Source of the DNA: Chloroflexota bacterium
Lineage (GTDB): Bacteria > Chloroflexota > Dehalococcoidia > Lucifugimonadales > GCA-002723415
Assembly (NCBI GenBank): GCA_002721445.1
Contig: PBKN01000005.1
Span: 157,689-221,688 of the forward strand
Length of the DNA stretch: 64,000 nt
Reading direction: 5' to 3'
Shown here one piece after another: positions 1 to 64,000 of this stretch. Each line of letters starts with the position of its first letter. The stretch's first letter is position 1. Position numbers and translations under genes: made by a program. The notes beneath the pieces are model-generated. The model searched no databases. It saw only the letters and a list, made by a program, of their open reading frames with translations, and was not told the DNA's origin.

Positions 1-99
1 GATTCCTCTGCTTCAGCTTTAGGTTCTTCCGTTACAGCTTCTTTAGATTCCTCTGCTTCAGCTTTAGGTTCTTCCGCTACAGCTTCTTTAGATTCCTCT
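1..99 (-). repeat. In-frame 45-bp tandem repeat in the rplS tail
   Basis: Copies start at 1, 46 and 91 on the plus strand, each beginning gattcctctg; the third breaks off after about ten bases. The two complete copies differ by one base (gttaca versus gctaca), which changes one Thr/Ala residue. The period is a multiple of three, so copy number can change without breaking the frame. The array probably continues beyond the window. Confidence 0.9.
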
Positions 100-449
100 G
101 CAGATTTAAAATTCCTTAATTCCTTAATTCTAGCAGCTCTACCTGATAATTTTCTAATATAATACAACCTAGCTCTTCTAACGTCACCTCTTTTAATAAC
201 ACTAACAGATTCAATTATAGGTGAATAAAGAAGAAAAGTTTTTTCTACACCTATACTATGACTAATTCTTCGAACAGTAAAAGTAGATCCAGATCCTGTC
301 CCCTTCTTTCGAATTACAAGCCCTTCAAAAACCTGTATTCTTTCTCTATCACCCTCAATTACTTTCAAGCTAACCTTTACAGTGTCACCTGAACGAAAAT
401 CTTCAACTTTTGTATTCAAATCTAATTGAACATATTCATGCGCTTCCAT
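1..449 (-). CDS. rplS: 50S ribosomal protein L19, 3' end cut by the window edge, with acidic repeat tail
   Basis: The minus-strand frame opens with ATG at 449 ([10 protein letters not shown]) and stays open to base 1, so the C-terminus is missing. The first 115 or so residues are a normal L19: the [13 protein letters not shown] stretch, the [15 protein letters not shown] core and the ending [10 protein letters not shown]19 lies at the interface of the 30S and 50S subunits. Most bacterial L19 proteins stop at this point. Here the frame continues into an acidic, Ala/Glu/Lys-rich tail built of 15-residue units (EESKEAV-EEPKAEA), with two full units and the start of a third visible before the edge. 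The identification of the core is secure; the length and role of the tail are not known. The gene diverges from the HU gene across a 281-base gap. Confidence 0.93.
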
Positions 450-637
450 TTTAAAATTCCCCAAAGCTATATTTTATACAAATTATAAATCAAGAATCTT
501 TATATTTTATAACTTATAGAACCTATGTGCAAGCAAAATTAATGCATTCATATATTTAAAATAGAGTTATTGTTTGTAGTTAGTATAAAAATCATACTTT
601 TTCTTAACAATTTCAATAATTTACAAGCTATTTTGGG

Positions 638-667
638 TTGACACTGGCATGCATTTTAGATTAATTT
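638..667 (+). promoter_or_regulatory. Probable promoter of the HU gene
   Basis: A perfect TTGACA lies at 638-643. About 17-18 bases downstream is an AT-rich stretch (TTAATT/TAATTT, 661-667) that matches the -10 box only weakly. The HU start is about 65 bases further on. The -35 element is convincing; the exact -10 is uncertain. Confidence 0.4.
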
Positions 668-730
668 AAGGGTTGATGTTCAAGAATATTATGATATTCA
701 AATAATCCAAACTCATAGGAGGTCTTATCC

Positions 731-1021
731 GTGATTAATCTTCGAAAAAATGACATGTCAGCTAGGGTTGCTGCAAAGCTTGGAGTATCTAGAACCCAAG
801 GCGATGAAGCTCTTAATGCTGTATTAGATACCATACAGGAAGCACTAGCAAATGGCGACCGTGTAGTTTTAACCGGATTTGGATCATTTGAAATAAGAAA
901 TGTAAAAGCCAGAAAAGTTCGTCCGATAAGAGGAGGGAAAGCGGGTTCACTTCTCACTGTTCCAGAGCATAAAAGAGTTGGCTTTAAAGCAGGGGCTGAA
1001 TTAAGTAAAGCAGCTAATTAA
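731..1021 (+). CDS. hup: HU-family DNA-binding protein
   Basis: This is a small nucleoid protein of the HU/IHF family, which bends DNA as a dimer. The 96 residues fit the usual 90-100. Family marks are the ALNAVLDTIQEAL helix, GDRVVLTGFGSFEIR at the start of the beta arm, and the C-terminal VGFKAGAELSKAAN. The arm carries ARKVRPIRGGKAGSL where typical HU has RNPQTG-type sequence, so its DNA-contacting tip is atypical. The start is GTG at 731, chosen because an AGGAGG box ends about eight bases upstream. An internal ATG (MSARVAAKLG) would give the more usual N-terminus but has no ribosome-binding site. The tRNA gene follows 24 bases after the stop. Confidence 0.93.
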   Translation: MINLRKNDMSARVAAKLGVSRTQGDEALNAVLDTIQEALANGDRVVLTGFGSFEIRNVKARKVRPIRGGKAGSLLTVPEHKRVGFKAGAELSKAAN

Positions 1022-1045
1022 TCTCTGTTGCAATTATACTTGATA

Positions 1046-1120
<75 letters not shown>

Positions 1121-1167
1121 AACAAAATACCACCTTTACCATTGCTATAATTTAAAGAAAATAAATT

Positions 1168-3624
1168 ATGAAAGATAAAGCAAGAATAGTAATAATAGGT
1201 GCAGGTATTGTCGGATGCAGTACGGCTTACCACCTAGCCCTTCTTGGTTGGTCTGATATTGTAGTAATAGAACAAGGTCCAATATTCGAAACAGGAGGAT
1301 CTACTTCTCATGCTCCAGGTCTAGTTTTCCAAACAAACCCCTCGAAGACTATGTCTTTATTATCTCAGGAAACAGTGAAACTATATTCAAATCTTGAGCT
1401 AAATGGGAACCCATGCTTTTACCCTGTTGGCAGCATGGAAATTGCTACTACGCCTGAAAGACTTGAAGAGCTTAAAAGGCGAATAGGGGTAGGTATTTCA
1501 TATGGCTTAGATTCTACAATGATTAGCCCTAAAGAATGTCTTGAATATAATCCTTTGCTCTCTGAGAAAATTCTTGGTGCAATGTTTGTTAAAAATGACG
1601 GAATAGCTAAAGCTGTTCGCGCTGCTGAATCAATGTCTAATTCTAAAGCAGTAAAAAATTCTGTAGAATTTTATCCACATACGAAAGTTACGAATATACA
1701 TACAGTTAATGGAAAAATTAATTCAATAGAAACTGACAAAGGTTCAATAAAAACTGATATAGTACTTTCAACTGCTGGTATTTGGGGTCCAAAAATAGGT
1801 CAAATGGTTAATATCAATATTCCTCAAAAAGCTTTTGAGCATTGTTATGCAAAAACTATTCCTATCAAAGAATTGGAAAATCATACTAAAGAAGTTACAC
1901 ACCCTGTTCTAAGGCACCAAGATAAAGCAATGTACTTTAGGCAAGAAAAAGATGTTTATGGTATTGGTTCGTACAATCACGCTGCTCTTCCAGTTCTAGC
2001 AAATGATCTCCTTGATCATAAAGTAGCAGATATAAGTCCATCTATAAAATCATTTACGCCAGAACATTTTGAATTAGGAATGATAGATGCAGGAAATTTG
2101 ATTCCAACTTTAAAAAATATTGATTTAACCTATAAAATAAACGGTATATTTTCATTTACTATCGATGGATTTCCTATATTAGGCGAGTGGCCTCAAGTAA
2201 AAGGATTTTGGTCAGCTGAAGCTGTATGGATTACACATGCAGGTGGAGTTGGTAAAATAATGGCTCAGTGGTTAGCGTATGGAGACCCTGGAATAGATAC
2301 TCATGAAATGGATGTTTCTCGATTTCATCCCCATAATATGGACAAAAATTATATTGATATTAGAGCATCACAAAATTATGTTGAAGTTTATGATATTATT
2401 CACCCTCTTCAGCAAAGTGAAGCTCCACGCAACCTAAAGTTAAGCCCATTCCATAAAAGCCAGCAAAAATTAAAAGCCAATTTTGTCGAATCTGCAGGAT
2501 GGGAAAGGCCTAACTGGTTTGATTCAAACAAAAAACTATTAAAGAAATTTAACACATCAAATTTTTTAAGAAGGGGTTGGGAAAATAAAGAATGGTCTCC
2601 TGTTGCAATTGTTGAACATCTACAGACAAGATCAAACGGTGGGTTATTTGACCTTACTCCATTTACAAAAATTGAAGTCCAAGGCAAGGGTTCTTTAGAA
2701 TTTTTGAATTACATTATTTCTAATGAGTTAGATAAACCTGTAGGCAAAGTAATATATACAAGTTTATTGACCCAAAATGGTGGAGTTAAATGTGACCTAA
2801 CAATAACTAGATTGGAAAAAGAAAAATTTTTAGTTATATCGGGAGGAGCAATGGGGCTACATGATTTATATTGGATTAAAAGTAAATTACCAACTAACTC
2901 TGATATAGAAATAAACAATATTTCTAATTCTATGACAGCTATTGGTGTTTGGGGGCCAAAATCGAGAGATTTGTTACAAAAAATATCAGGATTTGACTTA
3001 TCAAGCTCTTCTTTCCCATATATGAGTTCTAAAAAAATACTAATTAATAAAATTGAATGTTTAGCATTACGTATATCTTATGTAGGAGAACTTGGTTGGG
3101 AAATATATGCACCAACCGCAAAAGGTCATGACTTATGGGATAGTATCTATAATCAAAGTGAAAAATTTGGCATTATTCCAGTTGGTTTAGCTGCATTTGA
3201 ATCATTGAGAATCGAAAAAGGATATCGACTTTGGGGAAATGAATTGAGCACTGAATACAATCCTTACGAGTCAGGTATTGGCTTTGCTGTCAAATTGGAT
3301 AAAAAGGACTTCATCGGTAAACAAGCATTAATAGAACATAACCGAATCGGATTAAAGAAAGTTTTAGCTTGTATAACATTAGACAAACAAGGTGCGGTAG
3401 TAATGGGGAAAGAACCAATAATTTTTGAAAATAAATGTATTGGATTTGTTACTAGCTCATCTTATGGATATTCAGTTGATAAAGGAATAGTTTATGGTTA
3501 TATACCTGTTGAATATGCTTATGAAGGAAGCAAAGTAAATATTTTGTATTTTGGTAAACATTATAAAGGTACTGTTTCCAAAGAGCCTCTCTTTGATCCA
3601 AAAAACTTAAGATTAAAAACCTGA
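1168..3624 (+). CDS. FAD-dependent sarcosine/dimethylglycine dehydrogenase-like protein with GcvT domain
   Basis: An 818-residue flavoprotein that would oxidatively demethylate an N-methylated amine such as dimethylglycine or sarcosine and pass the one-carbon unit to tetrahydrofolate. Domains in order: DAO fold with GAGIVG at residues 11-16 and Glu35 closing the Rossmann motif; the middle oxidoreductase domain to about 430; GcvT folate-binding domain from about 470 (FDLTPFTKIEV); and GcvT C-terminal barrel after about 720. GGSTSHAPG (43-51) matches the segment that holds the His used for covalent FAD attachment in dimethylglycine dehydrogenases; His48 is present. The length equals that of the family. 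The substrate cannot be assigned from sequence alone. It lies 47 bases after the tRNA with no strong ribosome-binding site, and 28 bases ahead of the acyltransferase gene. Confidence 0.85.
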   Translation: MKDKARIVIIGAGIVGCSTAYHLALLGWSDIVVIEQGPIFETGGSTSHAPGLVFQTNPSKTMSLLSQETVKLYSNLELNGNPCFYPVGSMEIATTPERLEELKRRIGVGISYGLDSTMISPKECLEYNPLLSEKILGAMFVKNDGIAKAVRAAESMSNSKAVKNSVEFYPHTKVTNIHTVNGKINSIETDKGSIKTDIVLSTAGIWGPKIGQMVNINIPQKAFEHCYAKTIPIKELENHTKEVTHPVLRHQDKAMYFRQEKDVYGIGSYNHAALPVLANDLLDHKVADISPSIKSFTPEHFELGMIDAGNLIPTLKNIDLTYKINGIFSFTIDGFPILGEWPQVKGFWSAEAVWITHAGGVGKIMAQWLAYGDPGIDTHEMDVSRFHPHNMDKNYIDIRASQNYVEVYDIIHPLQQSEAPRNLKLSPFHKSQQKLKANFVESAGWERPNWFDSNKKLLKKFNTSNFLRRGWENKEWSPVAIVEHLQTRSNGGLFDLTPFTKIEVQGKGSLEFLNYIISNELDKPVGKVIYTSLLTQNGGVKCDLTITRLEKEKFLVISGGAMGLHDLYWIKSKLPTNSDIEINNISNSMTAIGVWGPKSRDLLQKISGFDLSSSSFPYMSSKKILINKIECLALRISYVGELGWEIYAPTAKGHDLWDSIYNQSEKFGIIPVGLAAFESLRIEKGYRLWGNELSTEYNPYESGIGFAVKLDKKDFIGKQALIEHNRIGLKKVLACITLDKQGAVVMGKEPIIFENKCIGFVTSSSYGYSVDKGIVYGYIPVEYAYEGSKVNILYFGKHYKGTVSKEPLFDPKNLRLKT

Positions 3625-3652
3625 GGAATATTCAACTGAAAAAGGCAACCTT

Positions 3653-4738
3653 ATGCGTAGATATGATGTAGATTCAATCAGAATAATTGCTCTTATATTA
3701 TTAATTTTCTACCATATATCTATTAGTTTCCAAACATGGGCTTTAGAAATATCTTTTATAAAAAATAAAGACAGTCTGGAGCTTTTGTGGCTTTTTATGA
3801 TGCTAATAAATATTTGGCGAATTCCTATTTTATTTATCGTGTCAGGAATGGGAGTTTACTTTGCTATGGAGCGAAGAAATTGGAAAGAACTATTGGATGA
3901 TAGAACATTAAGAATAATAACCCCATTAATATTTGGTTCAATTTTTATATTTCCAATTTGTCCTATAATATTTAATTTATATTATAAAAAACCTATATTC
4001 TATTTCCCTTTTCCAGGGCACCTTTGGTTTTTAATAAATATATATTTCTACGTATTAATCTTTCTTCCAGTTTTTAATTATTTAAAAAATAATCCTAACA
4101 ACCTTGTCTCGAATTTTTTAATATTTATTACAAAATTTCCTTTAGGAATAATATTTATATTAGGCTTACCTATGGTAATAGGTACAATTCTAATTAACCC
4201 TAAAGATTTCCCAGCATTTGCTTTTACAACTCATGGATTTATTATAGGATTTATATGTTTTTTTAATGGGTTTCTATTAATCTCTATTAAAAAATATTTC
4301 TGGGATTCCATAACAAAAATAAGATTTCAAACTCTATTTATTGCAATAACTCTTTACATAATAAGATTAACTAATCTAATAAATATTGAATCTCAAAATG
4401 AACCTCTTATATCATCTATATTAATTATTAATATCCTAACTGCTTTTGAAGCAACAAACTGGATATTATCAATATTAGGTTTTTCAGCTATATACTTAAA
4501 TAAACCTTCAAAACTCTTAACCTATCTTAGTTCATCTGTTTATACAGTTTATATTGTCCATATGCCAATACAATTTTTATTTTCAACTTTGATATTTCCT
4601 TTAAATATCAATACATCATTAAAATTAATCTTACTTTTACTTGCTACTTATTCAATGAGTTTTTTAATTTTCGAAATTATAAAGAATATTAAATATTTAA
4701 GAGTTTTATTTGGAATGAAAAACAAAACTTTAAAATGA
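3653..4738 (+). CDS. Acyltransferase 3 family integral membrane protein
   Basis: A 361-residue protein that is almost entirely membrane segments, about ten in all. It opens with MRRYDVDSIRIIALILLIFYHISI, split here into YDVDSIRIIAL followed by the FYH motif whose His is the expected catalytic residue of acyltransferase-3/OpgC-type enzymes. These move acyl groups to sugars or lipids at the cytoplasmic membrane. Near the C-terminus is VYIVHMPIQF, the usual final helix of the family. The substrate is unknown. The gene starts 28 bases after the flavoprotein, with AAAAGG about seven bases before the ATG, so the two may be cotranscribed. Confidence 0.8.
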   Translation: MRRYDVDSIRIIALILLIFYHISISFQTWALEISFIKNKDSLELLWLFMMLINIWRIPILFIVSGMGVYFAMERRNWKELLDDRTLRIITPLIFGSIFIFPICPIIFNLYYKKPIFYFPFPGHLWFLINIYFYVLIFLPVFNYLKNNPNNLVSNFLIFITKFPLGIIFILGLPMVIGTILINPKDFPAFAFTTHGFIIGFICFFNGFLLISIKKYFWDSITKIRFQTLFIAITLYIIRLTNLINIESQNEPLISSILIINILTAFEATNWILSILGFSAIYLNKPSKLLTYLSSSVYTVYIVHMPIQFLFSTLIFPLNINTSLKLILLLLATYSMSFLIFEIIKNIKYLRVLFGMKNKTLK

Positions 4739-4828
4739 GTTTACTAATAAATAATAGACTTATAAAATACTTCACAACATAGTTATGGTAGATTAACTTA
4801 AAAGTTATTTATAAAAATAGGGGTAAAT

Positions 4829-5572
4829 ATGCGATTAATAATAATAGGATGTGAATACTCTGGCACTACTACATTATCCTTTGAATTAGCCAAATGGGGA
4901 AAAGAGAATTTTATTGATAAAAAAAAAGAAACCCCCGGTAATCAATGGAATTTGAATGCATTCCATGATCACTGGAAAATTCCACATTTGAACAATTTTG
5001 TTGTTCCTAACAACGTAGACGAAGAAAAATCTATAATATCTGAATTTCCTGATTCTGCAAGAGGTGACTGGTCCCGTACAGGCCTTACAGAAGAAGAACA
5101 AAATATGGTACTAGAACTTTCACCAAGACTAAAAGAAATGTTCCAACGTTATCATTTAGAATATCATCTGCAAAAAGCTTTTTATAAAAATAAACACCAT
5201 ATAATGGTTGGAGCGCATATTGAAGAAGGGATTTATGCGCCTTTATATTTTGAATACGGAGGCCCTGGGCAATATGCAGATCGAAATATTACTATGCGTA
5301 ATTATGAAAAACAAATCCTAGAAATGGCTCCTGATACAATACTAATTTTAGTAAAAGCAACTCCAGAAATAATCAAAAAAAGAATGATTGAATTTCCTCA
5401 TAATAAATCTTTATTAAAAGAACAAGATATAGAATATGTTCTAAATCGTTTTGAAGAAGAATATAAAAAATCCTTAATAAAGCATAAAATATGTATTAAT
5501 ACTACTACTAATTCTATTCAAGAATCCTTCGTAGAATTGATAAACAAAGTAAGCTCTTATATATCCTTATAA
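4829..5572 (+). CDS. P-loop kinase-like NTPase of unknown substrate
   Basis: 247 residues with a Walker A-like loop at the very N-terminus (GCEYSGTTTL, residues 7-16), typical of small-molecule kinases with two Thr after the Gly. The rest contains a His/Trp-rich segment (FHDHWKIPHL), a YHLEYHLQKAFY helix, MVGAHIEEGIYAPLYF, and a Rossmann-like strand DTILILVKATPEIIKKRM that resembles the lid region of nucleoside or shikimate kinases. I do not recognise the family and give no substrate. A good AGGGG box precedes the ATG. It is separated from the acyltransferase by 90 bases and its stop overlaps the purL stop by six bases, tail to tail. Confidence 0.6.
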   Translation: MRLIIIGCEYSGTTTLSFELAKWGKENFIDKKKETPGNQWNLNAFHDHWKIPHLNNFVVPNNVDEEKSIISEFPDSARGDWSRTGLTEEEQNMVLELSPRLKEMFQRYHLEYHLQKAFYKNKHHIMVGAHIEEGIYAPLYFEYGGPGQYADRNITMRNYEKQILEMAPDTILILVKATPEIIKKRMIEFPHNKSLLKEQDIEYVLNRFEEEYKKSLIKHKICINTTTNSIQESFVELINKVSSYISL

Positions 5573-7750
5573 AGCTTGATCCCAAACTGATCTTAATTGC
5601 TTAATTGGAATATTAATCAAATTATTAATTTCAAAAGAGTTACCACCAGTATGGCCAAGAGCAATCCATTTAATTTCATCAGCTGAACAAACTGAGGTGA
5701 ATTCTTTTAATTTATTTGGTTTTACTGAAACTACTATTCTAGATTGTAATTCTCCAAATAATATTTCATCCCATCTTCCTGAAAATTCAAAATCACCAAT
5801 AAATCCAATTTTTGAAAGTATTGAACTCTCAGCTAAAGCAATAGCCAATCCTCCTTCAGAACAATCATGTGCTGAATTAATGATTTCTTTATCAATAAGT
5901 TTTCTACATATAGATTGAATTTTTACTTCAAGATCTAAATCAATTTTAGGTTTTCCAGCTATTAATCCATGTATATTCGCCATATATTCGCTACCTGCAA
6001 ATCCTCCAGGCAATAATTCATCAAATCCCAACAATATAACCTGATCTCCTTCTTCTATAAACTGACTAGTAACATATTTTTTAGAATCTTCTAAAATACC
6101 AAGAGCTCCTAATACAGGAGTAGGATAAATATTTTCTCCATAAGATTCATTATATAAACTAACATTACCGCTAATTACAGGAGCAGAAAAAGCATTACTA
6201 GCATAAGAAATACCTTTAATACATTGTTCAAGCTGATAATATATTTCAGGATTCTCAGGATTACCAAAATTCAAACAATCAGTTAATGCTAAAGGTTTAG
6301 CACCTGTTACAGATAAGTTACGACAAGCTTCTGCGACAGCAATAATTCCGCCCACATAAGGATCTAAATATACGTACCTAGAATTGCAATCAGTTGCTAA
6401 AGCTATTGACTTACTACTTCCTTTTATCCTCAATAATGCTGAATCACTTCCAGGAGATACAACTGTATTAGTTTGAACTTGGTGATCATACTGCCTATAT
6501 ATTGACTCTCTACTAATTATATTTGGACTAGACAAAAGTTTTAATAAAATCTCTTGTGGTGAATCAGGTATTAGAATATCTGAAAAATCAAAAGCTTGTA
6601 AACTATCTAATACCACTGGCTTTTCCCCTTTTAATTTATAAGTTGGAGAATCCGCAAGTATATTAATCGGAGCTTCACATTGAATTATTCCTTTATCAAA
6701 TATTCTAGCTAAGCCATCTCCAGTAACCTTTCCAATAACTGAAGACTGTAAATCCCATTTATCAAATATTTCTTTAACTAAATTTTCTGTCCCTGGTTTA
6801 ACAATAATTAACATTCTCTCTTGTGACTCAGACAACATAACATCGTATGCATCCATTCCTTCCTCTCGTTTTGGAATATTTGAAATGTCTATCTCAAAAC
6901 CAGAACCTGCTTTAGCTGCAGATTCAACAATCGCACTTGTTAATCCAGCTGCACCTAAATCCTGTATACCTACTAAAAATTCTTTATTTGAAACTTCCAT
7001 ACAAGCTTCTATTAATACCTTTTCTAAAAAAGGATTACCTACTTGAACTGTAGGCCTTAAATCTTGTTCGTCGTCAAAACTTTGCGAAGCTAAACCAGAG
7101 GCACCATGAATACCATCTTTTCCTGTATCTGCACCAACTAATATCAATACATTTCCTTCATTTCCAGTCGTAGCACGAATTAAATTATCTGTATTTACTA
7201 TTCCCACACACATAGCATTTACTAAAGGATTACCTGAATAACATTTCTCAAAAAAAACTTCCCCTCCTACATTTGGTATACCTATACAATTACCATATGA
7301 TGAAATTCCTGATACTACTTCTTCAAAAAGGTATCTGTTTCTAGAATCAGATAGAGGGCCAAATCTAAGTGAGTTTAGTAAAGCTATCGGTCGAGCACCC
7401 ATAGCAAATATATCTCTAACTATCCCTCCAACTCCTGTAGCAGCTCCCTCAAACGGTTCAATTGCAGATGGATGGTTATGTGATTCTATTTTCATTACAA
7501 TGCCTAATCCATTACCAATTTCTACTACTCCTGCATTTTCCTTACCAGGTTCAATTAATAAATTATTACTACCTGTTTTAAATAAATCTAACAAAGGCTT
7601 TGAGTGTTTATATCCACAATGTTCACTCCATAATGAACCGAACATTCCTAATTCAAGTCGATTAGGGTGGCGCCCCAATCGTTTGACAATTAAACTGTAT
7701 TCATCTTCAGAAAGAGCTAATTCATTTAATATTTCTTTTGATACATTCAT
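5567..7750 (-). CDS. purL: Phosphoribosylformylglycinamidine synthase, large subunit PurL
   Basis: PurL makes formylglycinamidine ribonucleotide from FGAR, ATP and ammonia in step four of purine synthesis. The 727 residues match the small-type PurL that works with separate PurQ and PurS. Hallmarks are GRHPNRLELGMF and LWSEHCGYKHSK near the N-terminus, the KIESHNHPSAIEPFEGAATG nucleotide-site segment, GGEVFFE, and in the second half TDCLNFGNPE and SGNVSLYNE. It is the last gene of a minus-strand run that starts at gltX and includes purQ. The start ATG at 7750 lies 14 bases after the upstream transporter half-gene. Confidence 0.95.
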   Translation of the reverse strand: MNVSKEILNELALSEDEYSLIVKRLGRHPNRLELGMFGSLWSEHCGYKHSKPLLDLFKTGSNNLLIEPGKENAGVVEIGNGLGIVMKIESHNHPSAIEPFEGAATGVGGIVRDIFAMGARPIALLNSLRFGPLSDSRNRYLFEEVVSGISSYGNCIGIPNVGGEVFFEKCYSGNPLVNAMCVGIVNTDNLIRATTGNEGNVLILVGADTGKDGIHGASGLASQSFDDEQDLRPTVQVGNPFLEKVLIEACMEVSNKEFLVGIQDLGAAGLTSAIVESAAKAGSGFEIDISNIPKREEGMDAYDVMLSESQERMLIIVKPGTENLVKEIFDKWDLQSSVIGKVTGDGLARIFDKGIIQCEAPINILADSPTYKLKGEKPVVLDSLQAFDFSDILIPDSPQEILLKLLSSPNIISRESIYRQYDHQVQTNTVVSPGSDSALLRIKGSSKSIALATDCNSRYVYLDPYVGGIIAVAEACRNLSVTGAKPLALTDCLNFGNPENPEIYYQLEQCIKGISYASNAFSAPVISGNVSLYNESYGENIYPTPVLGALGILEDSKKYVTSQFIEEGDQVILLGFDELLPGGFAGSEYMANIHGLIAGKPKIDLDLEVKIQSICRKLIDKEIINSAHDCSEGGLAIALAESSILSKIGFIGDFEFSGRWDEILFGELQSRIVVSVKPNKLKEFTSVCSADEIKWIALGHTGGNSFEINNLINIPIKQLRSVWDQAL

Positions 7751-7764
7751 AATAAATCCACTAA

Positions 7765-8220
7765 TTAATTATTAATACTAGCTATAATTACCACACCTAA
7801 AACAACAAATAATGATCCTACCACAACTCGAAAAGTTAATCTTTCTACTTTTTTTAAGAATACATAAGTTAACGATAAAGATACCAGAGGAAAAGTAGCT
7901 GAAATCGGAGCAACTATTACAATAGGACCATTATTTAAAGCTATAAACCAAAAAGTCACACCCCAGGCACCTGAGATTCCAGCTACTATTGCCCATAAAA
8001 AAGCCCTAAGCGTTATAACTTGAATATCTTTAAATATATCTTTAAAAAATAAAACTCCCAATATTACCATACCAATAATTATAGAAAATGCACTTGCTAC
8101 TACAGGAGGGAAATAATCACTAACTATTTTTTGAGCAACTAAAGTAACAATTCCATAACTAATGGCAGAACCAAATGCAGCTATATATCCTAAAATAATA
8201 TTTCTATCTAATAGTTTCAT
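7765..8220 (-). CDS. EamA/DMT-family half-transporter, second half
   Basis: 151 residues forming one EamA domain with about five hydrophobic helices: GYIAAFGSAISYGIVTLV, an internal WAIVAGISGAWGVTFWFIAL, and the final VVVGSLFVVLGVVIIAS. Full-length drug/metabolite transporters have two such domains in one chain of roughly 300 residues. Here the domains sit in two genes, 140 plus 151 residues, overlapping by ATGA at 8217-8220. The pair probably acts as a heterodimer in the membrane. Its place between purQ and purL suggests, but does not show, a link to purines. No strong ribosome-binding site of its own is visible, so translation is probably coupled to the upstream half. Confidence 0.8.
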   Translation of the reverse strand: MKLLDRNIILGYIAAFGSAISYGIVTLVAQKIVSDYFPPVVASAFSIIIGMVILGVLFFKDIFKDIQVITLRAFLWAIVAGISGAWGVTFWFIALNNGPIVIVAPISATFPLVSLSLTYVFLKKVERLTFRVVVGSLFVVLGVVIIASINN

Positions 8221-8639
8221 TTTTTAGAAATCACCAATAAAAGTCCAAAAATAATCATTAATGTACCTAATAACATTGGCCAAGTAATAATTTCACTACC
8301 AATAGTAATTGCTAAAATAGTTGCAAATAATGGAGCTGTACCAATTATTGTAGTTGCCCTAGCCACACCCAATAAATTCACACTAGTATAATTTAAATAA
8401 CGACCACCTAAAAAATTCAAGAGTGCTGATAAAACTAACCAACCAAACACAATTTTATTAGAAATAACTAATTCATCCGAATAAAAAATTATTGAAATAG
8501 TAATTAATATCAATGACCCAGCAACAAGAGACAAAAAAGTACCCGTAGTAGATTTCATAGATTTAAGAGCCAATTTAATAAATACGGCACTAGCTCCAAA
8601 ACCTATGGAAGCTAATAATGCCAAAACAACTACTATCAA
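8217..8639 (-). CDS. EamA/DMT-family half-transporter, first half
   Basis: 140 residues forming a single EamA domain: ASIGFGASAVFIKLAL in the first helix, SALLNFLGGRYLNYTSV in the third and fourth, and LLGTLMIIFGLLLVI at the end. The start is TTG at 8639 with AGGA a few bases upstream. The last codons are TCT-AAA-AAA-TGA, and the next gene begins with the ATG that shares the last A. A -1 slip on the six-A run would join the two frames into one 290-residue protein of standard DMT size. It follows purQ by 26 bases. Confidence 0.8.
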   Translation of the reverse strand: MIVVVLALLASIGFGASAVFIKLALKSMKSTTGTFLSLVAGSLILITISIIFYSDELVISNKIVFGWLVLSALLNFLGGRYLNYTSVNLLGVARATTIIGTAPLFATILAITIGSEIITWPMLLGTLMIIFGLLLVISKK

Positions 8640-8665
8640 AAAATCCTGTCTTCCTGTCTTTTTTA

Positions 8666-9367
8666 TTAAGTTAAACGTGTAGATATAGAATGGATTATTG
8701 AATTAAATATTATAGATCCATCAGTACCACCTATTTCATCTTCACAGCAACGTTCTGGATGAGGCATCATTCCTAAAACATTACCTTCTGAATTCATAAT
8801 TCCGGCTATATTTAATAAAGATCCATTAGGATTTGATTTTTGTGTTATTTTCCCATTTTCTTCAGAATACCTAAATAAAATTTGTCCAGAATTTTCTAAT
8901 GAATATAAAGTTTCTTCATCTGCAAAATAATTACCTTGTCCATGAGATATTGGTATTTGTAAAACTTGATCGGGAGAAGACAAATTAGTAAACACGCTAG
9001 TATTATTTTCTACTTTAAGGTTTACAGTTTGACATCTAAATTCAAGAATATCATTTCTCATCAATACCCCTGGAAGTAAGCCTGCTTCACAAAGAATTTG
9101 AAATCCATTACAAATCCCTATAACTAAACGTCCTTCATCAACAAAATTCTTCATAGACTGCATTATAGGAGAAAATCGAGCCATAGCCCCACATCTTAAA
9201 TAATCTCCATATGAAAAACCTCCAGGAATTATTATACAATCATATGAAGACAAATCAGTTTCTTTGTGCCAAACATATTCAACATCTTGATGGAAAACAT
9301 TTTTTATAACATGAAAACAGTCCGTATCACTCCATGTGCCAGGAAATACTGCTACTCCAAATTTCAT
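8666..9367 (-). CDS. purQ: Phosphoribosylformylglycinamidine synthase, glutaminase subunit PurQ
   Basis: A class I glutamine amidotransferase that supplies ammonia to PurL. The catalytic triad is visible: Cys86 in GICNGFQIL, and His203 and Glu205 in PHPER. Other family marks are [10 protein letters not shown] near the N-terminus, [14 protein letters not shown] and SHGQGNYFA. The 233 residues are normal. GGGGA precedes the ATG at 9367. It lies 27 bases downstream of the YqeY-like gene and upstream of the split transporter and purL. No purS frame occurs in the gaps between these genes. Confidence 0.95.
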
Positions 9368-9394
9368 AATTTCCCCAATATGCCTAATAATTTA

Positions 9395-9838
9395 TTAATT
9401 AAGAAGTTTATTTACTATTTCTCTTACATCAGACCCTGAAGCTCTAGATTTGACCAATTTCATTACCGGACCCATCACGCGTCCTATATCAGAAATTTCT
9501 TTCGCTCCGCTTTCTTCAATTACTTTACTTATTATATCTGTTAATTCTTCTGATGACATCTGAGAGGGCAAATATTGTAATATAACATTCAATTCACCAG
9601 TCTCTTGATCAAGCAGATCAGTTCTATCTGCTTTTGAATAAGCTTCAATACTTTCACGTCTTTGTTTAGCTTGTCTAGAAAGTACCGAGATTATACCATC
9701 ATCATCCAATTCTTTACCTACTCTAATTTCTTCATTTTTAATAGCTGAAAGAAGCAATCTTATTACTGAACGACGTAAACTATCTCCATTACGCATTGAT
9801 TCTTTTAGATCATCTCTTAATTTTTCGTTTAATGACAT
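9395..9838 (-). CDS. GatB/YqeY domain protein
   Basis: 147 residues, the usual size of the YqeY family. These proteins resemble the tRNA-binding tail of the amidotransferase subunit GatB. Family features are LRDDLKESMRNGDSLRRSVIRLLLSAIKN at the N-terminus (split as LKESMRNGD and RLLLSAIKNEE), the QAKQRRESIEAY helix, YLPSQMSSEEL and the final KSRASGSDVREIVNKLL. A role in transamidation quality control has been proposed but is not established. It is placed between gltX and purQ on the same strand, 98 bases after gltX. Confidence 0.88.
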   Translation of the reverse strand: MSLNEKLRDDLKESMRNGDSLRRSVIRLLLSAIKNEEIRVGKELDDDGIISVLSRQAKQRRESIEAYSKADRTDLLDQETGELNVILQYLPSQMSSEELTDIISKVIEESGAKEISDIGRVMGPVMKLVKSRASGSDVREIVNKLLN

Positions 9839-9936
9839 TTATACAATCCATTCTGAAAATTCAAATTTTTGATATCCTATTCTGAAAAGTATAATTTTAT
9901 ATTTTATTAAGGTCAAGAAAAGTAAAAACCATAAAA

Positions 9937-11400
9937 TTAACTAGATTTCATATTATCTATTGCTCTTGAAATCACAGATACACAATGTTTTTTACCAAGT
10001 ATCTCCATCGATTCAAATAGAGGAGGGGCAACATCTAAACCAGTGTATATTACTCTTAAAATACCTAATACTTGGCCAGTTTTATAATTACTCTCTGAAA
10101 CAAAATTACGTAGATTAGTTTCAATAACATTAGACTCGAAATCATCTATTGCTATAACTTCTGAATATAATTTTTCTAGAATTATATTCACATCCGAAAA
10201 ATTTAACCCTTTTTGTAAAATTTGTTCTTTTTTGTATTTAACAGTATCTGAAAAAAAATAGCTAATTAAAGGTCCTGCATCATTTAAAGTCTTAATTCTT
10301 TCTGATATTAAAGGGACAATTCTCTTTAATAAATCGTAATCAATATTAACTGGCAATTCTAAAGAAGGAAAAATCTTCCAGTAATCTAATAACTCAAACG
10401 TTAATTCATCCGCAGTTAACCCTCTTATATATACCCCATTTAACCAATTTAATTTATCTATATCGAAAATTGCTCCTGATTTACTAACCTTTTTTAAAGA
10501 AAAATTACTAATCAATTCAGAAGTTTCTATTTTTTCCGTCTCACCATCTAAAGACCAACCTAATTTTGCTAAAAAATTAACCATTGCATTTGGCAAATAG
10601 CCTAATCTACGATATTCCAATATTGATGTAGCTCCATGCCTTTTACTCAACTTTGATTTATCTGGAGCTAATATAATTGGTAAATGCGCAAATTCAGGAA
10701 TTTCCCAATTCATAGAATTATATATATGTATGTGCTTAGGTGTGCTTGATAACCATTCCTCAGCTCGCATTACATGAGTAATCTTCATATAATAATCATC
10801 TATTACATTTGCTAAATGATATGTAGGGAACCCATCTGATTTTAATATTACAAAGTCATCTAAACGAATATTCTCAAATTCTACTTGTCCTCTAACCAAA
10901 TCATTAAATATAATTTTACCTTCTAAAGGAGTCTTAAAGCGTACTACGTATGATTTTTCATTATTAATCTCGCCTAATTCCAATGAATTAATATTTCTGC
11001 ATTTTCTGTCATATCCAACTATTGATTGGGTTTTTTTATACCCTTCTCTCATTTGAGCGAGGCGCTCTTGAGAACAATAACACTTATATGCAAAACCATC
11101 TTGAATTAATCTATCAGAAATCTTTTTATAAATATCTAATCGCTCAGATTGAGTATAAGGTTTATATGCTCCACCAATATCTGGTCCTTCATCCCAATCA
11201 ATGCCAAGCCATTTCAAAGCTTCTAATTGAGATTCCATAGCGCCTTCAACTAATCTATTCCTATCAGTATCTTCTACTCTCAGAATAAATTTACCTTTAT
11301 TATTCTTTGCAAAAAGCCAATTAAATAATGCTGTTCGAATATTTCCAAGATGAGGTTCACCAGTAGGACTAGGAGGATATCTAACACGTATATTTGACAT
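9937..11400 (-). CDS. gltX: Glutamyl-tRNA synthetase
   Basis: A class I aminoacyl-tRNA synthetase that charges tRNA-Glu, and often tRNA-Gln in organisms that use GatCAB. PPSPTGEPHLGN at residues 9-20 carries the HIGH-type motif as HLGN, and KLSKRHG near residue 255 is the KMSKS-type motif. FILRVEDTD confirms glutamate specificity. The 487 residues are the expected length. AGGAG sits seven to eight bases before the ATG at 11400. The C-terminal anticodon-binding domain from about 330 is poorly conserved but complete. Confidence 0.95.
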   Translation of the reverse strand: MSNIRVRYPPSPTGEPHLGNIRTALFNWLFAKNNKGKFILRVEDTDRNRLVEGAMESQLEALKWLGIDWDEGPDIGGAYKPYTQSERLDIYKKISDRLIQDGFAYKCYCSQERLAQMREGYKKTQSIVGYDRKCRNINSLELGEINNEKSYVVRFKTPLEGKIIFNDLVRGQVEFENIRLDDFVILKSDGFPTYHLANVIDDYYMKITHVMRAEEWLSSTPKHIHIYNSMNWEIPEFAHLPIILAPDKSKLSKRHGATSILEYRRLGYLPNAMVNFLAKLGWSLDGETEKIETSELISNFSLKKVSKSGAIFDIDKLNWLNGVYIRGLTADELTFELLDYWKIFPSLELPVNIDYDLLKRIVPLISERIKTLNDAGPLISYFFSDTVKYKKEQILQKGLNFSDVNIILEKLYSEVIAIDDFESNVIETNLRNFVSESNYKTGQVLGILRVIYTGLDVAPPLFESMEILGKKHCVSVISRAIDNMKSS

Positions 11401-11523
11401 TTCAAACTCCTAAAAACAAAATAATGCATTTATAATTAATAATATATTATAATTAATTTGCTTGAAACAACCTAAATCTGCTAATATCTAAATCAAAATA
11501 ATTAATTTATAAGATTTAAAATC

Positions 11524-12084
11524 ATGAGTAAAGAATTAATAACATTAAAGTCAGTTATAAAAGATGATGTACTACGTGTACAGAAATGGTTAGAAAATGA
11601 ACTTGTAGCTGATAGTTGGTTTGGAAGATATTCATATGGAGACTTTGCCCATCTAGGCTACCACCCTGAAGAAATGATTCATGCCCATAAAGAAGAATGG
11701 GATAAAGTTTTCTCTGACCCAGAACATAAAATATTCTCAATCTATAATAATACCAACCATGTTGGAGAATCACATTTAGCAATTGAAGAATCATTAGGTG
11801 ATGCTCAACTATCAATTTTAATTGGAGATCCAGATAATTGGCATAAAGGATTTGGCACTGCTGCTGCAAAAGCAACAATAAAGATGGCATTTGAAGAATT
11901 TAGAATTTTTAGAATTTGGGTAGATATACCTGAATATAACGAAGATGCTGTAAATATGTTTTCACATTTAAATTTTACTCATGAAGGAACGCTCAGGAAA
12001 AGTCGCCCTCACCATGGAGCAAGACATAATTCTGTAATAATGGGTATTTTAATTGATGAATATCGTACATCTGAAGGAAATTAA
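11524..12084 (+). CDS. GNAT-family N-acetyltransferase (RimJ/RimL-like)
   Basis: 186 residues with the acetyl-CoA binding core of the GNAT fold: the strand LSILIGDPDNW, then HKGFGTAAAKATIKMAFEE as the pyrophosphate-binding loop and helix, and FSHLNFTHEGTLRK at the end, which is characteristic of the RimJ/RimL branch that modifies protein N-termini or small amines. The target is unknown. It starts 123 bases from the divergent gltX and is followed after two bases by the NIPSNAP gene, so the two are surely cotranscribed. Confidence 0.82.
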   Translation: MSKELITLKSVIKDDVLRVQKWLENELVADSWFGRYSYGDFAHLGYHPEEMIHAHKEEWDKVFSDPEHKIFSIYNNTNHVGESHLAIEESLGDAQLSILIGDPDNWHKGFGTAAAKATIKMAFEEFRIFRIWVDIPEYNEDAVNMFSHLNFTHEGTLRKSRPHHGARHNSVIMGILIDEYRTSEGN

Positions 12085-12086
12085 AT

Positions 12087-12707
12087 ATGATTTATGAATT
12101 TAGAACTTATAACCTTAATGTAGGTAAAATACCCGAATATCATCAGATTTTTAGTAAAAAAATTATTAGAAGGCAGGAATATTCAAAAATTTCTGGACAT
12201 TGGTATACTGAAACAGGATCATTAAATCAGATGATTGCTATATGGCCATATGAAAGCTTAGAGAAACGAAAAGAAATACGTGAAATAGTTGAAACAGTAG
12301 ATAATGGATCAGTATGGCCGCCACAATCTGGAAATATAATAATTAATATGACTTCAGAAATATATTTACCTACACCATTTATGAGGCCATTAGAACCAAA
12401 AACTATGGGACCTTTATATGAAATCAGATACTACTCCTACCCTCAAGAATTAATCCCTGATGTTATTGACGCCTGGGGAAAAGCTATGCCTAAAAGAGAA
12501 GAACTATCGCCATTAGTTGGATGCTGGTACTCAGATTTTGGCGGAACAAGAAATTTTGTAAGTTTATGGAGCTATAAAAATTTTGAGGAAAGACTTGAAG
12601 TCAGAGAAAAAGCAAGAGAATCAGGATGGCCTCCCAAAGACGCTCCTATACCAACATTACAAGAAAATAAAATTATGTGGCCTGCTAAATTTTCACCTCT
12701 TCAATAA
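12087..12707 (+). CDS. NIPSNAP family protein with two domains
   Basis: 206 residues consisting of two NIPSNAP (dimeric alpha-beta barrel) domains in tandem. The first begins IYEFRTYNLNVGKIPEYHQIF and the second, from about residue 110, begins LYEIRYYSYPQELIPDVI; these two starts are recognisably the same motif. Each ends in a segment with WPP (VWPPQSG and GWPPKDA). The function of bacterial NIPSNAP proteins is unclear; similar folds occur in small-molecule monooxygenases and stress proteins. It is close-packed behind the GNAT gene and 32 bases ahead of a small membrane protein. Confidence 0.83.
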   Translation: MIYEFRTYNLNVGKIPEYHQIFSKKIIRRQEYSKISGHWYTETGSLNQMIAIWPYESLEKRKEIREIVETVDNGSVWPPQSGNIIINMTSEIYLPTPFMRPLEPKTMGPLYEIRYYSYPQELIPDVIDAWGKAMPKREELSPLVGCWYSDFGGTRNFVSLWSYKNFEERLEVREKARESGWPPKDAPIPTLQENKIMWPAKFSPLQ

Positions 12708-12739
12708 TTAATGAAATAAATAAATTTTTGGAGTAATAA

Positions 12740-13369
12740 TTGGATCCTCGTATTTTATCTGGATTACTTCTAATAGTTGGACCAATAGTAACAATTACAT
12801 TCTCATTTTTAATATTTCCTGAAGATCCATCAAATATAAATTCAACGCTAAAAGAATTGAGCATAAACCCTGCTTTAATTGGAACAGCAGCAATAATGTC
12901 TTCATTTGGATTTATTCTATCAGTATGTGGATTTTATATTATTAAAGATAAAATGCGTGGTGGATTAGGTGGAAATTATGCTAATATATCGATGCTTTTT
13001 TTAATTATAAGTATTCCTGCAAAATTAGTCGAACTCGGATTAATATCAGTAGCAGCAGACACATCAGCAATATCATTTAATACTGCTGATAAAACAGCTG
13101 AAATATTATGGATAGCATCTCAAGGAGTTGGAACTATTTCTACTATTATTTTTTCTATTGGAATATTCATATTCGGTATTGGTATTTTATTTCAGAAAAA
13201 TTACACCTTTATAATTCCTTTTCTATTAATTACAACTGGTATATCTGGAGTATTAGTGCCTGCAACTATAGGATATGACAGTTCAAATATGCTCATTATT
13301 TATATTTTATATTCAATAACCGCTATAATTACTGGTATTTTCACAATATTTAACTCAAAATATCAATAA
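12740..13369 (+). CDS. Small membrane protein of unknown function (paralogue of the next gene)
   Basis: 209 residues with about five to six hydrophobic segments and short loops, no recognised domain. TTG at 12740 is taken as the start because GGAG lies six bases before it and no ATG is available before the first helix (ILSGLLLIVGPIVTI). The C-terminal half is like the protein at 13446: IFIFGIGILFQKNYTFIIP here against FILFGLGIFQQKNFSPIIA there. The two genes are adjacent, on the same strand and probably arose by duplication. I assign no function. Confidence 0.7.
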   Translation: MDPRILSGLLLIVGPIVTITFSFLIFPEDPSNINSTLKELSINPALIGTAAIMSSFGFILSVCGFYIIKDKMRGGLGGNYANISMLFLIISIPAKLVELGLISVAADTSAISFNTADKTAEILWIASQGVGTISTIIFSIGIFIFGIGILFQKNYTFIIPFLLITTGISGVLVPATIGYDSSNMLIIYILYSITAIITGIFTIFNSKYQ

Positions 13370-13445
13370 ATAAAATAATTTCTGTGATATATAGATATAA
13401 ATAAATAAAATTTCATGAAGACAAATTCATGAATGAAAGGATAAA

Positions 13446-14147
13446 ATGAGTAATTCAAAATTATCTGGCTTAGCTCTACTTCTTCCTGTTCCAGCTATGG
13501 TTTTATGGTTTATATATGGAGGCGCGATATTAGACGGAGCGGGACCAGACAAACCTGCAGAGTACATTGCTGCATTAGGAGCAAATGCTGCACCTGCAAA
13601 ATATATTATGTGCATTGCAACTTTGTTTTTTTTAACTGCAATGGGTGCTTTGGGATACATAAAAAAGACTATGGAGGGTGGACCTGGCCACCATATAGCT
13701 AGTTTCGCATGGTTCCTTATAATAATAGGTGCCGCTGGGCAAATAGGCGAAACTGCATTTACGATTGCAGTTGCTGAAGCTGCAGAAAGTGCTGTTGCTG
13801 CTGGTACCGCCGCTGCTGCTGCTGCTGCTGCTGGAGCAGATGCTACTGCTGCTATGACTGCTGCTGCTACAAGTTCTGGCGTAGCTTCTAGTATGTACGC
13901 AGGCGCACAAAGTATAGGAGCTGTAGGAACTGGTTTCGCTATGATAGGTTTTATATTATTTGGCCTTGGTATATTTCAACAAAAGAACTTTAGTCCAATA
14001 ATTGCAGGCTTAATAGCTATTAGCGGTATATTTACTTTGATAATGTGCTTAATTGATTATGAAAACCAATTAATAGGAATAGGGTTCATAGGTGTCACTC
14101 TTTCTTTTGCCTCATTAGGCGTAAGTCTACTACGATCAAAAGAATAA
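13446..14147 (+). CDS. Small membrane protein with Ala-rich insert
   Basis: 233 residues, five to six membrane segments. Related to the gene just upstream by its FGLGIFQQKNFSPII segment and by overall layout. What sets it apart is a loop at about residues 110-150 made almost wholly of Ala, Thr, Ser and Gly, encoded by runs of gct codons around 13797-13870. The GC content of that stretch is well above that of its surroundings. ATG at 13446 follows AAAGGA closely. Function unknown. Confidence 0.75.
   Translation: MSNSKLSGLALLLPVPAMVLWFIYGGAILDGAGPDKPAEYIAALGANAAPAKYIMCIATLFFLTAMGALGYIKKTMEGGPGHHIASFAWFLIIIGAAGQIGETAFTIAVAEAAESAVAAGTAAAAAAAAGADATAAMTAAATSSGVASSMYAGAQSIGAVGTGFAMIGFILFGLGIFQQKNFSPIIAGLIAISGIFTLIMCLIDYENQLIGIGFIGVTLSFASLGVSLLRSKE
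13785..13872 (+). repeat. GCT-rich triplet tract inside a coding sequence
   Basis: Several short runs of gct/gca Ala codons, the longest about seven gct in a row near 13811-13831. It is in frame, so length changes would add or remove Ala residues only. Confidence 0.7.
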
Positions 14148-14157
14148 AATTTATTAA

Positions 14158-15186
14158 TTATAGTTGCTGCTTCTTTTTATTTATCAATACATATAAAGGA
14201 GCAGTAACTAATAACAAAATTAAAATTACCGACGACATATATTCAAAGCGAATATTACTAAAATCATTTTTCAAATTATCTATAAAACTGGCAATGGGTA
14301 AATCTGTAAGTTTGTATTGAAAATCAGACCCCTTTTCTAGGCTTTTAACTTCAAAAATACTATATTCCTTTTTGTTGAATTCAATTATTTCAGGTGCCCC
14401 AAGTGAAATATCATCAATTTTCATAAATTCTGGTAAAATGAAAATCTTTAGAGAATCAATGCCATACGGTATAGATCTATTAAATATATAATCACTATCC
14501 TCATATGAAATTTCATAACTATATAAAATCTCATGTACTCCAGGGGGAATATTCGTCATCAAAGAAAAACCCAAATTAACTTGTAAAACCTGAGCTTGTA
14601 ATAAATTAGAATCTACTTGCAAATTCTCCCAAGAGTTAGGCAAACTAAATCTAATAAGACTCATTGGATTATCATTTGGAGTATAAGTTAGGTCTGAAGA
14701 ATTAGATATATTAACCATTTCTAAAATAGATATTTTCTTTGAAATTAAATCTACATCAGAAAACAAAATAGCATTACTAGAAATACTAATTATAGAATCA
14801 TCAGTTACTGCATCATAGACAGATATATTAATACCGTTAATATCTTCCGGCTGAATAATATTACTGTAAATTACTCCTTGATATTCAACAAAAATTGAAT
14901 ACATCGTGCTTTCTGAATTTGTTAATTGATACTTAAAACTGAATTGTCCTTCTTCATCACTTAAAGTTTTTTGAGTCTCTAGAATTTCACCAGATAAATC
15001 ACTTATATGTAAAAATATTTCCACACCTTCTACATTACTTCCATTCATTGTTTGATTAGTGACTTTTCCAGAAATATTTGATTCAGAATCTGCATAAATT
15101 TTAAATGCAAACAAATTACATAATAAAAATACAAATACAATTAATAACAGATATTCTAGAATATAGATATTATTTTTTCTTATCAT
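14158..15186 (-). CDS. Membrane-anchored extracytoplasmic protein attached to the ccm genes
   Basis: 342 residues. A signal-anchor helix lies at about 8-30 (EYLLLIVFVFLLCNLF), and a C-terminal helix at about 316-333 (SSVILILLLVTAPLYVL) is followed by a basic tail NKKKQQL, so most of the chain faces outward. Residues 37-125 look like a carboxypeptidase regulatory-like beta sandwich (ISGKVTNQ, then LSDEEGQFSFKY). Residues 130-290 are further beta-rich sequence I do not recognise. It overlaps the upstream CcmI-like gene by 17 bases and is the last gene of the ccmH-ccmF cluster. That linkage suggests a role around haem or cytochrome handling, as inference only. Confidence 0.6.
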   Translation of the reverse strand: MIRKNNIYILEYLLLIVFVFLLCNLFAFKIYADSESNISGKVTNQTMNGSNVEGVEIFLHISDLSGEILETQKTLSDEEGQFSFKYQLTNSESTMYSIFVEYQGVIYSNIIQPEDINGINISVYDAVTDDSIISISSNAILFSDVDLISKKISILEMVNISNSSDLTYTPNDNPMSLIRFSLPNSWENLQVDSNLLQAQVLQVNLGFSLMTNIPPGVHEILYSYEISYEDSDYIFNRSIPYGIDSLKIFILPEFMKIDDISLGAPEIIEFNKKEYSIFEVKSLEKGSDFQYKLTDLPIASFIDNLKNDFSNIRFEYMSSVILILLLVTAPLYVLINKKKQQL

Positions 15187-15448
15187 CTGTTAAATCCATA
15201 ATTTCATCAGCTTCAGAATTATATTTGTCTTTAAGCCAGATATAGTCTTTTTGACTTAAATTACCAATCGAATAATCAAAATCTGCTATTTCAATTCCCT
15301 TTGAAATACGTTCTAAATTGCCTTTTGCAATATTATTTACATCTTGTACATTAGATAAATTATCTTTTTCTTTTTTAGAATAAATTAACGGATACAAAAT
15401 AGCTGCTGCAGGTATCAATGCAATAATTACAGATAGTATAATTACCAT
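15170..15448 (-). CDS. Short CcmI-like cytochrome c biogenesis protein
   Basis: 92 residues: one N-terminal membrane helix (IILSVIIALIPAAAILYPLIY), a charged linker, then a helical hairpin ERISKGIEIADFDYSIGNLSQKDYIWLKDKY. The last part follows the pattern of the N-terminal half of CcmI, where an aspartate-rich helix is followed by G-x-L-x-x-x-x-Y. The TPR half found in proteobacterial CcmI is absent. AAGGAGGG stands just before the ATG. The location directly after ccmF supports the call. It could instead be an unrelated small membrane protein. Confidence 0.6.
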   Translation of the reverse strand: MVIILSVIIALIPAAAILYPLIYSKKEKDNLSNVQDVNNIAKGNLERISKGIEIADFDYSIGNLSQKDYIWLKDKYNSEADEIMDLTDDKKK

Positions 15449-15468
15449 TTAAACCCTCCTTAACAACT

Positions 15469-17433
15469 TTATTCCGTAAATTGAACTGAATTTTTAGCTT
15501 TTCTCCTATATGGAAATAAGCTAAACAATGTACCAAATATAATCACTGGAGCAGAAACCCACATCCACCATATCATTGGATTTATTAATACTCTAAAAAC
15601 CCCTGAACCATCATCTTCGAACTGTGACGGAACAATATAAAAATCTTCTTTAGGAGTACTCTTAATTGCCCCTCTTGTAGCCGCTATACGAAATTGTGGA
15701 TAGAATGCTCTAAATGGTGTTAAAACACCTATTGATTTACCGTTAGATTCAACTTGAAAGTATGCTATTGATTCATCTCTGTCAGGATAATCTTCATTAG
15801 TATAATCAATATATTTGAAATTATAACCTCCAAATGTATTTGAATCACCGGGACTCATAGAAAAATCCTTTTGAGAGCTATAGAAAGAAGACCCAATGAC
15901 TCCCACAGAAAACATTACTATCCCTATATGAACAATATAACCTCCATATCTTGGTCTATTTGCCCATAATAATTTAAAGAAAGCAAAGAAATATTGATCT
16001 CCTCCTCTATGCCGAAGTCTAACTCCACGTATCCATTCTTGTAGCAAATTTATAATTACTAGAGAACATATAGAAAATCCAATTAATGCTAGAGGATTTC
16101 TTATTCCTAATATAAATAGGAAAAATATACAAATAATAAAGCCAAAACTAGGAATTTTTAATATATTAATTAATTGATTAAAACTAGTTTTACGCCAAGG
16201 GATTATTGGTCCAATTGACATAAGAAATATTATCATTAAAAATAAAGGTCCATTCACTAGATCAAAATAAGGTTTTCCTACTGTTACAGTTTCACCACTT
16301 ACAGATTCAGAGAAAACTGGATATATTGTTCCCCAAAGAGTAAAAAAAGCAATTAACAAAAATAGTATATTCTGACTAAGAAATATACTTTCTTTAGAAA
16401 TAATTGAATCCAATTTTCTATCACTTGGCAATTGTTTTCTAAAAATAAAGATTACGACTATAGATGAAACCAATGTAGCAATCATAAAGAAAAGGAAAAG
16501 CCAACCTAAAGTTGAAGCTGCAAATGAATGCACTGATGGAACCGGACCACCTCGATTAATGAACATTCCTAATTGTGCTAATGTAAATCCAAGAACTACC
16601 AAAATTACATTCCACATCCTAAACATCCCACGATATTTTTGAACCATAATTGAATGTATAAATGCAGTCATTGCAAGCCAAGGCATCAAGCCTGAATTTT
16701 CAACAGGATCCCATGCCCAATATCCTCCCCAACCTAAAATAGTATAAGCCCACCATGAACCTAACATTAACCCAATTGTTAGCATTAACCATGAAATCAT
16801 ACCCCAAACTCTACCAATATCAACCCAATTATCATCAGACCCTTTCCCTGATAAAACTACACCCATAATTATTGCAAAAGGAATTGAAACTGATATTAAA
16901 CCAGTCATTTGAACAGGAGGATGAATAAACATTCCGAAGTGAACCAATAGAGGATTAATACCTAATCCATCTGTAGGAATCATTTCTAATCTATCAAATG
17001 GGTTAGCAAATACTAAAATTACGAATATAAAAAAAGTCAACAATATACTTAAAATACATACAGTATAAGGTAAAGCATATTCCAATTTATTCCTTATACT
17101 AATAACTCCACACACTGATAAAACTGATAACAAAAAAGTTATAAATAATAACGAACCTGCATTACCTGCATATAAAGCTACCCAAGTATATGAAGAAGGC
17201 ATAGAAAGATTACTATTTTCATATACATATTGAACTGAAAAATCATGTGTAACAAAAGCATAAATAATTGAAATAATTGAAATTAATAGAATTAATGGTA
17301 CAGAGTACAATCCATATCTTGTGCTAATCATCAAATCAGATAATTTGAATTTAGCACCTAAAAATGAAACTACACTACAATAAATACTTACTATTAAAGC
17401 AATTAATATTGAAATATTACCTATTTCTACCAT
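15469..17433 (-). CDS. ccmF: Cytochrome c haem lyase subunit CcmF
   Basis: 654 residues, about fifteen membrane helices. CcmF attaches haem to apocytochrome c together with CcmH. The tryptophan-rich haem-handling motif is present as WGGYWAWDPVENSGLMPWL around residue 240, and His residues that bind haem in the family occur nearby (HSIMVQKYRG, and HSFAAST about 60 residues later). The C-terminal part with RPRYGGYIVHIGIVMFSVG is also typical. It lies 27 bases after ccmH and 20 bases ahead of the CcmI-like gene, forming one transcription unit. Confidence 0.93.
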   Translation of the reverse strand: MVEIGNISILIALIVSIYCSVVSFLGAKFKLSDLMISTRYGLYSVPLILLISIISIIYAFVTHDFSVQYVYENSNLSMPSSYTWVALYAGNAGSLLFITFLLSVLSVCGVISIRNKLEYALPYTVCILSILLTFFIFVILVFANPFDRLEMIPTDGLGINPLLVHFGMFIHPPVQMTGLISVSIPFAIIMGVVLSGKGSDDNWVDIGRVWGMISWLMLTIGLMLGSWWAYTILGWGGYWAWDPVENSGLMPWLAMTAFIHSIMVQKYRGMFRMWNVILVVLGFTLAQLGMFINRGGPVPSVHSFAASTLGWLFLFFMIATLVSSIVVIFIFRKQLPSDRKLDSIISKESIFLSQNILFLLIAFFTLWGTIYPVFSESVSGETVTVGKPYFDLVNGPLFLMIIFLMSIGPIIPWRKTSFNQLINILKIPSFGFIICIFFLFILGIRNPLALIGFSICSLVIINLLQEWIRGVRLRHRGGDQYFFAFFKLLWANRPRYGGYIVHIGIVMFSVGVIGSSFYSSQKDFSMSPGDSNTFGGYNFKYIDYTNEDYPDRDESIAYFQVESNGKSIGVLTPFRAFYPQFRIAATRGAIKSTPKEDFYIVPSQFEDDGSGVFRVLINPMIWWMWVSAPVIIFGTLFSLFPYRRKAKNSVQFTE

Positions 17434-17460
17434 ATAAATCCCATATCTAATATAATATTA

Positions 17461-17880
17461 TTAATCATCTAAATTTTCACTGTTTTTAATACTTTTTAAA
17501 AAAATATATAATCCTATTATTGTAATAACCAAAACTGCTGGAGGCACAATCCATGCAATTAAATCAACTCCTGATTTCGGAGGTGTTGAAACAACACTAG
17601 CCCCATACCTTTCAATAAAGAAATTTTTAATTTGATCATCTGACCAGCCTTGCTCTACTTTTTCCTCAACGATACTTCTCATTTGCACAGCTAAAATGTT
17701 CTGAGATTGATCTATAGTTTCACTAGGACATACAGGACACATTATAGTTTTATTCAAATCTGCCGCTCTATTATCTTCCTGATAATTTGAACATGCTAAT
17801 AAATAAATAAAAATATATAAAACTATAAATAATCTATAGTTAAATTCAAAATTAGTTTTAGTTAATTTTTTCTTGAGCAT
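17461..17880 (-). CDS. ccmH: Cytochrome c maturation thiol protein CcmH
   Basis: 139 residues. CcmH keeps the CxxC haem-binding cysteines of apocytochrome c reduced. The active-site pair is Cys48 and Cys51 in MCPVCPSETIDQS, followed by the family's helix AVQMRSIVEEKVEQGWSDDQIKNF, split as MRSIVEEKVEQG and SDDQIKNFFIERYG. A C-terminal helix (IVPPAVLVITIIGLYIFL) anchors it. The N-terminus has a hydrophobic stretch ending in LLAC at Cys30, which could be a lipoprotein signal. First gene of the ccmH-ccmF unit, divergent from the BioD/DRTGG gene. Confidence 0.9.
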   Translation of the reverse strand: MLKKKLTKTNFEFNYRLFIVLYIFIYLLACSNYQEDNRAADLNKTIMCPVCPSETIDQSQNILAVQMRSIVEEKVEQGWSDDQIKNFFIERYGASVVSTPPKSGVDLIAWIVPPAVLVITIIGLYIFLKSIKNSENLDD

Positions 17881-17993
17881 TAATATTATTATAACTTATA
17901 AATTATAAATTATAGTAATAACTCAAATGCGTAATATATAAGTCTCTGATATACTGAAACTACTTTTGAATTTAACTAATAATAAATATTAAA

Positions 17994-18977
17994 ATGCAAA
18001 CTATTTATGTAACATCTGAAAACAAACAAGAAGGCAAAACATCCTTCACAACTACTTTAGCTCATTACTTACTTACACAGGGACTTAATACAGCTATATT
18101 AAACCCTTTGTGCAATAAGGATGAAGAATCTATATACCAAAAACTTCTTAGTGAAAATGAAGATAAATATTCTGCCAATTACACTATAGTGACAAACAGT
18201 AAACTAGAAATAGATAATATAAAGAAAACTTATAATTCATTTTCAAAAAATAAAATTGATATTCTGTTAATTGATGGCAATAATTCTATATCAAAAGACA
18301 ATATTAACCTAATAGTAACCAACCTAAATGCAAAGATAATTTTTCTTGCAAAATACAATTCTAAATTAAATGAGAAAAATTTTGATAAGTGGAATAAAGA
18401 TTTTAACGAAAATATTTTCTTTATAATTAATAAAACATATAAATTTGCGACCCATCATGTAGAAACAGAACTCATGCCTAAATTAAAATCTAAAAACTTC
18501 TCCTGTTTTGGATATATCCCCGAAAATAAAATTTTATTAGGTACAACGCCGAATGAAATAGCAAAATTTATTGAAGGCGAAATAATAAACGAATATGACG
18601 ATCAGAATCTATTAGTTGAAAATTTTCTAATTGGTGGCATGGGCATGGATCCTGCAGAATATCATTTTAATCAATATGAAAATAAATGCGTTATTGTTAG
18701 AGGAGACAGACCAGATATCCAAATGTCTGCGCTAAATTCTAACTGTTCATGCTTGATATTAACTAATAATATAAAACCTATAGAATATATACAAAATGAA
18801 GCAGATTTAGAAAAAATTCCAATTATGATAGTTAAAGAAAATACTGTAGATACTATAGAAAAACTAAATGGATTACATCAAAACACATTATTTGACCACA
18901 ATTTGAAATTAAATAGATATTTAGAATTACTAAAATCTAATGTTAAATTAAATTCTTTATTTAGTAATAACAATTAA
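17994..18977 (+). CDS. BioD-like/DRTGG domain protein
   Basis: 327 residues. The N-terminal half has the dethiobiotin-synthetase-like P-loop fold with EGKTSFTTTLAHYL (Walker A variant) and IDILLIDGNN as the second motif. The C-terminal half from about 205 is a DRTGG domain: LIGGMGMDPAEYHF and VIVRGDRPDIQMSAL. The same pair of domains makes up the front of long phosphotransacetylases, but the catalytic Pta domain is missing here. Stand-alone proteins of this type are widespread and probably bind nucleotides; no reaction is established. The divergent neighbour is ccmH. Confidence 0.72.
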   Translation: MQTIYVTSENKQEGKTSFTTTLAHYLLTQGLNTAILNPLCNKDEESIYQKLLSENEDKYSANYTIVTNSKLEIDNIKKTYNSFSKNKIDILLIDGNNSISKDNINLIVTNLNAKIIFLAKYNSKLNEKNFDKWNKDFNENIFFIINKTYKFATHHVETELMPKLKSKNFSCFGYIPENKILLGTTPNEIAKFIEGEIINEYDDQNLLVENFLIGGMGMDPAEYHFNQYENKCVIVRGDRPDIQMSALNSNCSCLILTNNIKPIEYIQNEADLEKIPIMIVKENTVDTIEKLNGLHQNTLFDHNLKLNRYLELLKSNVKLNSLFSNNN

Positions 18978-19009
18978 GATTAATTATAATAAAAAAGGTA
19001 TCAGTACTA

Positions 19010-19038
19010 TTGACACAAGTCTTAGCCACAATTAAACT
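19010..19038 (+). promoter_or_regulatory. Promoter of the DUF1501 gene
   Basis: TTGACA at 19010-19015, a 17-base spacer, then TAAACT at 19033-19038 (four of six matches). Transcription would begin near 19045, about 29 bases before the TTG start. Confidence 0.6.
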
Positions 19039-19073
19039 ACATTAAATAATTATAATTATTCTGGAGGTTCACA

Positions 19074-20204
19074 TTGGTCACTGCAAAAAAAGAGAAAAAC
19101 CTCGTAGTTATACAACTATCTGGAGGAAATGATTATTTAAATACTATAGTTCCATATAATCAGGGCCTATATTATGATTTAAGACCAAGTGTTAATATAT
19201 CTGATGACTCAGTTTTACAAATAGACTCTAACTTTGGATTCAATCCAAATATGGGAGCAATTAAACGATTATGGGACCAAGGAAAAGTTGCAATAATTAA
19301 CGGAATTGGATACCCACAACCAAACCGTTCTCATTTCCGATCTATGGATATTTGGCACACTGCAGAACCTGAAAAAATTGGAACCGAAGGATGGCTTGGC
19401 AGAGTAATTAGAGAAATAGACCCCAAAAAAGAAAATGTATTAACTGCAGTAAATTTTGGTAGAGGCTTACCTAGGGCATTAGGGTTACGTGGAGTCCCTG
19501 TTGCTTCAGTTGGAGATCTAGAAACTTATGGCCTATTCCCTGATATAGAAGATGAAAAATTAAGAAAATATGCTTTGGATGCTTTTGCAAAAATGTATGG
19601 TGGAGAAGTAAAAGATCCAGTAATGGACTTCCTAGGACAAACAGGCACAGATGCATTAAAAGGTGCTGATATATTAAGAACTGCTCCTGAAAAATATGAT
19701 TCCACTATAGAATATGCTGCTAACCCTATGGCACAAAGCTTAAAGAGCGTAGCACAAGTTATGTTTGCAGACTTAGGCACAAGAATTTATTATACTCAAC
19801 ACGGTAGTTTTGACACTCATTCTGGAGAACTTGATACTCATGCAAAATTGTGGAATGAAGTTTCTGGCGCAGTTGGAGATTTTTATGATGACCTAAAAGA
19901 ACATAATAAAGAAGATGAAGTAGTAATTTTTATATTTTCTGAATTTGGAAGACGCATTAAAGACAATGGCTCCGGCACCGATCATGGATCTGGTGGTGTA
20001 GCATTTGCTATTGGCGGAGATATTAAAGGCGGTATGTATGGAGAATATCCATCTTTACATGAAAAAGACCAATTAGATGGAGACTTACACTTCAATAATG
20101 ACTTTAGGCAAACATATACTGATATATTAGAAGATTGGTTTAATATTGATGCCCCTGAAATTGTTAACGGTAAATTTAATAAATTTGGATTTATTAACCA
20201 ATAA
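19074..20204 (+). CDS. DUF1501 family protein without a Tat signal
   Basis: 376 residues of the DUF1501 family, which belongs to the alkaline-phosphatase/sulfatase fold. Family marks are VIQLSGGNDYLNTIVPY at the N-terminus, RSHFRSMDIWHTAEP, THSGELDTHAKLW, and FSEFGRRIKDNGSGTDHGSGG near residue 300. Relatives normally open with a twin-arginine export signal of 30 or more residues. Here the chain starts directly at the first strand (MVTAKKEKNLVVI). The start TTG at 19074 is supported by GGAGG at 19063-19067 and by a good promoter. The protein would therefore remain in the cytoplasm unless carried out by a partner. The reaction is not known. Confidence 0.85.
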   Translation: MVTAKKEKNLVVIQLSGGNDYLNTIVPYNQGLYYDLRPSVNISDDSVLQIDSNFGFNPNMGAIKRLWDQGKVAIINGIGYPQPNRSHFRSMDIWHTAEPEKIGTEGWLGRVIREIDPKKENVLTAVNFGRGLPRALGLRGVPVASVGDLETYGLFPDIEDEKLRKYALDAFAKMYGGEVKDPVMDFLGQTGTDALKGADILRTAPEKYDSTIEYAANPMAQSLKSVAQVMFADLGTRIYYTQHGSFDTHSGELDTHAKLWNEVSGAVGDFYDDLKEHNKEDEVVIFIFSEFGRRIKDNGSGTDHGSGGVAFAIGGDIKGGMYGEYPSLHEKDQLDGDLHFNNDFRQTYTDILEDWFNIDAPEIVNGKFNKFGFINQ

Positions 20205-20268
20205 TAACATTTCTAATAATTAATTTATTTCCAAAAAGATTGAGATAATTCACTTTAAATATGTCCAT

Positions 20269-20288
20269 ATTTACTAGAAATAGTAAAT
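20269..20288. other. Hairpin with GAAA loop between two genes
   Basis: ATTTACTA and TAGTAAAT (8 bp) enclose gaaa, a stable tetraloop in RNA. It lies 65 bases after the DUF1501 stop. No T-run follows, so it is not an ordinary terminator; it may stabilise the upstream mRNA end. Confidence 0.4.
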
Positions 20289-20347
20289 TCTGATGTCATG
20301 ATATAGAAACTCTAAAAAGTAAAACATTCTGGAGTCATCTAAAAATT

Positions 20348-20920
20348 ATGCGCATGTTAGTTGATTATATAGAACTAAACTTACCACAAAGTCTTAAAAA
20401 CCATATAAACAGAACCTGCAAAATAGGCAAAGAATTATCTAAATTACATAAAGTTGATTTAAACAAAGTCACAATTGCGCTATTAGGACATGATTTATAC
20501 AGAGCATACAATGATCAGGAACTTTTAGAAGAAGCATATAAAAATAAAATATATATTTCTAAAATTGAAAAAATATCGCCTATTTTACTTCATGGAAAAC
20601 TTGCATCAATAAAAATGAAAAAAAAATTCAAAATAATTGATAATGAAATTCTACATTCAGTGAAGTGGCATACTAGTGGACACAAAAACATGAGTAAAGT
20701 ATTTAAAGTAGTCTTCTTATCAGATAAAATTGACCCCGAAAAAATTAAAAAGAGTAAAGATCTTTGTCCAATAAATGAAATGGCTTATATAAACTTAGAC
20801 CAAGCAATATTAATGTATCTCAATTATAATATTAAATTTAGAATAAACCAAAATGAACTAATCCATCCTTATACTATTCAAGCAAGAAATTCACTTCAAA
20901 AAGAAATAACCAAATTATAA
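20348..20920 (+). CDS. HD-domain phosphohydrolase, YqeK-like
   Basis: 190 residues with an HD-superfamily metal site: His in LKNHINRTCKIG, GHDLYRAYND as the HD pair, ILLHGKLAS, and VKWHTSGHKNM. This order (H, HD, LHG, HTSG) is that of YqeK, which hydrolyses diadenosine tetraphosphate. The LSDKIDPEK segment matches the last YqeK motif. The usual gene neighbours nadD and rsfS are absent here. Its stop is four bases from the converging MFS gene stop. Confidence 0.72.
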   Translation: MRMLVDYIELNLPQSLKNHINRTCKIGKELSKLHKVDLNKVTIALLGHDLYRAYNDQELLEEAYKNKIYISKIEKISPILLHGKLASIKMKKKFKIIDNEILHSVKWHTSGHKNMSKVFKVVFLSDKIDPEKIKKSKDLCPINEMAYINLDQAILMYLNYNIKFRINQNELIHPYTIQARNSLQKEITKL

Positions 20921-20924
20921 CCCA

Positions 20925-22136
20925 TTATTTTTTATTTCTAAAACCTAGAATAAATGCAAGAGAAATTAATGAAAAAACAGCTAAGGTTAAAACAGCAGGT
21001 ATTTGGCCCAACCCTAAAGTAGTAGATATAAACCCCCAGCTAAATGGACCAAATATGGATGCTAAGCGCCCAGTAACTGCGTGATAACCAAGGTATTGCC
21101 CAAGAGAATTTTTATTAGGTAATAAAGTAATCATATAAGGCCTATCAGATGCCCAAATTCCTGATATAACTATTCCAGTAATTATACCAATTAAGAACCA
21201 TAGACTTTTATTTAATTCAAATAAAGGCATACATGCACATACTACTAATACTGCTGCCCAAATGCCCAAGACTATAACTAATGAGTTCTTTGCTCCTATT
21301 TTATCTACAATAAAACCCCATGCTATTGCACCTGGTATTGCAACTAAAACTCCCATAAACAATAACATCTGTACTTCAAATGCTGTAAATCCAGCAGCTC
21401 CTGTACCGAAAACAACTGCGAAAGTTTGTGCAGTGTAAAGTGAAGATGTAAACCAAAATCTAGAAAATAAAAATTTAGTTATTTCTTTAGAGTTTTTCAA
21501 TTCTAACAAGGCATTTTTTATTCCTTGCAAGATATTTTTAATTTTAAACTGAAAGTATTTTCTTTGAAAATATTTTGGAGTCTCATCTTTATAACATAAT
21601 AACAATGGTATAGAAAAAACAATGATACATAAAGTTATAGACTGAAAACCTCTTGCATAACCCCAATTTTCTACAACAAATATACCAATAAATATTGCTA
21701 CTATTGCTCCTAGGTACCCAACACCAACACCTAGGCCATTTATTTTTCCCATATTTTCTTCAGATGAAATCTCGACTAGCATCGTTCCATATATTACATT
21801 AGCAATGTATACAGCAACAACCGCTATAGAAAATAATAATATACCTATATACAAATTAGTTGAACCTAATAGTGAAGTTGCTATTACACAGGCTAATATA
21901 CCAATTATTACAAAAGGCAATCTTCTTGAAATATGGTCTGATATTTTCCCTATAAATGGAGTAACTACCATATTAATTAACATAGCTATAGATAAAGTGT
22001 AACCTACAGTAGCATCAGTACCATTTAACTCATTAAGTATCCAAAGAGGAAAAAGCATTCCAACGACACCGACAAAAAATGAAGTTACGCCTATATCAAA
22101 GACTATCCAAGAAACTATCACTTTTTTCTTATTCAT
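20925..22136 (-). CDS. Major facilitator superfamily transporter
   Basis: 403 residues with twelve predicted membrane helices. The MFS loop 2-3 motif is present as GKISDHISRRLPFVIIG. The central loop (about residues 185-215) is charged, as expected between the two six-helix bundles, and GWGFIVDKIGAKNSL repeats the loop motif in the second half. No substrate can be named. The start ATG at 22136 is followed by MNKKKVIVSWIVFDIGVTSF. It lies 47 bases downstream of the Mrp gene on the same strand and may belong to that unit. Confidence 0.85.
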   Translation of the reverse strand: MNKKKVIVSWIVFDIGVTSFFVGVVGMLFPLWILNELNGTDATVGYTLSIAMLINMVVTPFIGKISDHISRRLPFVIIGILACVIATSLLGSTNLYIGILLFSIAVVAVYIANVIYGTMLVEISSEENMGKINGLGVGVGYLGAIVAIFIGIFVVENWGYARGFQSITLCIIVFSIPLLLCYKDETPKYFQRKYFQFKIKNILQGIKNALLELKNSKEITKFLFSRFWFTSSLYTAQTFAVVFGTGAAGFTAFEVQMLLFMGVLVAIPGAIAWGFIVDKIGAKNSLVIVLGIWAAVLVVCACMPLFELNKSLWFLIGIITGIVISGIWASDRPYMITLLPNKNSLGQYLGYHAVTGRLASIFGPFSWGFISTTLGLGQIPAVLTLAVFSLISLAFILGFRNKK

Positions 22137-22183
22137 GATATGCCTTGTTAGAATATTTTGAATTTATTTTTGTACTTTATTAT

Positions 22184-23002
22184 CTATGAAAAAAAATTTT
22201 TTACTTTATATCCTATAAATTGATATTCACTCAAAGTATCTTTGTTAAGTAAAACAGTAGGTTTGGAAGTATCTCTATAATTTGAGCTCAAAGATAATCT
22301 TCCTAAAAATTCTACATCCACTTCTTTAGCCAATTCTTCTCCAGCACCTGAACCAAAAATATCTCCAGAAAAATTCTCTACTATACCCATTACATTTACT
22401 TTAAGCTTTTTAATCATATTAATCGATCTTTTAGCATCTATTTTGGCTAAATCTTGAGGAGTTGTAACAACTATAAATCCATCTATATCTATAGCTTGCA
22501 TAATTGAAAGAGGAGCATCAGATGTTCCAGGAGGCAAATCAATAACTAAATAGTCTAATTCTCCCCATTGTGTCGATTGCAAAAATTGATTAATTGCATT
22601 ATGAATCATTGGGCCTCTCCAAATAATAGCTTCTTCTTCATTTTCTTGAAAAAAACCCATCGACATTACTTTTACTCCAAAACGCTCAGGAGGAATCATT
22701 TTACGATCAGGACCAACTACTGGAGGTTCAGATATTTTCATAACATTAACTACATTTGGACAATCAACATCAACATCTAAAATACCTACTTTGGCTCCTT
22801 CATAAGCCAATGATGTTGCTAAATTTGCAGAAACAGTAGTTTTACCAACACCACCTTTTCCACTATAAACTCCAATTTTAAATTTTACTTTTGACAAGAC
22901 TTCACTGATATTTCTTTTTTGTTCAAATTGACGCTTCATAGCTTCAATTTTGCTCTTAGCCTGTTGTGCTTGAGCCTTGTTCATTTGTGGACGTTCTGCC
23001 AA
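22184..23002 (-). CDS. Mrp/NBP35-type Fe-S cluster carrier ATPase
   Basis: 272 residues of the ParA-like Mrp/ApbC family, which delivers iron-sulfur clusters to apoproteins. The deviant Walker A is YSGKGGVGKTTVSANLA at about residues 47-63, and YLVIDLPPGTSDAPL is the second family signature. The start is TTG at 23002 with AAGGAG seven bases upstream. The N-terminal 40 residues (RPQMNKAQAQQAKSKIEAMKR, split as KAQAQQAKSKIEAMK) form a charged helix in place of the usual DUF59 domain. That domain is encoded instead by the separate gene 40 bases upstream. Mrp and SufT-like thus act as a split pair. Confidence 0.88.
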   Translation of the reverse strand: MAERPQMNKAQAQQAKSKIEAMKRQFEQKRNISEVLSKVKFKIGVYSGKGGVGKTTVSANLATSLAYEGAKVGILDVDVDCPNVVNVMKISEPPVVGPDRKMIPPERFGVKVMSMGFFQENEEEAIIWRGPMIHNAINQFLQSTQWGELDYLVIDLPPGTSDAPLSIMQAIDIDGFIVVTTPQDLAKIDAKRSINMIKKLKVNVMGIVENFSGDIFGSGAGEELAKEVDVEFLGRLSLSSNYRDTSKPTVLLNKDTLSEYQFIGYKVKNFFS

Positions 23003-23042
23003 AATACGCTCCTTTAATTAGTTTCTAATATTATAAATATGA

Positions 23043-23357
23043 TCAATCAAGACCAAGTTGTTTTTTGCCATCTTCTGTAATCATTTCAGGAGTCCATGGT
23101 GGTTCATAAACCATTTCAACATTTACGTCTTCTACATTTTCAAGTTCAGCAATTCTCCATTCTGCTTGCTGAGCAATATAAGGGCCCATACCACAACCAG
23201 CAAAAGTTAGGGTCATCTGTATAGAAACATCATTCTCAACTACATCTACATCATAAACTAATCCTAAATCAACTACATTCACAGGAATCTCTGGATCATA
23301 TACATCTTTTAAAGCTTCTAAAACATCATCTCTAGTTACTACAATTGATTCACTCAT
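23043..23357 (-). CDS. DUF59/SufT-like Fe-S assembly factor
   Basis: 104 residues of the MIP18/PaaD/SufT family. VLEALKDVYDPEIPVNVVDLGLVYDV is the signature N-terminus (split: LKDVYDPEIPVNVVDLGLV). The conserved Cys is in TFAGCGMGP, and YEPPWTPEMI is the typical end. Such proteins help load Fe-S clusters. It stands directly before the Mrp gene on the same strand, and in many genomes the two domains are one protein. GGTGATTT precedes ATG. Confidence 0.88.
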   Translation of the reverse strand: MSESIVVTRDDVLEALKDVYDPEIPVNVVDLGLVYDVDVVENDVSIQMTLTFAGCGMGPYIAQQAEWRIAELENVEDVNVEMVYEPPWTPEMITEDGKKQLGLD

Positions 23358-23458
23358 AAATCACCTTTAATTAATAATTCATATATAACTATACTAATGT
23401 TTTAGTATATATGAGTCAATAAATCTTCTAGCTTCAAAACCTTAAAACCATTCTATTG

Positions 23459-25462
23459 TTATAAATATTCACTTATACTTCTTAAATCAGATATTTTATC
23501 TCGAAAAAGTGCAGCCTTTTCAAATTCCAAATCCTTGGCAGCCTTCTTCATATCTTTTTTCATATTACTTATTAAAGAATTAATTTCTTTTTTTGACATA
23601 TTCGAATAATTGATTTCTTTATTATATTGAGAATTTTCTTTAACATTTGAAATACTCATTTTGTCTTGAATATCTTCATTAATATCACGAACATTTTTTA
23701 AAATACTCTTTGGGTCAATATTATATTTTTTATTATATTCCTTTTGTATTTCTCTTCTTCGATATGTTTCATCTATAGCCTTTTTCATAGAAACAGTTTG
23801 TCTGTCTGCATACATTAATACTTCACCATTAACATGCCTAGCTGCCCTCCCTATAGTTTGAATTAAAGAAGTTGTAGACCTCAGGTACCCTTCCTTATCA
23901 GCATCTAAAATTGCAACCAGGCTAACTTCAGGAAGATCCAAACCTTCTCTAAGTAAATTAATACCCACTACTACATCATAAATACCTAAGCGTAAATCTC
24001 TTAATATAGCACTCCTCTCTAAAGTATCTATTTCTGAATGTAAATAATGATTCTTTATATTAATTTCTTGTAAATATTCTGAAAGCTCTTCCGCCATTCT
24101 TTTAGTTAAGGTAGTAACTAAGCATCTTTCTTTTTTTTCTACTCTTAATCTAATCTCATTAATTAAATCATCAATCTGCCCTTTTGAAGGCCTAACATAT
24201 ATTTCAGGATCAATAATACCTGTAGGTCTTATAATTTGCTCTACCAATTGATCATTATTATCATATTCATAATTACTTGGAGTCGCAGATACATATACAA
24301 CTTGATTAAGCCTATCTTTAAACTCTTCAAAATTTAAAGGCCTGTTATCTAAAGCAGAAGGCAACCTAAATCCAAAATCAACTAAAGTACGTTTTCTTGA
24401 TTGATCACCTCCATACATAGCTCTAACTTGAGGTAAGGTTATATGAGATTCATCAACAAATAATAAAAAATCATCTTCAAAATAATCTAATAATGTATAT
24501 GGAGTAGTCCCTGCATCTCTCCCATCTAAATATCTAGAATAATTCTCAATGCCTGAACAATATCCTGTTTCTCTCATCATTTCTAAATCAAAATTAGTTC
24601 TTGATTCAATTCTTTGTGCTTCCAAAAATTTACCGTCTTTTTCAAACGATATAACTGCCTGATTTAATTCATTTTCTATGCTATTAAAAGCATTGGATAG
24701 TTTTTCTTGTGGAGTTACAAAATGTTTTGCAGGAAATATATCTATAAATTCCAAATCATCTAATACATTTCCTTTAAAAGGGTCTATCGAAACAATCTTT
24801 TCAACATCATCTCCCCAAAATTCAATTCTAAAAGCTATATCTTCTTCGTATGCAGGAAATATTTCCATTGTATCTCCTCTAATTCTAAATTTACCTCGAG
24901 TAAAGTCAAAATCATTTCTCTCATACTGCATATCTATTAATTGTCTTGTTAATGCTTTTCTAGTTTTCAATTCGCCTTTTTTAATTGAAATCATAAAATT
25001 ACGATATTCTTCAGGTGAACCAAGTCCAAAAATACAAGAAACTGATGCTACAATAATTGTATCTCTCCTAGTAAGTAATGCTCGCGTAGCAGAATGCCTT
25101 AATTTATCAAGAATTTCATTAATATCCGCATCTTTTTCAATAAAAGTATCTGTACTTGGAACATAAGCCTCAGGCTGGTAATAATCATAATAACTGACAA
25201 AATATTCTACAGAATTTTTAGGAAAATATTCTCTGAATTCTGTAGCTAACTGAGCTGCAAGAGTCTTATTATGTACCAATACCAAGGTTGGCTTTTGAAC
25301 TTTTTCAATGACACAGGCCATAGTAAAAGTTTTTCCGCTACCGGTTGCACCAAGTAAAATTTGTTCTTTATAATTATCTTCTAAACCAGATACTAATTTT
25401 GATATGGCGCCGGGTTGATCTCCTGTTGGCTTGAAATCTGAAATTATTTTAAAAAGAGGCAT
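23459..25462 (-). CDS. uvrB: Excinuclease ABC subunit B
   Basis: The damage-verifying helicase subunit of nucleotide excision repair. 667 residues, the standard length. Walker A is GATGSGKT at 38-45. The beta-hairpin that clamps DNA is in [18 protein letters not shown]. Helicase motifs include [14 protein letters not shown] and QTIGRAARH. The UVR motif that contacts UvrC closes the chain ([17 protein letters not shown]). Start ATG at 25462 is three bases after the methyltransferase stop, so the two are translationally close. Confidence 0.97.
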
Positions 25463-25465
25463 AAG

Positions 25466-26248
25466 TCATTCTCTATTTTTAACTATCCAAATCATCTCTA
25501 AGCTAGACTCATTATATTGAGAACGATCAAAATCTCCATATAACTCTAATATTTCAAATCCACATAATTCTAATAAATGATGCATTTCCCATCTATAAAT
25601 ATACCTTAAATCAAAATCCCTATATATTCTATTATTTACTTCGTAGCCATTATCTATTTTATCTACAATAATTCTTGTATTAACAATTTGATTATATTGA
25701 TCAAAAACATTCTTATTCCAAATAATATTTTTACTCTTGTTTACAGGGTCAATAACGTCTCTATAATGATATAAAACATCTTCATCTCTTATCATTTGAT
25801 AAATGCTAGGAACAAATAAAGTTATAATTAATCTAGATTTAGAATTCAAATGCTTTTTTATATTTATCAATGTGGAAATTTGATCTTCAACTGTTAAAAG
25901 GCATTGAAACCCTCTAAACGGAATAATAATTTGAGAAAAAGTTTCATTCAATTTAAAATTTCTCATATCAGCATGTATTAAATTTATTTCAGGTTCATCT
26001 AATTTAAGCGCTTTGATTTTAGAAGATGTCTTTTCAAGCATTTTTTTACTTATATCTAAACCTGTAATATTTATGCCAGCTTTAGCTATAGGTATAGTAA
26101 CTCTGCCTGTTCCACACCCTAGCTCTAATATTGGGCCTCCATAATTTATAGCTTCCTCAACAAAAAATGGAATGTCTTCTTCAACATATGAATATATTGA
26201 ATCATATATTTCCGCCCAATCATCATAATATTTATCGTTAGAAACCAT
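25466..26248 (-). CDS. Class I SAM-dependent methyltransferase
   Basis: 260 residues. The SAM-binding glycine loop is PILELGCGTGRVTIPIA at about residues 40-56, with acidic motif II in ITGLDISKKML and motif IV near INLIHADMRNF. The substrate is unknown. The gene fits between ruvA and uvrB with very short gaps on both sides, suggesting a single minus-strand transcript from the flavin reductase or yebC to uvrB. The AT-rich tail lacks any further domain. Confidence 0.82.
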   Translation of the reverse strand: MVSNDKYYDDWAEIYDSIYSYVEEDIPFFVEEAINYGGPILELGCGTGRVTIPIAKAGINITGLDISKKMLEKTSSKIKALKLDEPEINLIHADMRNFKLNETFSQIIIPFRGFQCLLTVEDQISTLINIKKHLNSKSRLIITLFVPSIYQMIRDEDVLYHYRDVIDPVNKSKNIIWNKNVFDQYNQIVNTRIIVDKIDNGYEVNNRIYRDFDLRYIYRWEMHHLLELCGFEILELYGDFDRSQYNESSLEMIWIVKNRE

Positions 26249-26269
26249 AGTAAAATTATTATTGCATTT

Positions 26270-26860
26270 CTAAGTATCTGAATTACTTAAGTTATTTAAT
26301 GCACTACGTACTTTATCTTCTAATGTAACAGAATCAGAATAATCAATATTTAAAACAGCTTTTCTTATTTCAGACAATGTGTAGCCTAAAGACATTAAGG
26401 CATTTGTCAATTCTTCATCTGGGGAATTTTTATATTGTTGATCAGATAAATCGACCTTACCTTTTAACTCTAATATTATTCTACTAGCCATTTTTTTCCC
26501 AACACCTGGAACAACTGTAAAGGCATTTATATCGCCTAAATTGACTGCAGAAGATAACGAATCAGGAGATAAAATTGATAATAGATTTAAAGCCATTTTA
26601 GGACCAATCCCATTAATATTAATTAAAATCTCAAATGTCTTTCTTTCATCTTCAGTTAAAAATCCAAATAATGACATACTTCCTTCTCTTACTTGAAGAG
26701 AAGTAAAGAGTTCAATCTTACTACCTTTTGGATCTAATTGTGAAATATTTGATGTAGGAACCGCTATTCTAAATACAATACCGCCGACTGCCAAATCCAG
26801 CCATTCATCTCCAATATTTTGGATATTTCCTCTAATCATAGATATAAGTGATGTAACCAT
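26270..26860 (-). CDS. ruvA: Holliday junction DNA helicase subunit RuvA
   Basis: 196 residues: OB-fold domain I (MIRGNIQNIGDEW onward), paired helix-hairpin-helix motifs in ININGIGPKMALNLLS and TVVPGVGKKMASRIILELKGK, and domain III at the C-terminus. RuvA holds the four-way junction for RuvB. The ATG at 26860 is chosen because AGGA, overlapping the ruvC stop, stands six bases before it. RuvA proteins usually begin MIG-LRG, which would correspond to the second Met at 26839. No ruvB is adjacent. Confidence 0.95.
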   Translation of the reverse strand: MVTSLISMIRGNIQNIGDEWLDLAVGGIVFRIAVPTSNISQLDPKGSKIELFTSLQVREGSMSLFGFLTEDERKTFEILININGIGPKMALNLLSILSPDSLSSAVNLGDINAFTVVPGVGKKMASRIILELKGKVDLSDQQYKNSPDEELTNALMSLGYTLSEIRKAVLNIDYSDSVTLEDKVRSALNNLSNSDT

Positions 26861-26868
26861 TATTTATC

Positions 26869-27375
26869 CTACATATATTCAGCAGTATTTAATACAGAAG
26901 AAAATTGCATAGTATTTATATGACATATTGCTACAGCCAAAGCATCAGTAGCATCTTCTTTTTCAATCCATGAATCTGGTAATTCTAATATTGATTTCAC
27001 CATTTCATATACTTGCATTTTAGTACTTAAGCCATAATCTGTAACAGATTTTTTTATTTCAGTAGGCATATAATTAAAAAATTCCACACCTTGGCAACCT
27101 GCAATTATCATTGCAACAGATTGAGCTTGCCCAATAGCTATAGCAGTTTTTACATTGTTTGAAACAAAAGGTTGCTCTGCAGCAATTTCTATTGGTTTAT
27201 ATTTAATAGATATTTCCAATAATTTCTTATGCAATAAATCTAAACGTTGATGTATAGGCATATTTCTTGAAGCTTTTAATACTCCTGAATAAACTAAATT
27301 AAATTCACCATTAATATACTCAATAATACCTACACCCATTTTAAAAGTCCCAGGATCTATTCCTAATACTCTCAA
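26869..27375 (-). CDS. ruvC: Holliday junction resolvase RuvC
   Basis: 168 residues. The four acidic catalytic residues are present: Asp7 in GIDPGT, Glu67 in AAEQPF, and Asp141 and Asp144 in EDATDALA. The start is TTG at 27375, with GAGGAGGG four bases upstream, and no ATG offers the Asp7 spacing seen in other RuvC proteins. It follows yebC by 29 bases and precedes ruvA by eight. Confidence 0.96.
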   Translation of the reverse strand: MRVLGIDPGTFKMGVGIIEYINGEFNLVYSGVLKASRNMPIHQRLDLLHKKLLEISIKYKPIEIAAEQPFVSNNVKTAIAIGQAQSVAMIIAGCQGVEFFNYMPTEIKKSVTDYGLSTKMQVYEMVKSILELPDSWIEKEDATDALAVAICHINTMQFSSVLNTAEYM

Positions 27376-27404
27376 AATCCCTCCTCAATATTATTTTATT
27401 TATA

Positions 27405-28169
27405 TCAATTAGATCCTTGACCATATTTATCAAATATATCATCGGAAAAATCTGCATTAGAAAAAACTTTTTGAACATCTTCTAATTCTTCTAATCTATC
27501 TAAAAGCCTTAATGTTTGTAAAGCAGATTTATCATCCAAATAAATAGTATTAGTAGCTATCATATCTATCTCAGTTGAATTTATTTTAACATCAATTTCT
27601 TTTAACCTATTTATTATAGGTTCAATTTCAGACAACTCTGAATATATATTTAGTGTTGATTCATCTATGTTTTCCACATCATCAGCTCCCGCATCTATAG
27701 ATATAAGAGTAATCTCTTCTAATGAATCTTTTTCTTCTGTAACAGAAATAACTCCTTTTTGCTCAAATTGCCATGATACTGCACCAGACTGAGCTAAATT
27801 ACCTCCCATTTTTGTAAAAGTAGACCTAACATCTGAAACTGTTCTATTCTTGTTATCTGTTAAAGCATTTAAGAGTATTCCTACTCCTCCTGGTCCATAC
27901 CCTTCATAAGTGCATTCTATCATTTGATCTGATTCATCCGAATTACCTGTGCCTTTTTTTATAGCACGATCAATGTTCGCTGCAGGCATATTATTATCTT
28001 TTGCTCTTTGGACAGCAATTCTAAGCCTGAAATTCATTTCAGGGTCCCCACCTCCAACTTTTGAAGCAATTATTATCTCTTTAGCAAGCTTGGTAAATAA
28101 TTGACCTCTTCGAGCATCTGTTACTGCTTTCCCATGCTTTATAGTTGACCATTTAGAATGACCTGACAA
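27405..28169 (-). CDS. yebC: YebC/PmpR family protein
   Basis: 254 residues. Opens MSGHSKWSTIKHGKAVTDA, the nearly invariant family N-terminus, and continues with TKLAKEIIIASKVGGGDPE and GYGPGGVGILLNALTDNKNRT. YebC proteins bind DNA as regulators, and recent work links some of them to ribosome stalling. TTG at 28169 is the start, with AGGAG eight bases before. The yebC-ruvC-ruvA order is classical. Confidence 0.95.
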   Translation of the reverse strand: MSGHSKWSTIKHGKAVTDARRGQLFTKLAKEIIIASKVGGGDPEMNFRLRIAVQRAKDNNMPAANIDRAIKKGTGNSDESDQMIECTYEGYGPGGVGILLNALTDNKNRTVSDVRSTFTKMGGNLAQSGAVSWQFEQKGVISVTEEKDSLEEITLISIDAGADDVENIDESTLNIYSELSEIEPIINRLKEIDVKINSTEIDMIATNTIYLDDKSALQTLRLLDRLEELEDVQKVFSNADFSDDIFDKYGQGSN

Positions 28170-28193
28170 AATTACACTCCTAGAACTTAAATA

Positions 28194-28670
28194 TTAATCT
28201 ATTTTATCAAATTTTCTATTATAAAATAATAAAGCTTCACCTTTATTTACATATAACTCATCTACCTGACCAATAAATAAAGTATGATCTCCAGCCACAA
28301 ACTGATAAATAACATCGCAACTCATAGAAGCTAAACAATCTTCTAATAAGGGAGTGCCATTATTAGAAGATCTAAACAAATCTGACTTATCATTAGATTT
28401 ATCTTCTGTTGGAGATGCATAATAGCGAGCAATATTTTCCTGTGTGTCTTTTAGAATATTAATACCATATTTTTTAATTTTATCAATATATTTAAATGAA
28501 GTTGAAGTATTAGACATAGATATAACTACTAACATGGGATCTAGTGAAACTGACATTATTCCATTAGCTGCCATTCCATGAATATCTCCATCAGGGCTAA
28601 GTGAACTAATTATTGAAACACCAGTTGGAAATTTACTCCAAGCATTTTTAAATAATTCAGAGTCAATCAA
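28194..28670 (-). CDS. Flavin reductase-like domain protein
   Basis: 158 residues with the split-barrel FMN-binding fold: FPTGVSIISSLSPDGDIHGMAANGIMSVSLDPMLVVIS at the N-terminus (core GMAANGIMSVSLDP) and GDHTLFIGQVDEL at the C-terminus. Such proteins reduce FMN or FAD with NAD(P)H, usually for a partner monooxygenase. No monooxygenase gene is next to it. The TTG start at 28670 is preceded by GAGGT. The gene may share the transcript with yebC 24 bases downstream. Confidence 0.83.
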   Translation of the reverse strand: MIDSELFKNAWSKFPTGVSIISSLSPDGDIHGMAANGIMSVSLDPMLVVISMSNTSTSFKYIDKIKKYGINILKDTQENIARYYASPTEDKSNDKSDLFRSSNNGTPLLEDCLASMSCDVIYQFVAGDHTLFIGQVDELYVNKGEALLFYNRKFDKID

Positions 28671-28770
28671 AATTTACCTCAAAATGATATTATATATATA
28701 TAATAATACTATAACAAAAAAGATTATGCTTTAATCAAATATATATGAGTAAATTATCAAAATATGCAAT

Positions 28771-28799
28771 TTGACACTATTAACTTTCATCTTTAAAAT
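28771..28799 (+). promoter_or_regulatory. Promoter of the RAM-domain/acyl-CoA dehydrogenase operon
   Basis: TTGACA at 28771-28776, a 17-base spacer and TAAAAT at 28794-28799 (five of six). One of the best sigma-70-type matches in the window. The leader to the ATG at 28843 is about 37 bases and ends in GGAGGG. Confidence 0.72.
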
Positions 28800-28842
28800 C
28801 AGGATATAATTCAAATTGTAATTTTTTGGTATAGGAGGGAAA

Positions 28843-29082
28843 ATGGTTACAAGAGCTTATATTCTTATAGAAACCTCAGTTGGTAAAAACCGTGATGTTG
28901 GTTCTTCTTTACGAGAACTTCCAGGTATAGAAAAAGTAGATAATGTTACTGGTCCTTACGATATAATTGCTGTAGTTGAAGCTCCTGACCTAAATTCAAT
29001 AGGAGACTTGGTAACTAGCAGGATCCATGTAATACCAGGTATCGTCCGCACTGTTACTTGTTTATCAGTTGGAACTTCATAA
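28843..29082 (+). CDS. Stand-alone Lrp/AsnC ligand-binding (RAM) domain
   Basis: 79 residues that correspond only to the C-terminal effector-binding half of Lrp/AsnC regulators: RAYILIETSVGKNRDVGSSL, GIEKVDNVTGPYDIIAVVEA and PGIVRTVTCLSVG. There is no helix-turn-helix. Such free RAM domains form oligomers that bind small molecules, often amino acids. It leads the acyl-CoA dehydrogenase operon with a strong promoter and GGAGGG ribosome-binding site, 27 bases from the next gene. It may sense the operon's substrate or partner with a full-length Lrp encoded elsewhere. Confidence 0.88.
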   Translation: MVTRAYILIETSVGKNRDVGSSLRELPGIEKVDNVTGPYDIIAVVEAPDLNSIGDLVTSRIHVIPGIVRTVTCLSVGTS

Positions 29083-29109
29083 AAACCAAATCGCAACTAA
29101 GGAAAAATA

Positions 29110-30282
29110 ATGGATTTTAAATTTAGTAAAGAAGACGAGTTATTCAGGCAAGAAGTCGCTGATTTTGTAGAAAAAGAATTACCCTGGGATTGGCGCAAAG
29201 AAAAGATAGATTCAGAAGACCCTAAAGATAGACCAAAAGTAACAGAATTCAAAAAAAAATTAGCTAAAAAGGGCTGGCTAACTATGGCCTGGCCTAAAGA
29301 ATATGGGGGCCAAGCAGCACCACATATTCAACAGCTAATATTTAATGAAGAAATGGCATATAGAGGTATACCTGCAATAGATGCCGGTATAAGCCAAGTA
29401 GGCCCAATAATTATGCTTTTTGGGACCGATGAACAAAAAAAATATTTCTTACCTAAAATATCAAATGCTGAAATAGACTGGACGCAAGGTTATTCAGAGC
29501 CTGATGCCGGATCTGATTTAGCTGGATTACAAACTAGAGCAATTGAAGATGGTGATGATTTCTTAGTGACAGGATCAAAAATATGGAATGGAGCTCATTC
29601 TGGTGCTTCTTGGATGTTTATGCTTGTTCGCACTGACCCAGATGCACCAAAACATAGAGGAATAAGTTTCCTAGTATCTGAGATGAATTCAGAAGGAATA
29701 ACTGTTGAAAAAATTCCTATGATGTGGGATCACAGTCGAGCATTAATAACATTGGAAAATGTTAGGGTTCCTAAAAAAAACCTTATTGGAGAACTCAACA
29801 GAGGGTGGTATGTTGGAGCAGCATTATTAGATTTTGAAAGATCAGGGATATCATACGCCTCTAGTGCCTCAAAGCTCATTAAAGAATTAGTTAAATACTG
29901 CAAACAAACTCATCGAAATGGCAAGTTACTATCAGAAGACCCAATAATTAGAAATGAATTAGCAACTATGGCTGTAGAAATAGAAACTGCAAAAATGATG
30001 GCATATAGTGTTGCATGGATGCAAAGTAAATCAGATATCCCCAATAAAGAAGCCTCTATATCTAAAGCTTTTGGATCTGAAATGGTAGTAAGGCTAGTAA
30101 ACATTGGAATGAAAATATTAGGTAGTCACGGAGAATTAGAACCTGATTCAAAAATTGCACCTCTAAGAGGAGTTATTGAACAACTTTATATGTCTTCTCC
30201 AGCCTCAGCTACTGCTGCAGGATCATCTGAAATCCAAAGAAATATAATTGCAACGCGTGGATTAGGATTACCTAGAGGATAA
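29110..30282 (+). CDS. Acyl-CoA dehydrogenase, alpha-type subunit
   Basis: 390 residues, the standard ACAD length. FAD and substrate motifs are GYSEPDAGSDLAGLQTRA around residue 130 and the C-terminal GSSEIQRNIIATRGLGLPR. It catalyses alpha-beta dehydrogenation of an acyl-CoA. The following gene encodes a diverged ACAD, and the two together match the alpha2-beta2 type known from actinobacterial steroid and lipid breakdown. The acyl chain used is not known. It starts 27 bases after the RAM-domain gene. Confidence 0.92.
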   Translation: MDFKFSKEDELFRQEVADFVEKELPWDWRKEKIDSEDPKDRPKVTEFKKKLAKKGWLTMAWPKEYGGQAAPHIQQLIFNEEMAYRGIPAIDAGISQVGPIIMLFGTDEQKKYFLPKISNAEIDWTQGYSEPDAGSDLAGLQTRAIEDGDDFLVTGSKIWNGAHSGASWMFMLVRTDPDAPKHRGISFLVSEMNSEGITVEKIPMMWDHSRALITLENVRVPKKNLIGELNRGWYVGAALLDFERSGISYASSASKLIKELVKYCKQTHRNGKLLSEDPIIRNELATMAVEIETAKMMAYSVAWMQSKSDIPNKEASISKAFGSEMVVRLVNIGMKILGSHGELEPDSKIAPLRGVIEQLYMSSPASATAAGSSEIQRNIIATRGLGLPRG

Positions 30283-30316
30283 GTAATTAAATAAAATTAA
30301 GTTTAAGGAAATTTAT

Positions 30317-31441
30317 ATGGAATTAGGACTTAACGAAACTCAACAAATGTTAAAAAATAGTGCACGTGAATTCTTAGTAACTGAATGCCCTGACACATAT
30401 GTTAGAGCTATGGAAAATGACGAGTCAGGTTATGCAACAGAAATATGGGATAAAATAGCTGATCAAGGATGGATTGGATTAATGTTTCCAGAAACTTATG
30501 GAGGCTTTGGATTATCATTTCTAGACCTTACAATATTATTAGAAGAAATGGGTAGAGTAATGTTTCCTGGCCCGTTTTTTTCAACAGTAATTGGTGGAGG
30601 ATTAACATTATTAATTGCTGGAAATGAACAACAAAAACAAAATTTTATACCTAAATTATGTGAAGGTCAATTAATAATTTCATTAGCAGTCAATGAGTCT
30701 AATAGCTATTGGAATCAAGAAAGTATAAAGACTGTTTCAAAGAAATCTGGAGATAAATATATAATTAATGGATCAAAATCTTTTGTAGATAATGCACACA
30801 TTTCAGACTATATTATAATTGCAGCTAAAACAAGTGATTCTAATAATGACATCTCATTATTTATAGCACCATCAAAATCAGAAGGAATAAAACAAACCCT
30901 GCATAAAACAATTGGCTCAGACAAAAAATCTGAAATATCAATTTCCAACCTTGAACTCGACGAAGATTCACTAATAGGAGAGTTAAACCAAGGATGGACT
31001 TATATCAAAAAAATCCAAGAATTTGGAGCAGTAGGAAAATGCGCAGAAATGTCAGGTGGAAGCCAGGAAGTACTAGATATGACTGTAGAATATGCTAAGC
31101 AGCGTATACAATTTGGAAGACCAATTGGGAGCTTTCAAGCTATTCAACATCATTGTGCAAATATGGCAATAGATGTTGAAGGAATTAAATACTTGACTCA
31201 TCAAGCATCTTGGAAAATATCTGAAGGATTAGATTCTAAGAGAGAAATAGCAATTGCAAAAGCCTGGTCGAGCGACGCATATCAGCGCATCTGTGCCTTA
31301 GGGCAGGTATGCCACGGTGCCATAGGATATACAAAGGAACATAATATGCAGATGTATACAAGACGTGCAAAATCAGCAGAACTTGCTTATGGAGACTCAC
31401 AATATCATCTGCAAAATATAGAAAATATAATTGGATTTTAA
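30317..31441 (+). CDS. Acyl-CoA dehydrogenase, beta-type subunit
   Basis: 374 residues. The N-terminal and middle domains are ACAD-like (MFPETYGGFGLSFLDL, YAKQRIQFGRPIGSFQAIQH), but the C-terminal signature of the neighbour is replaced by CHGAIGYTKEHNMQMYTRRA, a hallmark of the beta subunit in heterotetrameric FadE pairs. The EPDAGSD loop is also lost, in favour of AVNESNSYWNQES. So it probably depends on the alpha subunit for activity. AAGGAAAT precedes the ATG. Sixteen bases separate it from the hydratase gene. Confidence 0.88.
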   Translation: MELGLNETQQMLKNSAREFLVTECPDTYVRAMENDESGYATEIWDKIADQGWIGLMFPETYGGFGLSFLDLTILLEEMGRVMFPGPFFSTVIGGGLTLLIAGNEQQKQNFIPKLCEGQLIISLAVNESNSYWNQESIKTVSKKSGDKYIINGSKSFVDNAHISDYIIIAAKTSDSNNDISLFIAPSKSEGIKQTLHKTIGSDKKSEISISNLELDEDSLIGELNQGWTYIKKIQEFGAVGKCAEMSGGSQEVLDMTVEYAKQRIQFGRPIGSFQAIQHHCANMAIDVEGIKYLTHQASWKISEGLDSKREIAIAKAWSSDAYQRICALGQVCHGAIGYTKEHNMQMYTRRAKSAELAYGDSQYHLQNIENIIGF

Positions 31442-31457
31442 TATCTAATTCTGAAAT

Positions 31458-32249
31458 ATGTCTACAAAAAACATAAAACTTTCGATTGAAAATAATATAG
31501 CTACTATTTATTTTAATCGCCCAGACCAGCATAACGTCATTAACTATGATGGCTGGTTAAAGCTAAAAAATACAGTAGAAAAAATTCAAATAAATAAAGA
31601 TATTAAAGTATTAATATTACGTGGAGAAGGAAATAAGTCATTCTCTGCAGGAGCAGACATAAAAGAATTTTCTTTATCTAGAAACAATTCAAATCAAGCC
31701 AAAAAATATTCTAAAGCTTTTGACGGATCAATGGATGCTATTGAAAAATTACAAATTCCCACAATATCAATGATTCAAGGTTTTTGTATTGGCGGCGGTT
31801 GTGAATTGTCAACCGCAACAGATATAAGAATTGCTACTGAGAACAGTAAATTTGGTGTTCCTGTAGCTAAACTAGGAATTTCGATAGGATATCGTGAAAT
31901 GAGAAGGTTAATAAATTTAATTGGTCCAGGAAACACTTCATACATATTATTGAGTGGAAAAATATTAGATGCTAAAGAAGCACTAAATATGGGATTAATA
32001 ACACTTATAAAAAATTCATCGGAAATAGAACAGTTTACATATAATTTAGCTAAAAATATATCTGAATTAGCGCCATTATCTCATATACAGCATAAAGAAA
32101 TTTTAAAAAAAGTATTAAAAGATCCAAGTTTAGAAAATTTAACAGATAATGAAAGAAATTTCCCTTTTGAAATATTTGACAGTCATGATTTTAATATTGG
32201 AAGAAAAGCCTTTATCAACAAAAAGGCCCCTAAATTTAAAGGTAATTAG
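31458..32249 (+). CDS. Enoyl-CoA hydratase/isomerase family protein
   Basis: 263 residues of the crotonase fold. The oxyanion-hole segments are SAGADIKEF (63-71) and FCIGGGCELS. Of the two Glu residues needed for classical hydration, the first is present (Glu116 in CELS). The second, twenty residues later, is replaced by Val136 in FGVPVAKLG. The enzyme is thus more likely an isomerase, dehydratase or other crotonase member than a standard hydratase. Last gene of the operon beginning at the RAM-domain gene; converges on the aminotransferase with five bases between stops. Confidence 0.87.
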   Translation: MSTKNIKLSIENNIATIYFNRPDQHNVINYDGWLKLKNTVEKIQINKDIKVLILRGEGNKSFSAGADIKEFSLSRNNSNQAKKYSKAFDGSMDAIEKLQIPTISMIQGFCIGGGCELSTATDIRIATENSKFGVPVAKLGISIGYREMRRLINLIGPGNTSYILLSGKILDAKEALNMGLITLIKNSSEIEQFTYNLAKNISELAPLSHIQHKEILKKVLKDPSLENLTDNERNFPFEIFDSHDFNIGRKAFINKKAPKFKGN

Positions 32250-32254
32250 TATTT

Positions 32255-33586
32255 TTACTTAATCCGAACTAATACCTCTCTAGTAAGTCTTACAAAATTA
32301 TCAATATCATTTTCTTCAGTTAAAACATTTAGTGCTCCAGCAGTTTGACCTTGCAATAAAACCCCCTCATTTAACAAACCAGTAAAAAGCATTCTCCTCA
32401 TTAATTTATCAGATTCAAATGTAGATCTGTAATCTTTAATAGGTTCATTACGAAAATGTATTCCAAATAATGAACCTATACCAGATATTATTACTGGTAT
32501 TTCTAGTTCAGAAAAAACTGCTCTTAATTTTTGTCTTAATGTTTCACCTAAATTATTTAAACTATTATAAGTATCTGGAGTTAAATGTTTCATTGTTTCT
32601 AGCCCAGCTACTAATGTCATAGGATTTCCATTGAAAGTACCGGAGTGTGGAATGACAGCTTTCCCTTCTGACTGGTCATATAATGACATTATTTCCTCTC
32701 TTCCTCCAAATGCGCCTACAGGTAATCCCCCTCCAATTATCTTACCCATAGCTGTTAAATCAGGTATTACTCCAAAATGCTGCTGAGCTCCTCCTGAAGA
32801 AATTCTTAAACTCTGTACTTCATCAAATACTAATAATATTCCTAATTCTTCAGTTATGTTCCGAATACCTGTTAAAAAATCTAAATCTAATGGTGTATAA
32901 CCAAAAGAAGAAATTACTGGCTCCATAATTACACATGCTAAACTGTCTTTATATTCTCTAAGCTTACTCTCACATACATCCAAATTATTGAAAGGAAGGA
33001 TGACTACATCATTCAATATTCCTTCTGGCTGACCTATGTAACCACGCACAGGATCAATATCATCAGTAAGATCATTTACGGCAGGATTAACACTTATTGC
33101 AACAGACTCATGAGCCCCATGATACCCTCCTTCAAATTTAGCTATTTTATTTTTTTTTGTAAAAGCTCTTGCTGCCCTAATAGCTAAAAGAGTAGCTTCA
33201 GTACCAGAGTTAGTAAATCTTACAGTATCTAAAGAAGGAATCCTTTCACAAAGTACTTCAGATAGATTTATCAAATCCTCTACTGGACCACTGAAAGCAG
33301 TCCCTTTACTTGCTTGGTATTTTAACCTTTCTACTATCCCTGGATGAGAATGTCCTAAAATTAAACTTGTAGCATTAATAACAAAATCTAAATACTCATT
33401 TCCATCTACATCATATATATAATGTCCTTTTCCATAATCTATAAATATTGGATAAGGATCAAAGTATTGTGCTTCTCTTGTGCTTCCACCAGGTAAATAT
33501 TTTGAAGCTTTTTCTTGTAATATTCTGGATTTTTTAGTATTTGATAAATACCTATCAATTTCTATATTTAATTTATTGGATTCCAT
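32255..33586 (-). CDS. Class III aminotransferase, glutamate-1-semialdehyde aminomutase-like
   Basis: 443 residues, PLP fold type I. Lys282 in AMGKIIGGGLPVGA is the Schiff-base residue and Asp255 in VFDEVQ contacts the pyridine nitrogen. GHSHPGIVERL, SGTEATLLAIRAARA and GTFNGNPMTLVAG follow the HemL/GSA aminomutase pattern. However, the N-terminus (LPGGSTREAQYFDPYP) diverges from true HemL, where the segment reads PGGVNSPVRAF. It may therefore be a transaminase or aminomutase with another substrate. AGGAGAC lies five bases before ATG. LarE is upstream on the same strand. Confidence 0.82.
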   Translation of the reverse strand: MESNKLNIEIDRYLSNTKKSRILQEKASKYLPGGSTREAQYFDPYPIFIDYGKGHYIYDVDGNEYLDFVINATSLILGHSHPGIVERLKYQASKGTAFSGPVEDLINLSEVLCERIPSLDTVRFTNSGTEATLLAIRAARAFTKKNKIAKFEGGYHGAHESVAISVNPAVNDLTDDIDPVRGYIGQPEGILNDVVILPFNNLDVCESKLREYKDSLACVIMEPVISSFGYTPLDLDFLTGIRNITEELGILLVFDEVQSLRISSGGAQQHFGVIPDLTAMGKIIGGGLPVGAFGGREEIMSLYDQSEGKAVIPHSGTFNGNPMTLVAGLETMKHLTPDTYNSLNNLGETLRQKLRAVFSELEIPVIISGIGSLFGIHFRNEPIKDYRSTFESDKLMRRMLFTGLLNEGVLLQGQTAGALNVLTEENDIDNFVRLTREVLVRIK

Positions 33587-33619
33587 AAAAGTCTCCTGTA
33601 TATAATAAAACTTGATTAA

Positions 33620-34477
33620 TTACGAACCACTTTTTTTAGATAAATTTAAAACATCATTTAAACTACCTGACCTGAAACCATCCAAGTCAATAGTAACATA
33701 TAAATAACCTAAAGACTTTAAATAATCATTAATTTTTTTTCTACAATTCTCATCAAATAAATTACTGAACTCTTTTTGAGTGATTTCAATTCTCGCTATT
33801 TTATCATGATGTCTTACTCTAACTTGATTGAACCCTTGTTGATGTAAATACTCTTCAGCTTTTTCAATTTGATTCAAAGAATTTACTGAAACTTTAGTCC
33901 CATATGGAATACGAGAAGATAAACAAGCTTGAGCTGGTTTATCCCAAGTAGGCAAACCAATTAATTTTGACAAATCACGTATTTCTTTTTTAGTTAGAGA
34001 CACCTCAGCTAAAGGGCTATATACAGTATGGTCTTTAGCTGCAATTAATCCAGGTCTGTGATCTCCTAAATCATCAAAATTTGTACCATTAACAATAAAT
34101 TTAAAACCTTTATTGAGTAATATAGACTTTAAATGCACATATAATTCGTCTTTACAAAAATAGCATCTATTTGAATTATTCTTAATATAATCTTCACGCA
34201 TTAATTCTTGAGTCTTTATCACAGTATATGGAATTTTAAACTTTTTTACATGTTCTATAGCATAGTCTAATTCAGACTTGGGTAAACTTGGAGAATCAGC
34301 AATTACAGCTACCATATTATTTCCTAATGCATAATTAGATATTACAGCTAAAAAAGTACTATCAACTCCACCAGAATAGGCTAAAACCAATGAATTCATT
34401 TCAGAGATTTTTTTTACCAATAAATTTAATTTCTTATGTTTCTTTAAATTAGTTTGTATAATAAGGTTGTGGTTCAC
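33620..34477 (-). CDS. larE: LarE-type ATP-dependent sacrificial sulfur transferase
   Basis: LarE sulfurises the nickel-pincer precursor used by lactate racemase and related enzymes. PP-loop SGGVDS is at residues 35-40. Three Cys occur at the sulfur site: Cys105 and Cys108 in RCYFCK and Cys185 in ACLSSR. This is the three-Cys type reported to bind a [4Fe-4S] cluster rather than the single-Cys type that destroys itself. I place the start at GTG (34477), six bases after GGAG. The frame is open further up to a TTG at 34561, but those 28 residues are unlike LarE. No larB, larC or larA is in the window. Confidence 0.88.
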   Translation of the reverse strand: MNHNLIIQTNLKKHKKLNLLVKKISEMNSLVLAYSGGVDSTFLAVISNYALGNNMVAVIADSPSLPKSELDYAIEHVKKFKIPYTVIKTQELMREDYIKNNSNRCYFCKDELYVHLKSILLNKGFKFIVNGTNFDDLGDHRPGLIAAKDHTVYSPLAEVSLTKKEIRDLSKLIGLPTWDKPAQACLSSRIPYGTKVSVNSLNQIEKAEEYLHQQGFNQVRVRHHDKIARIEITQKEFSNLFDENCRKKINDYLKSLGYLYVTIDLDGFRSGSLNDVLNLSKKSGS

Positions 34478-34665
34478 AACATGCTCCAGATAATCATATA
34501 AAACGGAAAAGGTCAGGGCAGATATATTGTTGAGATTAGCATTAAGAAAAAATATTGTCAATTATAAATCAATATTGCTTTTTTTACTAATATTGATATA
34601 TTTTTAAACTAAATAATTTAATTTACAATTCTATAGAATTAAAATATTAATTGACAAGGAAAAAA

Positions 34666-35499
34666 ATGGAAATTTTACCAAATATATATCAAATAAAAAC
34701 AGGTGGAGAGAACATTCCAGGACTTTATGCTCCTAACGTATTTTTTATACTTGGAACTGAAAAAGCAGTATTTATCGATACAGCTTATGGACAAAACGAT
34801 GAAATTAATTCATATATAAAATTATGGGAAGAAAAGCTAAAACCTGAAGTATCTGCGATTATTCTTACACATAGACATGATGACCATATAGGCGGAGCTT
34901 TAAAATTAAATAAAGCTACAAATGGGCCATTAATTTGCGGAGAACAAGAAATTCCATATATATCTAAATCTTTAACTGGCATTAGATCACTTACTGGAGC
35001 CAAAGATGGAGATAAATTCAATTTAGGAAACTTAACTTTAGAAATAATTGAAACTCCTGGGCATACATCTGGGAGTATATGTATCTTCTTACATGAACAA
35101 AAAATACTTTTTACTGGCGACACAGTTCTAGGTGGAACTACTACGGCTATTAGCCCAGGGCAAGGGAGCATGGCAGATTATATTGATTCCCTAAATAAGC
35201 TTATTGAATATAATTCATTATACATTTGCCCAGGTCATGGAAACCTAATTAATGATCCACAAAAAAAACTAAAAAACATTATAAAACAAAGAATTAATCG
35301 GGAAGACCAAATTATTAAAGTTTTAGAAAAAGGAAGTGCTTCTGCTGAAGATATGTTTTTACAGATGTATAAAAGACTAGATGAAAGATTACATCAATCC
35401 GCGATAGGACAAATAAAGTCCCACTTGATAAAATTGAAAAATGAAGGAAAAATATCTACTACAAATGATGTAGATTATTCAATCGAAAGGAAATCATGA
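34666..35499 (+). CDS. MBL-fold metallo-hydrolase
   Basis: 277 residues with the zinc motif HRHDDH: His69, His71, Asp73 and His74. GHTSGSICIF and LFTGDTVLGG supply the further metal ligands, and CPGHG is near residue 190. A winged-helix-like tail (ASAEDMFLQMYKRL, HLIKLKNEGKIS) follows, as in the LACTB2/glyoxalase II-like branch. The substrate is not defined. I chose ATG at 34666 since AAGGA stands five bases before; an upstream TTG at 34651 adds only MTRKK. Its stop overlaps lysA by ATGA. Confidence 0.85.
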   Translation: MEILPNIYQIKTGGENIPGLYAPNVFFILGTEKAVFIDTAYGQNDEINSYIKLWEEKLKPEVSAIILTHRHDDHIGGALKLNKATNGPLICGEQEIPYISKSLTGIRSLTGAKDGDKFNLGNLTLEIIETPGHTSGSICIFLHEQKILFTGDTVLGGTTTAISPGQGSMADYIDSLNKLIEYNSLYICPGHGNLINDPQKKLKNIIKQRINREDQIIKVLEKGSASAEDMFLQMYKRLDERLHQSAIGQIKSHLIKLKNEGKISTTNDVDYSIERKS

Positions 35500-36815
35500 A
35501 TAAAGAACAATTTCAGTTATTCCCAATAAAAACTGATATAAATAAACTAGACCACCTGTCAATAGGAGGATGTGACACAAATGAACTTGTTAAGGAATTT
35601 GGAACTCCTTTATATATTTATGACGAATTTACTCTAACTGAAATGTGCAAAAATTTTTCAAAAGAATTTAAGTCAAGATATCCAAACACTGAAATTGTAT
35701 ATGCCTCTAAAGCTTTTTCAAACTTATCTATATTTAAAATATTAGAGCATCAAGGTTTAGGTTTAGATGTTGTTTCAGGAGGAGAACTTGCATTAGCTGA
35801 ATCGATAAATTTCCCAAATAAAAAAATATACTTCCATGGAAATAACAAAACTAGAAAAGAACTTAAACAAGCGCTAATATATCAAGTAGGAAAAATAGTC
35901 GTAGATAATTTTTATGAATTAAATCTACTAAATGAGCTAGCTAAAGACTTAAAGATTACTCAAGACATTACTCTAAGGCTATCTCCAGGAATTGATCCTC
36001 ATACTCATACTTATACAACTACAGGGACATTAGATAGTAAATTTGGCTTTTCTCTTGAAACTGGAGATGCTGCTAAAGCATTTGATACTGCTAACCGTAT
36101 GTCTAACTTACAACTTACTGGGATCCATTTTCACTTAGGATCTCCTATTTTTGAGCTAGAACCATATGCGGTGGCAATTGATAAGGTACTAGAATTTATA
36201 TCTAAATTGGAATTAGACAATCAAAAACAAAATTTACTAGAATTTAGTCCAGGTGGTGGTTTTGCAATAGGGTATATTGAAAAAGAACTCCCGCCTCCAA
36301 TAAGTAGCTATGCTGAAACAATAACTAAAACTTTAAAAGATGGATGTTCAAAATATGGATTAGCTCAACCTAAACTAGTTATAGAACCAGGAAGATCAAT
36401 AATTGGCAGGGCTGGAATAGCTTTATATAAAACAGGCTCAATTAAAGTCATTCCCAATGTACGTAAATATATATCTGTTGATGGAGGCATGGGTGATAAT
36501 ATTAGACCTGCATTATATGATTCCAAATACCATGCAGTCGTCGCAAACAGAATGTCAGATACACGAAAAGATATTATAACTATTGCTGGGAAATTTTGTG
36601 AATCCGGCGACATCCTTGTCAAAGACATAAATATGCCAATAATTAATCCGGAAGATATTATAGCTATACCTGCATCAGGAGCTTATAATTCAGCTATGTC
36701 AAGCAATTATAATATGAATCCCAGGCCACCAATATTATTAGTTAATGAAGGAAAGGCTAAATTGATTCGTAGAGGAGAAACTTATAAGGACTTAATTCAG
36801 TATGATATTGTATAG
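35496..36815 (+). CDS. lysA: Diaminopimelate decarboxylase
   Basis: Converts meso-diaminopimelate to lysine, the last step of the pathway, in the cytosol. 439 residues, PLP fold type III. Lys72 in VYASKAF is the Schiff-base residue. GIHFHLGSP, FSPGGGFAIGY, EPGRSIIGRAG and the CESGDILVKD loop (catalytic Cys) follow in the proper order. The ATG shares the ATGA of the metallo-hydrolase stop, so translation is coupled to that gene; AAAGGA lies just upstream. A rhomboid protease gene follows after 49 bases. Confidence 0.94.
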   Translation: MNKEQFQLFPIKTDINKLDHLSIGGCDTNELVKEFGTPLYIYDEFTLTEMCKNFSKEFKSRYPNTEIVYASKAFSNLSIFKILEHQGLGLDVVSGGELALAESINFPNKKIYFHGNNKTRKELKQALIYQVGKIVVDNFYELNLLNELAKDLKITQDITLRLSPGIDPHTHTYTTTGTLDSKFGFSLETGDAAKAFDTANRMSNLQLTGIHFHLGSPIFELEPYAVAIDKVLEFISKLELDNQKQNLLEFSPGGGFAIGYIEKELPPPISSYAETITKTLKDGCSKYGLAQPKLVIEPGRSIIGRAGIALYKTGSIKVIPNVRKYISVDGGMGDNIRPALYDSKYHAVVANRMSDTRKDIITIAGKFCESGDILVKDINMPIINPEDIIAIPASGAYNSAMSSNYNMNPRPPILLVNEGKAKLIRRGETYKDLIQYDIV

Positions 36816-36864
36816 TTATATTTCTATTACTTACAATTATCTTACAAATTGACATAAAAATAAT

Positions 36865-37755
36865 TTGAGTGTAATAATTTTTTCTACCTCTTATAAAAAA
36901 AATAAAATTTTTAAATCCATAATACCTTACTTAATATTAATCAATATTTCCGTATGGATTTTATTAGAGTTATTTGGTAATTCAAAGAATTCAACTGATT
37001 TAATAAAATTTGGCGCCTTATTTGGCCCTTTCGTATCTGAAGGAGAATATTGGAGATTATTTTTATCCATATTCATACACGTTGGAATAATCCATCTATT
37101 ATTTAACCAATTAGCTATTCTAATATTTGTTCGGTTAAATGAAAATGAATTTAATAATTTAAAATTATTAACTATTTATATATTTTCTGGTCTATTTGCA
37201 AACCTACTAAGCTACTATATGACTCCATTTAATATATCTGCTGGATCAAGTGGAGCTATATTTGGGATGGCAGGTTCATACCTGTCATCTTTATTATTTA
37301 AAAAACCTAAAAATCCAATTGAAAACAAAGAAAATTTATTAGGAATATCAATAATTATATTAGTAAATTTATTTTATGGACTTATAGACTCTAACATTGA
37401 TAACTGGGCTCATATAGGTGGATTGATAAGTGGATTTATTATCGGTTTATTTCTTTTAAAAATTTTTAATTCTAATTCATCATTAGACAGAAATAAAAAA
37501 TCAATTAAAATAATTTTTTTTATTACAATTTCAATGTTAATATTATTGTCAAATATATATATAAGATCATCTGATTTAAAAAAGAATGTATTAACTCATA
37601 TTTTTTCTGCAGAAATACATGCAAAAAATGATAACAATGAGAAAGCATTGAAAGAATTAATTATTGCTAAAGAAATAGCAACTAAAAACAAAGATTTAAA
37701 TACTTTAAACGATATAAAAAATTTAATACAATCTCTAAATCAAATAGAAAAATAA
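36865..37755 (+). CDS. Rhomboid family intramembrane serine protease
   Basis: 296 residues. The catalytic Ser129 sits in GSSG (127-130) and the partner His183 in NWAHIGG, the standard rhomboid dyad. WRLFLSIFIHVGIIHLLFNQ holds the helix-2 His and Asn of the oxyanion site. Seven hydrophobic segments are visible. After the last helix, a charged segment of about 50 residues (EIHAKNDNNEKALKELIIAK) resembles a single TPR-like hairpin. The start TTG at 36865 has no ribosome-binding site; no alternative exists before the first helix. Substrates are unknown. Confidence 0.88.
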   Translation: MSVIIFSTSYKKNKIFKSIIPYLILINISVWILLELFGNSKNSTDLIKFGALFGPFVSEGEYWRLFLSIFIHVGIIHLLFNQLAILIFVRLNENEFNNLKLLTIYIFSGLFANLLSYYMTPFNISAGSSGAIFGMAGSYLSSLLFKKPKNPIENKENLLGISIIILVNLFYGLIDSNIDNWAHIGGLISGFIIGLFLLKIFNSNSSLDRNKKSIKIIFFITISMLILLSNIYIRSSDLKKNVLTHIFSAEIHAKNDNNEKALKELIIAKEIATKNKDLNTLNDIKNLIQSLNQIEK

Positions 37756-37772
37756 ATATTTTGAATACTTTA

Positions 37773-38387
37773 ATGACAAATTTCAAACTAGGAATACTCG
37801 CATCTAATCACGGCTCCAATCTACAAGCTATAATAGATGCTTGTGATTCAGGAATAATTCAGGCAGAAGTTTCAATTGTAATTAGCAATAACTCTAAATC
37901 AATGGCATTAAAAAGATCGAATAAAAAAAACATTCCCAGTTTTCATATAAGCAACCACACTCATCCAGATCCCCATTTACAGGATATTGCAATAAATAAA
38001 ACTCTTAAAGACCACAATGTAAATTTAGTTATATTAGCAGGTTATATGAAAAAATTAGGTCCTCTAGTACTTAAGCATTACAAACGAAAAATAATAAACA
38101 TTCATCCATCTTTACTTCCAAAATATGGAGGTAAAGGAATGTACGGAATGCTTGTTCACAGAGAAGTAATTAAATCAAAAGAAAAAATAACTGGAATTAG
38201 TATACATATAGTAGAAGAAGAATATGACTCAGGTCCAATAATAGACCAAATAAAAATACCAATTGATAAAAATGAAAATGCAGAATCTTTAAGTAAAAAA
38301 ATTTCACAAATTGAGCATGATTTTTATGTAAAAACTATTGGAGAAATTATAACAGGCCAAATTGACTTAAATAGTTATTATAATTAA
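37773..38387 (+). CDS. purN: Phosphoribosylglycinamide formyltransferase
   Basis: The 10-formyl-THF-dependent GAR transformylase, step three of purine synthesis. 204 residues from ATG at 37773; a TTG at 37761 would add four. SNHGSNLQAIIDA near the N-terminus binds the phosphate. The catalytic triad is visible as Asn and His in INIHPSLLPKYGG and Asp in EEYDSGPI. The stop at 38387 abuts the clpX stop with no base between. It is not linked to purQ/purL, which lie 28 kb away. Confidence 0.92.
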   Translation: MTNFKLGILASNHGSNLQAIIDACDSGIIQAEVSIVISNNSKSMALKRSNKKNIPSFHISNHTHPDPHLQDIAINKTLKDHNVNLVILAGYMKKLGPLVLKHYKRKIINIHPSLLPKYGGKGMYGMLVHREVIKSKEKITGISIHIVEEEYDSGPIIDQIKIPIDKNENAESLSKKISQIEHDFYVKTIGEIITGQIDLNSYYN

Positions 38388-39689
38388 CTATGCAGTTTTT
38401 TGCTCAGATGAGTATGTAAATAAATTAACACCTTTTTTAGATAACAAGCTAACTTTTGTATTCACCCCGTTATCATCAACATCTACGTTACATTTTAAAA
38501 CATTTTTAAAGCTAGGTAATTCATACATAACATCTATTAATGACTGCTCTATAATTGATCTTAGAGCTCTAGCACCAGTATTATAAGTTAATGCTTGCTC
38601 AGAAATTAAATCTAAGGCGGCATCAGTAAAAATCAATTCTACATTTTCAATCTCAAATAATTTTTGATATTGTTTTACAATCGCATTTTTTGGTTCAGTT
38701 AATACTTTAATTAAATCTGCTTTATCTAAAGGGCTTAAGCTTGTAATAATTGGGAATCTTCCAATAAATTCTGGAATAAAACCATAATTCAAAAGATCGT
38801 CAAAATTAACATGCCTAAATAAATCATTTTTATTTGATGTATTCAGCCTGTTTCTTAATGATCCTTGCTTAAATCCAATAGATTGAGCATCTTTAAATAC
38901 TCTACGTTCAATTATCTCAGATAAATCTTCAAATGCCCCGCCGCAAATAAATAATATATCATCGGTCCGAATATTTAAAAATTCTTGGTGAGGATGCTTC
39001 CTTCCTCCTTGTGGAGGTATACTTGCTAAACAACCTTCAATTATTTTTAATAATGCTTGCTGAACACCTTCTCCAGAAACATCTCTAGTGATAGATGGAT
39101 TAGAGCTTTTCCTTGCAATTTTATCTATCTCATCAATATATATAATTCCTTTTTCAGCCTTAGATATATCATAGTCAGCAGCCTGAATTAACCTTAGTAA
39201 TATATTCTCAACATCTTCACCAACATATCCTGCTTCAGTAAGAGATGTTGCATCAACAATACAAAATGGAACATCCAAAATCTTTGCTAAATTTTGCGCT
39301 AGATAAGTTTTCCCTGAACCAGAAGGCCCTGCTAACAAAATATTTGATTTTTGCAATTCTACATCGTTAACATCAACTTTAGACAACAATCTTTTATAGT
39401 GATTATAAACAGCAACACTCAAGATTTTTTTTGCACTGTTCTGGCCAATAGTATATTCGTCTAATTTTTTAAATATATCTTTTGGAGTTAAAGAATCTAA
39501 ACTTGAATCAGGTAAACCATCTTGATTATCTGGGTTTAAATCTTCCGAAATCATTTGGTCGCAAAGTAATATACATTCATCACATATAAATACTCCATTG
39601 GGCCCAGCAATTAATCTACGAACATCACTTTGAGGCTTAGCACAAAAAGAACACAAATAATTATTTAAGGATTTATCATTAGAAGACAT
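38388..39689 (-). CDS. clpX: ClpXP protease ATPase subunit ClpX
   Basis: 433 residues. The N-terminal zinc finger has Cys13, Cys16, Cys36 and Cys39. Walker A is [13 protein letters not shown] and Walker B is [13 protein letters not shown]. The pore loops follow the GYVGEDVE segment, and sensor II and the small domain close the chain ([14 protein letters not shown]). ClpX unfolds substrates and feeds them to ClpP. It is the last gene of the tig-clpP-clpX unit, six bases after clpP. The IGF-type loop that docks on ClpP is present in a variant form. Confidence 0.96.
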
Positions 39690-39695
39690 AAAAAT

Positions 39696-40358
39696 TTATT
39701 TTTTCTTAGTTGTTTTTTTTGTATTTATTTTCTTAGCCTTAGATTCCGCAAGTTTAGGAGATTCAAGAACTTGATCTACCAAGCCATATTCTTTAGCTTG
39801 CTCTGCACTTAAATAATAATCCCTATCAGTATCTAGTGCAATTTTATCGTAAGATTGCCCAGAGTTTTTAGAAAGTATATTTCTAATTGTTTCCTGCAAT
39901 CTAAGTATCTCTTTTGCTTGTATTTCTATATCTGAAGCTTGTCCCTGAGCTCCACCCATAGGCTGATGCATATGAATAGTAGAATTAGGTAAAGCAAACC
40001 TTTTCCCAGGTTCTCCTGCAGATAAAATAACTGTTCCCATACTAGCTGCCATACCAACACATATAGTCGATATCTTAGGTCGAACTAAATTCATAGTATC
40101 GATTATTGCAAGTCCAGCAGTAATAACTCCCCCAGGACTACTTATATATATACTTATATCTCGATCTGGATCTTCTCTATCAAGAAATAGCAGTTGAGCA
40201 ATTATATTATTTCCAACTTGATCATTAATTGGAGTACCTAAGAATACTATCCTTTCTTTTAATAAAAGAGAATATATATCATAAGCTCTTTCTCCTCTGG
40301 CTCCACTTTCTACTACCATAGGAATTAAATTTTCGATTGGTTGCTGCTGATGCATCAT
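39696..40358 (-). CDS. clpP: ATP-dependent Clp protease proteolytic subunit
   Basis: 220 residues. The catalytic triad is Ser106 in GMAASMG, His131 in HMHQPMGG and an Asp near 180 in [12 protein letters not shown]. The last 25 residues form a Lys-rich tail ([14 protein letters not shown]) beyond the normal ClpP end. AAGGAGAT lies eight bases before ATG-ATG at 40358. It follows tig by 24 bases. Confidence 0.96.
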
Positions 40359-40382
40359 TTTTTAAATATCTCCTTCAACAAG

Positions 40383-41657
40383 TTATTTATAATTACCTTC
40401 ACTAATATTTTTTAATATATCCAAAGACTTTTCTGACAAAATCATTCTTTCAATTTCATCTATTTGATTTTGAGGTAATTTTTTTTGTTTTTTTGAATTA
40501 TTTGTACTATTATACAACTTCGATTTCTCTTCAATCTCTTCTTTTGAAGCTTCAACATTTTCTAATTCTGCTAATTTATTCATAGAAAAAGACCTTTTCA
40601 ACCTCAACTCTGCACCTTTAGCTGACTCAGTACGAACTTCTTCTTGCGTTTTACCAATTGATTGAAGGTAATCTTCTGTTTTGATACCCATTTGAGATAA
40701 CATCCTGTCTTGCTCACTAACCATATGATTAATCTCATTTTCCAATAAAACAGGTGACAACTCAATTGTAGCTTGATCCATTAATTTAGTTAAAATTTCT
40801 TCAGTGTACTCTTGATCATATTGAGATTCTTTTTCTTTAATTATATCTGATTTTATTTTATCACTAAGAATTTCAAGGTTTTCAAAACCTTCACCATATG
40901 ATTTAGCAAATTCATCGTTTATTTCAGGTAAAACCATTTGCTTTATTTCTAATACATTAATGTTAAATTTCGACTTTTTACCTACTATTTCTTTATCCGG
41001 AAAATTTTCAGCAATTTTGACACTAAATTCTTTTTGTTGATTCTTCTCCGTTCCTATAATATTCTCTAAAAAATCTTCACTAGGAAAAGTAATTTTCTCA
41101 TCCAAAGCGAAAGCGACTCCTTTTTGATCTATAATTACTTTTTCCTTATATACTCCTTTAATATCAGCAGTGACTGTATCTCCCATTTCAATAGGCCTAT
41201 CTACAGGTTCCCATACACCCATACCCTTACTTAAATCTAATAATCTAGCATCAATATCATCTTGATTCACATCAACTTCTTTTTTTTCAACTCTTATAGA
41301 TTTATAATCACCTAAATCTACATTAGGCTTCAATGGCACAGTAGCTTCAATTGTAATTGGATCTAATTTGTTAACAGCAACATCAGGTAAACCAATAGCA
41401 TCTAAAGATTGTTTATCAATTGCCTTAGTAATAACATCTTGGACCAAATAATCAATTACTTCCCTTATTAAACCTTCACGCGTTACTAGATTTTCTACAA
41501 CATGCATAGGAGCCTTACCTTTACGAAAACCTGGTATAGATAATCTGCCAACCATTTTTTTATATCCTAATTTAACATATTGACCTAAATCTTCTTCTTC
41601 TAATTCAATTTTTAAAACAACTTGGCTTTGTTTAATTTCTTCTTGATTAATTATCAA
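40383..41657 (-). CDS. tig: Trigger factor
   Basis: The ribosome-bound chaperone that meets new chains. 424 residues. The ribosome-docking signature is GFRKGKAP at 44-51. The FKBP-like domain starts near 150 (MGDTVTADIKGVY) and the SurA-like C-terminal arms follow from about 245. The start is TTG at 41657, chosen for AGGAG six bases upstream and because the N-terminal domain begins immediately (QVVLKIELEEED). First gene of tig-clpP-clpX. Confidence 0.93.
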   Translation of the reverse strand: MIINQEEIKQSQVVLKIELEEEDLGQYVKLGYKKMVGRLSIPGFRKGKAPMHVVENLVTREGLIREVIDYLVQDVITKAIDKQSLDAIGLPDVAVNKLDPITIEATVPLKPNVDLGDYKSIRVEKKEVDVNQDDIDARLLDLSKGMGVWEPVDRPIEMGDTVTADIKGVYKEKVIIDQKGVAFALDEKITFPSEDFLENIIGTEKNQQKEFSVKIAENFPDKEIVGKKSKFNINVLEIKQMVLPEINDEFAKSYGEGFENLEILSDKIKSDIIKEKESQYDQEYTEEILTKLMDQATIELSPVLLENEINHMVSEQDRMLSQMGIKTEDYLQSIGKTQEEVRTESAKGAELRLKRSFSMNKLAELENVEASKEEIEEKSKLYNSTNNSKKQKKLPQNQIDEIERMILSEKSLDILKNISEGNYK

Positions 41658-41688
41658 TATAAGCTCCTAAATATAAGTTCACATATTA

Positions 41689-41697
41689 ATTATAGCA
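41689..41697 (-). promoter_or_regulatory. Extended -10 promoter of tig-clpP-clpX
   Basis: On the minus strand, TGC-TATAAT forms a perfect extended -10 element. Transcription would start near 41682, 25 bases before the TTG start of tig. No clear -35 is seen. Confidence 0.5.
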
Positions 41698-41806
41698 TGA
41701 AGAAATTGAAGCAAAAAGGATTAAATAGTTATATAATTATGGATAACTAAAATTATATTTAACTAATACATAGTTAATCACAACATACAATCACAAAAGA
41801 CAATTT

Positions 41807-42157
41807 ATGAATAATAAATATGAAAAAGAAATAGAAGAAATTTTAAAAAAATCAAATACTCCTCTGTTTAAAAAGAAAAAAACTAATTATAATTTAAGAA
41901 ATATATCTCGTTATATTAATAATTTCATTAAAAAAGATTTTGCCAAGCTAATATTAGTAGTATTATCTATAACAATTCTAATGTTGTTTATACCTTTTTG
42001 GGCAATTGTTACTTTTATAATCATTCTCTTTCCTATTATTTTTATAAAAAAAAATTTTCTAGAAAATTTAAATAATAATAGACAAGAAAAACGCTGGAGA
42101 GGCCAAATAATAGAAGAAGGGGAAACTCCTTGGTGGAAAAAAATTTTTAATTCTTAA
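41807..42157 (+). CDS. Small two-helix membrane protein of unknown function
   Basis: 116 residues. A basic N-terminal region (residues 1-42, with KKKKTNY), two close hydrophobic segments (LILVVLSITILMLFIPFWAI and VTFIIILFPIIFI), and a C-terminal cytoplasmic stretch ending RWRGQIIEEGETPWWKKIF. The Trp-rich end is curious. The hydrophobic core and the lack of overlap with better frames argue for a real gene. It lies between the divergent tig and the converging reductase. I do not recognise a family. Confidence 0.55.
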   Translation: MNNKYEKEIEEILKKSNTPLFKKKKTNYNLRNISRYINNFIKKDFAKLILVVLSITILMLFIPFWAIVTFIIILFPIIFIKKNFLENLNNNRQEKRWRGQIIEEGETPWWKKIFNS

Positions 42158-42169
42158 TGAATCTAGGCT

Positions 42170-43930
42170 TTAGACTGCACATTCTCCTTCACCACGTTCC
42201 AGTTTATATTTAATAGACCTATCCCAATCTATATAAGTTGCAATTGTATCTTTATTTAATTCTGGCAAATCCTTAAATCCAGCTAAGACCTTATCAAAAG
42301 ATTCAACTCCAGCTCTATCTACAAAACTTGTAAATTCTTCACCTTCATTACGATTGCTCTTATAATATATAAGCATTGCATTAACAGCCGAAGGAACCAT
42401 TTTTGCAGGTATTTTTGTTTTTGTTCTTAATCCGATCCTAGTGCTGCCTTGATAAGAGCCCCCTATAAAAACTTCATATGCTGGAACTTGCCCTCCTGGA
42501 GCTTTTGCAACGGCTCCATGAAAACCTATATCAGCAATATGATGCTGGCCACATCCATTAGGACACCCACTCATTTTTACATGCATTTTACTAATTAAAG
42601 GATCATTTTTTAAAGATTGCTGAGAAACAATCTCTTTCATCGCATTACCTAGGCCCATCGAAGAAGTAATTCCCATTTTACAACTATCAGTACCTGGGCA
42701 TGAAACCACATCAGTAATAGTATGAGCCCCATCATCTGCTAAGCTAATTGATTTTAAAATATTCCATACTTCTTGCAATGCAGCTTCAGGAACCCATCTG
42801 AAAGCTAAGTTCTGCTGTTGTGTTATTCGAGCACGGCCTCCTGCATATTTTCTAGAAATATTAGCTAATTCATGAAATTGATTAGGATTTAAGTCTCCTA
42901 AAGGCACCTTTACAGTTACAACTTTATAACCTTGCTGCCTTTGAGAGTTAACATTAGTTGATAGCCATTCTTTATATTCATCTGTCATTTCAATATCAGC
43001 ATAAATTCGATCTAAACTAGGAGCATCTGATTCCTCGTCATCAATAAATAACAAAGAAGTAGGATCAAAAGATCTCTGTGCCCAAGGCTCTTCTAATTCT
43101 AATTCAACCATATTTCTAAATTCATCAATCCCAATTCTATCAATTAAAAATTTAATCCTAGCTTTCATTCTGTTTTTTCTAAGCTCATCAGAGCAATGAA
43201 AAACTCTAAGCACAGCCTCAGTAATTTTTAGATATTCATTTACAGATACAAAATCATATAAAACAGGGGCAATTCTAGGCATTATAGAAGTACCTCCACC
43301 AACAACCATTTGAAAACCTTTTTCACCTTGTTTCAATTTCGGTATAAAACCTACATCATGTATAGAAACTATTGAGCAATCCTTTTCACAATCTGAAAAA
43401 GCCGTTTTGATTTTCCTAGGTAGAGCTTGAGTAAACGGATGCCTTACAAAATATCTAGCATATGCTGCAGCATATGGAGTCACATCAAATGGTTCAACTT
43501 CACATACACCTGCCATAAAACATCCAGTAACATTTCGTACAGTATTGCCACAAGCTTCTCTTGTACTTAATCCAACCTCACCAATTAAACGTAATATATC
43601 CGGTGTGTCTTTAAGAGGGATATGATGAAATTGAAAATTTTCTCTAGTTGTAATATGTCCTTTCTTTAGAGGAGCATATTTTTCAGCAACTTCACCTAAA
43701 ACATCTAATTGATCAGCAGATAATCCTCCAAAAGGAGCTTTAATTCTTAACATATGGACATCAGCCTGTCTTTGTCCATAAACGCCATGCCTAAGTCTGA
43801 AAGCCATAAAATCTACAGGATTCCATTTCCCTTCTCTAAATTTTCCAACCTGTTCTTCAAAATCATCGAATTCTTCAGTCAATATGTCTATGACTGCAGG
43901 GTTTTTAACTATATTATCTTCCTTATTCAT
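42170..43930 (-). CDS. Ferredoxin-type sulfite/nitrite reductase
   Basis: 586 residues with the duplicated layout of sirohaem reductases. The [4Fe-4S]-sirohaem Cys ligands are Cys411 and Cys417 (CPGTDSC) and Cys456 and Cys460 (CPNGC). In the first half, GHITTRENFQFHH and ACGNTVRNVTGC contain residues that contact sirohaem and the anion, and AFSDCEKDC matches the assimilatory branch. It would reduce sulfite to sulfide, or nitrite to ammonia, with electrons from ferredoxin. Sequence alone does not settle which. AGAGG occurs before ATG. The divergent neighbour is the CcdA-like gene. Confidence 0.88.
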   Translation of the reverse strand: MNKEDNIVKNPAVIDILTEEFDDFEEQVGKFREGKWNPVDFMAFRLRHGVYGQRQADVHMLRIKAPFGGLSADQLDVLGEVAEKYAPLKKGHITTRENFQFHHIPLKDTPDILRLIGEVGLSTREACGNTVRNVTGCFMAGVCEVEPFDVTPYAAAYARYFVRHPFTQALPRKIKTAFSDCEKDCSIVSIHDVGFIPKLKQGEKGFQMVVGGGTSIMPRIAPVLYDFVSVNEYLKITEAVLRVFHCSDELRKNRMKARIKFLIDRIGIDEFRNMVELELEEPWAQRSFDPTSLLFIDDEESDAPSLDRIYADIEMTDEYKEWLSTNVNSQRQQGYKVVTVKVPLGDLNPNQFHELANISRKYAGGRARITQQQNLAFRWVPEAALQEVWNILKSISLADDGAHTITDVVSCPGTDSCKMGITSSMGLGNAMKEIVSQQSLKNDPLISKMHVKMSGCPNGCGQHHIADIGFHGAVAKAPGGQVPAYEVFIGGSYQGSTRIGLRTKTKIPAKMVPSAVNAMLIYYKSNRNEGEEFTSFVDRAGVESFDKVLAGFKDLPELNKDTIATYIDWDRSIKYKLERGEGECAV

Positions 43931-44018
43931 AAAAACTAAAACCTCTTATATAATATATTCAAGAAAAACACTACTTTAAAACTAATGTATATATAATACC
44001 ATTAAAAACCCTTAAAAA

Positions 44019-44897
44019 ATGCATATTTCTAAAAACTTCATAAAAACAATTTTATTATCTACTATATTTATAGTTATAACTTTTATAATTGCAATAATAT
44101 TTTATAATAATGAAAATTCAGATATTTTAAACAGTTCTATAGGAAAGATATCTAGTAGAACATCTTCTTATATTACAAATTTTCATTTAATTACCTCAAT
44201 GGGTTTTGCTTTTGTAGCAGGAGTAGCTGCTGCATTTAACCCTTGCGGTTTTGTTATGCTACCAGCTTATATCGGCTTATATTTAAAAATAAATGAAAAC
44301 CAAGCAATCTCAAAAAAATTATCTAATGCATTAATTGTCAGCTTGAGTATGACAATGGGTTTTACAATATTATTTGCATTATTTGCATTTATCATAGGAT
44401 TAGGGGCAAAAACTATAATTTACTCTATGCTCCCTTGGATGGGAATATCAATCGGAGTATTACTTATTATTTTTGGCTCATCTATATTAACAGGAAATAA
44501 TTTATACACAAATATTTTTACTAACATTGCGCAAAAAACAAACATTAAAAATGAAGAAAATATAAAAACTTATTTTATGTTTGGGTTAAGTTATGGAATT
44601 GTATCTTTAAGCTGCACTTTCCCAATTTTTTTAGCAGTTATAGGAAGTGCATTGAACTCAAATAAAATAATGCACCAATTCACTCAATTTATGCTTTATT
44701 CTGCAGGTATGAGCTTAGTAATAATAACGATTACATTTTCAATGACTATATTTAAAATAGATATTAATAGCAAATTACAAAATTTGTCTATATATATTAA
44801 TAAAATCAGTACCTGGTTAATTATTTCTGCGGGTATTTACATTATATATTACTGGCTAACTTACGGAGAATTAATATCAAAAATACGAACTCCTTAA
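44019..44897 (+). CDS. ccdA: CcdA/DsbD-type transmembrane thiol-electron carrier
   Basis: 292 residues with about seven membrane segments. The two redox Cys of the family are Cys76 in FNPCGFVMLPAY and Cys199 in LSCTFPIF. CcdA moves reducing power across the membrane to thiol proteins such as CcmH or a periplasmic thioredoxin. The first 60 residues, with one extra helix, are an addition to the minimal CcdA. It is isolated from the other cytochrome c maturation genes in the window. Converges on the FAH-family gene with two bases between stops. Confidence 0.86.
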   Translation: MHISKNFIKTILLSTIFIVITFIIAIIFYNNENSDILNSSIGKISSRTSSYITNFHLITSMGFAFVAGVAAAFNPCGFVMLPAYIGLYLKINENQAISKKLSNALIVSLSMTMGFTILFALFAFIIGLGAKTIIYSMLPWMGISIGVLLIIFGSSILTGNNLYTNIFTNIAQKTNIKNEENIKTYFMFGLSYGIVSLSCTFPIFLAVIGSALNSNKIMHQFTQFMLYSAGMSLVIITITFSMTIFKIDINSKLQNLSIYINKISTWLIISAGIYIIYYWLTYGELISKIRTP

Positions 44898-44899
44898 AT

Positions 44900-45673
44900 T
44901 TACCTTGATTCATTTTTAACATAATTCCTAAGCACTCCAATACCATCTATTTCAACTTCTACAATATCTCCATCCTTAATATCACCAGGACTGCCAGGAG
45001 TACCAGTCATAATAACATCTCCTGGATTTAATGTGACAACGCTACTAACAAATTCAATTATACTTGGAACATTATGTATCAAATCTGAAGTATTTTGATC
45101 TTGAACAACCTTGCCATTTATTCTAGCTTGCAACCTTAAATTATCATGTTCAAGTTCTGAAACAATAACTGGCCCTAAAGGCGCAAAAGTATCTGATGAT
45201 TTAGCTCTCCACCATTGCAAATCATTTTTTTGCCAAGGACGTACGCTAACATCATTCCCACATGTAAACCCAAGAATATAATCCATAGCATTATCTTTAG
45301 CAACTCTCCTACAATTCTTACTAATTACTACTGCTAGTTCGGCTTCAGGCTGTATACTCAAAGAGTTTTCCAATACTTCCTTAGGAATAATTATTGAATC
45401 TTCTGGCCCAATAAGCGATGAAGGAACTTTATAAAAAGCTTCGGGAACCTCTGGTGCTTCACGGCCATCTAAGTGGCTACTGTAATTTAATCCAATTGCA
45501 ACTATCTTACTAGGAGAAACAGGGGCGATTAAATTTACATCTGAAACACTATATTCTTTTCCAGTGAAATCATATTTTTCAAAAGGATTAGAAGAAATTT
45601 CCTTAACTCTCTCTTGATCCAAAACCCCATAAGAAATTAAATTTTCCATTTTATATCTGACATATTTAATCAT
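44900..45673 (-). CDS. Fumarylacetoacetate hydrolase family protein
   Basis: 257 residues of the FAH fold. The divalent metal site shows Glu in QPEAELAVVI and the following GNDVSVR segment. IVAIGLNYSSH and MTGTPGSPGDIKDGD are the other family hallmarks. Such enzymes act as hydratases, decarboxylases or isomerases in breakdown of aromatic and other carbon compounds. GGAGGAG ends three to four bases before ATG at 45673. No catabolic cluster surrounds it, so the substrate remains open. Confidence 0.88.
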   Translation of the reverse strand: MIKYVRYKMENLISYGVLDQERVKEISSNPFEKYDFTGKEYSVSDVNLIAPVSPSKIVAIGLNYSSHLDGREAPEVPEAFYKVPSSLIGPEDSIIIPKEVLENSLSIQPEAELAVVISKNCRRVAKDNAMDYILGFTCGNDVSVRPWQKNDLQWWRAKSSDTFAPLGPVIVSELEHDNLRLQARINGKVVQDQNTSDLIHNVPSIIEFVSSVVTLNPGDVIMTGTPGSPGDIKDGDIVEVEIDGIGVLRNYVKNESR

Positions 45674-45734
45674 GCTACTCCTCCATTTTAATTTATGCTT
45701 ATTAACTATCTAAATATTTTCTAAAATAAATTTT

Positions 45735-45778
45735 CATATTGATTTAAATTCTATTACATATTGATTTAAATTCTATTA
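45735..45778. repeat. Perfect 22-bp tandem duplication
   Basis: Two identical copies, 45735-45756 and 45757-45778, each starting catattgattta. Each carries a TTGATT. It stands in the divergent gap between the FAH-family gene and ccmA. Confidence 0.9.
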
Positions 45779-45790
45779 AAGGAATATGAT
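45761..45790 (+). promoter_or_regulatory. Probable ccmAB promoter
   Basis: TTGATT (45761-45766) in the second repeat copy, 18-base spacer, TATGAT (45785-45790). The first copy offers a second TTGATT 22 bases further upstream at 45739-45744. Confidence 0.5.
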
Positions 45791-45859
45791 ATATATGTTC
45801 TTTAATAATTCAATCATAATAGAACAAAGTTGCAAATACTTAATTTAGAAAGTCTGCAT

Positions 45860-46594
45860 ATGCAAGTAAATAACAATATTCCTAATATTGAAACATCTGA
45901 ATCAGCTATAACAGCTTATAATATTAATAAAAATTTTGGAAGATCAATTGCTTTAAATAATGTTAATTTACAAATTAAATGGGGTGAAATATTCATACTC
46001 ATCGGCCCAAATGGCTCAGGAAAAAGTACTTTAGTTAAAACACTTTCAATGCTATCAACACCTGATTCTGGCTCAATAAAAATAGCAGGAACAAACATCA
46101 AAAATAATCCAATTTATCTGCGTCATATTACTGGAACATTAACACATAATAGCCTTTTATATGATCAATTATCTGGTTTCGAAAATTTAGTATTTACAGC
46201 AAAATTATTTAATTTAAAAAACTATGAGAAAGATATTGAAAATTCAGCCAAAAAGTTAGGGATTTACGAAAAAATATTTGATCCTGTTTATACCATGTCT
46301 CATGGGACAAAGAAAAAAATAAGCTTGATTAAATCTATATTGCATCAGCCTAAAATATTGATTCTTGATGAACCCGATAGTGGATTAGATATAAAAGCAC
46401 AAAATGATTTAAACAGCATCATTTTAAAACAAAAAAAACTAAATAACACTGTATTATTTACAACACACAATATAGAAAAAGCTATAGAAATAGGTGACAG
46501 AATAGGAATTATAAATAAAGGTAAAATTATTAATATTAGTCACTCCAAAAACTTCAATAAAAATTTAATTGAATCAATTTATTCAAGTAAATAA
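45860..46594 (+). CDS. ccmA: ABC transporter ATPase, CcmA
   Basis: 244 residues from ATG at 45860; a TTG at 45830 would add ten. Walker A is GPNGSGKSTLVK, Walker B is ILILDEPDSGLD, and the signature motif is degenerate (MSHGTKKK), as in CcmA and antibiotic exporters. With CcmB and CcmC it releases holo-CcmE during cytochrome c maturation. The call rests on the CcmB-type partner eight bases downstream; taken alone the ATPase could belong to another exporter. Confidence 0.82.
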   Translation: MQVNNNIPNIETSESAITAYNINKNFGRSIALNNVNLQIKWGEIFILIGPNGSGKSTLVKTLSMLSTPDSGSIKIAGTNIKNNPIYLRHITGTLTHNSLLYDQLSGFENLVFTAKLFNLKNYEKDIENSAKKLGIYEKIFDPVYTMSHGTKKKISLIKSILHQPKILILDEPDSGLDIKAQNDLNSIILKQKKLNNTVLFTTHNIEKAIEIGDRIGIINKGKIINISHSKNFNKNLIESIYSSK

Positions 46595-46602
46595 GAGAAT
46601 CT

Positions 46603-47274
46603 ATGATAAATTCATTAAACACATTACGTGCAATAATATGGAAAGATTTAATTGTTGAATTTCGCTCTAAAGAAATTATACTGCCTATATTAGCTTTCTC
46701 TTGCCTCACATTAATAATTTTTAATTTTGCTATTGATACTACAAGAATTGATATTAAATACTTAGCAGCAGGAATCCTATGGATAGTATTTATATTTACA
46801 TCTATTTTGATACTAGTCAGAAGTTCAAATATAGAAAATCAAAATGGCAACCTTCAGGGCTTACTTTTGTCACCAATTAGTAGAGAAGCTATCTTTTTTA
46901 GCAAATTAATCAGTAATTTTATATTTGTATCAATAATTCAAATAATTATAACAATAGTATTCATAATTATATTTAATTTCTCAGATTTTAATTTAAAATT
47001 TATACCAATAATACTACTAGGGACTTTTGGTATTATCACAATTGGAAACGTTTTCTCTATAATATCTAACAACACAAAGTCACAAGAGATAATTCTTTCA
47101 GTATTATTGTTTCCTACAATAACCCCAGTATTAATTGCTTCAGTAGAAGCAATTAACTCAATTATAGGAAACAATAATGATTGGCTTAATCAATGGATAC
47201 CATTATTAATAATTTTTGATACAGTATTCATAATAATTTCACCATACGCTTTTAATTTTATAGTTGAAGAATAA
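46603..47274 (+). CDS. ccmB: Haem exporter permease, CcmB
   Basis: 223 residues with six membrane helices, the CcmB size. RAIIWKDLIVEFRSKEIILPILAF is the typical N-terminal amphipathic region (core IWKDLIVEFRSKE), and GNLQGLLLSPISREAIFFSK between helices two and three is a strong CcmB mark. It pairs with CcmA. It follows ccmA by eight bases and ends 123 bases before korA. Confidence 0.86.
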   Translation: MINSLNTLRAIIWKDLIVEFRSKEIILPILAFSCLTLIIFNFAIDTTRIDIKYLAAGILWIVFIFTSILILVRSSNIENQNGNLQGLLLSPISREAIFFSKLISNFIFVSIIQIIITIVFIIIFNFSDFNLKFIPIILLGTFGIITIGNVFSIISNNTKSQEIILSVLLFPTITPVLIASVEAINSIIGNNNDWLNQWIPLLIIFDTVFIIISPYAFNFIVEE

Positions 47275-47316
47275 TGAATTAATCAAATATTTTTTATAAT
47301 GATATAGCTCATGTGA

Positions 47317-47346
47317 TTGACACCTGAATTAATATCTTGATATATT
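47317..47346 (+). promoter_or_regulatory. Promoter of korAB
   Basis: TTGACA (47317-47322), 18-base spacer, TATATT (47341-47346, five of six). The start codon follows about 45 bases after the predicted transcript start. Confidence 0.68.
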
Positions 47347-47397
47347 TATTTAGTATTTTCTTTAAACCTAATTAAATTATCTATTTGGTAACAATAC

Positions 47398-49101
47398 TTG
47401 AAAAAAAATGATTTTGTAATGAGATTTGCGGGCGAAGGCGGTCAAGGTGTAGTAACATCTGCCGAAGGATTTGCTCAAGCAGCTGCCCAAGAAGGATATC
47501 ACATCCAGACTTTTGCTACTTTCCCATCTCAAATTATGGGAGGGCCAACTTGGACTCAAACTAGAATATCTACTAATGAAGTTCTAAGTTCAGGTGATGA
47601 ATTAGATGTGTTAGTTGCTTTTAATGAAGAAGCATATATGACACATAAAGATGCTGTAAAAAAAGATGGAGTAATAATATTTAATTCAGGTGATTTCAAT
47701 ATTGATGATGATTCTTCATCTATAAAAGCTCTAGGGATACCTTTTGATGAGTTAGCTAAATCTACTGGAAACACTAGAGCTGCAAATATGGTTGTTATGG
47801 GAGCTTTAGCTGATTTAGTTAATATGCCTCAATCAATACTAGAAAGCTTTGTCACTAATAAATTCACCAGAGGACGACCAAATGACGCGGAAATTATTTC
47901 ATCTAATATTGAAGCTCTATCGCTTGGAAAATTAGAAATAGAAAAAAATAATTTCCATTTAGGTGAACTCGCGGCATCTACCCCTCCAAAATATGAACAA
48001 ATTCTTATTAATGGTAACGCTGCTATTAGCGTAGGAGCGTTAGCTGCTGAACTAGATGTTTTCATAGGTTATCCTATATCTCCTGCTACACCTATTCTTT
48101 TGTGGATGGAACAAAGATTAATTGGAAACGGAAAATTTGTACATCAATCAAGTTCTGAAATTGAATCAATAATAGCTATAATTGGTGCAGGATATTCTGG
48201 TAAAAAAGCTATGACTTCCACTGCAGGACCAGGATTTTCTCTGATGAGTGAAGGTATAGGGTTAGCTTGGATGACAGAAATACCAATTGTTGTAGTAAAT
48301 GTTCAAAGAGGCGGCCCTGCAACAGGATTGCCTACAAAAACAGAACAATCTGATTTATACGCATCAATTTATCCTGCTCACGGAGATGTAAGTATTCCTG
48401 TAATCGCACCAGGCACAGTTGAAGAATGTTTTTATGCATCTATAAAAGCAATAAATTGGGCTGAAAGATATCAAGGGCCCGTTGTTCTACTTAGCGAGCA
48501 TGCCCTAGCTGAAAGGCAAACCAACATTCCTAAACCAGATATTAAAAAAATAAAAATTGAAAATAGACTAACCTACACTGGTGAAAATGGATATAAAAGA
48601 TATGAAGGTGAAAAATTATCACCAATGCCAATACCCGGTAAACCTGGAAGCTATGTTGCTAATGGTAGCGAACATGATGATTGGGGTGATACAACTCACC
48701 TTCCTCAACGCCACATTGAAATGACTAATAGAAGATTTAATAAATTAAAATTATTAGAAAACGAAGAATATGAAAGTATAAACAACCATAATGAAATATC
48801 TATTATGCCATGGGGAGGCTCCAAAGGACCTGTGCAAGAAGCATATAAAAATTTGATTGAAGAAGGGGTAGAAATCGGATGGTTTTACACAATGTTTCTT
48901 AACCCTCTACCAAAAAAACTACTCGATGAATTAAAAGAAAAAAAATTAATTATTGTTCCTGAGCTAAATTACAGAGGCCAATGGTCAAGTATATTAAGAT
49001 CTTATGGAATTAACGCAAAATCAATTACTCAATATACAGGTCTTCCTTTTAAAGTAAATTATTTAATCGAACAAATTAAAAAGAACATAAATTTGGAGTA
49101 A
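47398..49101 (+). CDS. korA: 2-oxoacid:ferredoxin oxidoreductase, fused gamma-alpha subunit
   Basis: 567 residues. Residues 1-185 form the gamma domain (RFAGEGGQGVVTSAEGFAQA), which binds the CoA side. From about 200 is the alpha domain with GYPISPATPILLWME, TSTAGPGFSLMSEGIGLAW and RGGPATGLPTKTEQSDL. The pair with KorB oxidises 2-oxoglutarate or a similar 2-oxoacid to its CoA thioester and reduces ferredoxin. The short AB type with gamma-alpha fusion is usual in aerobes. TTG at 47398 is the only start that keeps the first strand; no ribosome-binding site is seen. Confidence 0.9.
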   Translation: MKKNDFVMRFAGEGGQGVVTSAEGFAQAAAQEGYHIQTFATFPSQIMGGPTWTQTRISTNEVLSSGDELDVLVAFNEEAYMTHKDAVKKDGVIIFNSGDFNIDDDSSSIKALGIPFDELAKSTGNTRAANMVVMGALADLVNMPQSILESFVTNKFTRGRPNDAEIISSNIEALSLGKLEIEKNNFHLGELAASTPPKYEQILINGNAAISVGALAAELDVFIGYPISPATPILLWMEQRLIGNGKFVHQSSSEIESIIAIIGAGYSGKKAMTSTAGPGFSLMSEGIGLAWMTEIPIVVVNVQRGGPATGLPTKTEQSDLYASIYPAHGDVSIPVIAPGTVEECFYASIKAINWAERYQGPVVLLSEHALAERQTNIPKPDIKKIKIENRLTYTGENGYKRYEGEKLSPMPIPGKPGSYVANGSEHDDWGDTTHLPQRHIEMTNRRFNKLKLLENEEYESINNHNEISIMPWGGSKGPVQEAYKNLIEEGVEIGWFYTMFLNPLPKKLLDELKEKKLIIVPELNYRGQWSSILRSYGINAKSITQYTGLPFKVNYLIEQIKKNINLE

Positions 49102-49106
49102 ACTTA

Positions 49107-49973
49107 ATGAGTGTCAATAATCCTGAATACGATTTTAAATGGTGCCCTGGCTGTGGAGATTTTGGTGTTAGAAGGGCTTTAGAAAAAAGCTTAACTGATA
49201 GAAAGATAGCAACAGAATTGCCAATGGAAAACAATGTCGTAGTAGCCGGCATAGGTTGTTCAGGAAATTTAGTTCACCTCCTTGAAGGAGACAGACCATA
49301 TGGCTTTCATGGAGTTCATGGCAGAAGCCTACCTGCTGCTATGGGTATAAAAATGGGTAGCCCTGATCTAAATGTTATTGTAGTAGCTGGAGATGGTGAT
49401 TTTTTAAGTATAGGAATGGAGCATATAGCTCCTCAAGCCGCTAGAAACTTAAATGTAACAGCAGTAATAATGGATAATGCTGTTTATGGATTAACTAAGG
49501 GACAAAGCTCTCCTACTTCTGAATTTGACATGATAACAAGTTCAACTCCATATGGAAAACAAGAAGAAAAAATTAATCCACTAAAATTATACCTTGAATA
49601 TGGAGTATCTTTTGTAGCATCTATGATGTCTTCAAAAATTAAAGATCTAGCAAATTTAATAAATATAGGTATGGATCACAAAGGATTCTCAATTGTACAT
49701 GTCCAATCACCTTGCACCACATATAATGACACATATCAACTATTAAAAGGTAATAAAAAATTAGGTATTGCACCAATAGCTTGGGAAATACCTGAAGCAC
49801 ATGACAAATCTGATATCAATGCCGCTCATGATATAGTTGACAAAGGAGGAGTTCCTCTAGGCATATTGTTCGAAGACAAACTAAGAGCATCATTTGATGA
49901 AAATATCAATAAACTTAATGAGAAAGTAAAACCTAGAAATTTAGATAAAGTTATTGAATCTTTTTCTATTTAG
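49107..49973 (+). CDS. korB: 2-oxoacid:ferredoxin oxidoreductase, beta subunit
   Basis: 288 residues. Cys13 and Cys16 (WCPGCGDFGV) and Cys51 (GIGCSG) with a later Cys (SPCTTYN) would bind the [4Fe-4S] cluster. TPP and Mg are bound by GDGDFLSIG and the following NAVYGLTKGQ. Five bases after korA. Its stop overlaps the converging MaoC gene by eight bases. No separate ferredoxin gene is nearby. Confidence 0.93.
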   Translation: MSVNNPEYDFKWCPGCGDFGVRRALEKSLTDRKIATELPMENNVVVAGIGCSGNLVHLLEGDRPYGFHGVHGRSLPAAMGIKMGSPDLNVIVVAGDGDFLSIGMEHIAPQAARNLNVTAVIMDNAVYGLTKGQSSPTSEFDMITSSTPYGKQEEKINPLKLYLEYGVSFVASMMSSKIKDLANLINIGMDHKGFSIVHVQSPCTTYNDTYQLLKGNKKLGIAPIAWEIPEAHDKSDINAAHDIVDKGGVPLGILFEDKLRASFDENINKLNEKVKPRNLDKVIESFSI

Positions 49974-50409
49974 TAATTACTTTATATGGTAAACTAACAA
50001 TTGCTTTACCAAGAGTGCTTTTTTTCCCAGAAGAATTTTGAATCCAAATATCACAATAAATAGTATTATTCTTACTAGAATCAATTTTAATATCTGTAAC
50101 AATACCTGTGACAGTTAATTCATCTTCTGGGACATCCATTCCTCGATACTGTACAGAAAGCTCTAATAAATCTCCATTATCTCCAATCCAATCAGTAATA
50201 AGCTGTCCCAAAAAAGCATTTTTCAAGGCTCCATGAATTATTATTCCAGGAAGATCATTTGATTTTGCATAATCTTGATCATAATGTATTTGATAATAAT
50301 CGCCAGAAGCACCTGCATACATAACAAGCTGCTGTGATGAAACTTTCTTTTTTAATACTGGTAAATTTATACCAATTTTTACATCTTCAAAAAAAAGTTG
50401 TTTAAACAT
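49966..50409 (-). CDS. MaoC-like hotdog dehydratase, catalytic subunit
   Basis: 147 residues. YAGASGDYYQIHYDQDYAKS carries the hydratase-2 motif with catalytic Asp and His (SGD and IHYD), and GIIIHGALKNAFLG follows as usual. It would hydrate an enoyl-CoA or dehydrate a 3-hydroxyacyl-CoA. With the next gene upstream it makes the HadAB-like pair in which only one chain is active. It may serve in beta-oxidation with the acyl-CoA dehydrogenases 20 kb away. Confidence 0.85.
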   Translation of the reverse strand: MFKQLFFEDVKIGINLPVLKKKVSSQQLVMYAGASGDYYQIHYDQDYAKSNDLPGIIIHGALKNAFLGQLITDWIGDNGDLLELSVQYRGMDVPEDELTVTGIVTDIKIDSSKNNTIYCDIWIQNSSGKKSTLGKAIVSLPYKVITK

Positions 50410-50434
50410 ATTTCAAACATAAAACCTTTATTTA

Positions 50435-50887
50435 TTATTTTTTTGGTTCATAAGATATACCTGTAGTCCTTTGAGTTGCTACTATTTGATCAAACTGATT
50501 TATATACCTTATCTCATTTATCTGAAAAATCATCTCTCCTAAACTTCCATCTTTAGTGAAAAAGTCTACAAATTTCTTTATCACCGTAATTTTATCTCCA
50601 ATACGAACAGGTTCAAAATATTTCCATTCACTTCCGCCATCTACTCCAGCTGAAAAAAAAATTTTTTCCCCTGAAGAATTATGAAACATTGACCGTAAAA
50701 ATGTAGGAGGCGTGATTACTCCTCCATGCCTGCTAGTACGAGCTAATTTAGGATTACTAAATATCGGATTATCATCACCTATAGCTTTTGCAAATTTAAT
50801 AACAGCCCCTAATTCAACTTCGTACGTAACTGCTTCACTTTCCGAACCGATATATTCACTTAAAGCTTTTTTTACAGAATTATCCAT
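50435..50887 (-). CDS. MaoC N-terminal-type hotdog protein (FAS1 dehydratase-like)
   Basis: 150 residues, hotdog fold of the non-catalytic partner type: KFAKAIGDDNPIFSN and GVITPPTFLRSMFH are the marks of the N-terminal MaoC/FAS1 dehydratase domain. The SGD/IH catalytic motif is replaced by IGDDNPIFS. It stands 25 bases before the catalytic partner on the same strand. Probably forms a heterodimer with it, as HadA or HadC with HadB. Confidence 0.83.
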   Translation of the reverse strand: MDNSVKKALSEYIGSESEAVTYEVELGAVIKFAKAIGDDNPIFSNPKLARTSRHGGVITPPTFLRSMFHNSSGEKIFFSAGVDGGSEWKYFEPVRIGDKITVIKKFVDFFTKDGSLGEMIFQINEIRYINQFDQIVATQRTTGISYEPKK

Positions 50888-51003
50888 TAAATTTATTAAT
50901 CCTTATAAATTTATATTACAAAAATATTGAAATTCAATCATAGCCTAAGAAGAAGATCAAAATCAATATCAAAAATTAATTAAACATCTACCTTTTTTCG
51001 TAG

Positions 51004-51024
51004 TAAAACAATATAATTGTTTTA
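51004..51024. promoter_or_regulatory. Perfect palindrome enclosing a -10 box (probable operator)
   Basis: Arms TAAAACAAT (51004-51012) and ATTGTTTTA (51016-51024) are exact inverted repeats around ata. A perfect TATAAT lies across the centre at 51012-51017, reading rightward toward the antiporter gene. Such an arrangement fits a dimeric repressor that blocks RNA polymerase. The repressor is unknown. No good -35 is seen. Confidence 0.55.
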
Positions 51025-51060
51025 TTAGAGACACAAAAAGAATACAAAAAGTCTCAAGAA

Positions 51061-51159
51061 AGGAGGTAGATCATTGGAATATAGTAAACGGAGGTGTTAT
51101 AGATAGGTGTTCTCTGTAACACCTCTCACTAGGAGCTTCCCTTAATCAGGAAGCTCCTA
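51061..51159 (+). promoter_or_regulatory. Structured leader with switchable hairpins upstream of the cation antiporter
   Basis: From 51061 the leader contains AGGAGG, a ten-codon frame, and stem GAGGTGTTA/TAACACCTC (51091-51099 with 51117-51125). A second AGGTGTT (51105-51111) can pair with the same partner AACACCT (51118-51124), so two stems exclude one another. A further stem TAGGAGCTTCC/GGAAGCTCCTA follows (51130-51140 with 51149-51159, loop eight bases). No T-run comes after it. A weaker GAGAC/GTCTC pair (51028-51032 with 51051-51055) precedes the whole. I match it to no known riboswitch class. Confidence 0.55.
51074..51106 (+). CDS. Possible leader peptide of ten codons
   Basis: TTG at 51074, seven bases after a perfect AGGAGG (51061-51066), opens MEYSKRRCYR and a TAG stop. 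The last codons cover the first copy of AGGTGTT, which forms the left arm of the first hairpin. The stop codon is the beginning of the second copy. Translation would therefore decide which hairpin forms. The strength of the ribosome-binding site, among the best in the window, makes chance less likely, but nothing else proves translation. Confidence 0.4.
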   Translation: MEYSKRRCYR

Positions 51160-51215
51160 AACTTTAGAATACCAAACTAAATAATCACAAACTGAAAAAG
51201 GAAATAGAAGTTTAA

Positions 51216-52226
51216 ATGTCTGATCTTTTACCATGGATACAATTAATCATTGCAGCTTCAATAATATTATTTACATCTAAATATCTTGTAAAACACGCTG
51301 ATAATATTGCAATTCAGACTGGCCTCGGAAGAACTTTTATCGGTATAGTTTTATTGGCAACTGCAACTTCTTTACCAGAATTAGCTACAGGTATTAACTC
51401 AGTCTATTCGTTAAAATCTCCAGACTTAGCAGCTGGTGACGTATTTGGCAGTAATATCTTTAATTTATTAATAATTGTTGTGCTAGATACTTACTCTGGT
51501 AATCGTCCTTTTTTAAGTGATATCAAGAGTATTTCATGGACTCTTCCAGTATTAACTATTATAGCTATATTAATAGCAATAATAGCTATGTGGAGTTCAA
51601 ATCAAATAAACATTAATTCTAGTAGCGTAGGATTATTATCTTATGCGATTTTTATATTTTTTATACTATCGATGTTCATAACTTATAATCAAAGCAAAAA
51701 TGAAAATCAAGAATCCGATAATAATGAAGAAATTACAAATAATAACCCTTCAGTAAAATACAGTCTACTCATTTATATTATTAGTGCAGCAATAATTATA
51801 ATCAGCTCCATATTTTTATCTATGGGAGGTGAGAAAATAGCCCATATAATGAAATGGCAAGAAAGTTTTGTAGGAACTCAATTGCTTGCCTTAAGTACTT
51901 CCCTCCCAGAATTAGCAACATCTTTAGCTGCATTAAGATTGAGAGCTCCTGAATTAGCAATTACCAACCTATTGGGCAGTAATTTATTTAACACAGGTAT
52001 AGTTTTGTTTCTTGATGATGTTTTTTATACTAGTAAGCCAATATGGCTAGACCTATCTCAAATACATATTTTTAACGCTTTTATAGCTATATTAATGACT
52101 TGTACGATTCTCATAACTATCCAAATCAAACCAAAACAAAAATTACTTAAATTCATAGGAATAGAAAGTGCTATTTTAATTATATTATATTTAATATCCA
52201 CGATATACACGTTCCAAAGTGGATAA
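51216..52226 (+). CDS. CaCA family Na+/Ca2+-type cation antiporter
   Basis: 336 residues, ten to eleven membrane helices in two inverted halves. The two alpha repeats are ATATSLPELATGINSV with GDVFGSNIFNL, and ALSTSLPELATSLAAL with TNLLGSNLFNT; each holds the acidic residue for cation binding. A charged loop of about 35 residues (KNENQESDNNEE) separates the halves. It exports calcium or a related cation in exchange for sodium or protons. Its 5' region is the structured leader described separately, suggesting control by ion or translation state. Confidence 0.88.
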   Translation: MSDLLPWIQLIIAASIILFTSKYLVKHADNIAIQTGLGRTFIGIVLLATATSLPELATGINSVYSLKSPDLAAGDVFGSNIFNLLIIVVLDTYSGNRPFLSDIKSISWTLPVLTIIAILIAIIAMWSSNQININSSSVGLLSYAIFIFFILSMFITYNQSKNENQESDNNEEITNNNPSVKYSLLIYIISAAIIIISSIFLSMGGEKIAHIMKWQESFVGTQLLALSTSLPELATSLAALRLRAPELAITNLLGSNLFNTGIVLFLDDVFYTSKPIWLDLSQIHIFNAFIAILMTCTILITIQIKPKQKLLKFIGIESAILIILYLISTIYTFQSG

Positions 52227-52231
52227 ATAAA

Positions 52232-53476
52232 TTAACCCTTAATAAGATATGATCTTAATAAATCTATCGCATTAACTGACATTCTTAACCTGTCTGGATT
52301 ACCTCTACCAGCATATGGAAAAGATTTTGTCATATATTCTTTTCCATCAAATATAGATATATATGTATTACCTGAATCTAGATTTTGTACATTTTGAGAT
52401 GCATTAACTCTTGCATGCAATGCTAAACCAATATTACTTTTTGAAAAGATTCTTATAGCATTTGATAATCTTTTTGCCATATCAAGAGGAGAATTAATTA
52501 AGTCAGTTAAATTATCATTTGGGTAAATATCAGATAAGAAATTTTTTAATGAATCTATATCATTTATCACTATTCCGTTTACAAAAGATTTAGGTCCTGA
52601 ATGAAACAATTGATCCATTAACAAACCAGAAGTTACATCTTCATAAATACCAATAGTAATATTTTTATCCCGTAATATTCTTAACACAATACTATCAATT
52701 GTTTCATTATCTACACCAAAAATATGTTTTCCTAGAATTTTACGTATTTCATTTTCTATAGGATCTATCAGCTTATTTGCTTCATTTGAATTTTTAGCTT
52801 TTGCTGCAATACGCACATCAACTTGTCCAGGGTGCGCTAATACACCAACAGTAGGATTATTACTCCCAGCAATTAAGTATCCAATTTTATCATCTACATT
52901 GGACTCCCCTATTCCTGACATTTTTAATACTCGATAAATAATGGTTTCAGATAAATTAAATTTTTCTGTTATGTATGGAATAAGTTTGTTGTCAAACAAC
53001 CATTTCATTTCAAAAGGAACCCCTGGCAAACAAATCACAACTCCCCTATCGTCTTCAACTATAAAAGAAGGAGCTGTACCATTTGGATTGTCAACAATAA
53101 TAGAACCTTCAGGTATATAAGCCTGGCGTTCATTATTAGAAGTTAATGTCAATCCTCGTTTGTGAAACCTACTCTCAAGTTCGTTAACCAATCTCTGGTT
53201 CTTAATTAATTTTCTCTTTGTAACTTTAGCAACAACATCTCTTGTAATATCATCTTGAGTTGGACCAATACCTCCACCAGTAATTACTAAATCAGATCGA
53301 TCTAAAGCATTGTCAATAACTTCATGCATTCTATCAAAATTATCCCCAACTGTAGATTGATAATAAAGGTTAACTCCCAAACTAGACAACCTGTCTGACA
53401 TCCAGGCAGAATTAGTATCAACTATTTGCCCTAATAAAAGCTCTGATCCAATTGAAATTATTTCAGCACTAGGCAT
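52232..53476 (-). CDS. cinA: CinA-family protein with a degenerate amidase domain
   Basis: 414 residues. The N-terminal MoCF-like (COG1058) domain is intact: ISIGSELLLGQIVDTNS, GGIGPTQDDITRDVV and CLPGVPFEMKWL. It would hydrolyse ADP-ribose-type pyrophosphates. The C-terminal domain occupies the place of the NMN amidohydrolase, but its catalytic motif ESCTGG is EDVTSG here (279-284), with Asp280 in place of the nucleophile Ser. The later GIAGPGGG-type loop is also lost (HARVNASQN). The second activity is therefore probably absent. GGAGT is just upstream of the ATG. Confidence 0.87.
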   Translation of the reverse strand: MPSAEIISIGSELLLGQIVDTNSAWMSDRLSSLGVNLYYQSTVGDNFDRMHEVIDNALDRSDLVITGGGIGPTQDDITRDVVAKVTKRKLIKNQRLVNELESRFHKRGLTLTSNNERQAYIPEGSIIVDNPNGTAPSFIVEDDRGVVICLPGVPFEMKWLFDNKLIPYITEKFNLSETIIYRVLKMSGIGESNVDDKIGYLIAGSNNPTVGVLAHPGQVDVRIAAKAKNSNEANKLIDPIENEIRKILGKHIFGVDNETIDSIVLRILRDKNITIGIYEDVTSGLLMDQLFHSGPKSFVNGIVINDIDSLKNFLSDIYPNDNLTDLINSPLDMAKRLSNAIRIFSKSNIGLALHARVNASQNVQNLDSGNTYISIFDGKEYMTKSFPYAGRGNPDRLRMSVNAIDLLRSYLIKG

Positions 53477-53508
53477 AATTTACTCCAAAAGTATTTATTA
53501 AATCTTTT

Positions 53509-55203
53509 TTAAATAGGCGAAATTTCATTACTTTTCCAGCGATTGATTGCTGATTGACCTCTCGGACTTACAACTCCTTTAATTTTTACATTAATCAAAG
53601 ACGGTAAACCTGAAGATAATGCTCTCTCAATTGCTCCTGGAAATTCATTAATATTCTCAACTAATTCCCCATAGCCGCCTAAACCTTTTACAACTTCATG
53701 ATATTTTGTAGGAAGTAATTTTGTAGCAACTGTCTTGCCAAACACACCTAGCTGTATTTGCTTATCAATACCCCATGCAGAATCATTCCCTAATATCATA
53801 ACTACAGGAAGGTTGTGTCTCACAGCAGTATCAAATTCCATGCCATTAAAACCAAATGCTCCATCTCCATTAAATATAAACACTCTTCTATTAGGATTTG
53901 CTAACTTAGCAGCTAACCCTGTAGGCAAGGCTGTCCCTAGCATACCTAAAGTAGGAACATACCACCACCTATTAGGTAGCTGAGCAGGCAAATAAGCTCT
54001 TCCAAAATGACAAAAATCACCACCATCAAACACTAAGCAATCATCTGGCGTAATTATAGTCTTCATATATTTAAATATTTCCATTGCATGAGTATCGTCA
54101 CCTTTAAATGATAAGGAGGTTAATTCATTAAACTGATCTAGTCTTTCATTTTGTAATTCTTTTAACCAAGCACTTTCTTCCCAATTATATTTCAAAGCTT
54201 CTTCATACATTTGGGACAATATACTTCCTATATCTCCTGATGCTCCCAGGAAAACACCTCTGTTCTTACCAATTTCACTTTCTGAAGTATCAATCTGTAT
54301 TAATTTTGCTGATTCAGAAATTACTGGAGGCATACCATATCCAAGAGTTAAGTCTTGCTTAGTGCCAACTAAAATAACTAAATCCGATTCTTGAACTTTT
54401 TTTGTAGCCTTATTCAATCCACTATCATAAAATCCAACTGAATGAGCATAATCATCTGAAATAATCCCTCTTGCATTTCCTTGTGTAAAAGTCGGAATTT
54501 TTGTAATATCAAGAAATTTTTTAAGTTTATCTTCTATACTAAAAGAGTCACACGCATTACCTAATATAATTACAGGTTTATTAGATTTATTTAATTCACT
54601 TATTATTTTTTCGACTTGATTTTGACTCATAACAGATATTGATTGATTTCGATATTCAGCTGGTGTAAAAAAAACAATCTTTTCTTTATCTACTTTTTGC
54701 TCTTGAACATCTACAGGAATAGTTAAATGAACTGGCCCCTTACGTCCACTAAACGCAACTCTTAAAGCTTTAGCAATCATATCTGGTATCCTTGATGCAT
54801 CATAAACCATCCAGGCACCCTTAGTTGTAGGTTTAGCCATACCTATCTGATCAATTTCCTGCATAGAGCCTTTTTCAGCTTCACTCAACTCTGCAGACCC
54901 ACTTATAGATAGCATAGGACTTTCTGCATGCATAGCATTTGCTAATCCAGGTATAGCATTTGCAAAACCAGGTGTAGTATAAATTGCCACTCCTAATTTA
55001 CCAGTAATTCTACTCCAAGAATCTGCCATATGAACTGCTGCTTGCTCGTGCCTAGTATCTAATATATTAAAACCATAATCTGATAAAACATCTAATGTTG
55101 GCAAAACATGGTCTCCAGCTAAAGTAAATATATAATTTACTCCTTCAACTTCTAATGATTTGGCAATTAATTCTGCACCTGTAATATAATTCTCTTTTTC
55201 CAT
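53509..55203 (-). CDS. Thiamine pyrophosphate enzyme, acetolactate synthase-like
   Basis: 564 residues with the three domains of the TPP family. The Glu that activates TPP is in TRHEQAAVHMADSW near residue 52. The Mg/TPP site is GDGAFGFNGMEFDTAVRH and NDSAWGIDKQ near 450-485. Acetolactate synthase, oxalyl-CoA decarboxylase and related enzymes share this layout. FAD- and quinone-site features are not distinctive, so no specific reaction is assigned. ilvD lies 2 kb away on the opposite strand, but no small regulatory ilvN is adjacent. GGGAG precedes ATG. Confidence 0.83.
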   Translation of the reverse strand: MEKENYITGAELIAKSLEVEGVNYIFTLAGDHVLPTLDVLSDYGFNILDTRHEQAAVHMADSWSRITGKLGVAIYTTPGFANAIPGLANAMHAESPMLSISGSAELSEAEKGSMQEIDQIGMAKPTTKGAWMVYDASRIPDMIAKALRVAFSGRKGPVHLTIPVDVQEQKVDKEKIVFFTPAEYRNQSISVMSQNQVEKIISELNKSNKPVIILGNACDSFSIEDKLKKFLDITKIPTFTQGNARGIISDDYAHSVGFYDSGLNKATKKVQESDLVILVGTKQDLTLGYGMPPVISESAKLIQIDTSESEIGKNRGVFLGASGDIGSILSQMYEEALKYNWEESAWLKELQNERLDQFNELTSLSFKGDDTHAMEIFKYMKTIITPDDCLVFDGGDFCHFGRAYLPAQLPNRWWYVPTLGMLGTALPTGLAAKLANPNRRVFIFNGDGAFGFNGMEFDTAVRHNLPVVMILGNDSAWGIDKQIQLGVFGKTVATKLLPTKYHEVVKGLGGYGELVENINEFPGAIERALSSGLPSLINVKIKGVVSPRGQSAINRWKSNEISPI

Positions 55204-55307
55204 TATTACTCCCTATATTTAAAATAGATACATTATTAATATAGCTTAAGCCAAAATGACGAAAGTTTATATGCTAATTATATAAAATTTCACTTAATAT
55301 TTTAGAG

Positions 55308-55316
55308 TGATATAAT
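55308..55316 (+). promoter_or_regulatory. Extended -10 promoter of the epimerase-rsmG unit
   Basis: TGA-TATAAT, a perfect extended -10 with TATAAT at 55311-55316, ending 34 bases before the ATG at 55351. A -35 (TTTCAC) is poor, as is common for extended -10 promoters. Confidence 0.6.
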
Positions 55317-55350
55317 GATATTCTACGATTTCCATTGGAGATGAACAAAA

Positions 55351-56328
55351 ATGAACATACTTGTAACAGGCTGTGCGGGATTTATTGGAAATAAAGTCTC
55401 TGAAATTTTACTAAATGATGGAAATCAAATATTTGGTATAGATAATTTAAATTCTTCATATGATATAAGTTTAAAAAAGTATAGATTAAATAATTTAAAC
55501 TTAAATTCAAATTTTAATTTTTTTGAATTAGATATTTCAAACTATAAATCAATAGAAAAAAATATTTTCAACCCATCAAAGAATATTAGATTTGACATAA
55601 TAATCAACTTAGCTGCTAGAGCAGGAGTAAGACAAAGCGTTGAAAATCCTTGGGATTACTATGAAAGTAATACTATTGGTACATTAAATCTATTAGAGTT
55701 ATGTAAAAAATGGAATATACCAAAATTCATACTTGCATCAACTTCGAGTCTATACGGACTAAATAAAAATATGCCTTTCTTAGAAGAAATTAATACTGAC
55801 CAAGTTTTATCCCCTTACGCTGCTTCTAAAAAAGCATGTGAGGTACTAGCACACACTTATCATTATCTTCATAAAATAGATATTTCAGTTTTAAGGTTTT
55901 TTACAGTTTATGGCCCAGCTGGACGACCAGATATGAGTATATTCAAATTTATTAAATCTATAGATGAAGCAAAACCTATCACTATATTTGGAGATGGTAC
56001 ACAAAGTAGAGATTTTACTTACGTTGATGATATAGCAGCAGGAGTTATATCTTCTATAAGAGCTACTGGATATCAGATAATAAACTTAGGAAATGACAAA
56101 CCAATAATATTGTCTAACATAGTAGAATTAATTGAAAATTATTTAAATAAAAAAGCAATTATTAATTACACACCTGCTCATGCTGCAGATGTAAAAGACA
56201 CATGGGCTAATATCGAAAAAGCAAAAAACCTACTCCAATGGGGACCAACAATATCTATTGAAGAAGGTATTAAAAGAACTGTAAATTGGTATTTAGAAAA
56301 TAAAACCTGGTTATCAAAAATAAAATAA
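55351..56328 (+). CDS. NAD-dependent nucleotide-sugar epimerase (UDP-glucuronate 4-epimerase type)
   Basis: 325 residues, extended SDR. The NAD loop is TGCAGFIG (6-13). The Ser and Tyr-x-x-x-Lys catalytic set appears in ASTSSLYG and YAASKKACE. LAARAGVRQSVENP and FTVYGPAGRPDMSIF are characteristic of UDP-glucuronate or UDP-GalA 4-epimerases. It interconverts uronic-acid or hexose sugars for surface glycans. GGAG occurs ten bases before the ATG. rsmG follows after nine bases. Confidence 0.88.
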   Translation: MNILVTGCAGFIGNKVSEILLNDGNQIFGIDNLNSSYDISLKKYRLNNLNLNSNFNFFELDISNYKSIEKNIFNPSKNIRFDIIINLAARAGVRQSVENPWDYYESNTIGTLNLLELCKKWNIPKFILASTSSLYGLNKNMPFLEEINTDQVLSPYAASKKACEVLAHTYHYLHKIDISVLRFFTVYGPAGRPDMSIFKFIKSIDEAKPITIFGDGTQSRDFTYVDDIAAGVISSIRATGYQIINLGNDKPIILSNIVELIENYLNKKAIINYTPAHAADVKDTWANIEKAKNLLQWGPTISIEEGIKRTVNWYLENKTWLSKIK

Positions 56329-56337
56329 ATTATAAAA

Positions 56338-57054
56338 ATGTATCCAGAAATTTTAGTAAAAGAATCTAAAAAACTTGGTATAGATTTAAACAACAATCAA
56401 ATCAAACAATTTGTTGTATATTATAACCTTTTAGAAGAGTGGAATAAAAAAATCAATTTAACTTCAATTACGGAATTTAGGTCTGTTCAAATTAAACACT
56501 TCTTAGATTCTTTAGCTACTTTTAATTCTATACCTTCAATTTTATTTAATACAGGTTCATTGATTGATATAGGCACTGGCGCAGGATTCCCAGGGATCCC
56601 ATTAAAAATTGCTTTACCAGGACTAAAATTAACACTTCTTGAATCCACAAAAAAGAAAACATATTTTCTAGAAACTGTCTCAAAAGTTTTAAAATTAAAT
56701 TCAACAACAATCATAAATAAACGAGCTGAAGATCTTGCTCATGATATAAATTTTAGAGAAAAGTATGATTTGGCCACTGTAAGAGCAGTAGGAAAACTTG
56801 CCATGATAAGTGAACTTTGTTTACCTTTTTGTAAAATTGGAGGAAAATTACTTGCTTTAAAAAATCCAAACATCGAATATGAAATTAAAAATGCAGAACA
56901 CGCAATAAATTTACTGGGTGGGAAATTAGGGAAAACTAAGAATATAAAACTTACTGAAAATAAAATAACAAGTTTAATTGAAGTTTTTAAACAAAAACAA
57001 ACTAACAACAAGTATCCTAGAAAACCTGGAATACCGAAAAAATACCCTTTGTAA
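56338..57054 (+). CDS. rsmG: 16S rRNA (guanine-527-N7) methyltransferase
   Basis: 238 residues. Methylates G527 of 16S rRNA. LIDIGTGAGFPGIPLKIALP is the SAM-binding loop (core DIGTGAGFPGIPL), and YNLLEEWNKKINLTSI and ATVRAVGKLAMISEL are further family signatures. The C-terminus ends with PRKPGIPKKYPL, also typical. Usually rsmG lies near oriC with gidA and parAB; here it is behind a sugar epimerase. Confidence 0.94.
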   Translation: MYPEILVKESKKLGIDLNNNQIKQFVVYYNLLEEWNKKINLTSITEFRSVQIKHFLDSLATFNSIPSILFNTGSLIDIGTGAGFPGIPLKIALPGLKLTLLESTKKKTYFLETVSKVLKLNSTTIINKRAEDLAHDINFREKYDLATVRAVGKLAMISELCLPFCKIGGKLLALKNPNIEYEIKNAEHAINLLGGKLGKTKNIKLTENKITSLIEVFKQKQTNNKYPRKPGIPKKYPL

Positions 57055-57097
57055 ATATTTTTATACTCTAAAAACCTTGTTTCAATTTATATACATA

Positions 57098-57133
57098 ATA
57101 TATGAATCCACCTTGATATATGAATCCACCTTG
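57098..57133. repeat. Perfect 18-bp tandem duplication
   Basis: atatatgaatccaccttg occurs at 57098-57115 and again at 57116-57133, in the 160-base gap before ilvD. Each copy ends in CCTTG. The function is unknown; it could be a doubled regulatory site. Confidence 0.88.
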
Positions 57134-57214
57134 AAAATTACTAATTAACAAGCTAATCTGTATTTGTTAATAACAACAATCTCTACTAAAATAAACCAAC
57201 AAATGGAAGTTAAT

Positions 57215-58894
57215 ATGAATAAAACAAAAAATCTAAAAAAAATGAGCTCTGTAGTTAGCGAAGGACCAAGTAGAGCTGCAGCAAGAGCAATGCTAAGGGC
57301 TACAGGTCTAACAGATGAAGACATGGAAAAGCCTTTTGTTAGCGTAGCAAACCTAGCTAGTGATGTTACTCCATGTAATTTTCATTTAGATAGATTATCA
57401 CATAAAGTTAAAGAGGGATTAAAAAATGCAGGAGCTGTCCCATTCCTTTTCGGAACAATCACAATAAGTGACGGTATATCTATGGGTACTGAAGGAATGA
57501 AAGCATCTTTAGTAAGTAGAGAAGTAATAGCTGATTCAATAGAAACTGTCACATTTGGTGAAAGTATGGATGGAGTTATAGCTGTTGCAGCATGTGACAA
57601 AAATATGCCGGGCATTTTAATGTCTATGGCTAGACTAAATTTACCTTCAATATTTGTATACGGAGGAGCAATATTACCTGGGCAATACAAAGGTAAAGAT
57701 ATAAATGTTCAAGACATGTTTGAGGCTATTGGAACTTATTCTCAAGGAAAATTATCATTAGAAGAATTAATTGCTATGGAAAAAGTAGCTTGCCCCGGAG
57801 AAGGCGCATGTGCTGGTATGTTCACAGCTAATACTATGGCTGCAGCTATAGAAGCTATGGGTATGTCAACACCAGGTAGTTCTTCTATACCCGCAATAGA
57901 CCCTCGCAATGAAGAAGTAGCATTTAATTCAGGCCATTTACTATTTAATATGCTTGAAAAAGATATAAAGTCTAGAGATATAATAACTCGTAAATCCCTT
58001 GAAAATGCCATAACCGTAGTATTATCTATGGGAGGATCCACAAACGCAGTATTACATTTATTAGCAATTGCACATGAAGCTGAAGTAGATTTAACAATCG
58101 ATGATTTTGATAGGCTAAGCAGAAAAACACCCTATTTAACAGACCTAAGACCATCAGGTAAGTATGTAATGGCTGATATGGATAAAGTTGGAGGGGTTCC
58201 AACTATAATGAAAGAATTATTACATAAAGGATTATTACATGGAGATGCTTTAACTGTAACTGGTAAAAGCATAGAAGAAAATTTAGATACATTTAATACC
58301 CGACCAGATAATCAAGTAATTCATCGAATATCTTCACCAAGAAGTCCTACAGGCGGATTGATTATTCTTAAAGGAAATTTAGCACCTGAAGGAGCCGTGT
58401 TAAAAGTATCAGGATCAAAGAGCTTAAATCACACAGGTCCAGCTAGAGTATTTGACGGTGAAAGATCAGCGTTTGAAGCAGTTACAACTGGACAAATAAA
58501 AGATGGAGATGTCGTAGTAATCAGATATGAAGGTCCAAAAGGCGGACCAGGCATGCAAGAAATGCTAGCTGTAACTGGCGCAATAATGGGTCAAGATATT
58601 AAAAATAATATTCTTCTTATGACTGATGGAAGATTCTCAGGAGCATCTCATGGACCTATGATTGGACATGTAGCCCCTGAAGCTGCTGTAGGAGGACCCA
58701 TAGCTATGATTAAAGAGGGTGACATAATAACTATGGATGTAGAATCCAGAATATTAAATGTTGATATAACTGACGAAGAATTAAAGAATAGAAAAAATGC
58801 CTGGAATCCCCCTAAGCCCAAATATACTCACGGTGTAATGGCAAAATATGCTAAATTAGTTACATCAGCATCAAAAGGCGCAGTCACAACATAA
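57215..58894 (+). CDS. ilvD: Dihydroxy-acid dehydratase
   Basis: The Fe-S dehydratase that makes the 2-oxoacids of valine and isoleucine. 559 residues from ATG at 57215, the standard length; GGAAG stands five bases before. An upstream TTG at 57164 would add 17 residues unlike IlvD. Cluster and Mg residues lie in [27 protein letters not shown] and GGSTNAVLH. The C-terminal [19 protein letters not shown] (core [13 protein letters not shown]) is the other signature. Confidence 0.96.
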
Positions 58895-59068
58895 TAAATT
58901 AATGTATTAATTGAATTACTATAATATTTGGTTTAATAACTATGCTAAATATAAGTAAATATTTTCACTTGATTTTATTATTTATTAAAAAACTTCACCA
59001 ATTGTGGCTAAATTAAGCATATGATATATTTATAAATAGATGATTTAATAATTAAGAAAATTAGCAAT

Positions 59069-59743
59069 TTGATTAATATAAAAAATTCAATTTCAAATGC
59101 CACACTATTAATATCTGCTGTGATATTTCTTATCAGCTTATATTTAATTTTCATTTGGGTGCCTACTGAAATAAATCAAGGAATAGCTCAAAGAATTTTT
59201 TATTTTCATGTCCCCATTGGCTGGCTAGGAATGATATCTATAATAATAGTTGCTATCTCCAGTTTTATTCATTTAATTACTAAAAATGAAAAATGGGATA
59301 ACCTTGCATATTCTTCAGCAGAATTAGGAATAATATTCGCGTCCCTGATATTGGTAACAGGAAGTATATGGGCAAAGCCAATCTGGGGGGTGTGGTGGAC
59401 ATGGGATCCTAAACTTACAACTACTCTAATACTATGGTTTTTTTATTTAGGATACTTAATGGTAAGATCATATTCTCCAGCAGGAATTCAAAGTAAACAA
59501 TATAGCTCTGTTATTGCGTTGATCGGAGCTATCGATGCTCCTATTATTTACATGGCAAGTGTATGGTGGAGATCGGCACATCCAAGCCCTAATATACCTA
59601 TGGATTTAGATAGTAAAATGCTAATAACATTTTTAATTTCATTATTATCATTTACAATATTATATATATATATGCTTAACAAAAGATACAATTTAAAAAA
59701 AATCGAAGGTAAAATAGATGAGATATATAGAAACATTAATTAA
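59069..59743 (+). CDS. ccmC: Haem exporter/chaperone subunit CcmC
   Basis: 224 residues, six membrane helices. The tryptophan-rich haem motif is WGVWWTWDPKLTTTLI near residue 110, with conserved His flanking it (FYFHVPIGWLGM before and SAHPSPNIP after). CcmC loads haem onto CcmE. TTG at 59069 is the start; no good ribosome-binding site is visible. The gene overlaps the ccmD-like gene by 26 bases. Confidence 0.92.
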   Translation: MINIKNSISNATLLISAVIFLISLYLIFIWVPTEINQGIAQRIFYFHVPIGWLGMISIIIVAISSFIHLITKNEKWDNLAYSSAELGIIFASLILVTGSIWAKPIWGVWWTWDPKLTTTLILWFFYLGYLMVRSYSPAGIQSKQYSSVIALIGAIDAPIIYMASVWWRSAHPSPNIPMDLDSKMLITFLISLLSFTILYIYMLNKRYNLKKIEGKIDEIYRNIN

Positions 59744-60020
59744 TTATTCTTTTTTAAAAAATATTATAAGCATATTATTTATTAGTTTGATGTTTTTGAT
59801 GACTCAAGACATAATTTTTTCTAGCGATGGAGGCACAAGTGCTGCAAATGGTCAAATTATAATCAAAGAATCCAATTCAAACCTTGGATATTTGTTTGCA
59901 GTTTTCTTCGTAACATGGATAGCTTTTTTTGGATATTTATTTTTTATGTCTAAAAAACAAGAAAATATAATTCATGATATTAAAGAACTGGAAAATATCA
60001 TTTCTAATGAAAAATCTTAA
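59718..60020 (+). CDS. ccmD: CcmD-like protein with N-terminal extension
   Basis: 100 residues. The C-terminal part (YLFAVFFVTWIAFFGYLFFMSKKQENIIHDIKELE, split as GYLFAVFFVTWIAFFGYLF and the charged helix after it) fits CcmD, a single-helix protein that helps release holo-CcmE. CcmD is usually 40-70 residues. Here an extra hydrophobic stretch (SILFISLMFLMTQDIIF) and a Ser/Gly-rich linker precede it, perhaps a signal peptide. The start at 59718 lies inside ccmC; an internal Met near residue 26 is an alternative. The position between ccmC and ccmE supports the call. Confidence 0.68.
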   Translation: MRYIETLINYSFLKNIISILFISLMFLMTQDIIFSSDGGTSAANGQIIIKESNSNLGYLFAVFFVTWIAFFGYLFFMSKKQENIIHDIKELENIISNEKS

Positions 60021-60047
60021 TAATCGAAAAACTTTTAGTGTGCTAAA

Positions 60048-60491
60048 TTGAGTGAATCCCTTAATATAAATGAAAATATAATTATTAATAACAAATATAA
60101 AATAGTTGTAAGCGTGCTAGTATTAATTGGAGCTTTATCTTATCTAATATTTTTAGCATTCAATAGTGCCACTATTTATTACTATACTGTTGGAGAAGCA
60201 AATAAATTAGATAACAATATAAAATCTGAGAGGATGCTTCGCATTAGTGGTACATTAAAACCAAATTCTTTTTCTAGAGAAGAGGACTCTACTACCTCTT
60301 ATTTCATACTTACAGACGGACAAGAAACATTAAATGCTTACCATAATGGAATAATCCCTGATTTGTTTTTTAATGAACATTCCGAAATAATTCTTGAAGG
60401 CAGATATGATAGTAATAAAAATTTTCAAAGTAATAATATAATAGTTAAATGCCCTTCAAAATACTCAGCCGTAGAAGAAGAAGAAGTATAG
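60048..60491 (+). CDS. ccmE: Haem chaperone CcmE, cysteine variant
   Basis: 147 residues. One N-terminal helix (VVSVLVLIGALSYLIFL), then the OB-fold domain: ERMLRISGTLKPNSF, SYFILTDG and HSEIILEGRY. The haem-attaching residue is Cys135 in VKCPSKY, with Tyr139. In E. coli it is His in HDENY. The Cys-x3-Tyr form is that of the CcmE found in archaea and Desulfovibrio. Start TTG at 60048 has no strong ribosome-binding site. Last gene of ccmCDE; it ends 11 bases before the converging DUF3999 gene stop. Confidence 0.9.
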   Translation: MSESLNINENIIINNKYKIVVSVLVLIGALSYLIFLAFNSATIYYYTVGEANKLDNNIKSERMLRISGTLKPNSFSREEDSTTSYFILTDGQETLNAYHNGIIPDLFFNEHSEIILEGRYDSNKNFQSNNIIVKCPSKYSAVEEEEV

Positions 60492-60502
60492 TATATATAT
60501 TA

Positions 60503-61792
60503 CTAACTAGTATATAATTTGATCCTTCTAATAGTAATTACTATTATTATTGCCAATATACTAGCAGTCAAAAATAAAATCCCAGGCATTAGCCAAGAAT
60601 GCCTGTCGAAAATACTTAAATTATCTAAAAAGAATATATTCTCTTGCTCAATTCCTAAAATGGCTTTATAAGAATTACGTGTATCTATGTTCTCAAAAAA
60701 ATACTTAATATCATAAGAAACATTTTTTGCATTTAAATTACCGTAATAAAGCCTATACATATGGCCCAAATCACCTTTAAAAATCACACTTCTATTAACT
60801 CCAATAATATTAGGTTCTAAAACATTTAAAGGAAGATCATCTTGATTATAAATTACTATTTCAATAAATCTTTTTTTAATTTCAGGGTATTCTATAACGT
60901 TATCAATAATCAAAGAGCCTCCATCAGAAAAAGAGAAAATAGGTTGTTTGTTAACAATCTTTTCCCAGTTTCTCTTATCTGTACTAGCTTTAACATCTAC
61001 CAATCTATAAAAATTTTCTGTTTCTGTTTTAATCAAAATTTTAGAACTAGGTATCCCTTCAAAGCCCAAATCCAAAGATACAGTTGTTAAAGATAAATTT
61101 TTATCATTAACAATATTCGAATTTAAAATATCCCAAGAAGTTTCTTCAGCTAGAATCTCTTTAGAAAAGAAAACTTCAACATCTGATATTGATAAATCTC
61201 CTTTCCCGCCATCATCTATCTTAATACGCAAAAATTGTGATTTAGAATCTAAATATTTTACTGCTGTATCCCGGAAAGAAAAGTCAGCATTTCTAAATCC
61301 AGATATTTCCCCAGATCCAATTTTTTTCCATTGTATTTTATCAATACTTGATTCAATTGAAACTTTACGACTAAAATTTTCAGACAAGCTAATTATATTC
61401 ACTTGATTATGAATTGTAGTTAAATTACCTAAATCTAAAATAACTGTATTAAATTCATTTTTTAAAAAGCTATTCTCTACAATTTTACTTTTTAAAAGTG
61501 TTTCACTAAACGAACCTAATTTCACTTCTATGCTGTAAGGCATTTCATATTTGCTATCTTCAACTACTCTTAAGTCTTTCAAATCAGTATGAGATTTTTT
61601 ATATATTTCAGAATCGATTTTTATTTCAATTATTTTATTGTCTAATTCATTTTCACTAATGATAATATTCTTATAATATGGCCAATGGTTTAAAAAAAAA
61701 TCTGCCCGTAAAAGATTAATATTTAATAAAAATAATATAGAAACTATAAAAAAAATATTCCTATTTTCCAATATAAAACTATTTATTTTCAA
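60503..61792 (-). CDS. DUF3999-like membrane-anchored protein
   Basis: 429 residues. Signal-like helix at 13-31 (IFFIVSILFLLNINLLRADFF), a large beta-rich outer part with two discoidin-like repeats (KVSIESSIDKIQWKKIGSGE and LVDVKASTDKRNWEKIVNKQ, both ending in the W-x-K-I motif), and a C-terminal helix (MPGILFLTASILAIIIVI). Such proteins sit next to DUF2339 genes in many bacteria. TTG at 61792 overlaps the DUF2339 stop by 14 bases, so the two are translationally linked. Function unknown. Confidence 0.75.
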   Translation of the reverse strand: MKINSFILENRNIFFIVSILFLLNINLLRADFFLNHWPYYKNIIISENELDNKIIEIKIDSEIYKKSHTDLKDLRVVEDSKYEMPYSIEVKLGSFSETLLKSKIVENSFLKNEFNTVILDLGNLTTIHNQVNIISLSENFSRKVSIESSIDKIQWKKIGSGEISGFRNADFSFRDTAVKYLDSKSQFLRIKIDDGGKGDLSISDVEVFFSKEILAEETSWDILNSNIVNDKNLSLTTVSLDLGFEGIPSSKILIKTETENFYRLVDVKASTDKRNWEKIVNKQPIFSFSDGGSLIIDNVIEYPEIKKRFIEIVIYNQDDLPLNVLEPNIIGVNRSVIFKGDLGHMYRLYYGNLNAKNVSYDIKYFFENIDTRNSYKAILGIEQENIFFLDNLSIFDRHSWLMPGILFLTASILAIIIVITIRRIKLYTS

Positions 61793-64000
61793 ATAAAAAG
61801 CCTTTTATCAATTTACTATATTTTTGATACATTAAACCACCAATAATTAATATAGCACCTAAAATCAAGAATGCTGCAACTCTATATATTTGATCAAGTG
61901 AAAAGACATCATACAAAAATAATTTTGCTATTGGTATAGCTAAAACTATCAAACCTCCGATTCTTATTAATCTAAATTCTTTAATAACTCCAATACACAA
62001 TATAATGCCTGCATAAGTAGCCCAAAATATACTAACACCTAAGCTACTTAATTTTGCATCTTTTATAAAAGCTAATATTTCTAAACTAAACATTATTAAA
62101 GTAAGCAAATTAGCGATCACTAGAGCAGTAAGTAATATATCTTTTATTTCTAATTTGTCGAGTATATTTAATTTATTACTGAAAATTAAATATGCTGAAC
62201 CATATAAAGACAGAATAATAGATAGAAAAGCAAGAAACCTATAATTTAAAATAAATTGAATATTTTCATTATTAGTGTTAACAATATCTAAATTAATTAA
62301 ATTCAGTATAGAAATACCAAATAATAAGTATGAAAACCATCTTAATTCAATTAAACCAAATCTAAATGAAGTAAATATTAAAAATAAATTAAATATACTC
62401 CAAGCAAATATAATCCAAGAGCTTTCAAACTGTATAAAAATACCAATAGCAAATAGAATATTGGCACAACTAAAAAATACTGAATGCAACCCTAATCCAC
62501 GTCCATATTTTTCTAAAATCTTTTCTCTATCTAAAATATAACTAGAAGATTTTTTGATAATCCAACCAGACACAAGCGTAGATGCTATTACTAGAATATA
62601 TTCAATAGTATATACATTCCATATAGGCGTGATTTTTAAATTTAATAAAGTAGGAGTTCTATCAAATATCATCCAGATAAATGTTAGAGCTAAAAGAAAA
62701 TATCCGCTTATTCTAAATTCCCAAGACTTTAATACAAAAGAAAGCCATATAACTAGAGCTCCTTCAATTGACCAAGCTATCCCTAACCATGCTCCTTCTA
62801 ATTGTATTGGAAAAGCAATAGTAATAAATAATAATGATATTCCAAAATACATCAAGCTTAATTTAGGATTAGATTTATTTATCCTGAAAACATAATACCC
62901 TATACAAGAATAAATAACTGAAATTAATAAAGTAAAAGAACCCAACCAGTTTTTGAAATCAGAATCTCTAAAAATCCAATAACTAATAATCAAATAAAAT
63001 ATTCCATTAGCTAGCATAGTAGAATAATCTGAAATTCCTGGCACACGTTTCCAGATTATATGGAACAATAAGCCTACAAAAATGAATATCCCAAATATAG
63101 TCGACAAATATAATTGAGCTTCCCAGAATGTAGTTATTTCACTAAATTCAATATACCAAAATACAAATGCGAACATAGAAAACACTAACGCAAGCTTATT
63201 AAACCAACTCCAGTTTTTAAAAGTAGATAAAAATAAAACGCCTAAATCTAGCAATATCACATAAAAAAAGAATTGAGATTTAAGATTATTATAATTACTG
63301 CTATCTGGAGAAATTAAATTTGAATTACCTGCAGAAATAACAAATGGAGCTAAAAATGCACCTATAATTCCTATTGTAGCTAAACTTGCAGAATCATGCT
63401 TAAAAGCAAGCAAAGATGAAGTAAGGGTAATTAAAAATATTATGCTTATGGTTATATATAATCCAAACATACTATGTATAGCAAATGCAGCAAATACAGA
63501 AATATATAATATTCCAATACCTCCACCAAATAATGTCTGAGCATATTTCGGGTAACTTCTATAAAAATATTCTCCTAATCCTATAAAAATTAGACCAGTT
63601 AAGATTCCTAGAGTTACCTGTCCTGTTTCATCTATCCATTTATTATCAATAGCTAACTTCAAAAAAAATGCAGTACCTATTAATACAGCAAACACACCAA
63701 TACGAGCTAACCAATTACCACCTAAAATTAGCTCTAAATCAAATATATTATTAAATCTTTTTTTATAAGACTCAATGAGATTATCTGACTTTTCAAGCTT
63801 TGATTGACTAATATCTTTTAAGTTTTTCGAAGGGTCTATAGTGGCAGGAGGAACTTCCTTAATATAATCCTTTTCTTCTATCGACATCCCATTTCTAGCT
63901 AGGATCAACCTAAGTGATTTAACTTGTCTTTCTAAATTAATGATCCTATTTATTGAATTGATAGGTCTAGAATTTTTTTCTAAATCATCTAAATCAGCTG
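61779..64000 (-). CDS. DUF2339 polytopic membrane protein, 5' end outside the window
   Basis: At least 740 residues. The frame has no stop up to the window edge; the visible N-terminal stretch is a charged helix (INSINRIINLERQVKSLRL), as DUF2339 proteins carry a coiled coil ahead of the membrane part. A TTG at 63908 would give 709 residues but lies inside that helix and has no ribosome-binding site. From GGNWLARIGVFAVLIGTAFF onward there are twenty or more membrane helices with short loops. WLGIAWSIEGALVIWLSF is a repeated family motif. The role is unknown; a cell-envelope part is likely with the DUF3999 partner. Confidence 0.83.
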   Translation of the reverse strand, partial: ADLDDLEKNSRPINSINRIINLERQVKSLRLILARNGMSIEEKDYIKEVPPATIDPSKNLKDISQSKLEKSDNLIESYKKRFNNIFDLELILGGNWLARIGVFAVLIGTAFFLKLAIDNKWIDETGQVTLGILTGLIFIGLGEYFYRSYPKYAQTLFGGGIGILYISVFAAFAIHSMFGLYITISIIFLITLTSSLLAFKHDSASLATIGIIGAFLAPFVISAGNSNLISPDSSNYNNLKSQFFFYVILLDLGVLFLSTFKNWSWFNKLALVFSMFAFVFWYIEFSEITTFWEAQLYLSTIFGIFIFVGLLFHIIWKRVPGISDYSTMLANGIFYLIISYWIFRDSDFKNWLGSFTLLISVIYSCIGYYVFRINKSNPKLSLMYFGISLLFITIAFPIQLEGAWLGIAWSIEGALVIWLSFVLKSWEFRISGYFLLALTFIWMIFDRTPTLLNLKITPIWNVYTIEYILVIASTLVSGWIIKKSSSYILDREKILEKYGRGLGLHSVFFSCANILFAIGIFIQFESSWIIFAWSIFNLFLIFTSFRFGLIELRWFSYLLFGISILNLINLDIVNTNNENIQFILNYRFLAFLSIILSLYGSAYLIFSNKLNILDKLEIKDILLTALVIANLLTLIMFSLEILAFIKDAKLSSLGVSIFWATYAGIILCIGVIKEFRLIRIGGLIVLAIPIAKLFLYDVFSLDQIYRVAAFLILGAILIIGGLMYQKYSKLIKGFLFENK

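Follow-up and report, generated by a model that had tools for sequence, protein, structure and literature searches.

A candidate small RNA family of SAR202-type marine Chloroflexi with a conserved micro-ORF that overlaps two mutually exclusive hairpins

Comparative sequence analysis identified a previously uncatalogued family of small RNAs in SAR202-type marine Chloroflexi, a copy of which is present in the 64-kb stretch of DNA analyzed here (the window). The reading that we favor, with a probability of roughly 55%, is that positions 51025-51165 encode a stand-alone small RNA, in which translation of its own reading frame would set the sequences that are exposed, and which would act in trans by base pairing. 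More tentatively, the RNA may serve as a free-standing translation sensor, detached from any operon and present once per genome across the order, in which a frame of about 9-12 codons is combined with shared-arm hairpins that expose or hide a trans-acting sequence. The features of the window to which the text refers are the following.

51012-51017, forward strand: TATAAT, putative -10 box, with similar spacing upstream of the Shine-Dalgarno element (SD) in nearly all homologs
51028-51032 (GAGAC) paired with 51051-51055 (GTCTC), forward strand: hairpin 1, with a variable loop; arms compensated in homologs
51057-51067, forward strand: extended SD, AGAAAGGAGGT; AAAGGAG nearly invariant in homologs
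51074-51106, forward strand: micro-ORF MEYSKRRCYR, ten codons, with a TTG start at 51074-51076 and a TAG stop at 51104-51106
51090-51103 paired with 51113-51126, forward strand: hairpin 2A, 14 pairs, including the first AGGTGTT copy
51104-51112, forward strand: invariant loop UAGGUGUUC, which takes in the stop codon; identical in 44 of 46 distinct sequences
51105-51111 paired with 51118-51124, forward strand: alternative hairpin 2B, formed by the second AGGTGTT copy and incompatible with 2A
51130-51140 paired with 51149-51159, forward strand: hairpin 3, an 11-bp perfect stem at the position of a Rho-independent terminator; a stem occurs at the equivalent place in homologs
51216-52226, forward strand: CaCA (Na+/Ca2+ exchanger) gene (Pfam Na_Ca_ex, E 9.8e-39)

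Transcription of the small RNA would be expected to start near 51024-51028, downstream of the TATAAT box. The extended SD, whose AGGAGG occupies 51061-51066, is complementary to the 3' tail of the 16S rRNA of the same genome, in which GGATCACCTCCTTTCT was found. The heptamer AGGTGTT, of which there are three on the forward strand of the window, occurs at 51092-51098 and at 51105-51111, and AACACCT is located at 51118-51124. Since one heptamer lies within the 2A helix and the other in its loop, two hairpins with a common 3' arm can be drawn. In the predicted fold, the nine-base loop of 2A (TAGGTGTTC) begins with the stop codon and contains the second heptamer; the calculated energies are -19.0 kcal/mol for 2A versus -7.4 kcal/mol for 2B with the 5' arm blocked. 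The element as a whole (51025-51165) is predicted to fold into three hairpins at -43.8 kcal/mol (z-score -4.84), and none of 200 shuffled sequences folded as well. Apart from hairpin 3, the window contains no perfect stem of at least 10 bp with at least 35% GC. The U tract that follows hairpin 3 is weak in this copy (AACTTTAG, with 3 T in 10 nt).

A preliminary description of this DNA had read the AGGAGG, the TTG-initiated ten-codon frame, the two AGGTGTT copies, the AACACCT and the 11-bp hairpin, all of which were recovered base for base. The pairing that it proposed for the first heptamer is also present, but forms part of the 14-pair helix, which carries the second copy in its loop and is far more stable than 2B. 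The TATAAT box, hairpin 1 and the extended complementarity of the SD to the 16S tail had not been described.

Upstream of the element, positions 50986-50999 are complementary to the SD region (51058-51071) over 14 bp, an extent that no other homolog checked reaches, and would sequester the SD if transcription began further upstream. The fold that includes this pairing has a z-score of -8.75. A three-way junction using 50986-50999 was excluded from the RNA, because the TATAAT box lies between its arms and the pairing is not kept in relatives; the complementarity is probably due to chance.

When the nucleotide sequence of 50975-51215 was used as a query against 250 genomes of the same order, a core (about 51051-51126) was found in many of them, at unrelated positions and mostly with 71-78% identity. 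A covariance model (R1), built from 25 of these matches, yielded matches in 69 of 247 genomes of the order, essentially one per genome. About 53 of these are strong full-length matches (E below 1e-8), and a further group comes from one divergent family (f28); in all, the core recurs once per genome in about 55 genomes, in addition to the divergent family. Where relatives in the genome collection carry a name, the annotation is SAR202 cluster or Chloroflexi. Outside the order, searches at the level of the class and the phylum returned a few marginal single matches, no more than chance predicts. In 33 genomes from families of the order without an R1 match, a search with laxer filters yielded weak candidates only. 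In the families of the order without a match, the RNA may be absent or may have diverged beyond the model. Comparisons within the main family refer below to 52 non-identical homologs, and hairpin statistics to 46 distinct sequences.

The preliminary description recognized no described RNA class, and a search of Rfam 15 with the element in the window and 13 homologous loci likewise gave nothing credible at curated or permissive thresholds. No published description of the family was found in the open literature. An identity with tmRNA was rejected, as a separate above-cut-off tmRNA is present in the same genome (G000:C7:125197-125548). An identity with 6S RNA was also rejected: no match to RF00013 exceeded the cut-off in 19 genomes of the order, and the predicted fold consists of three hairpins, in place of a long helix with a central bubble. 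The 6S RNA was thus undetected above cut-off in the genome of the window and 18 relatives, in most of which tmRNA was found.

The reading frame is a constant component of the family. A TTG-opened frame lies a short distance past the SD in all 52 main-family homologs; it comprises 10 codons in 47 of them, 11 in four and 9 in one, and ends in the invariant loop, with TAG in 51 cases and TAA in one. Indels inside the frame are exclusively multiples of three, and the distance from SD to start shifts by one and two bases. In the divergent family, the frame comprises 10-13 codons, depending on the start chosen, with TAG, TAA or TGA as the stop; sister sequences swap TTG and GTG starts, and an in-frame ATG is possible in two copies (L132 and L137). 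In the comparative sense, the micro-ORF is real. The main-family peptide has a consensus of roughly MDSSxRRCxR, in which D2, S3, S4 and R6-R7 are common, while the peptides of the divergent family (MNSSTGGVLL, LSHELPGGALAF) are unrelated to it. Amino acid conservation is modest, and translation rather than the peptide therefore seems to be the thing kept. The significance previously attached to the Arg/Cys/Tyr-rich codons did not hold up, since codons 6-10 follow the RNA helix and the tyrosine is not conserved. Conservation of the SD and of the KRRCYR codons had been named as support for a regulatory leader; the former is evident in the AAAGGAG core, and codons 6-10 vary. A conserved run of control codons tied to a pathway was not found in the codon table of the homologs.

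Comparison among the homologs shows hairpins 1, 2A and 3, and the pairing potential of 2B, to be conserved. The best stem for hairpin 1 is mostly 6-10 bp, versus 4-6 bp in shuffled sequences, and its arms are compensated (AGAGAC/GTCTCT, AGGGAC/GTCCCT, TCGAAGGCT/GGCCTTCGG, TCAGAGTCC/GGACTCTGG). All main-family homologs have a stem of 10-17 bp where hairpin 3 lies, albeit a poor one in L045, and in most copies at least 5 of the next 10 nt are T. For 2A, 89.4% of the cells in the alignment are paired and two-sided changes occur at 10 of the 14 pairs; its covariation score was reached by none of 500 shuffles, which ignore the tree. For 2B, 94.6% of the cells are paired, and true covariation is small (3 cells), as the loop that serves as its 5' arm hardly varies. 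The two 3'-arm columns most often mismatched in 2A (in 17 and 16 of the 46 sequences) are informative in this respect: 2B remains paired in 17 and 15 of these (32 of 33 cells), the purines of the 3' arm being preserved at the columns where 2A is mismatched. The loop variants UAGAUGUUC (L047) and UAAAUGUUC (L123) are each matched by changes in the 3' arm. Compensatory changes in both stems, which the preliminary description had listed as support, are thus strong in 2A but few in 2B, with both loop variants compensated, and its combination of a micro-ORF with two mutually exclusive hairpins sharing a 3' arm proved to be conserved across the order. A strict targeting seed would not be expected to accept the A/G and C/U changes that are found in the 3' arm. 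In the L123 copy (G075:C5), which has a tRNA and the 3' terminus of an LSU rRNA gene close by, the loop is the most diverged of all, the 3' arm has compensating changes and the stop is UAA.

In the divergent family, 2A is 96.2% paired, with two-sided changes in 5 pairs, and a competitor hairpin is formed by its 5' arm and the bases that directly follow the stop. The cells of this competitor are 97.5% paired; its covariation lies within that of the shuffles (61 of 500), and wobble-tolerant conservation provides most of the support. The arm common to both alternatives is the 5' arm in the divergent family and the 3' arm in the main family. Because each branch has a competing pair of its own, competing structures around the stop codon appear to be common to both, but wired differently. 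In several divergent copies (L124, L127, L130, L131 and L133), hairpin 3 is a long conserved inverted repeat (e.g., GGTGAAATTATCCG...CGATAATTTCACC) with little U tract, and a NUDIX hydrolase-like gene then follows on the same strand in most of them. A role as a NUDIX leader was considered for the divergent family and rejected: although NUDIX follows many copies, a minus-strand gene intervenes in L132.

The near-identity of the loop and the strong covariation of 2A would also be compatible with a structured small RNA whose invariant loop is the binding site for a protein or a target, and in which neither the frame nor 2B takes part in any switching. Such an RNA would not account for a frame whose indels come in threes and whose start and stop codons are exchanged, nor for the 3'-arm purines kept where 2A is mismatched, and we consider it unlikely. 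Marginally less likely is a very small mRNA, whose product would be the peptide of 9-12 residues and whose hairpins would set stability and termination only. The strong SD, the conserved open frame and the common residues of the main-family peptide are in keeping with an mRNA of this kind, but residues 8-10 change along with the helix, the peptides of the divergent family are unrelated, and the conservation of the nine-base loop past the stop is left unexplained.

The genomic context differs markedly from that expected of a leader. In 46 of the 52 main-family copies the next gene is convergent, typically phosphotriesterase-like or cinA (genes named by visual inspection of the sequences), and the 52 copies share no common downstream gene. 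TATAAT is present upstream of the core in nearly all homologs. With its own putative promoter, hairpin 3 followed by a U tract in most copies, an intergenic position and varying neighbors, the RNA bears the marks of a stand-alone gene. Judged by this arrangement of sequences, it is an independent small RNA gene and not, as first described, the leader of a cation antiporter.

The CaCA gene is a neighbor in the window only, outside the conserved unit, and was found beside the RNA in no other homolog. Homologous leaders had been anticipated upstream of CaCA antiporters in relatives; none was seen, the regions upstream of the closest antiporters being unrelated and lacking an RNA-like leader. In the two genomes that encode these antiporters (64% and 55% identity), the RNA is located on other contigs, and a scan of the genome collection with the antiporter yielded three distant relatives only. 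The Pfam-supported cinA of the window sits just past the antiporter, and cinA is a neighbor of the RNA in several relatives. The simplest history would therefore be an insertion of the antiporter between the RNA and cinA. A tandem pair of CaCA antiporter genes was noted in one relative (G036:C23:83590-85669). On the other side of the RNA, many main-family genomes (L044, L045, L048, L049, L053 and others) carry a divergent small VOC/glyoxalase-like gene of about 120 aa immediately upstream; in the window, a MaoC-like gene takes this place.

Translation-dependent attenuation in cis, whereby the position of the ribosome would select the hairpin and thereby termination or read-through into the CaCA gene, was the logic initially proposed. 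Part of its anatomy is in place, namely the ORF and the alternative hairpins with their shared arm, but a conserved downstream gene, an overlap that would create an antiterminator, and control codons are missing. In the window the antiporter is on the same strand, and the poor U tract after hairpin 3 means that some transcripts could continue into it. Both 2A and 2B end short of hairpin 3 in this copy, however, such that no antiterminator is visible; together with the predominance of convergent genes, the absence of an antiporter behind any other homolog and the unrelated regions upstream of the closest antiporters, this makes attenuation in cis improbable. A ribosome decoy, whose perfect SD captures free 30S subunits and whose frame lets them cycle off, is very improbable: the nearly invariant AAAGGAG core and the match of AGAAAGGAGG to the 16S tail would suit it, but it has no need of the invariant loop or the alternative hairpins, and very high RNA abundance would be required.

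Under the favored reading, that of a small RNA governed by its own translation and acting in trans, the transcript would begin with hairpin 1 and an exposed extended SD, continue through a translated micro-ORF of about 9-12 codons into the hairpin switch, and close with a terminator hairpin. As the alternative hairpins are incompatible, the shape of the RNA probably depends on the translating ribosome. In its absence, the last codons of the frame would be locked in 2A and the loop displayed. The 5' arm of 2A begins 16 bases past the first base of the start codon, a distance close to that of the leading edge of an initiating ribosome, given the size of its footprint. Initiation should therefore proceed unhindered by 2A, while elongation to the stop codon must open it, which would part the 5' arm from the 3' arm. 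The latter contains CCUC, which is complementary to Shine-Dalgarno elements. A ribosome at the stop codon would cover the 5' arm and the loop and release the 3' arm, which would either stay free or be recaptured by the loop as 2B; after departure of the ribosome, 2B or 2A would form. The RNA would in this manner report its own translation through an exchange of hairpins and act in trans by base pairing, the pairing element being either the loop or the SD-complementary 3' arm. Action in trans is proposed in view of the usual lack of a gene in cis on which to act.

In ribosome-dependent attenuators, such as the trp and erm leaders, a short frame is combined with alternative hairpins that share an arm, and ribosome occupancy decides between them. 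The RNA described here differs in that no regulated downstream gene is found across the order and the alternative hairpins are clear of the terminator. The nearest documented case is, by analogy, rnTrpL, the trpL attenuator RNA of Sinorhizobium meliloti, which also acts in trans, although its operon is still present (PMC7298713). It shares with the candidate RNA its small size, a terminator and a very short ORF, and the translating ribosome selects among its mutually exclusive structures, as is proposed here; it differs in deriving from an attenuator ahead of trpE(G), in being leaderless and in its Trp control codons (PMC7298713). In contrast, the new RNA usually has no downstream gene to control, and it has a strong SD and no conserved control codons. 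Small RNAs of the Cuckoo and CcsR type in the alphaproteobacteria resemble it in having pyrimidine-rich motifs able to match Shine-Dalgarno elements, but they belong to another phylum, carry the motif CCUCCUCCC and an associated DUF1127 gene, and have no micro-ORF over the hairpin (PMC10253847; PMC3927594). The Rfam suhB/mmgR model gave only chance-level scores with the element and its homologous loci. Dual-function small RNAs similarly carry a frame (PMC5521070); in the new RNA the frame overlaps the conserved switch, and the peptide is poorly conserved. A full-text search of the literature returned a single paper that touches on both SAR202 and noncoding RNA, and this in passing only.

The family now has a searchable covariance model, and its proposed switch lends itself to clear single-base tests. 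The accepted role of attenuator RNAs is to switch the gene that follows them. If the favored reading is true, an attenuator anatomy with nothing behind it would suggest that the status of translation can be broadcast in trans, and the family would represent a regulatory RNA for the SAR202-type bacteria, which are abundant marine organisms and for the most part uncultured.
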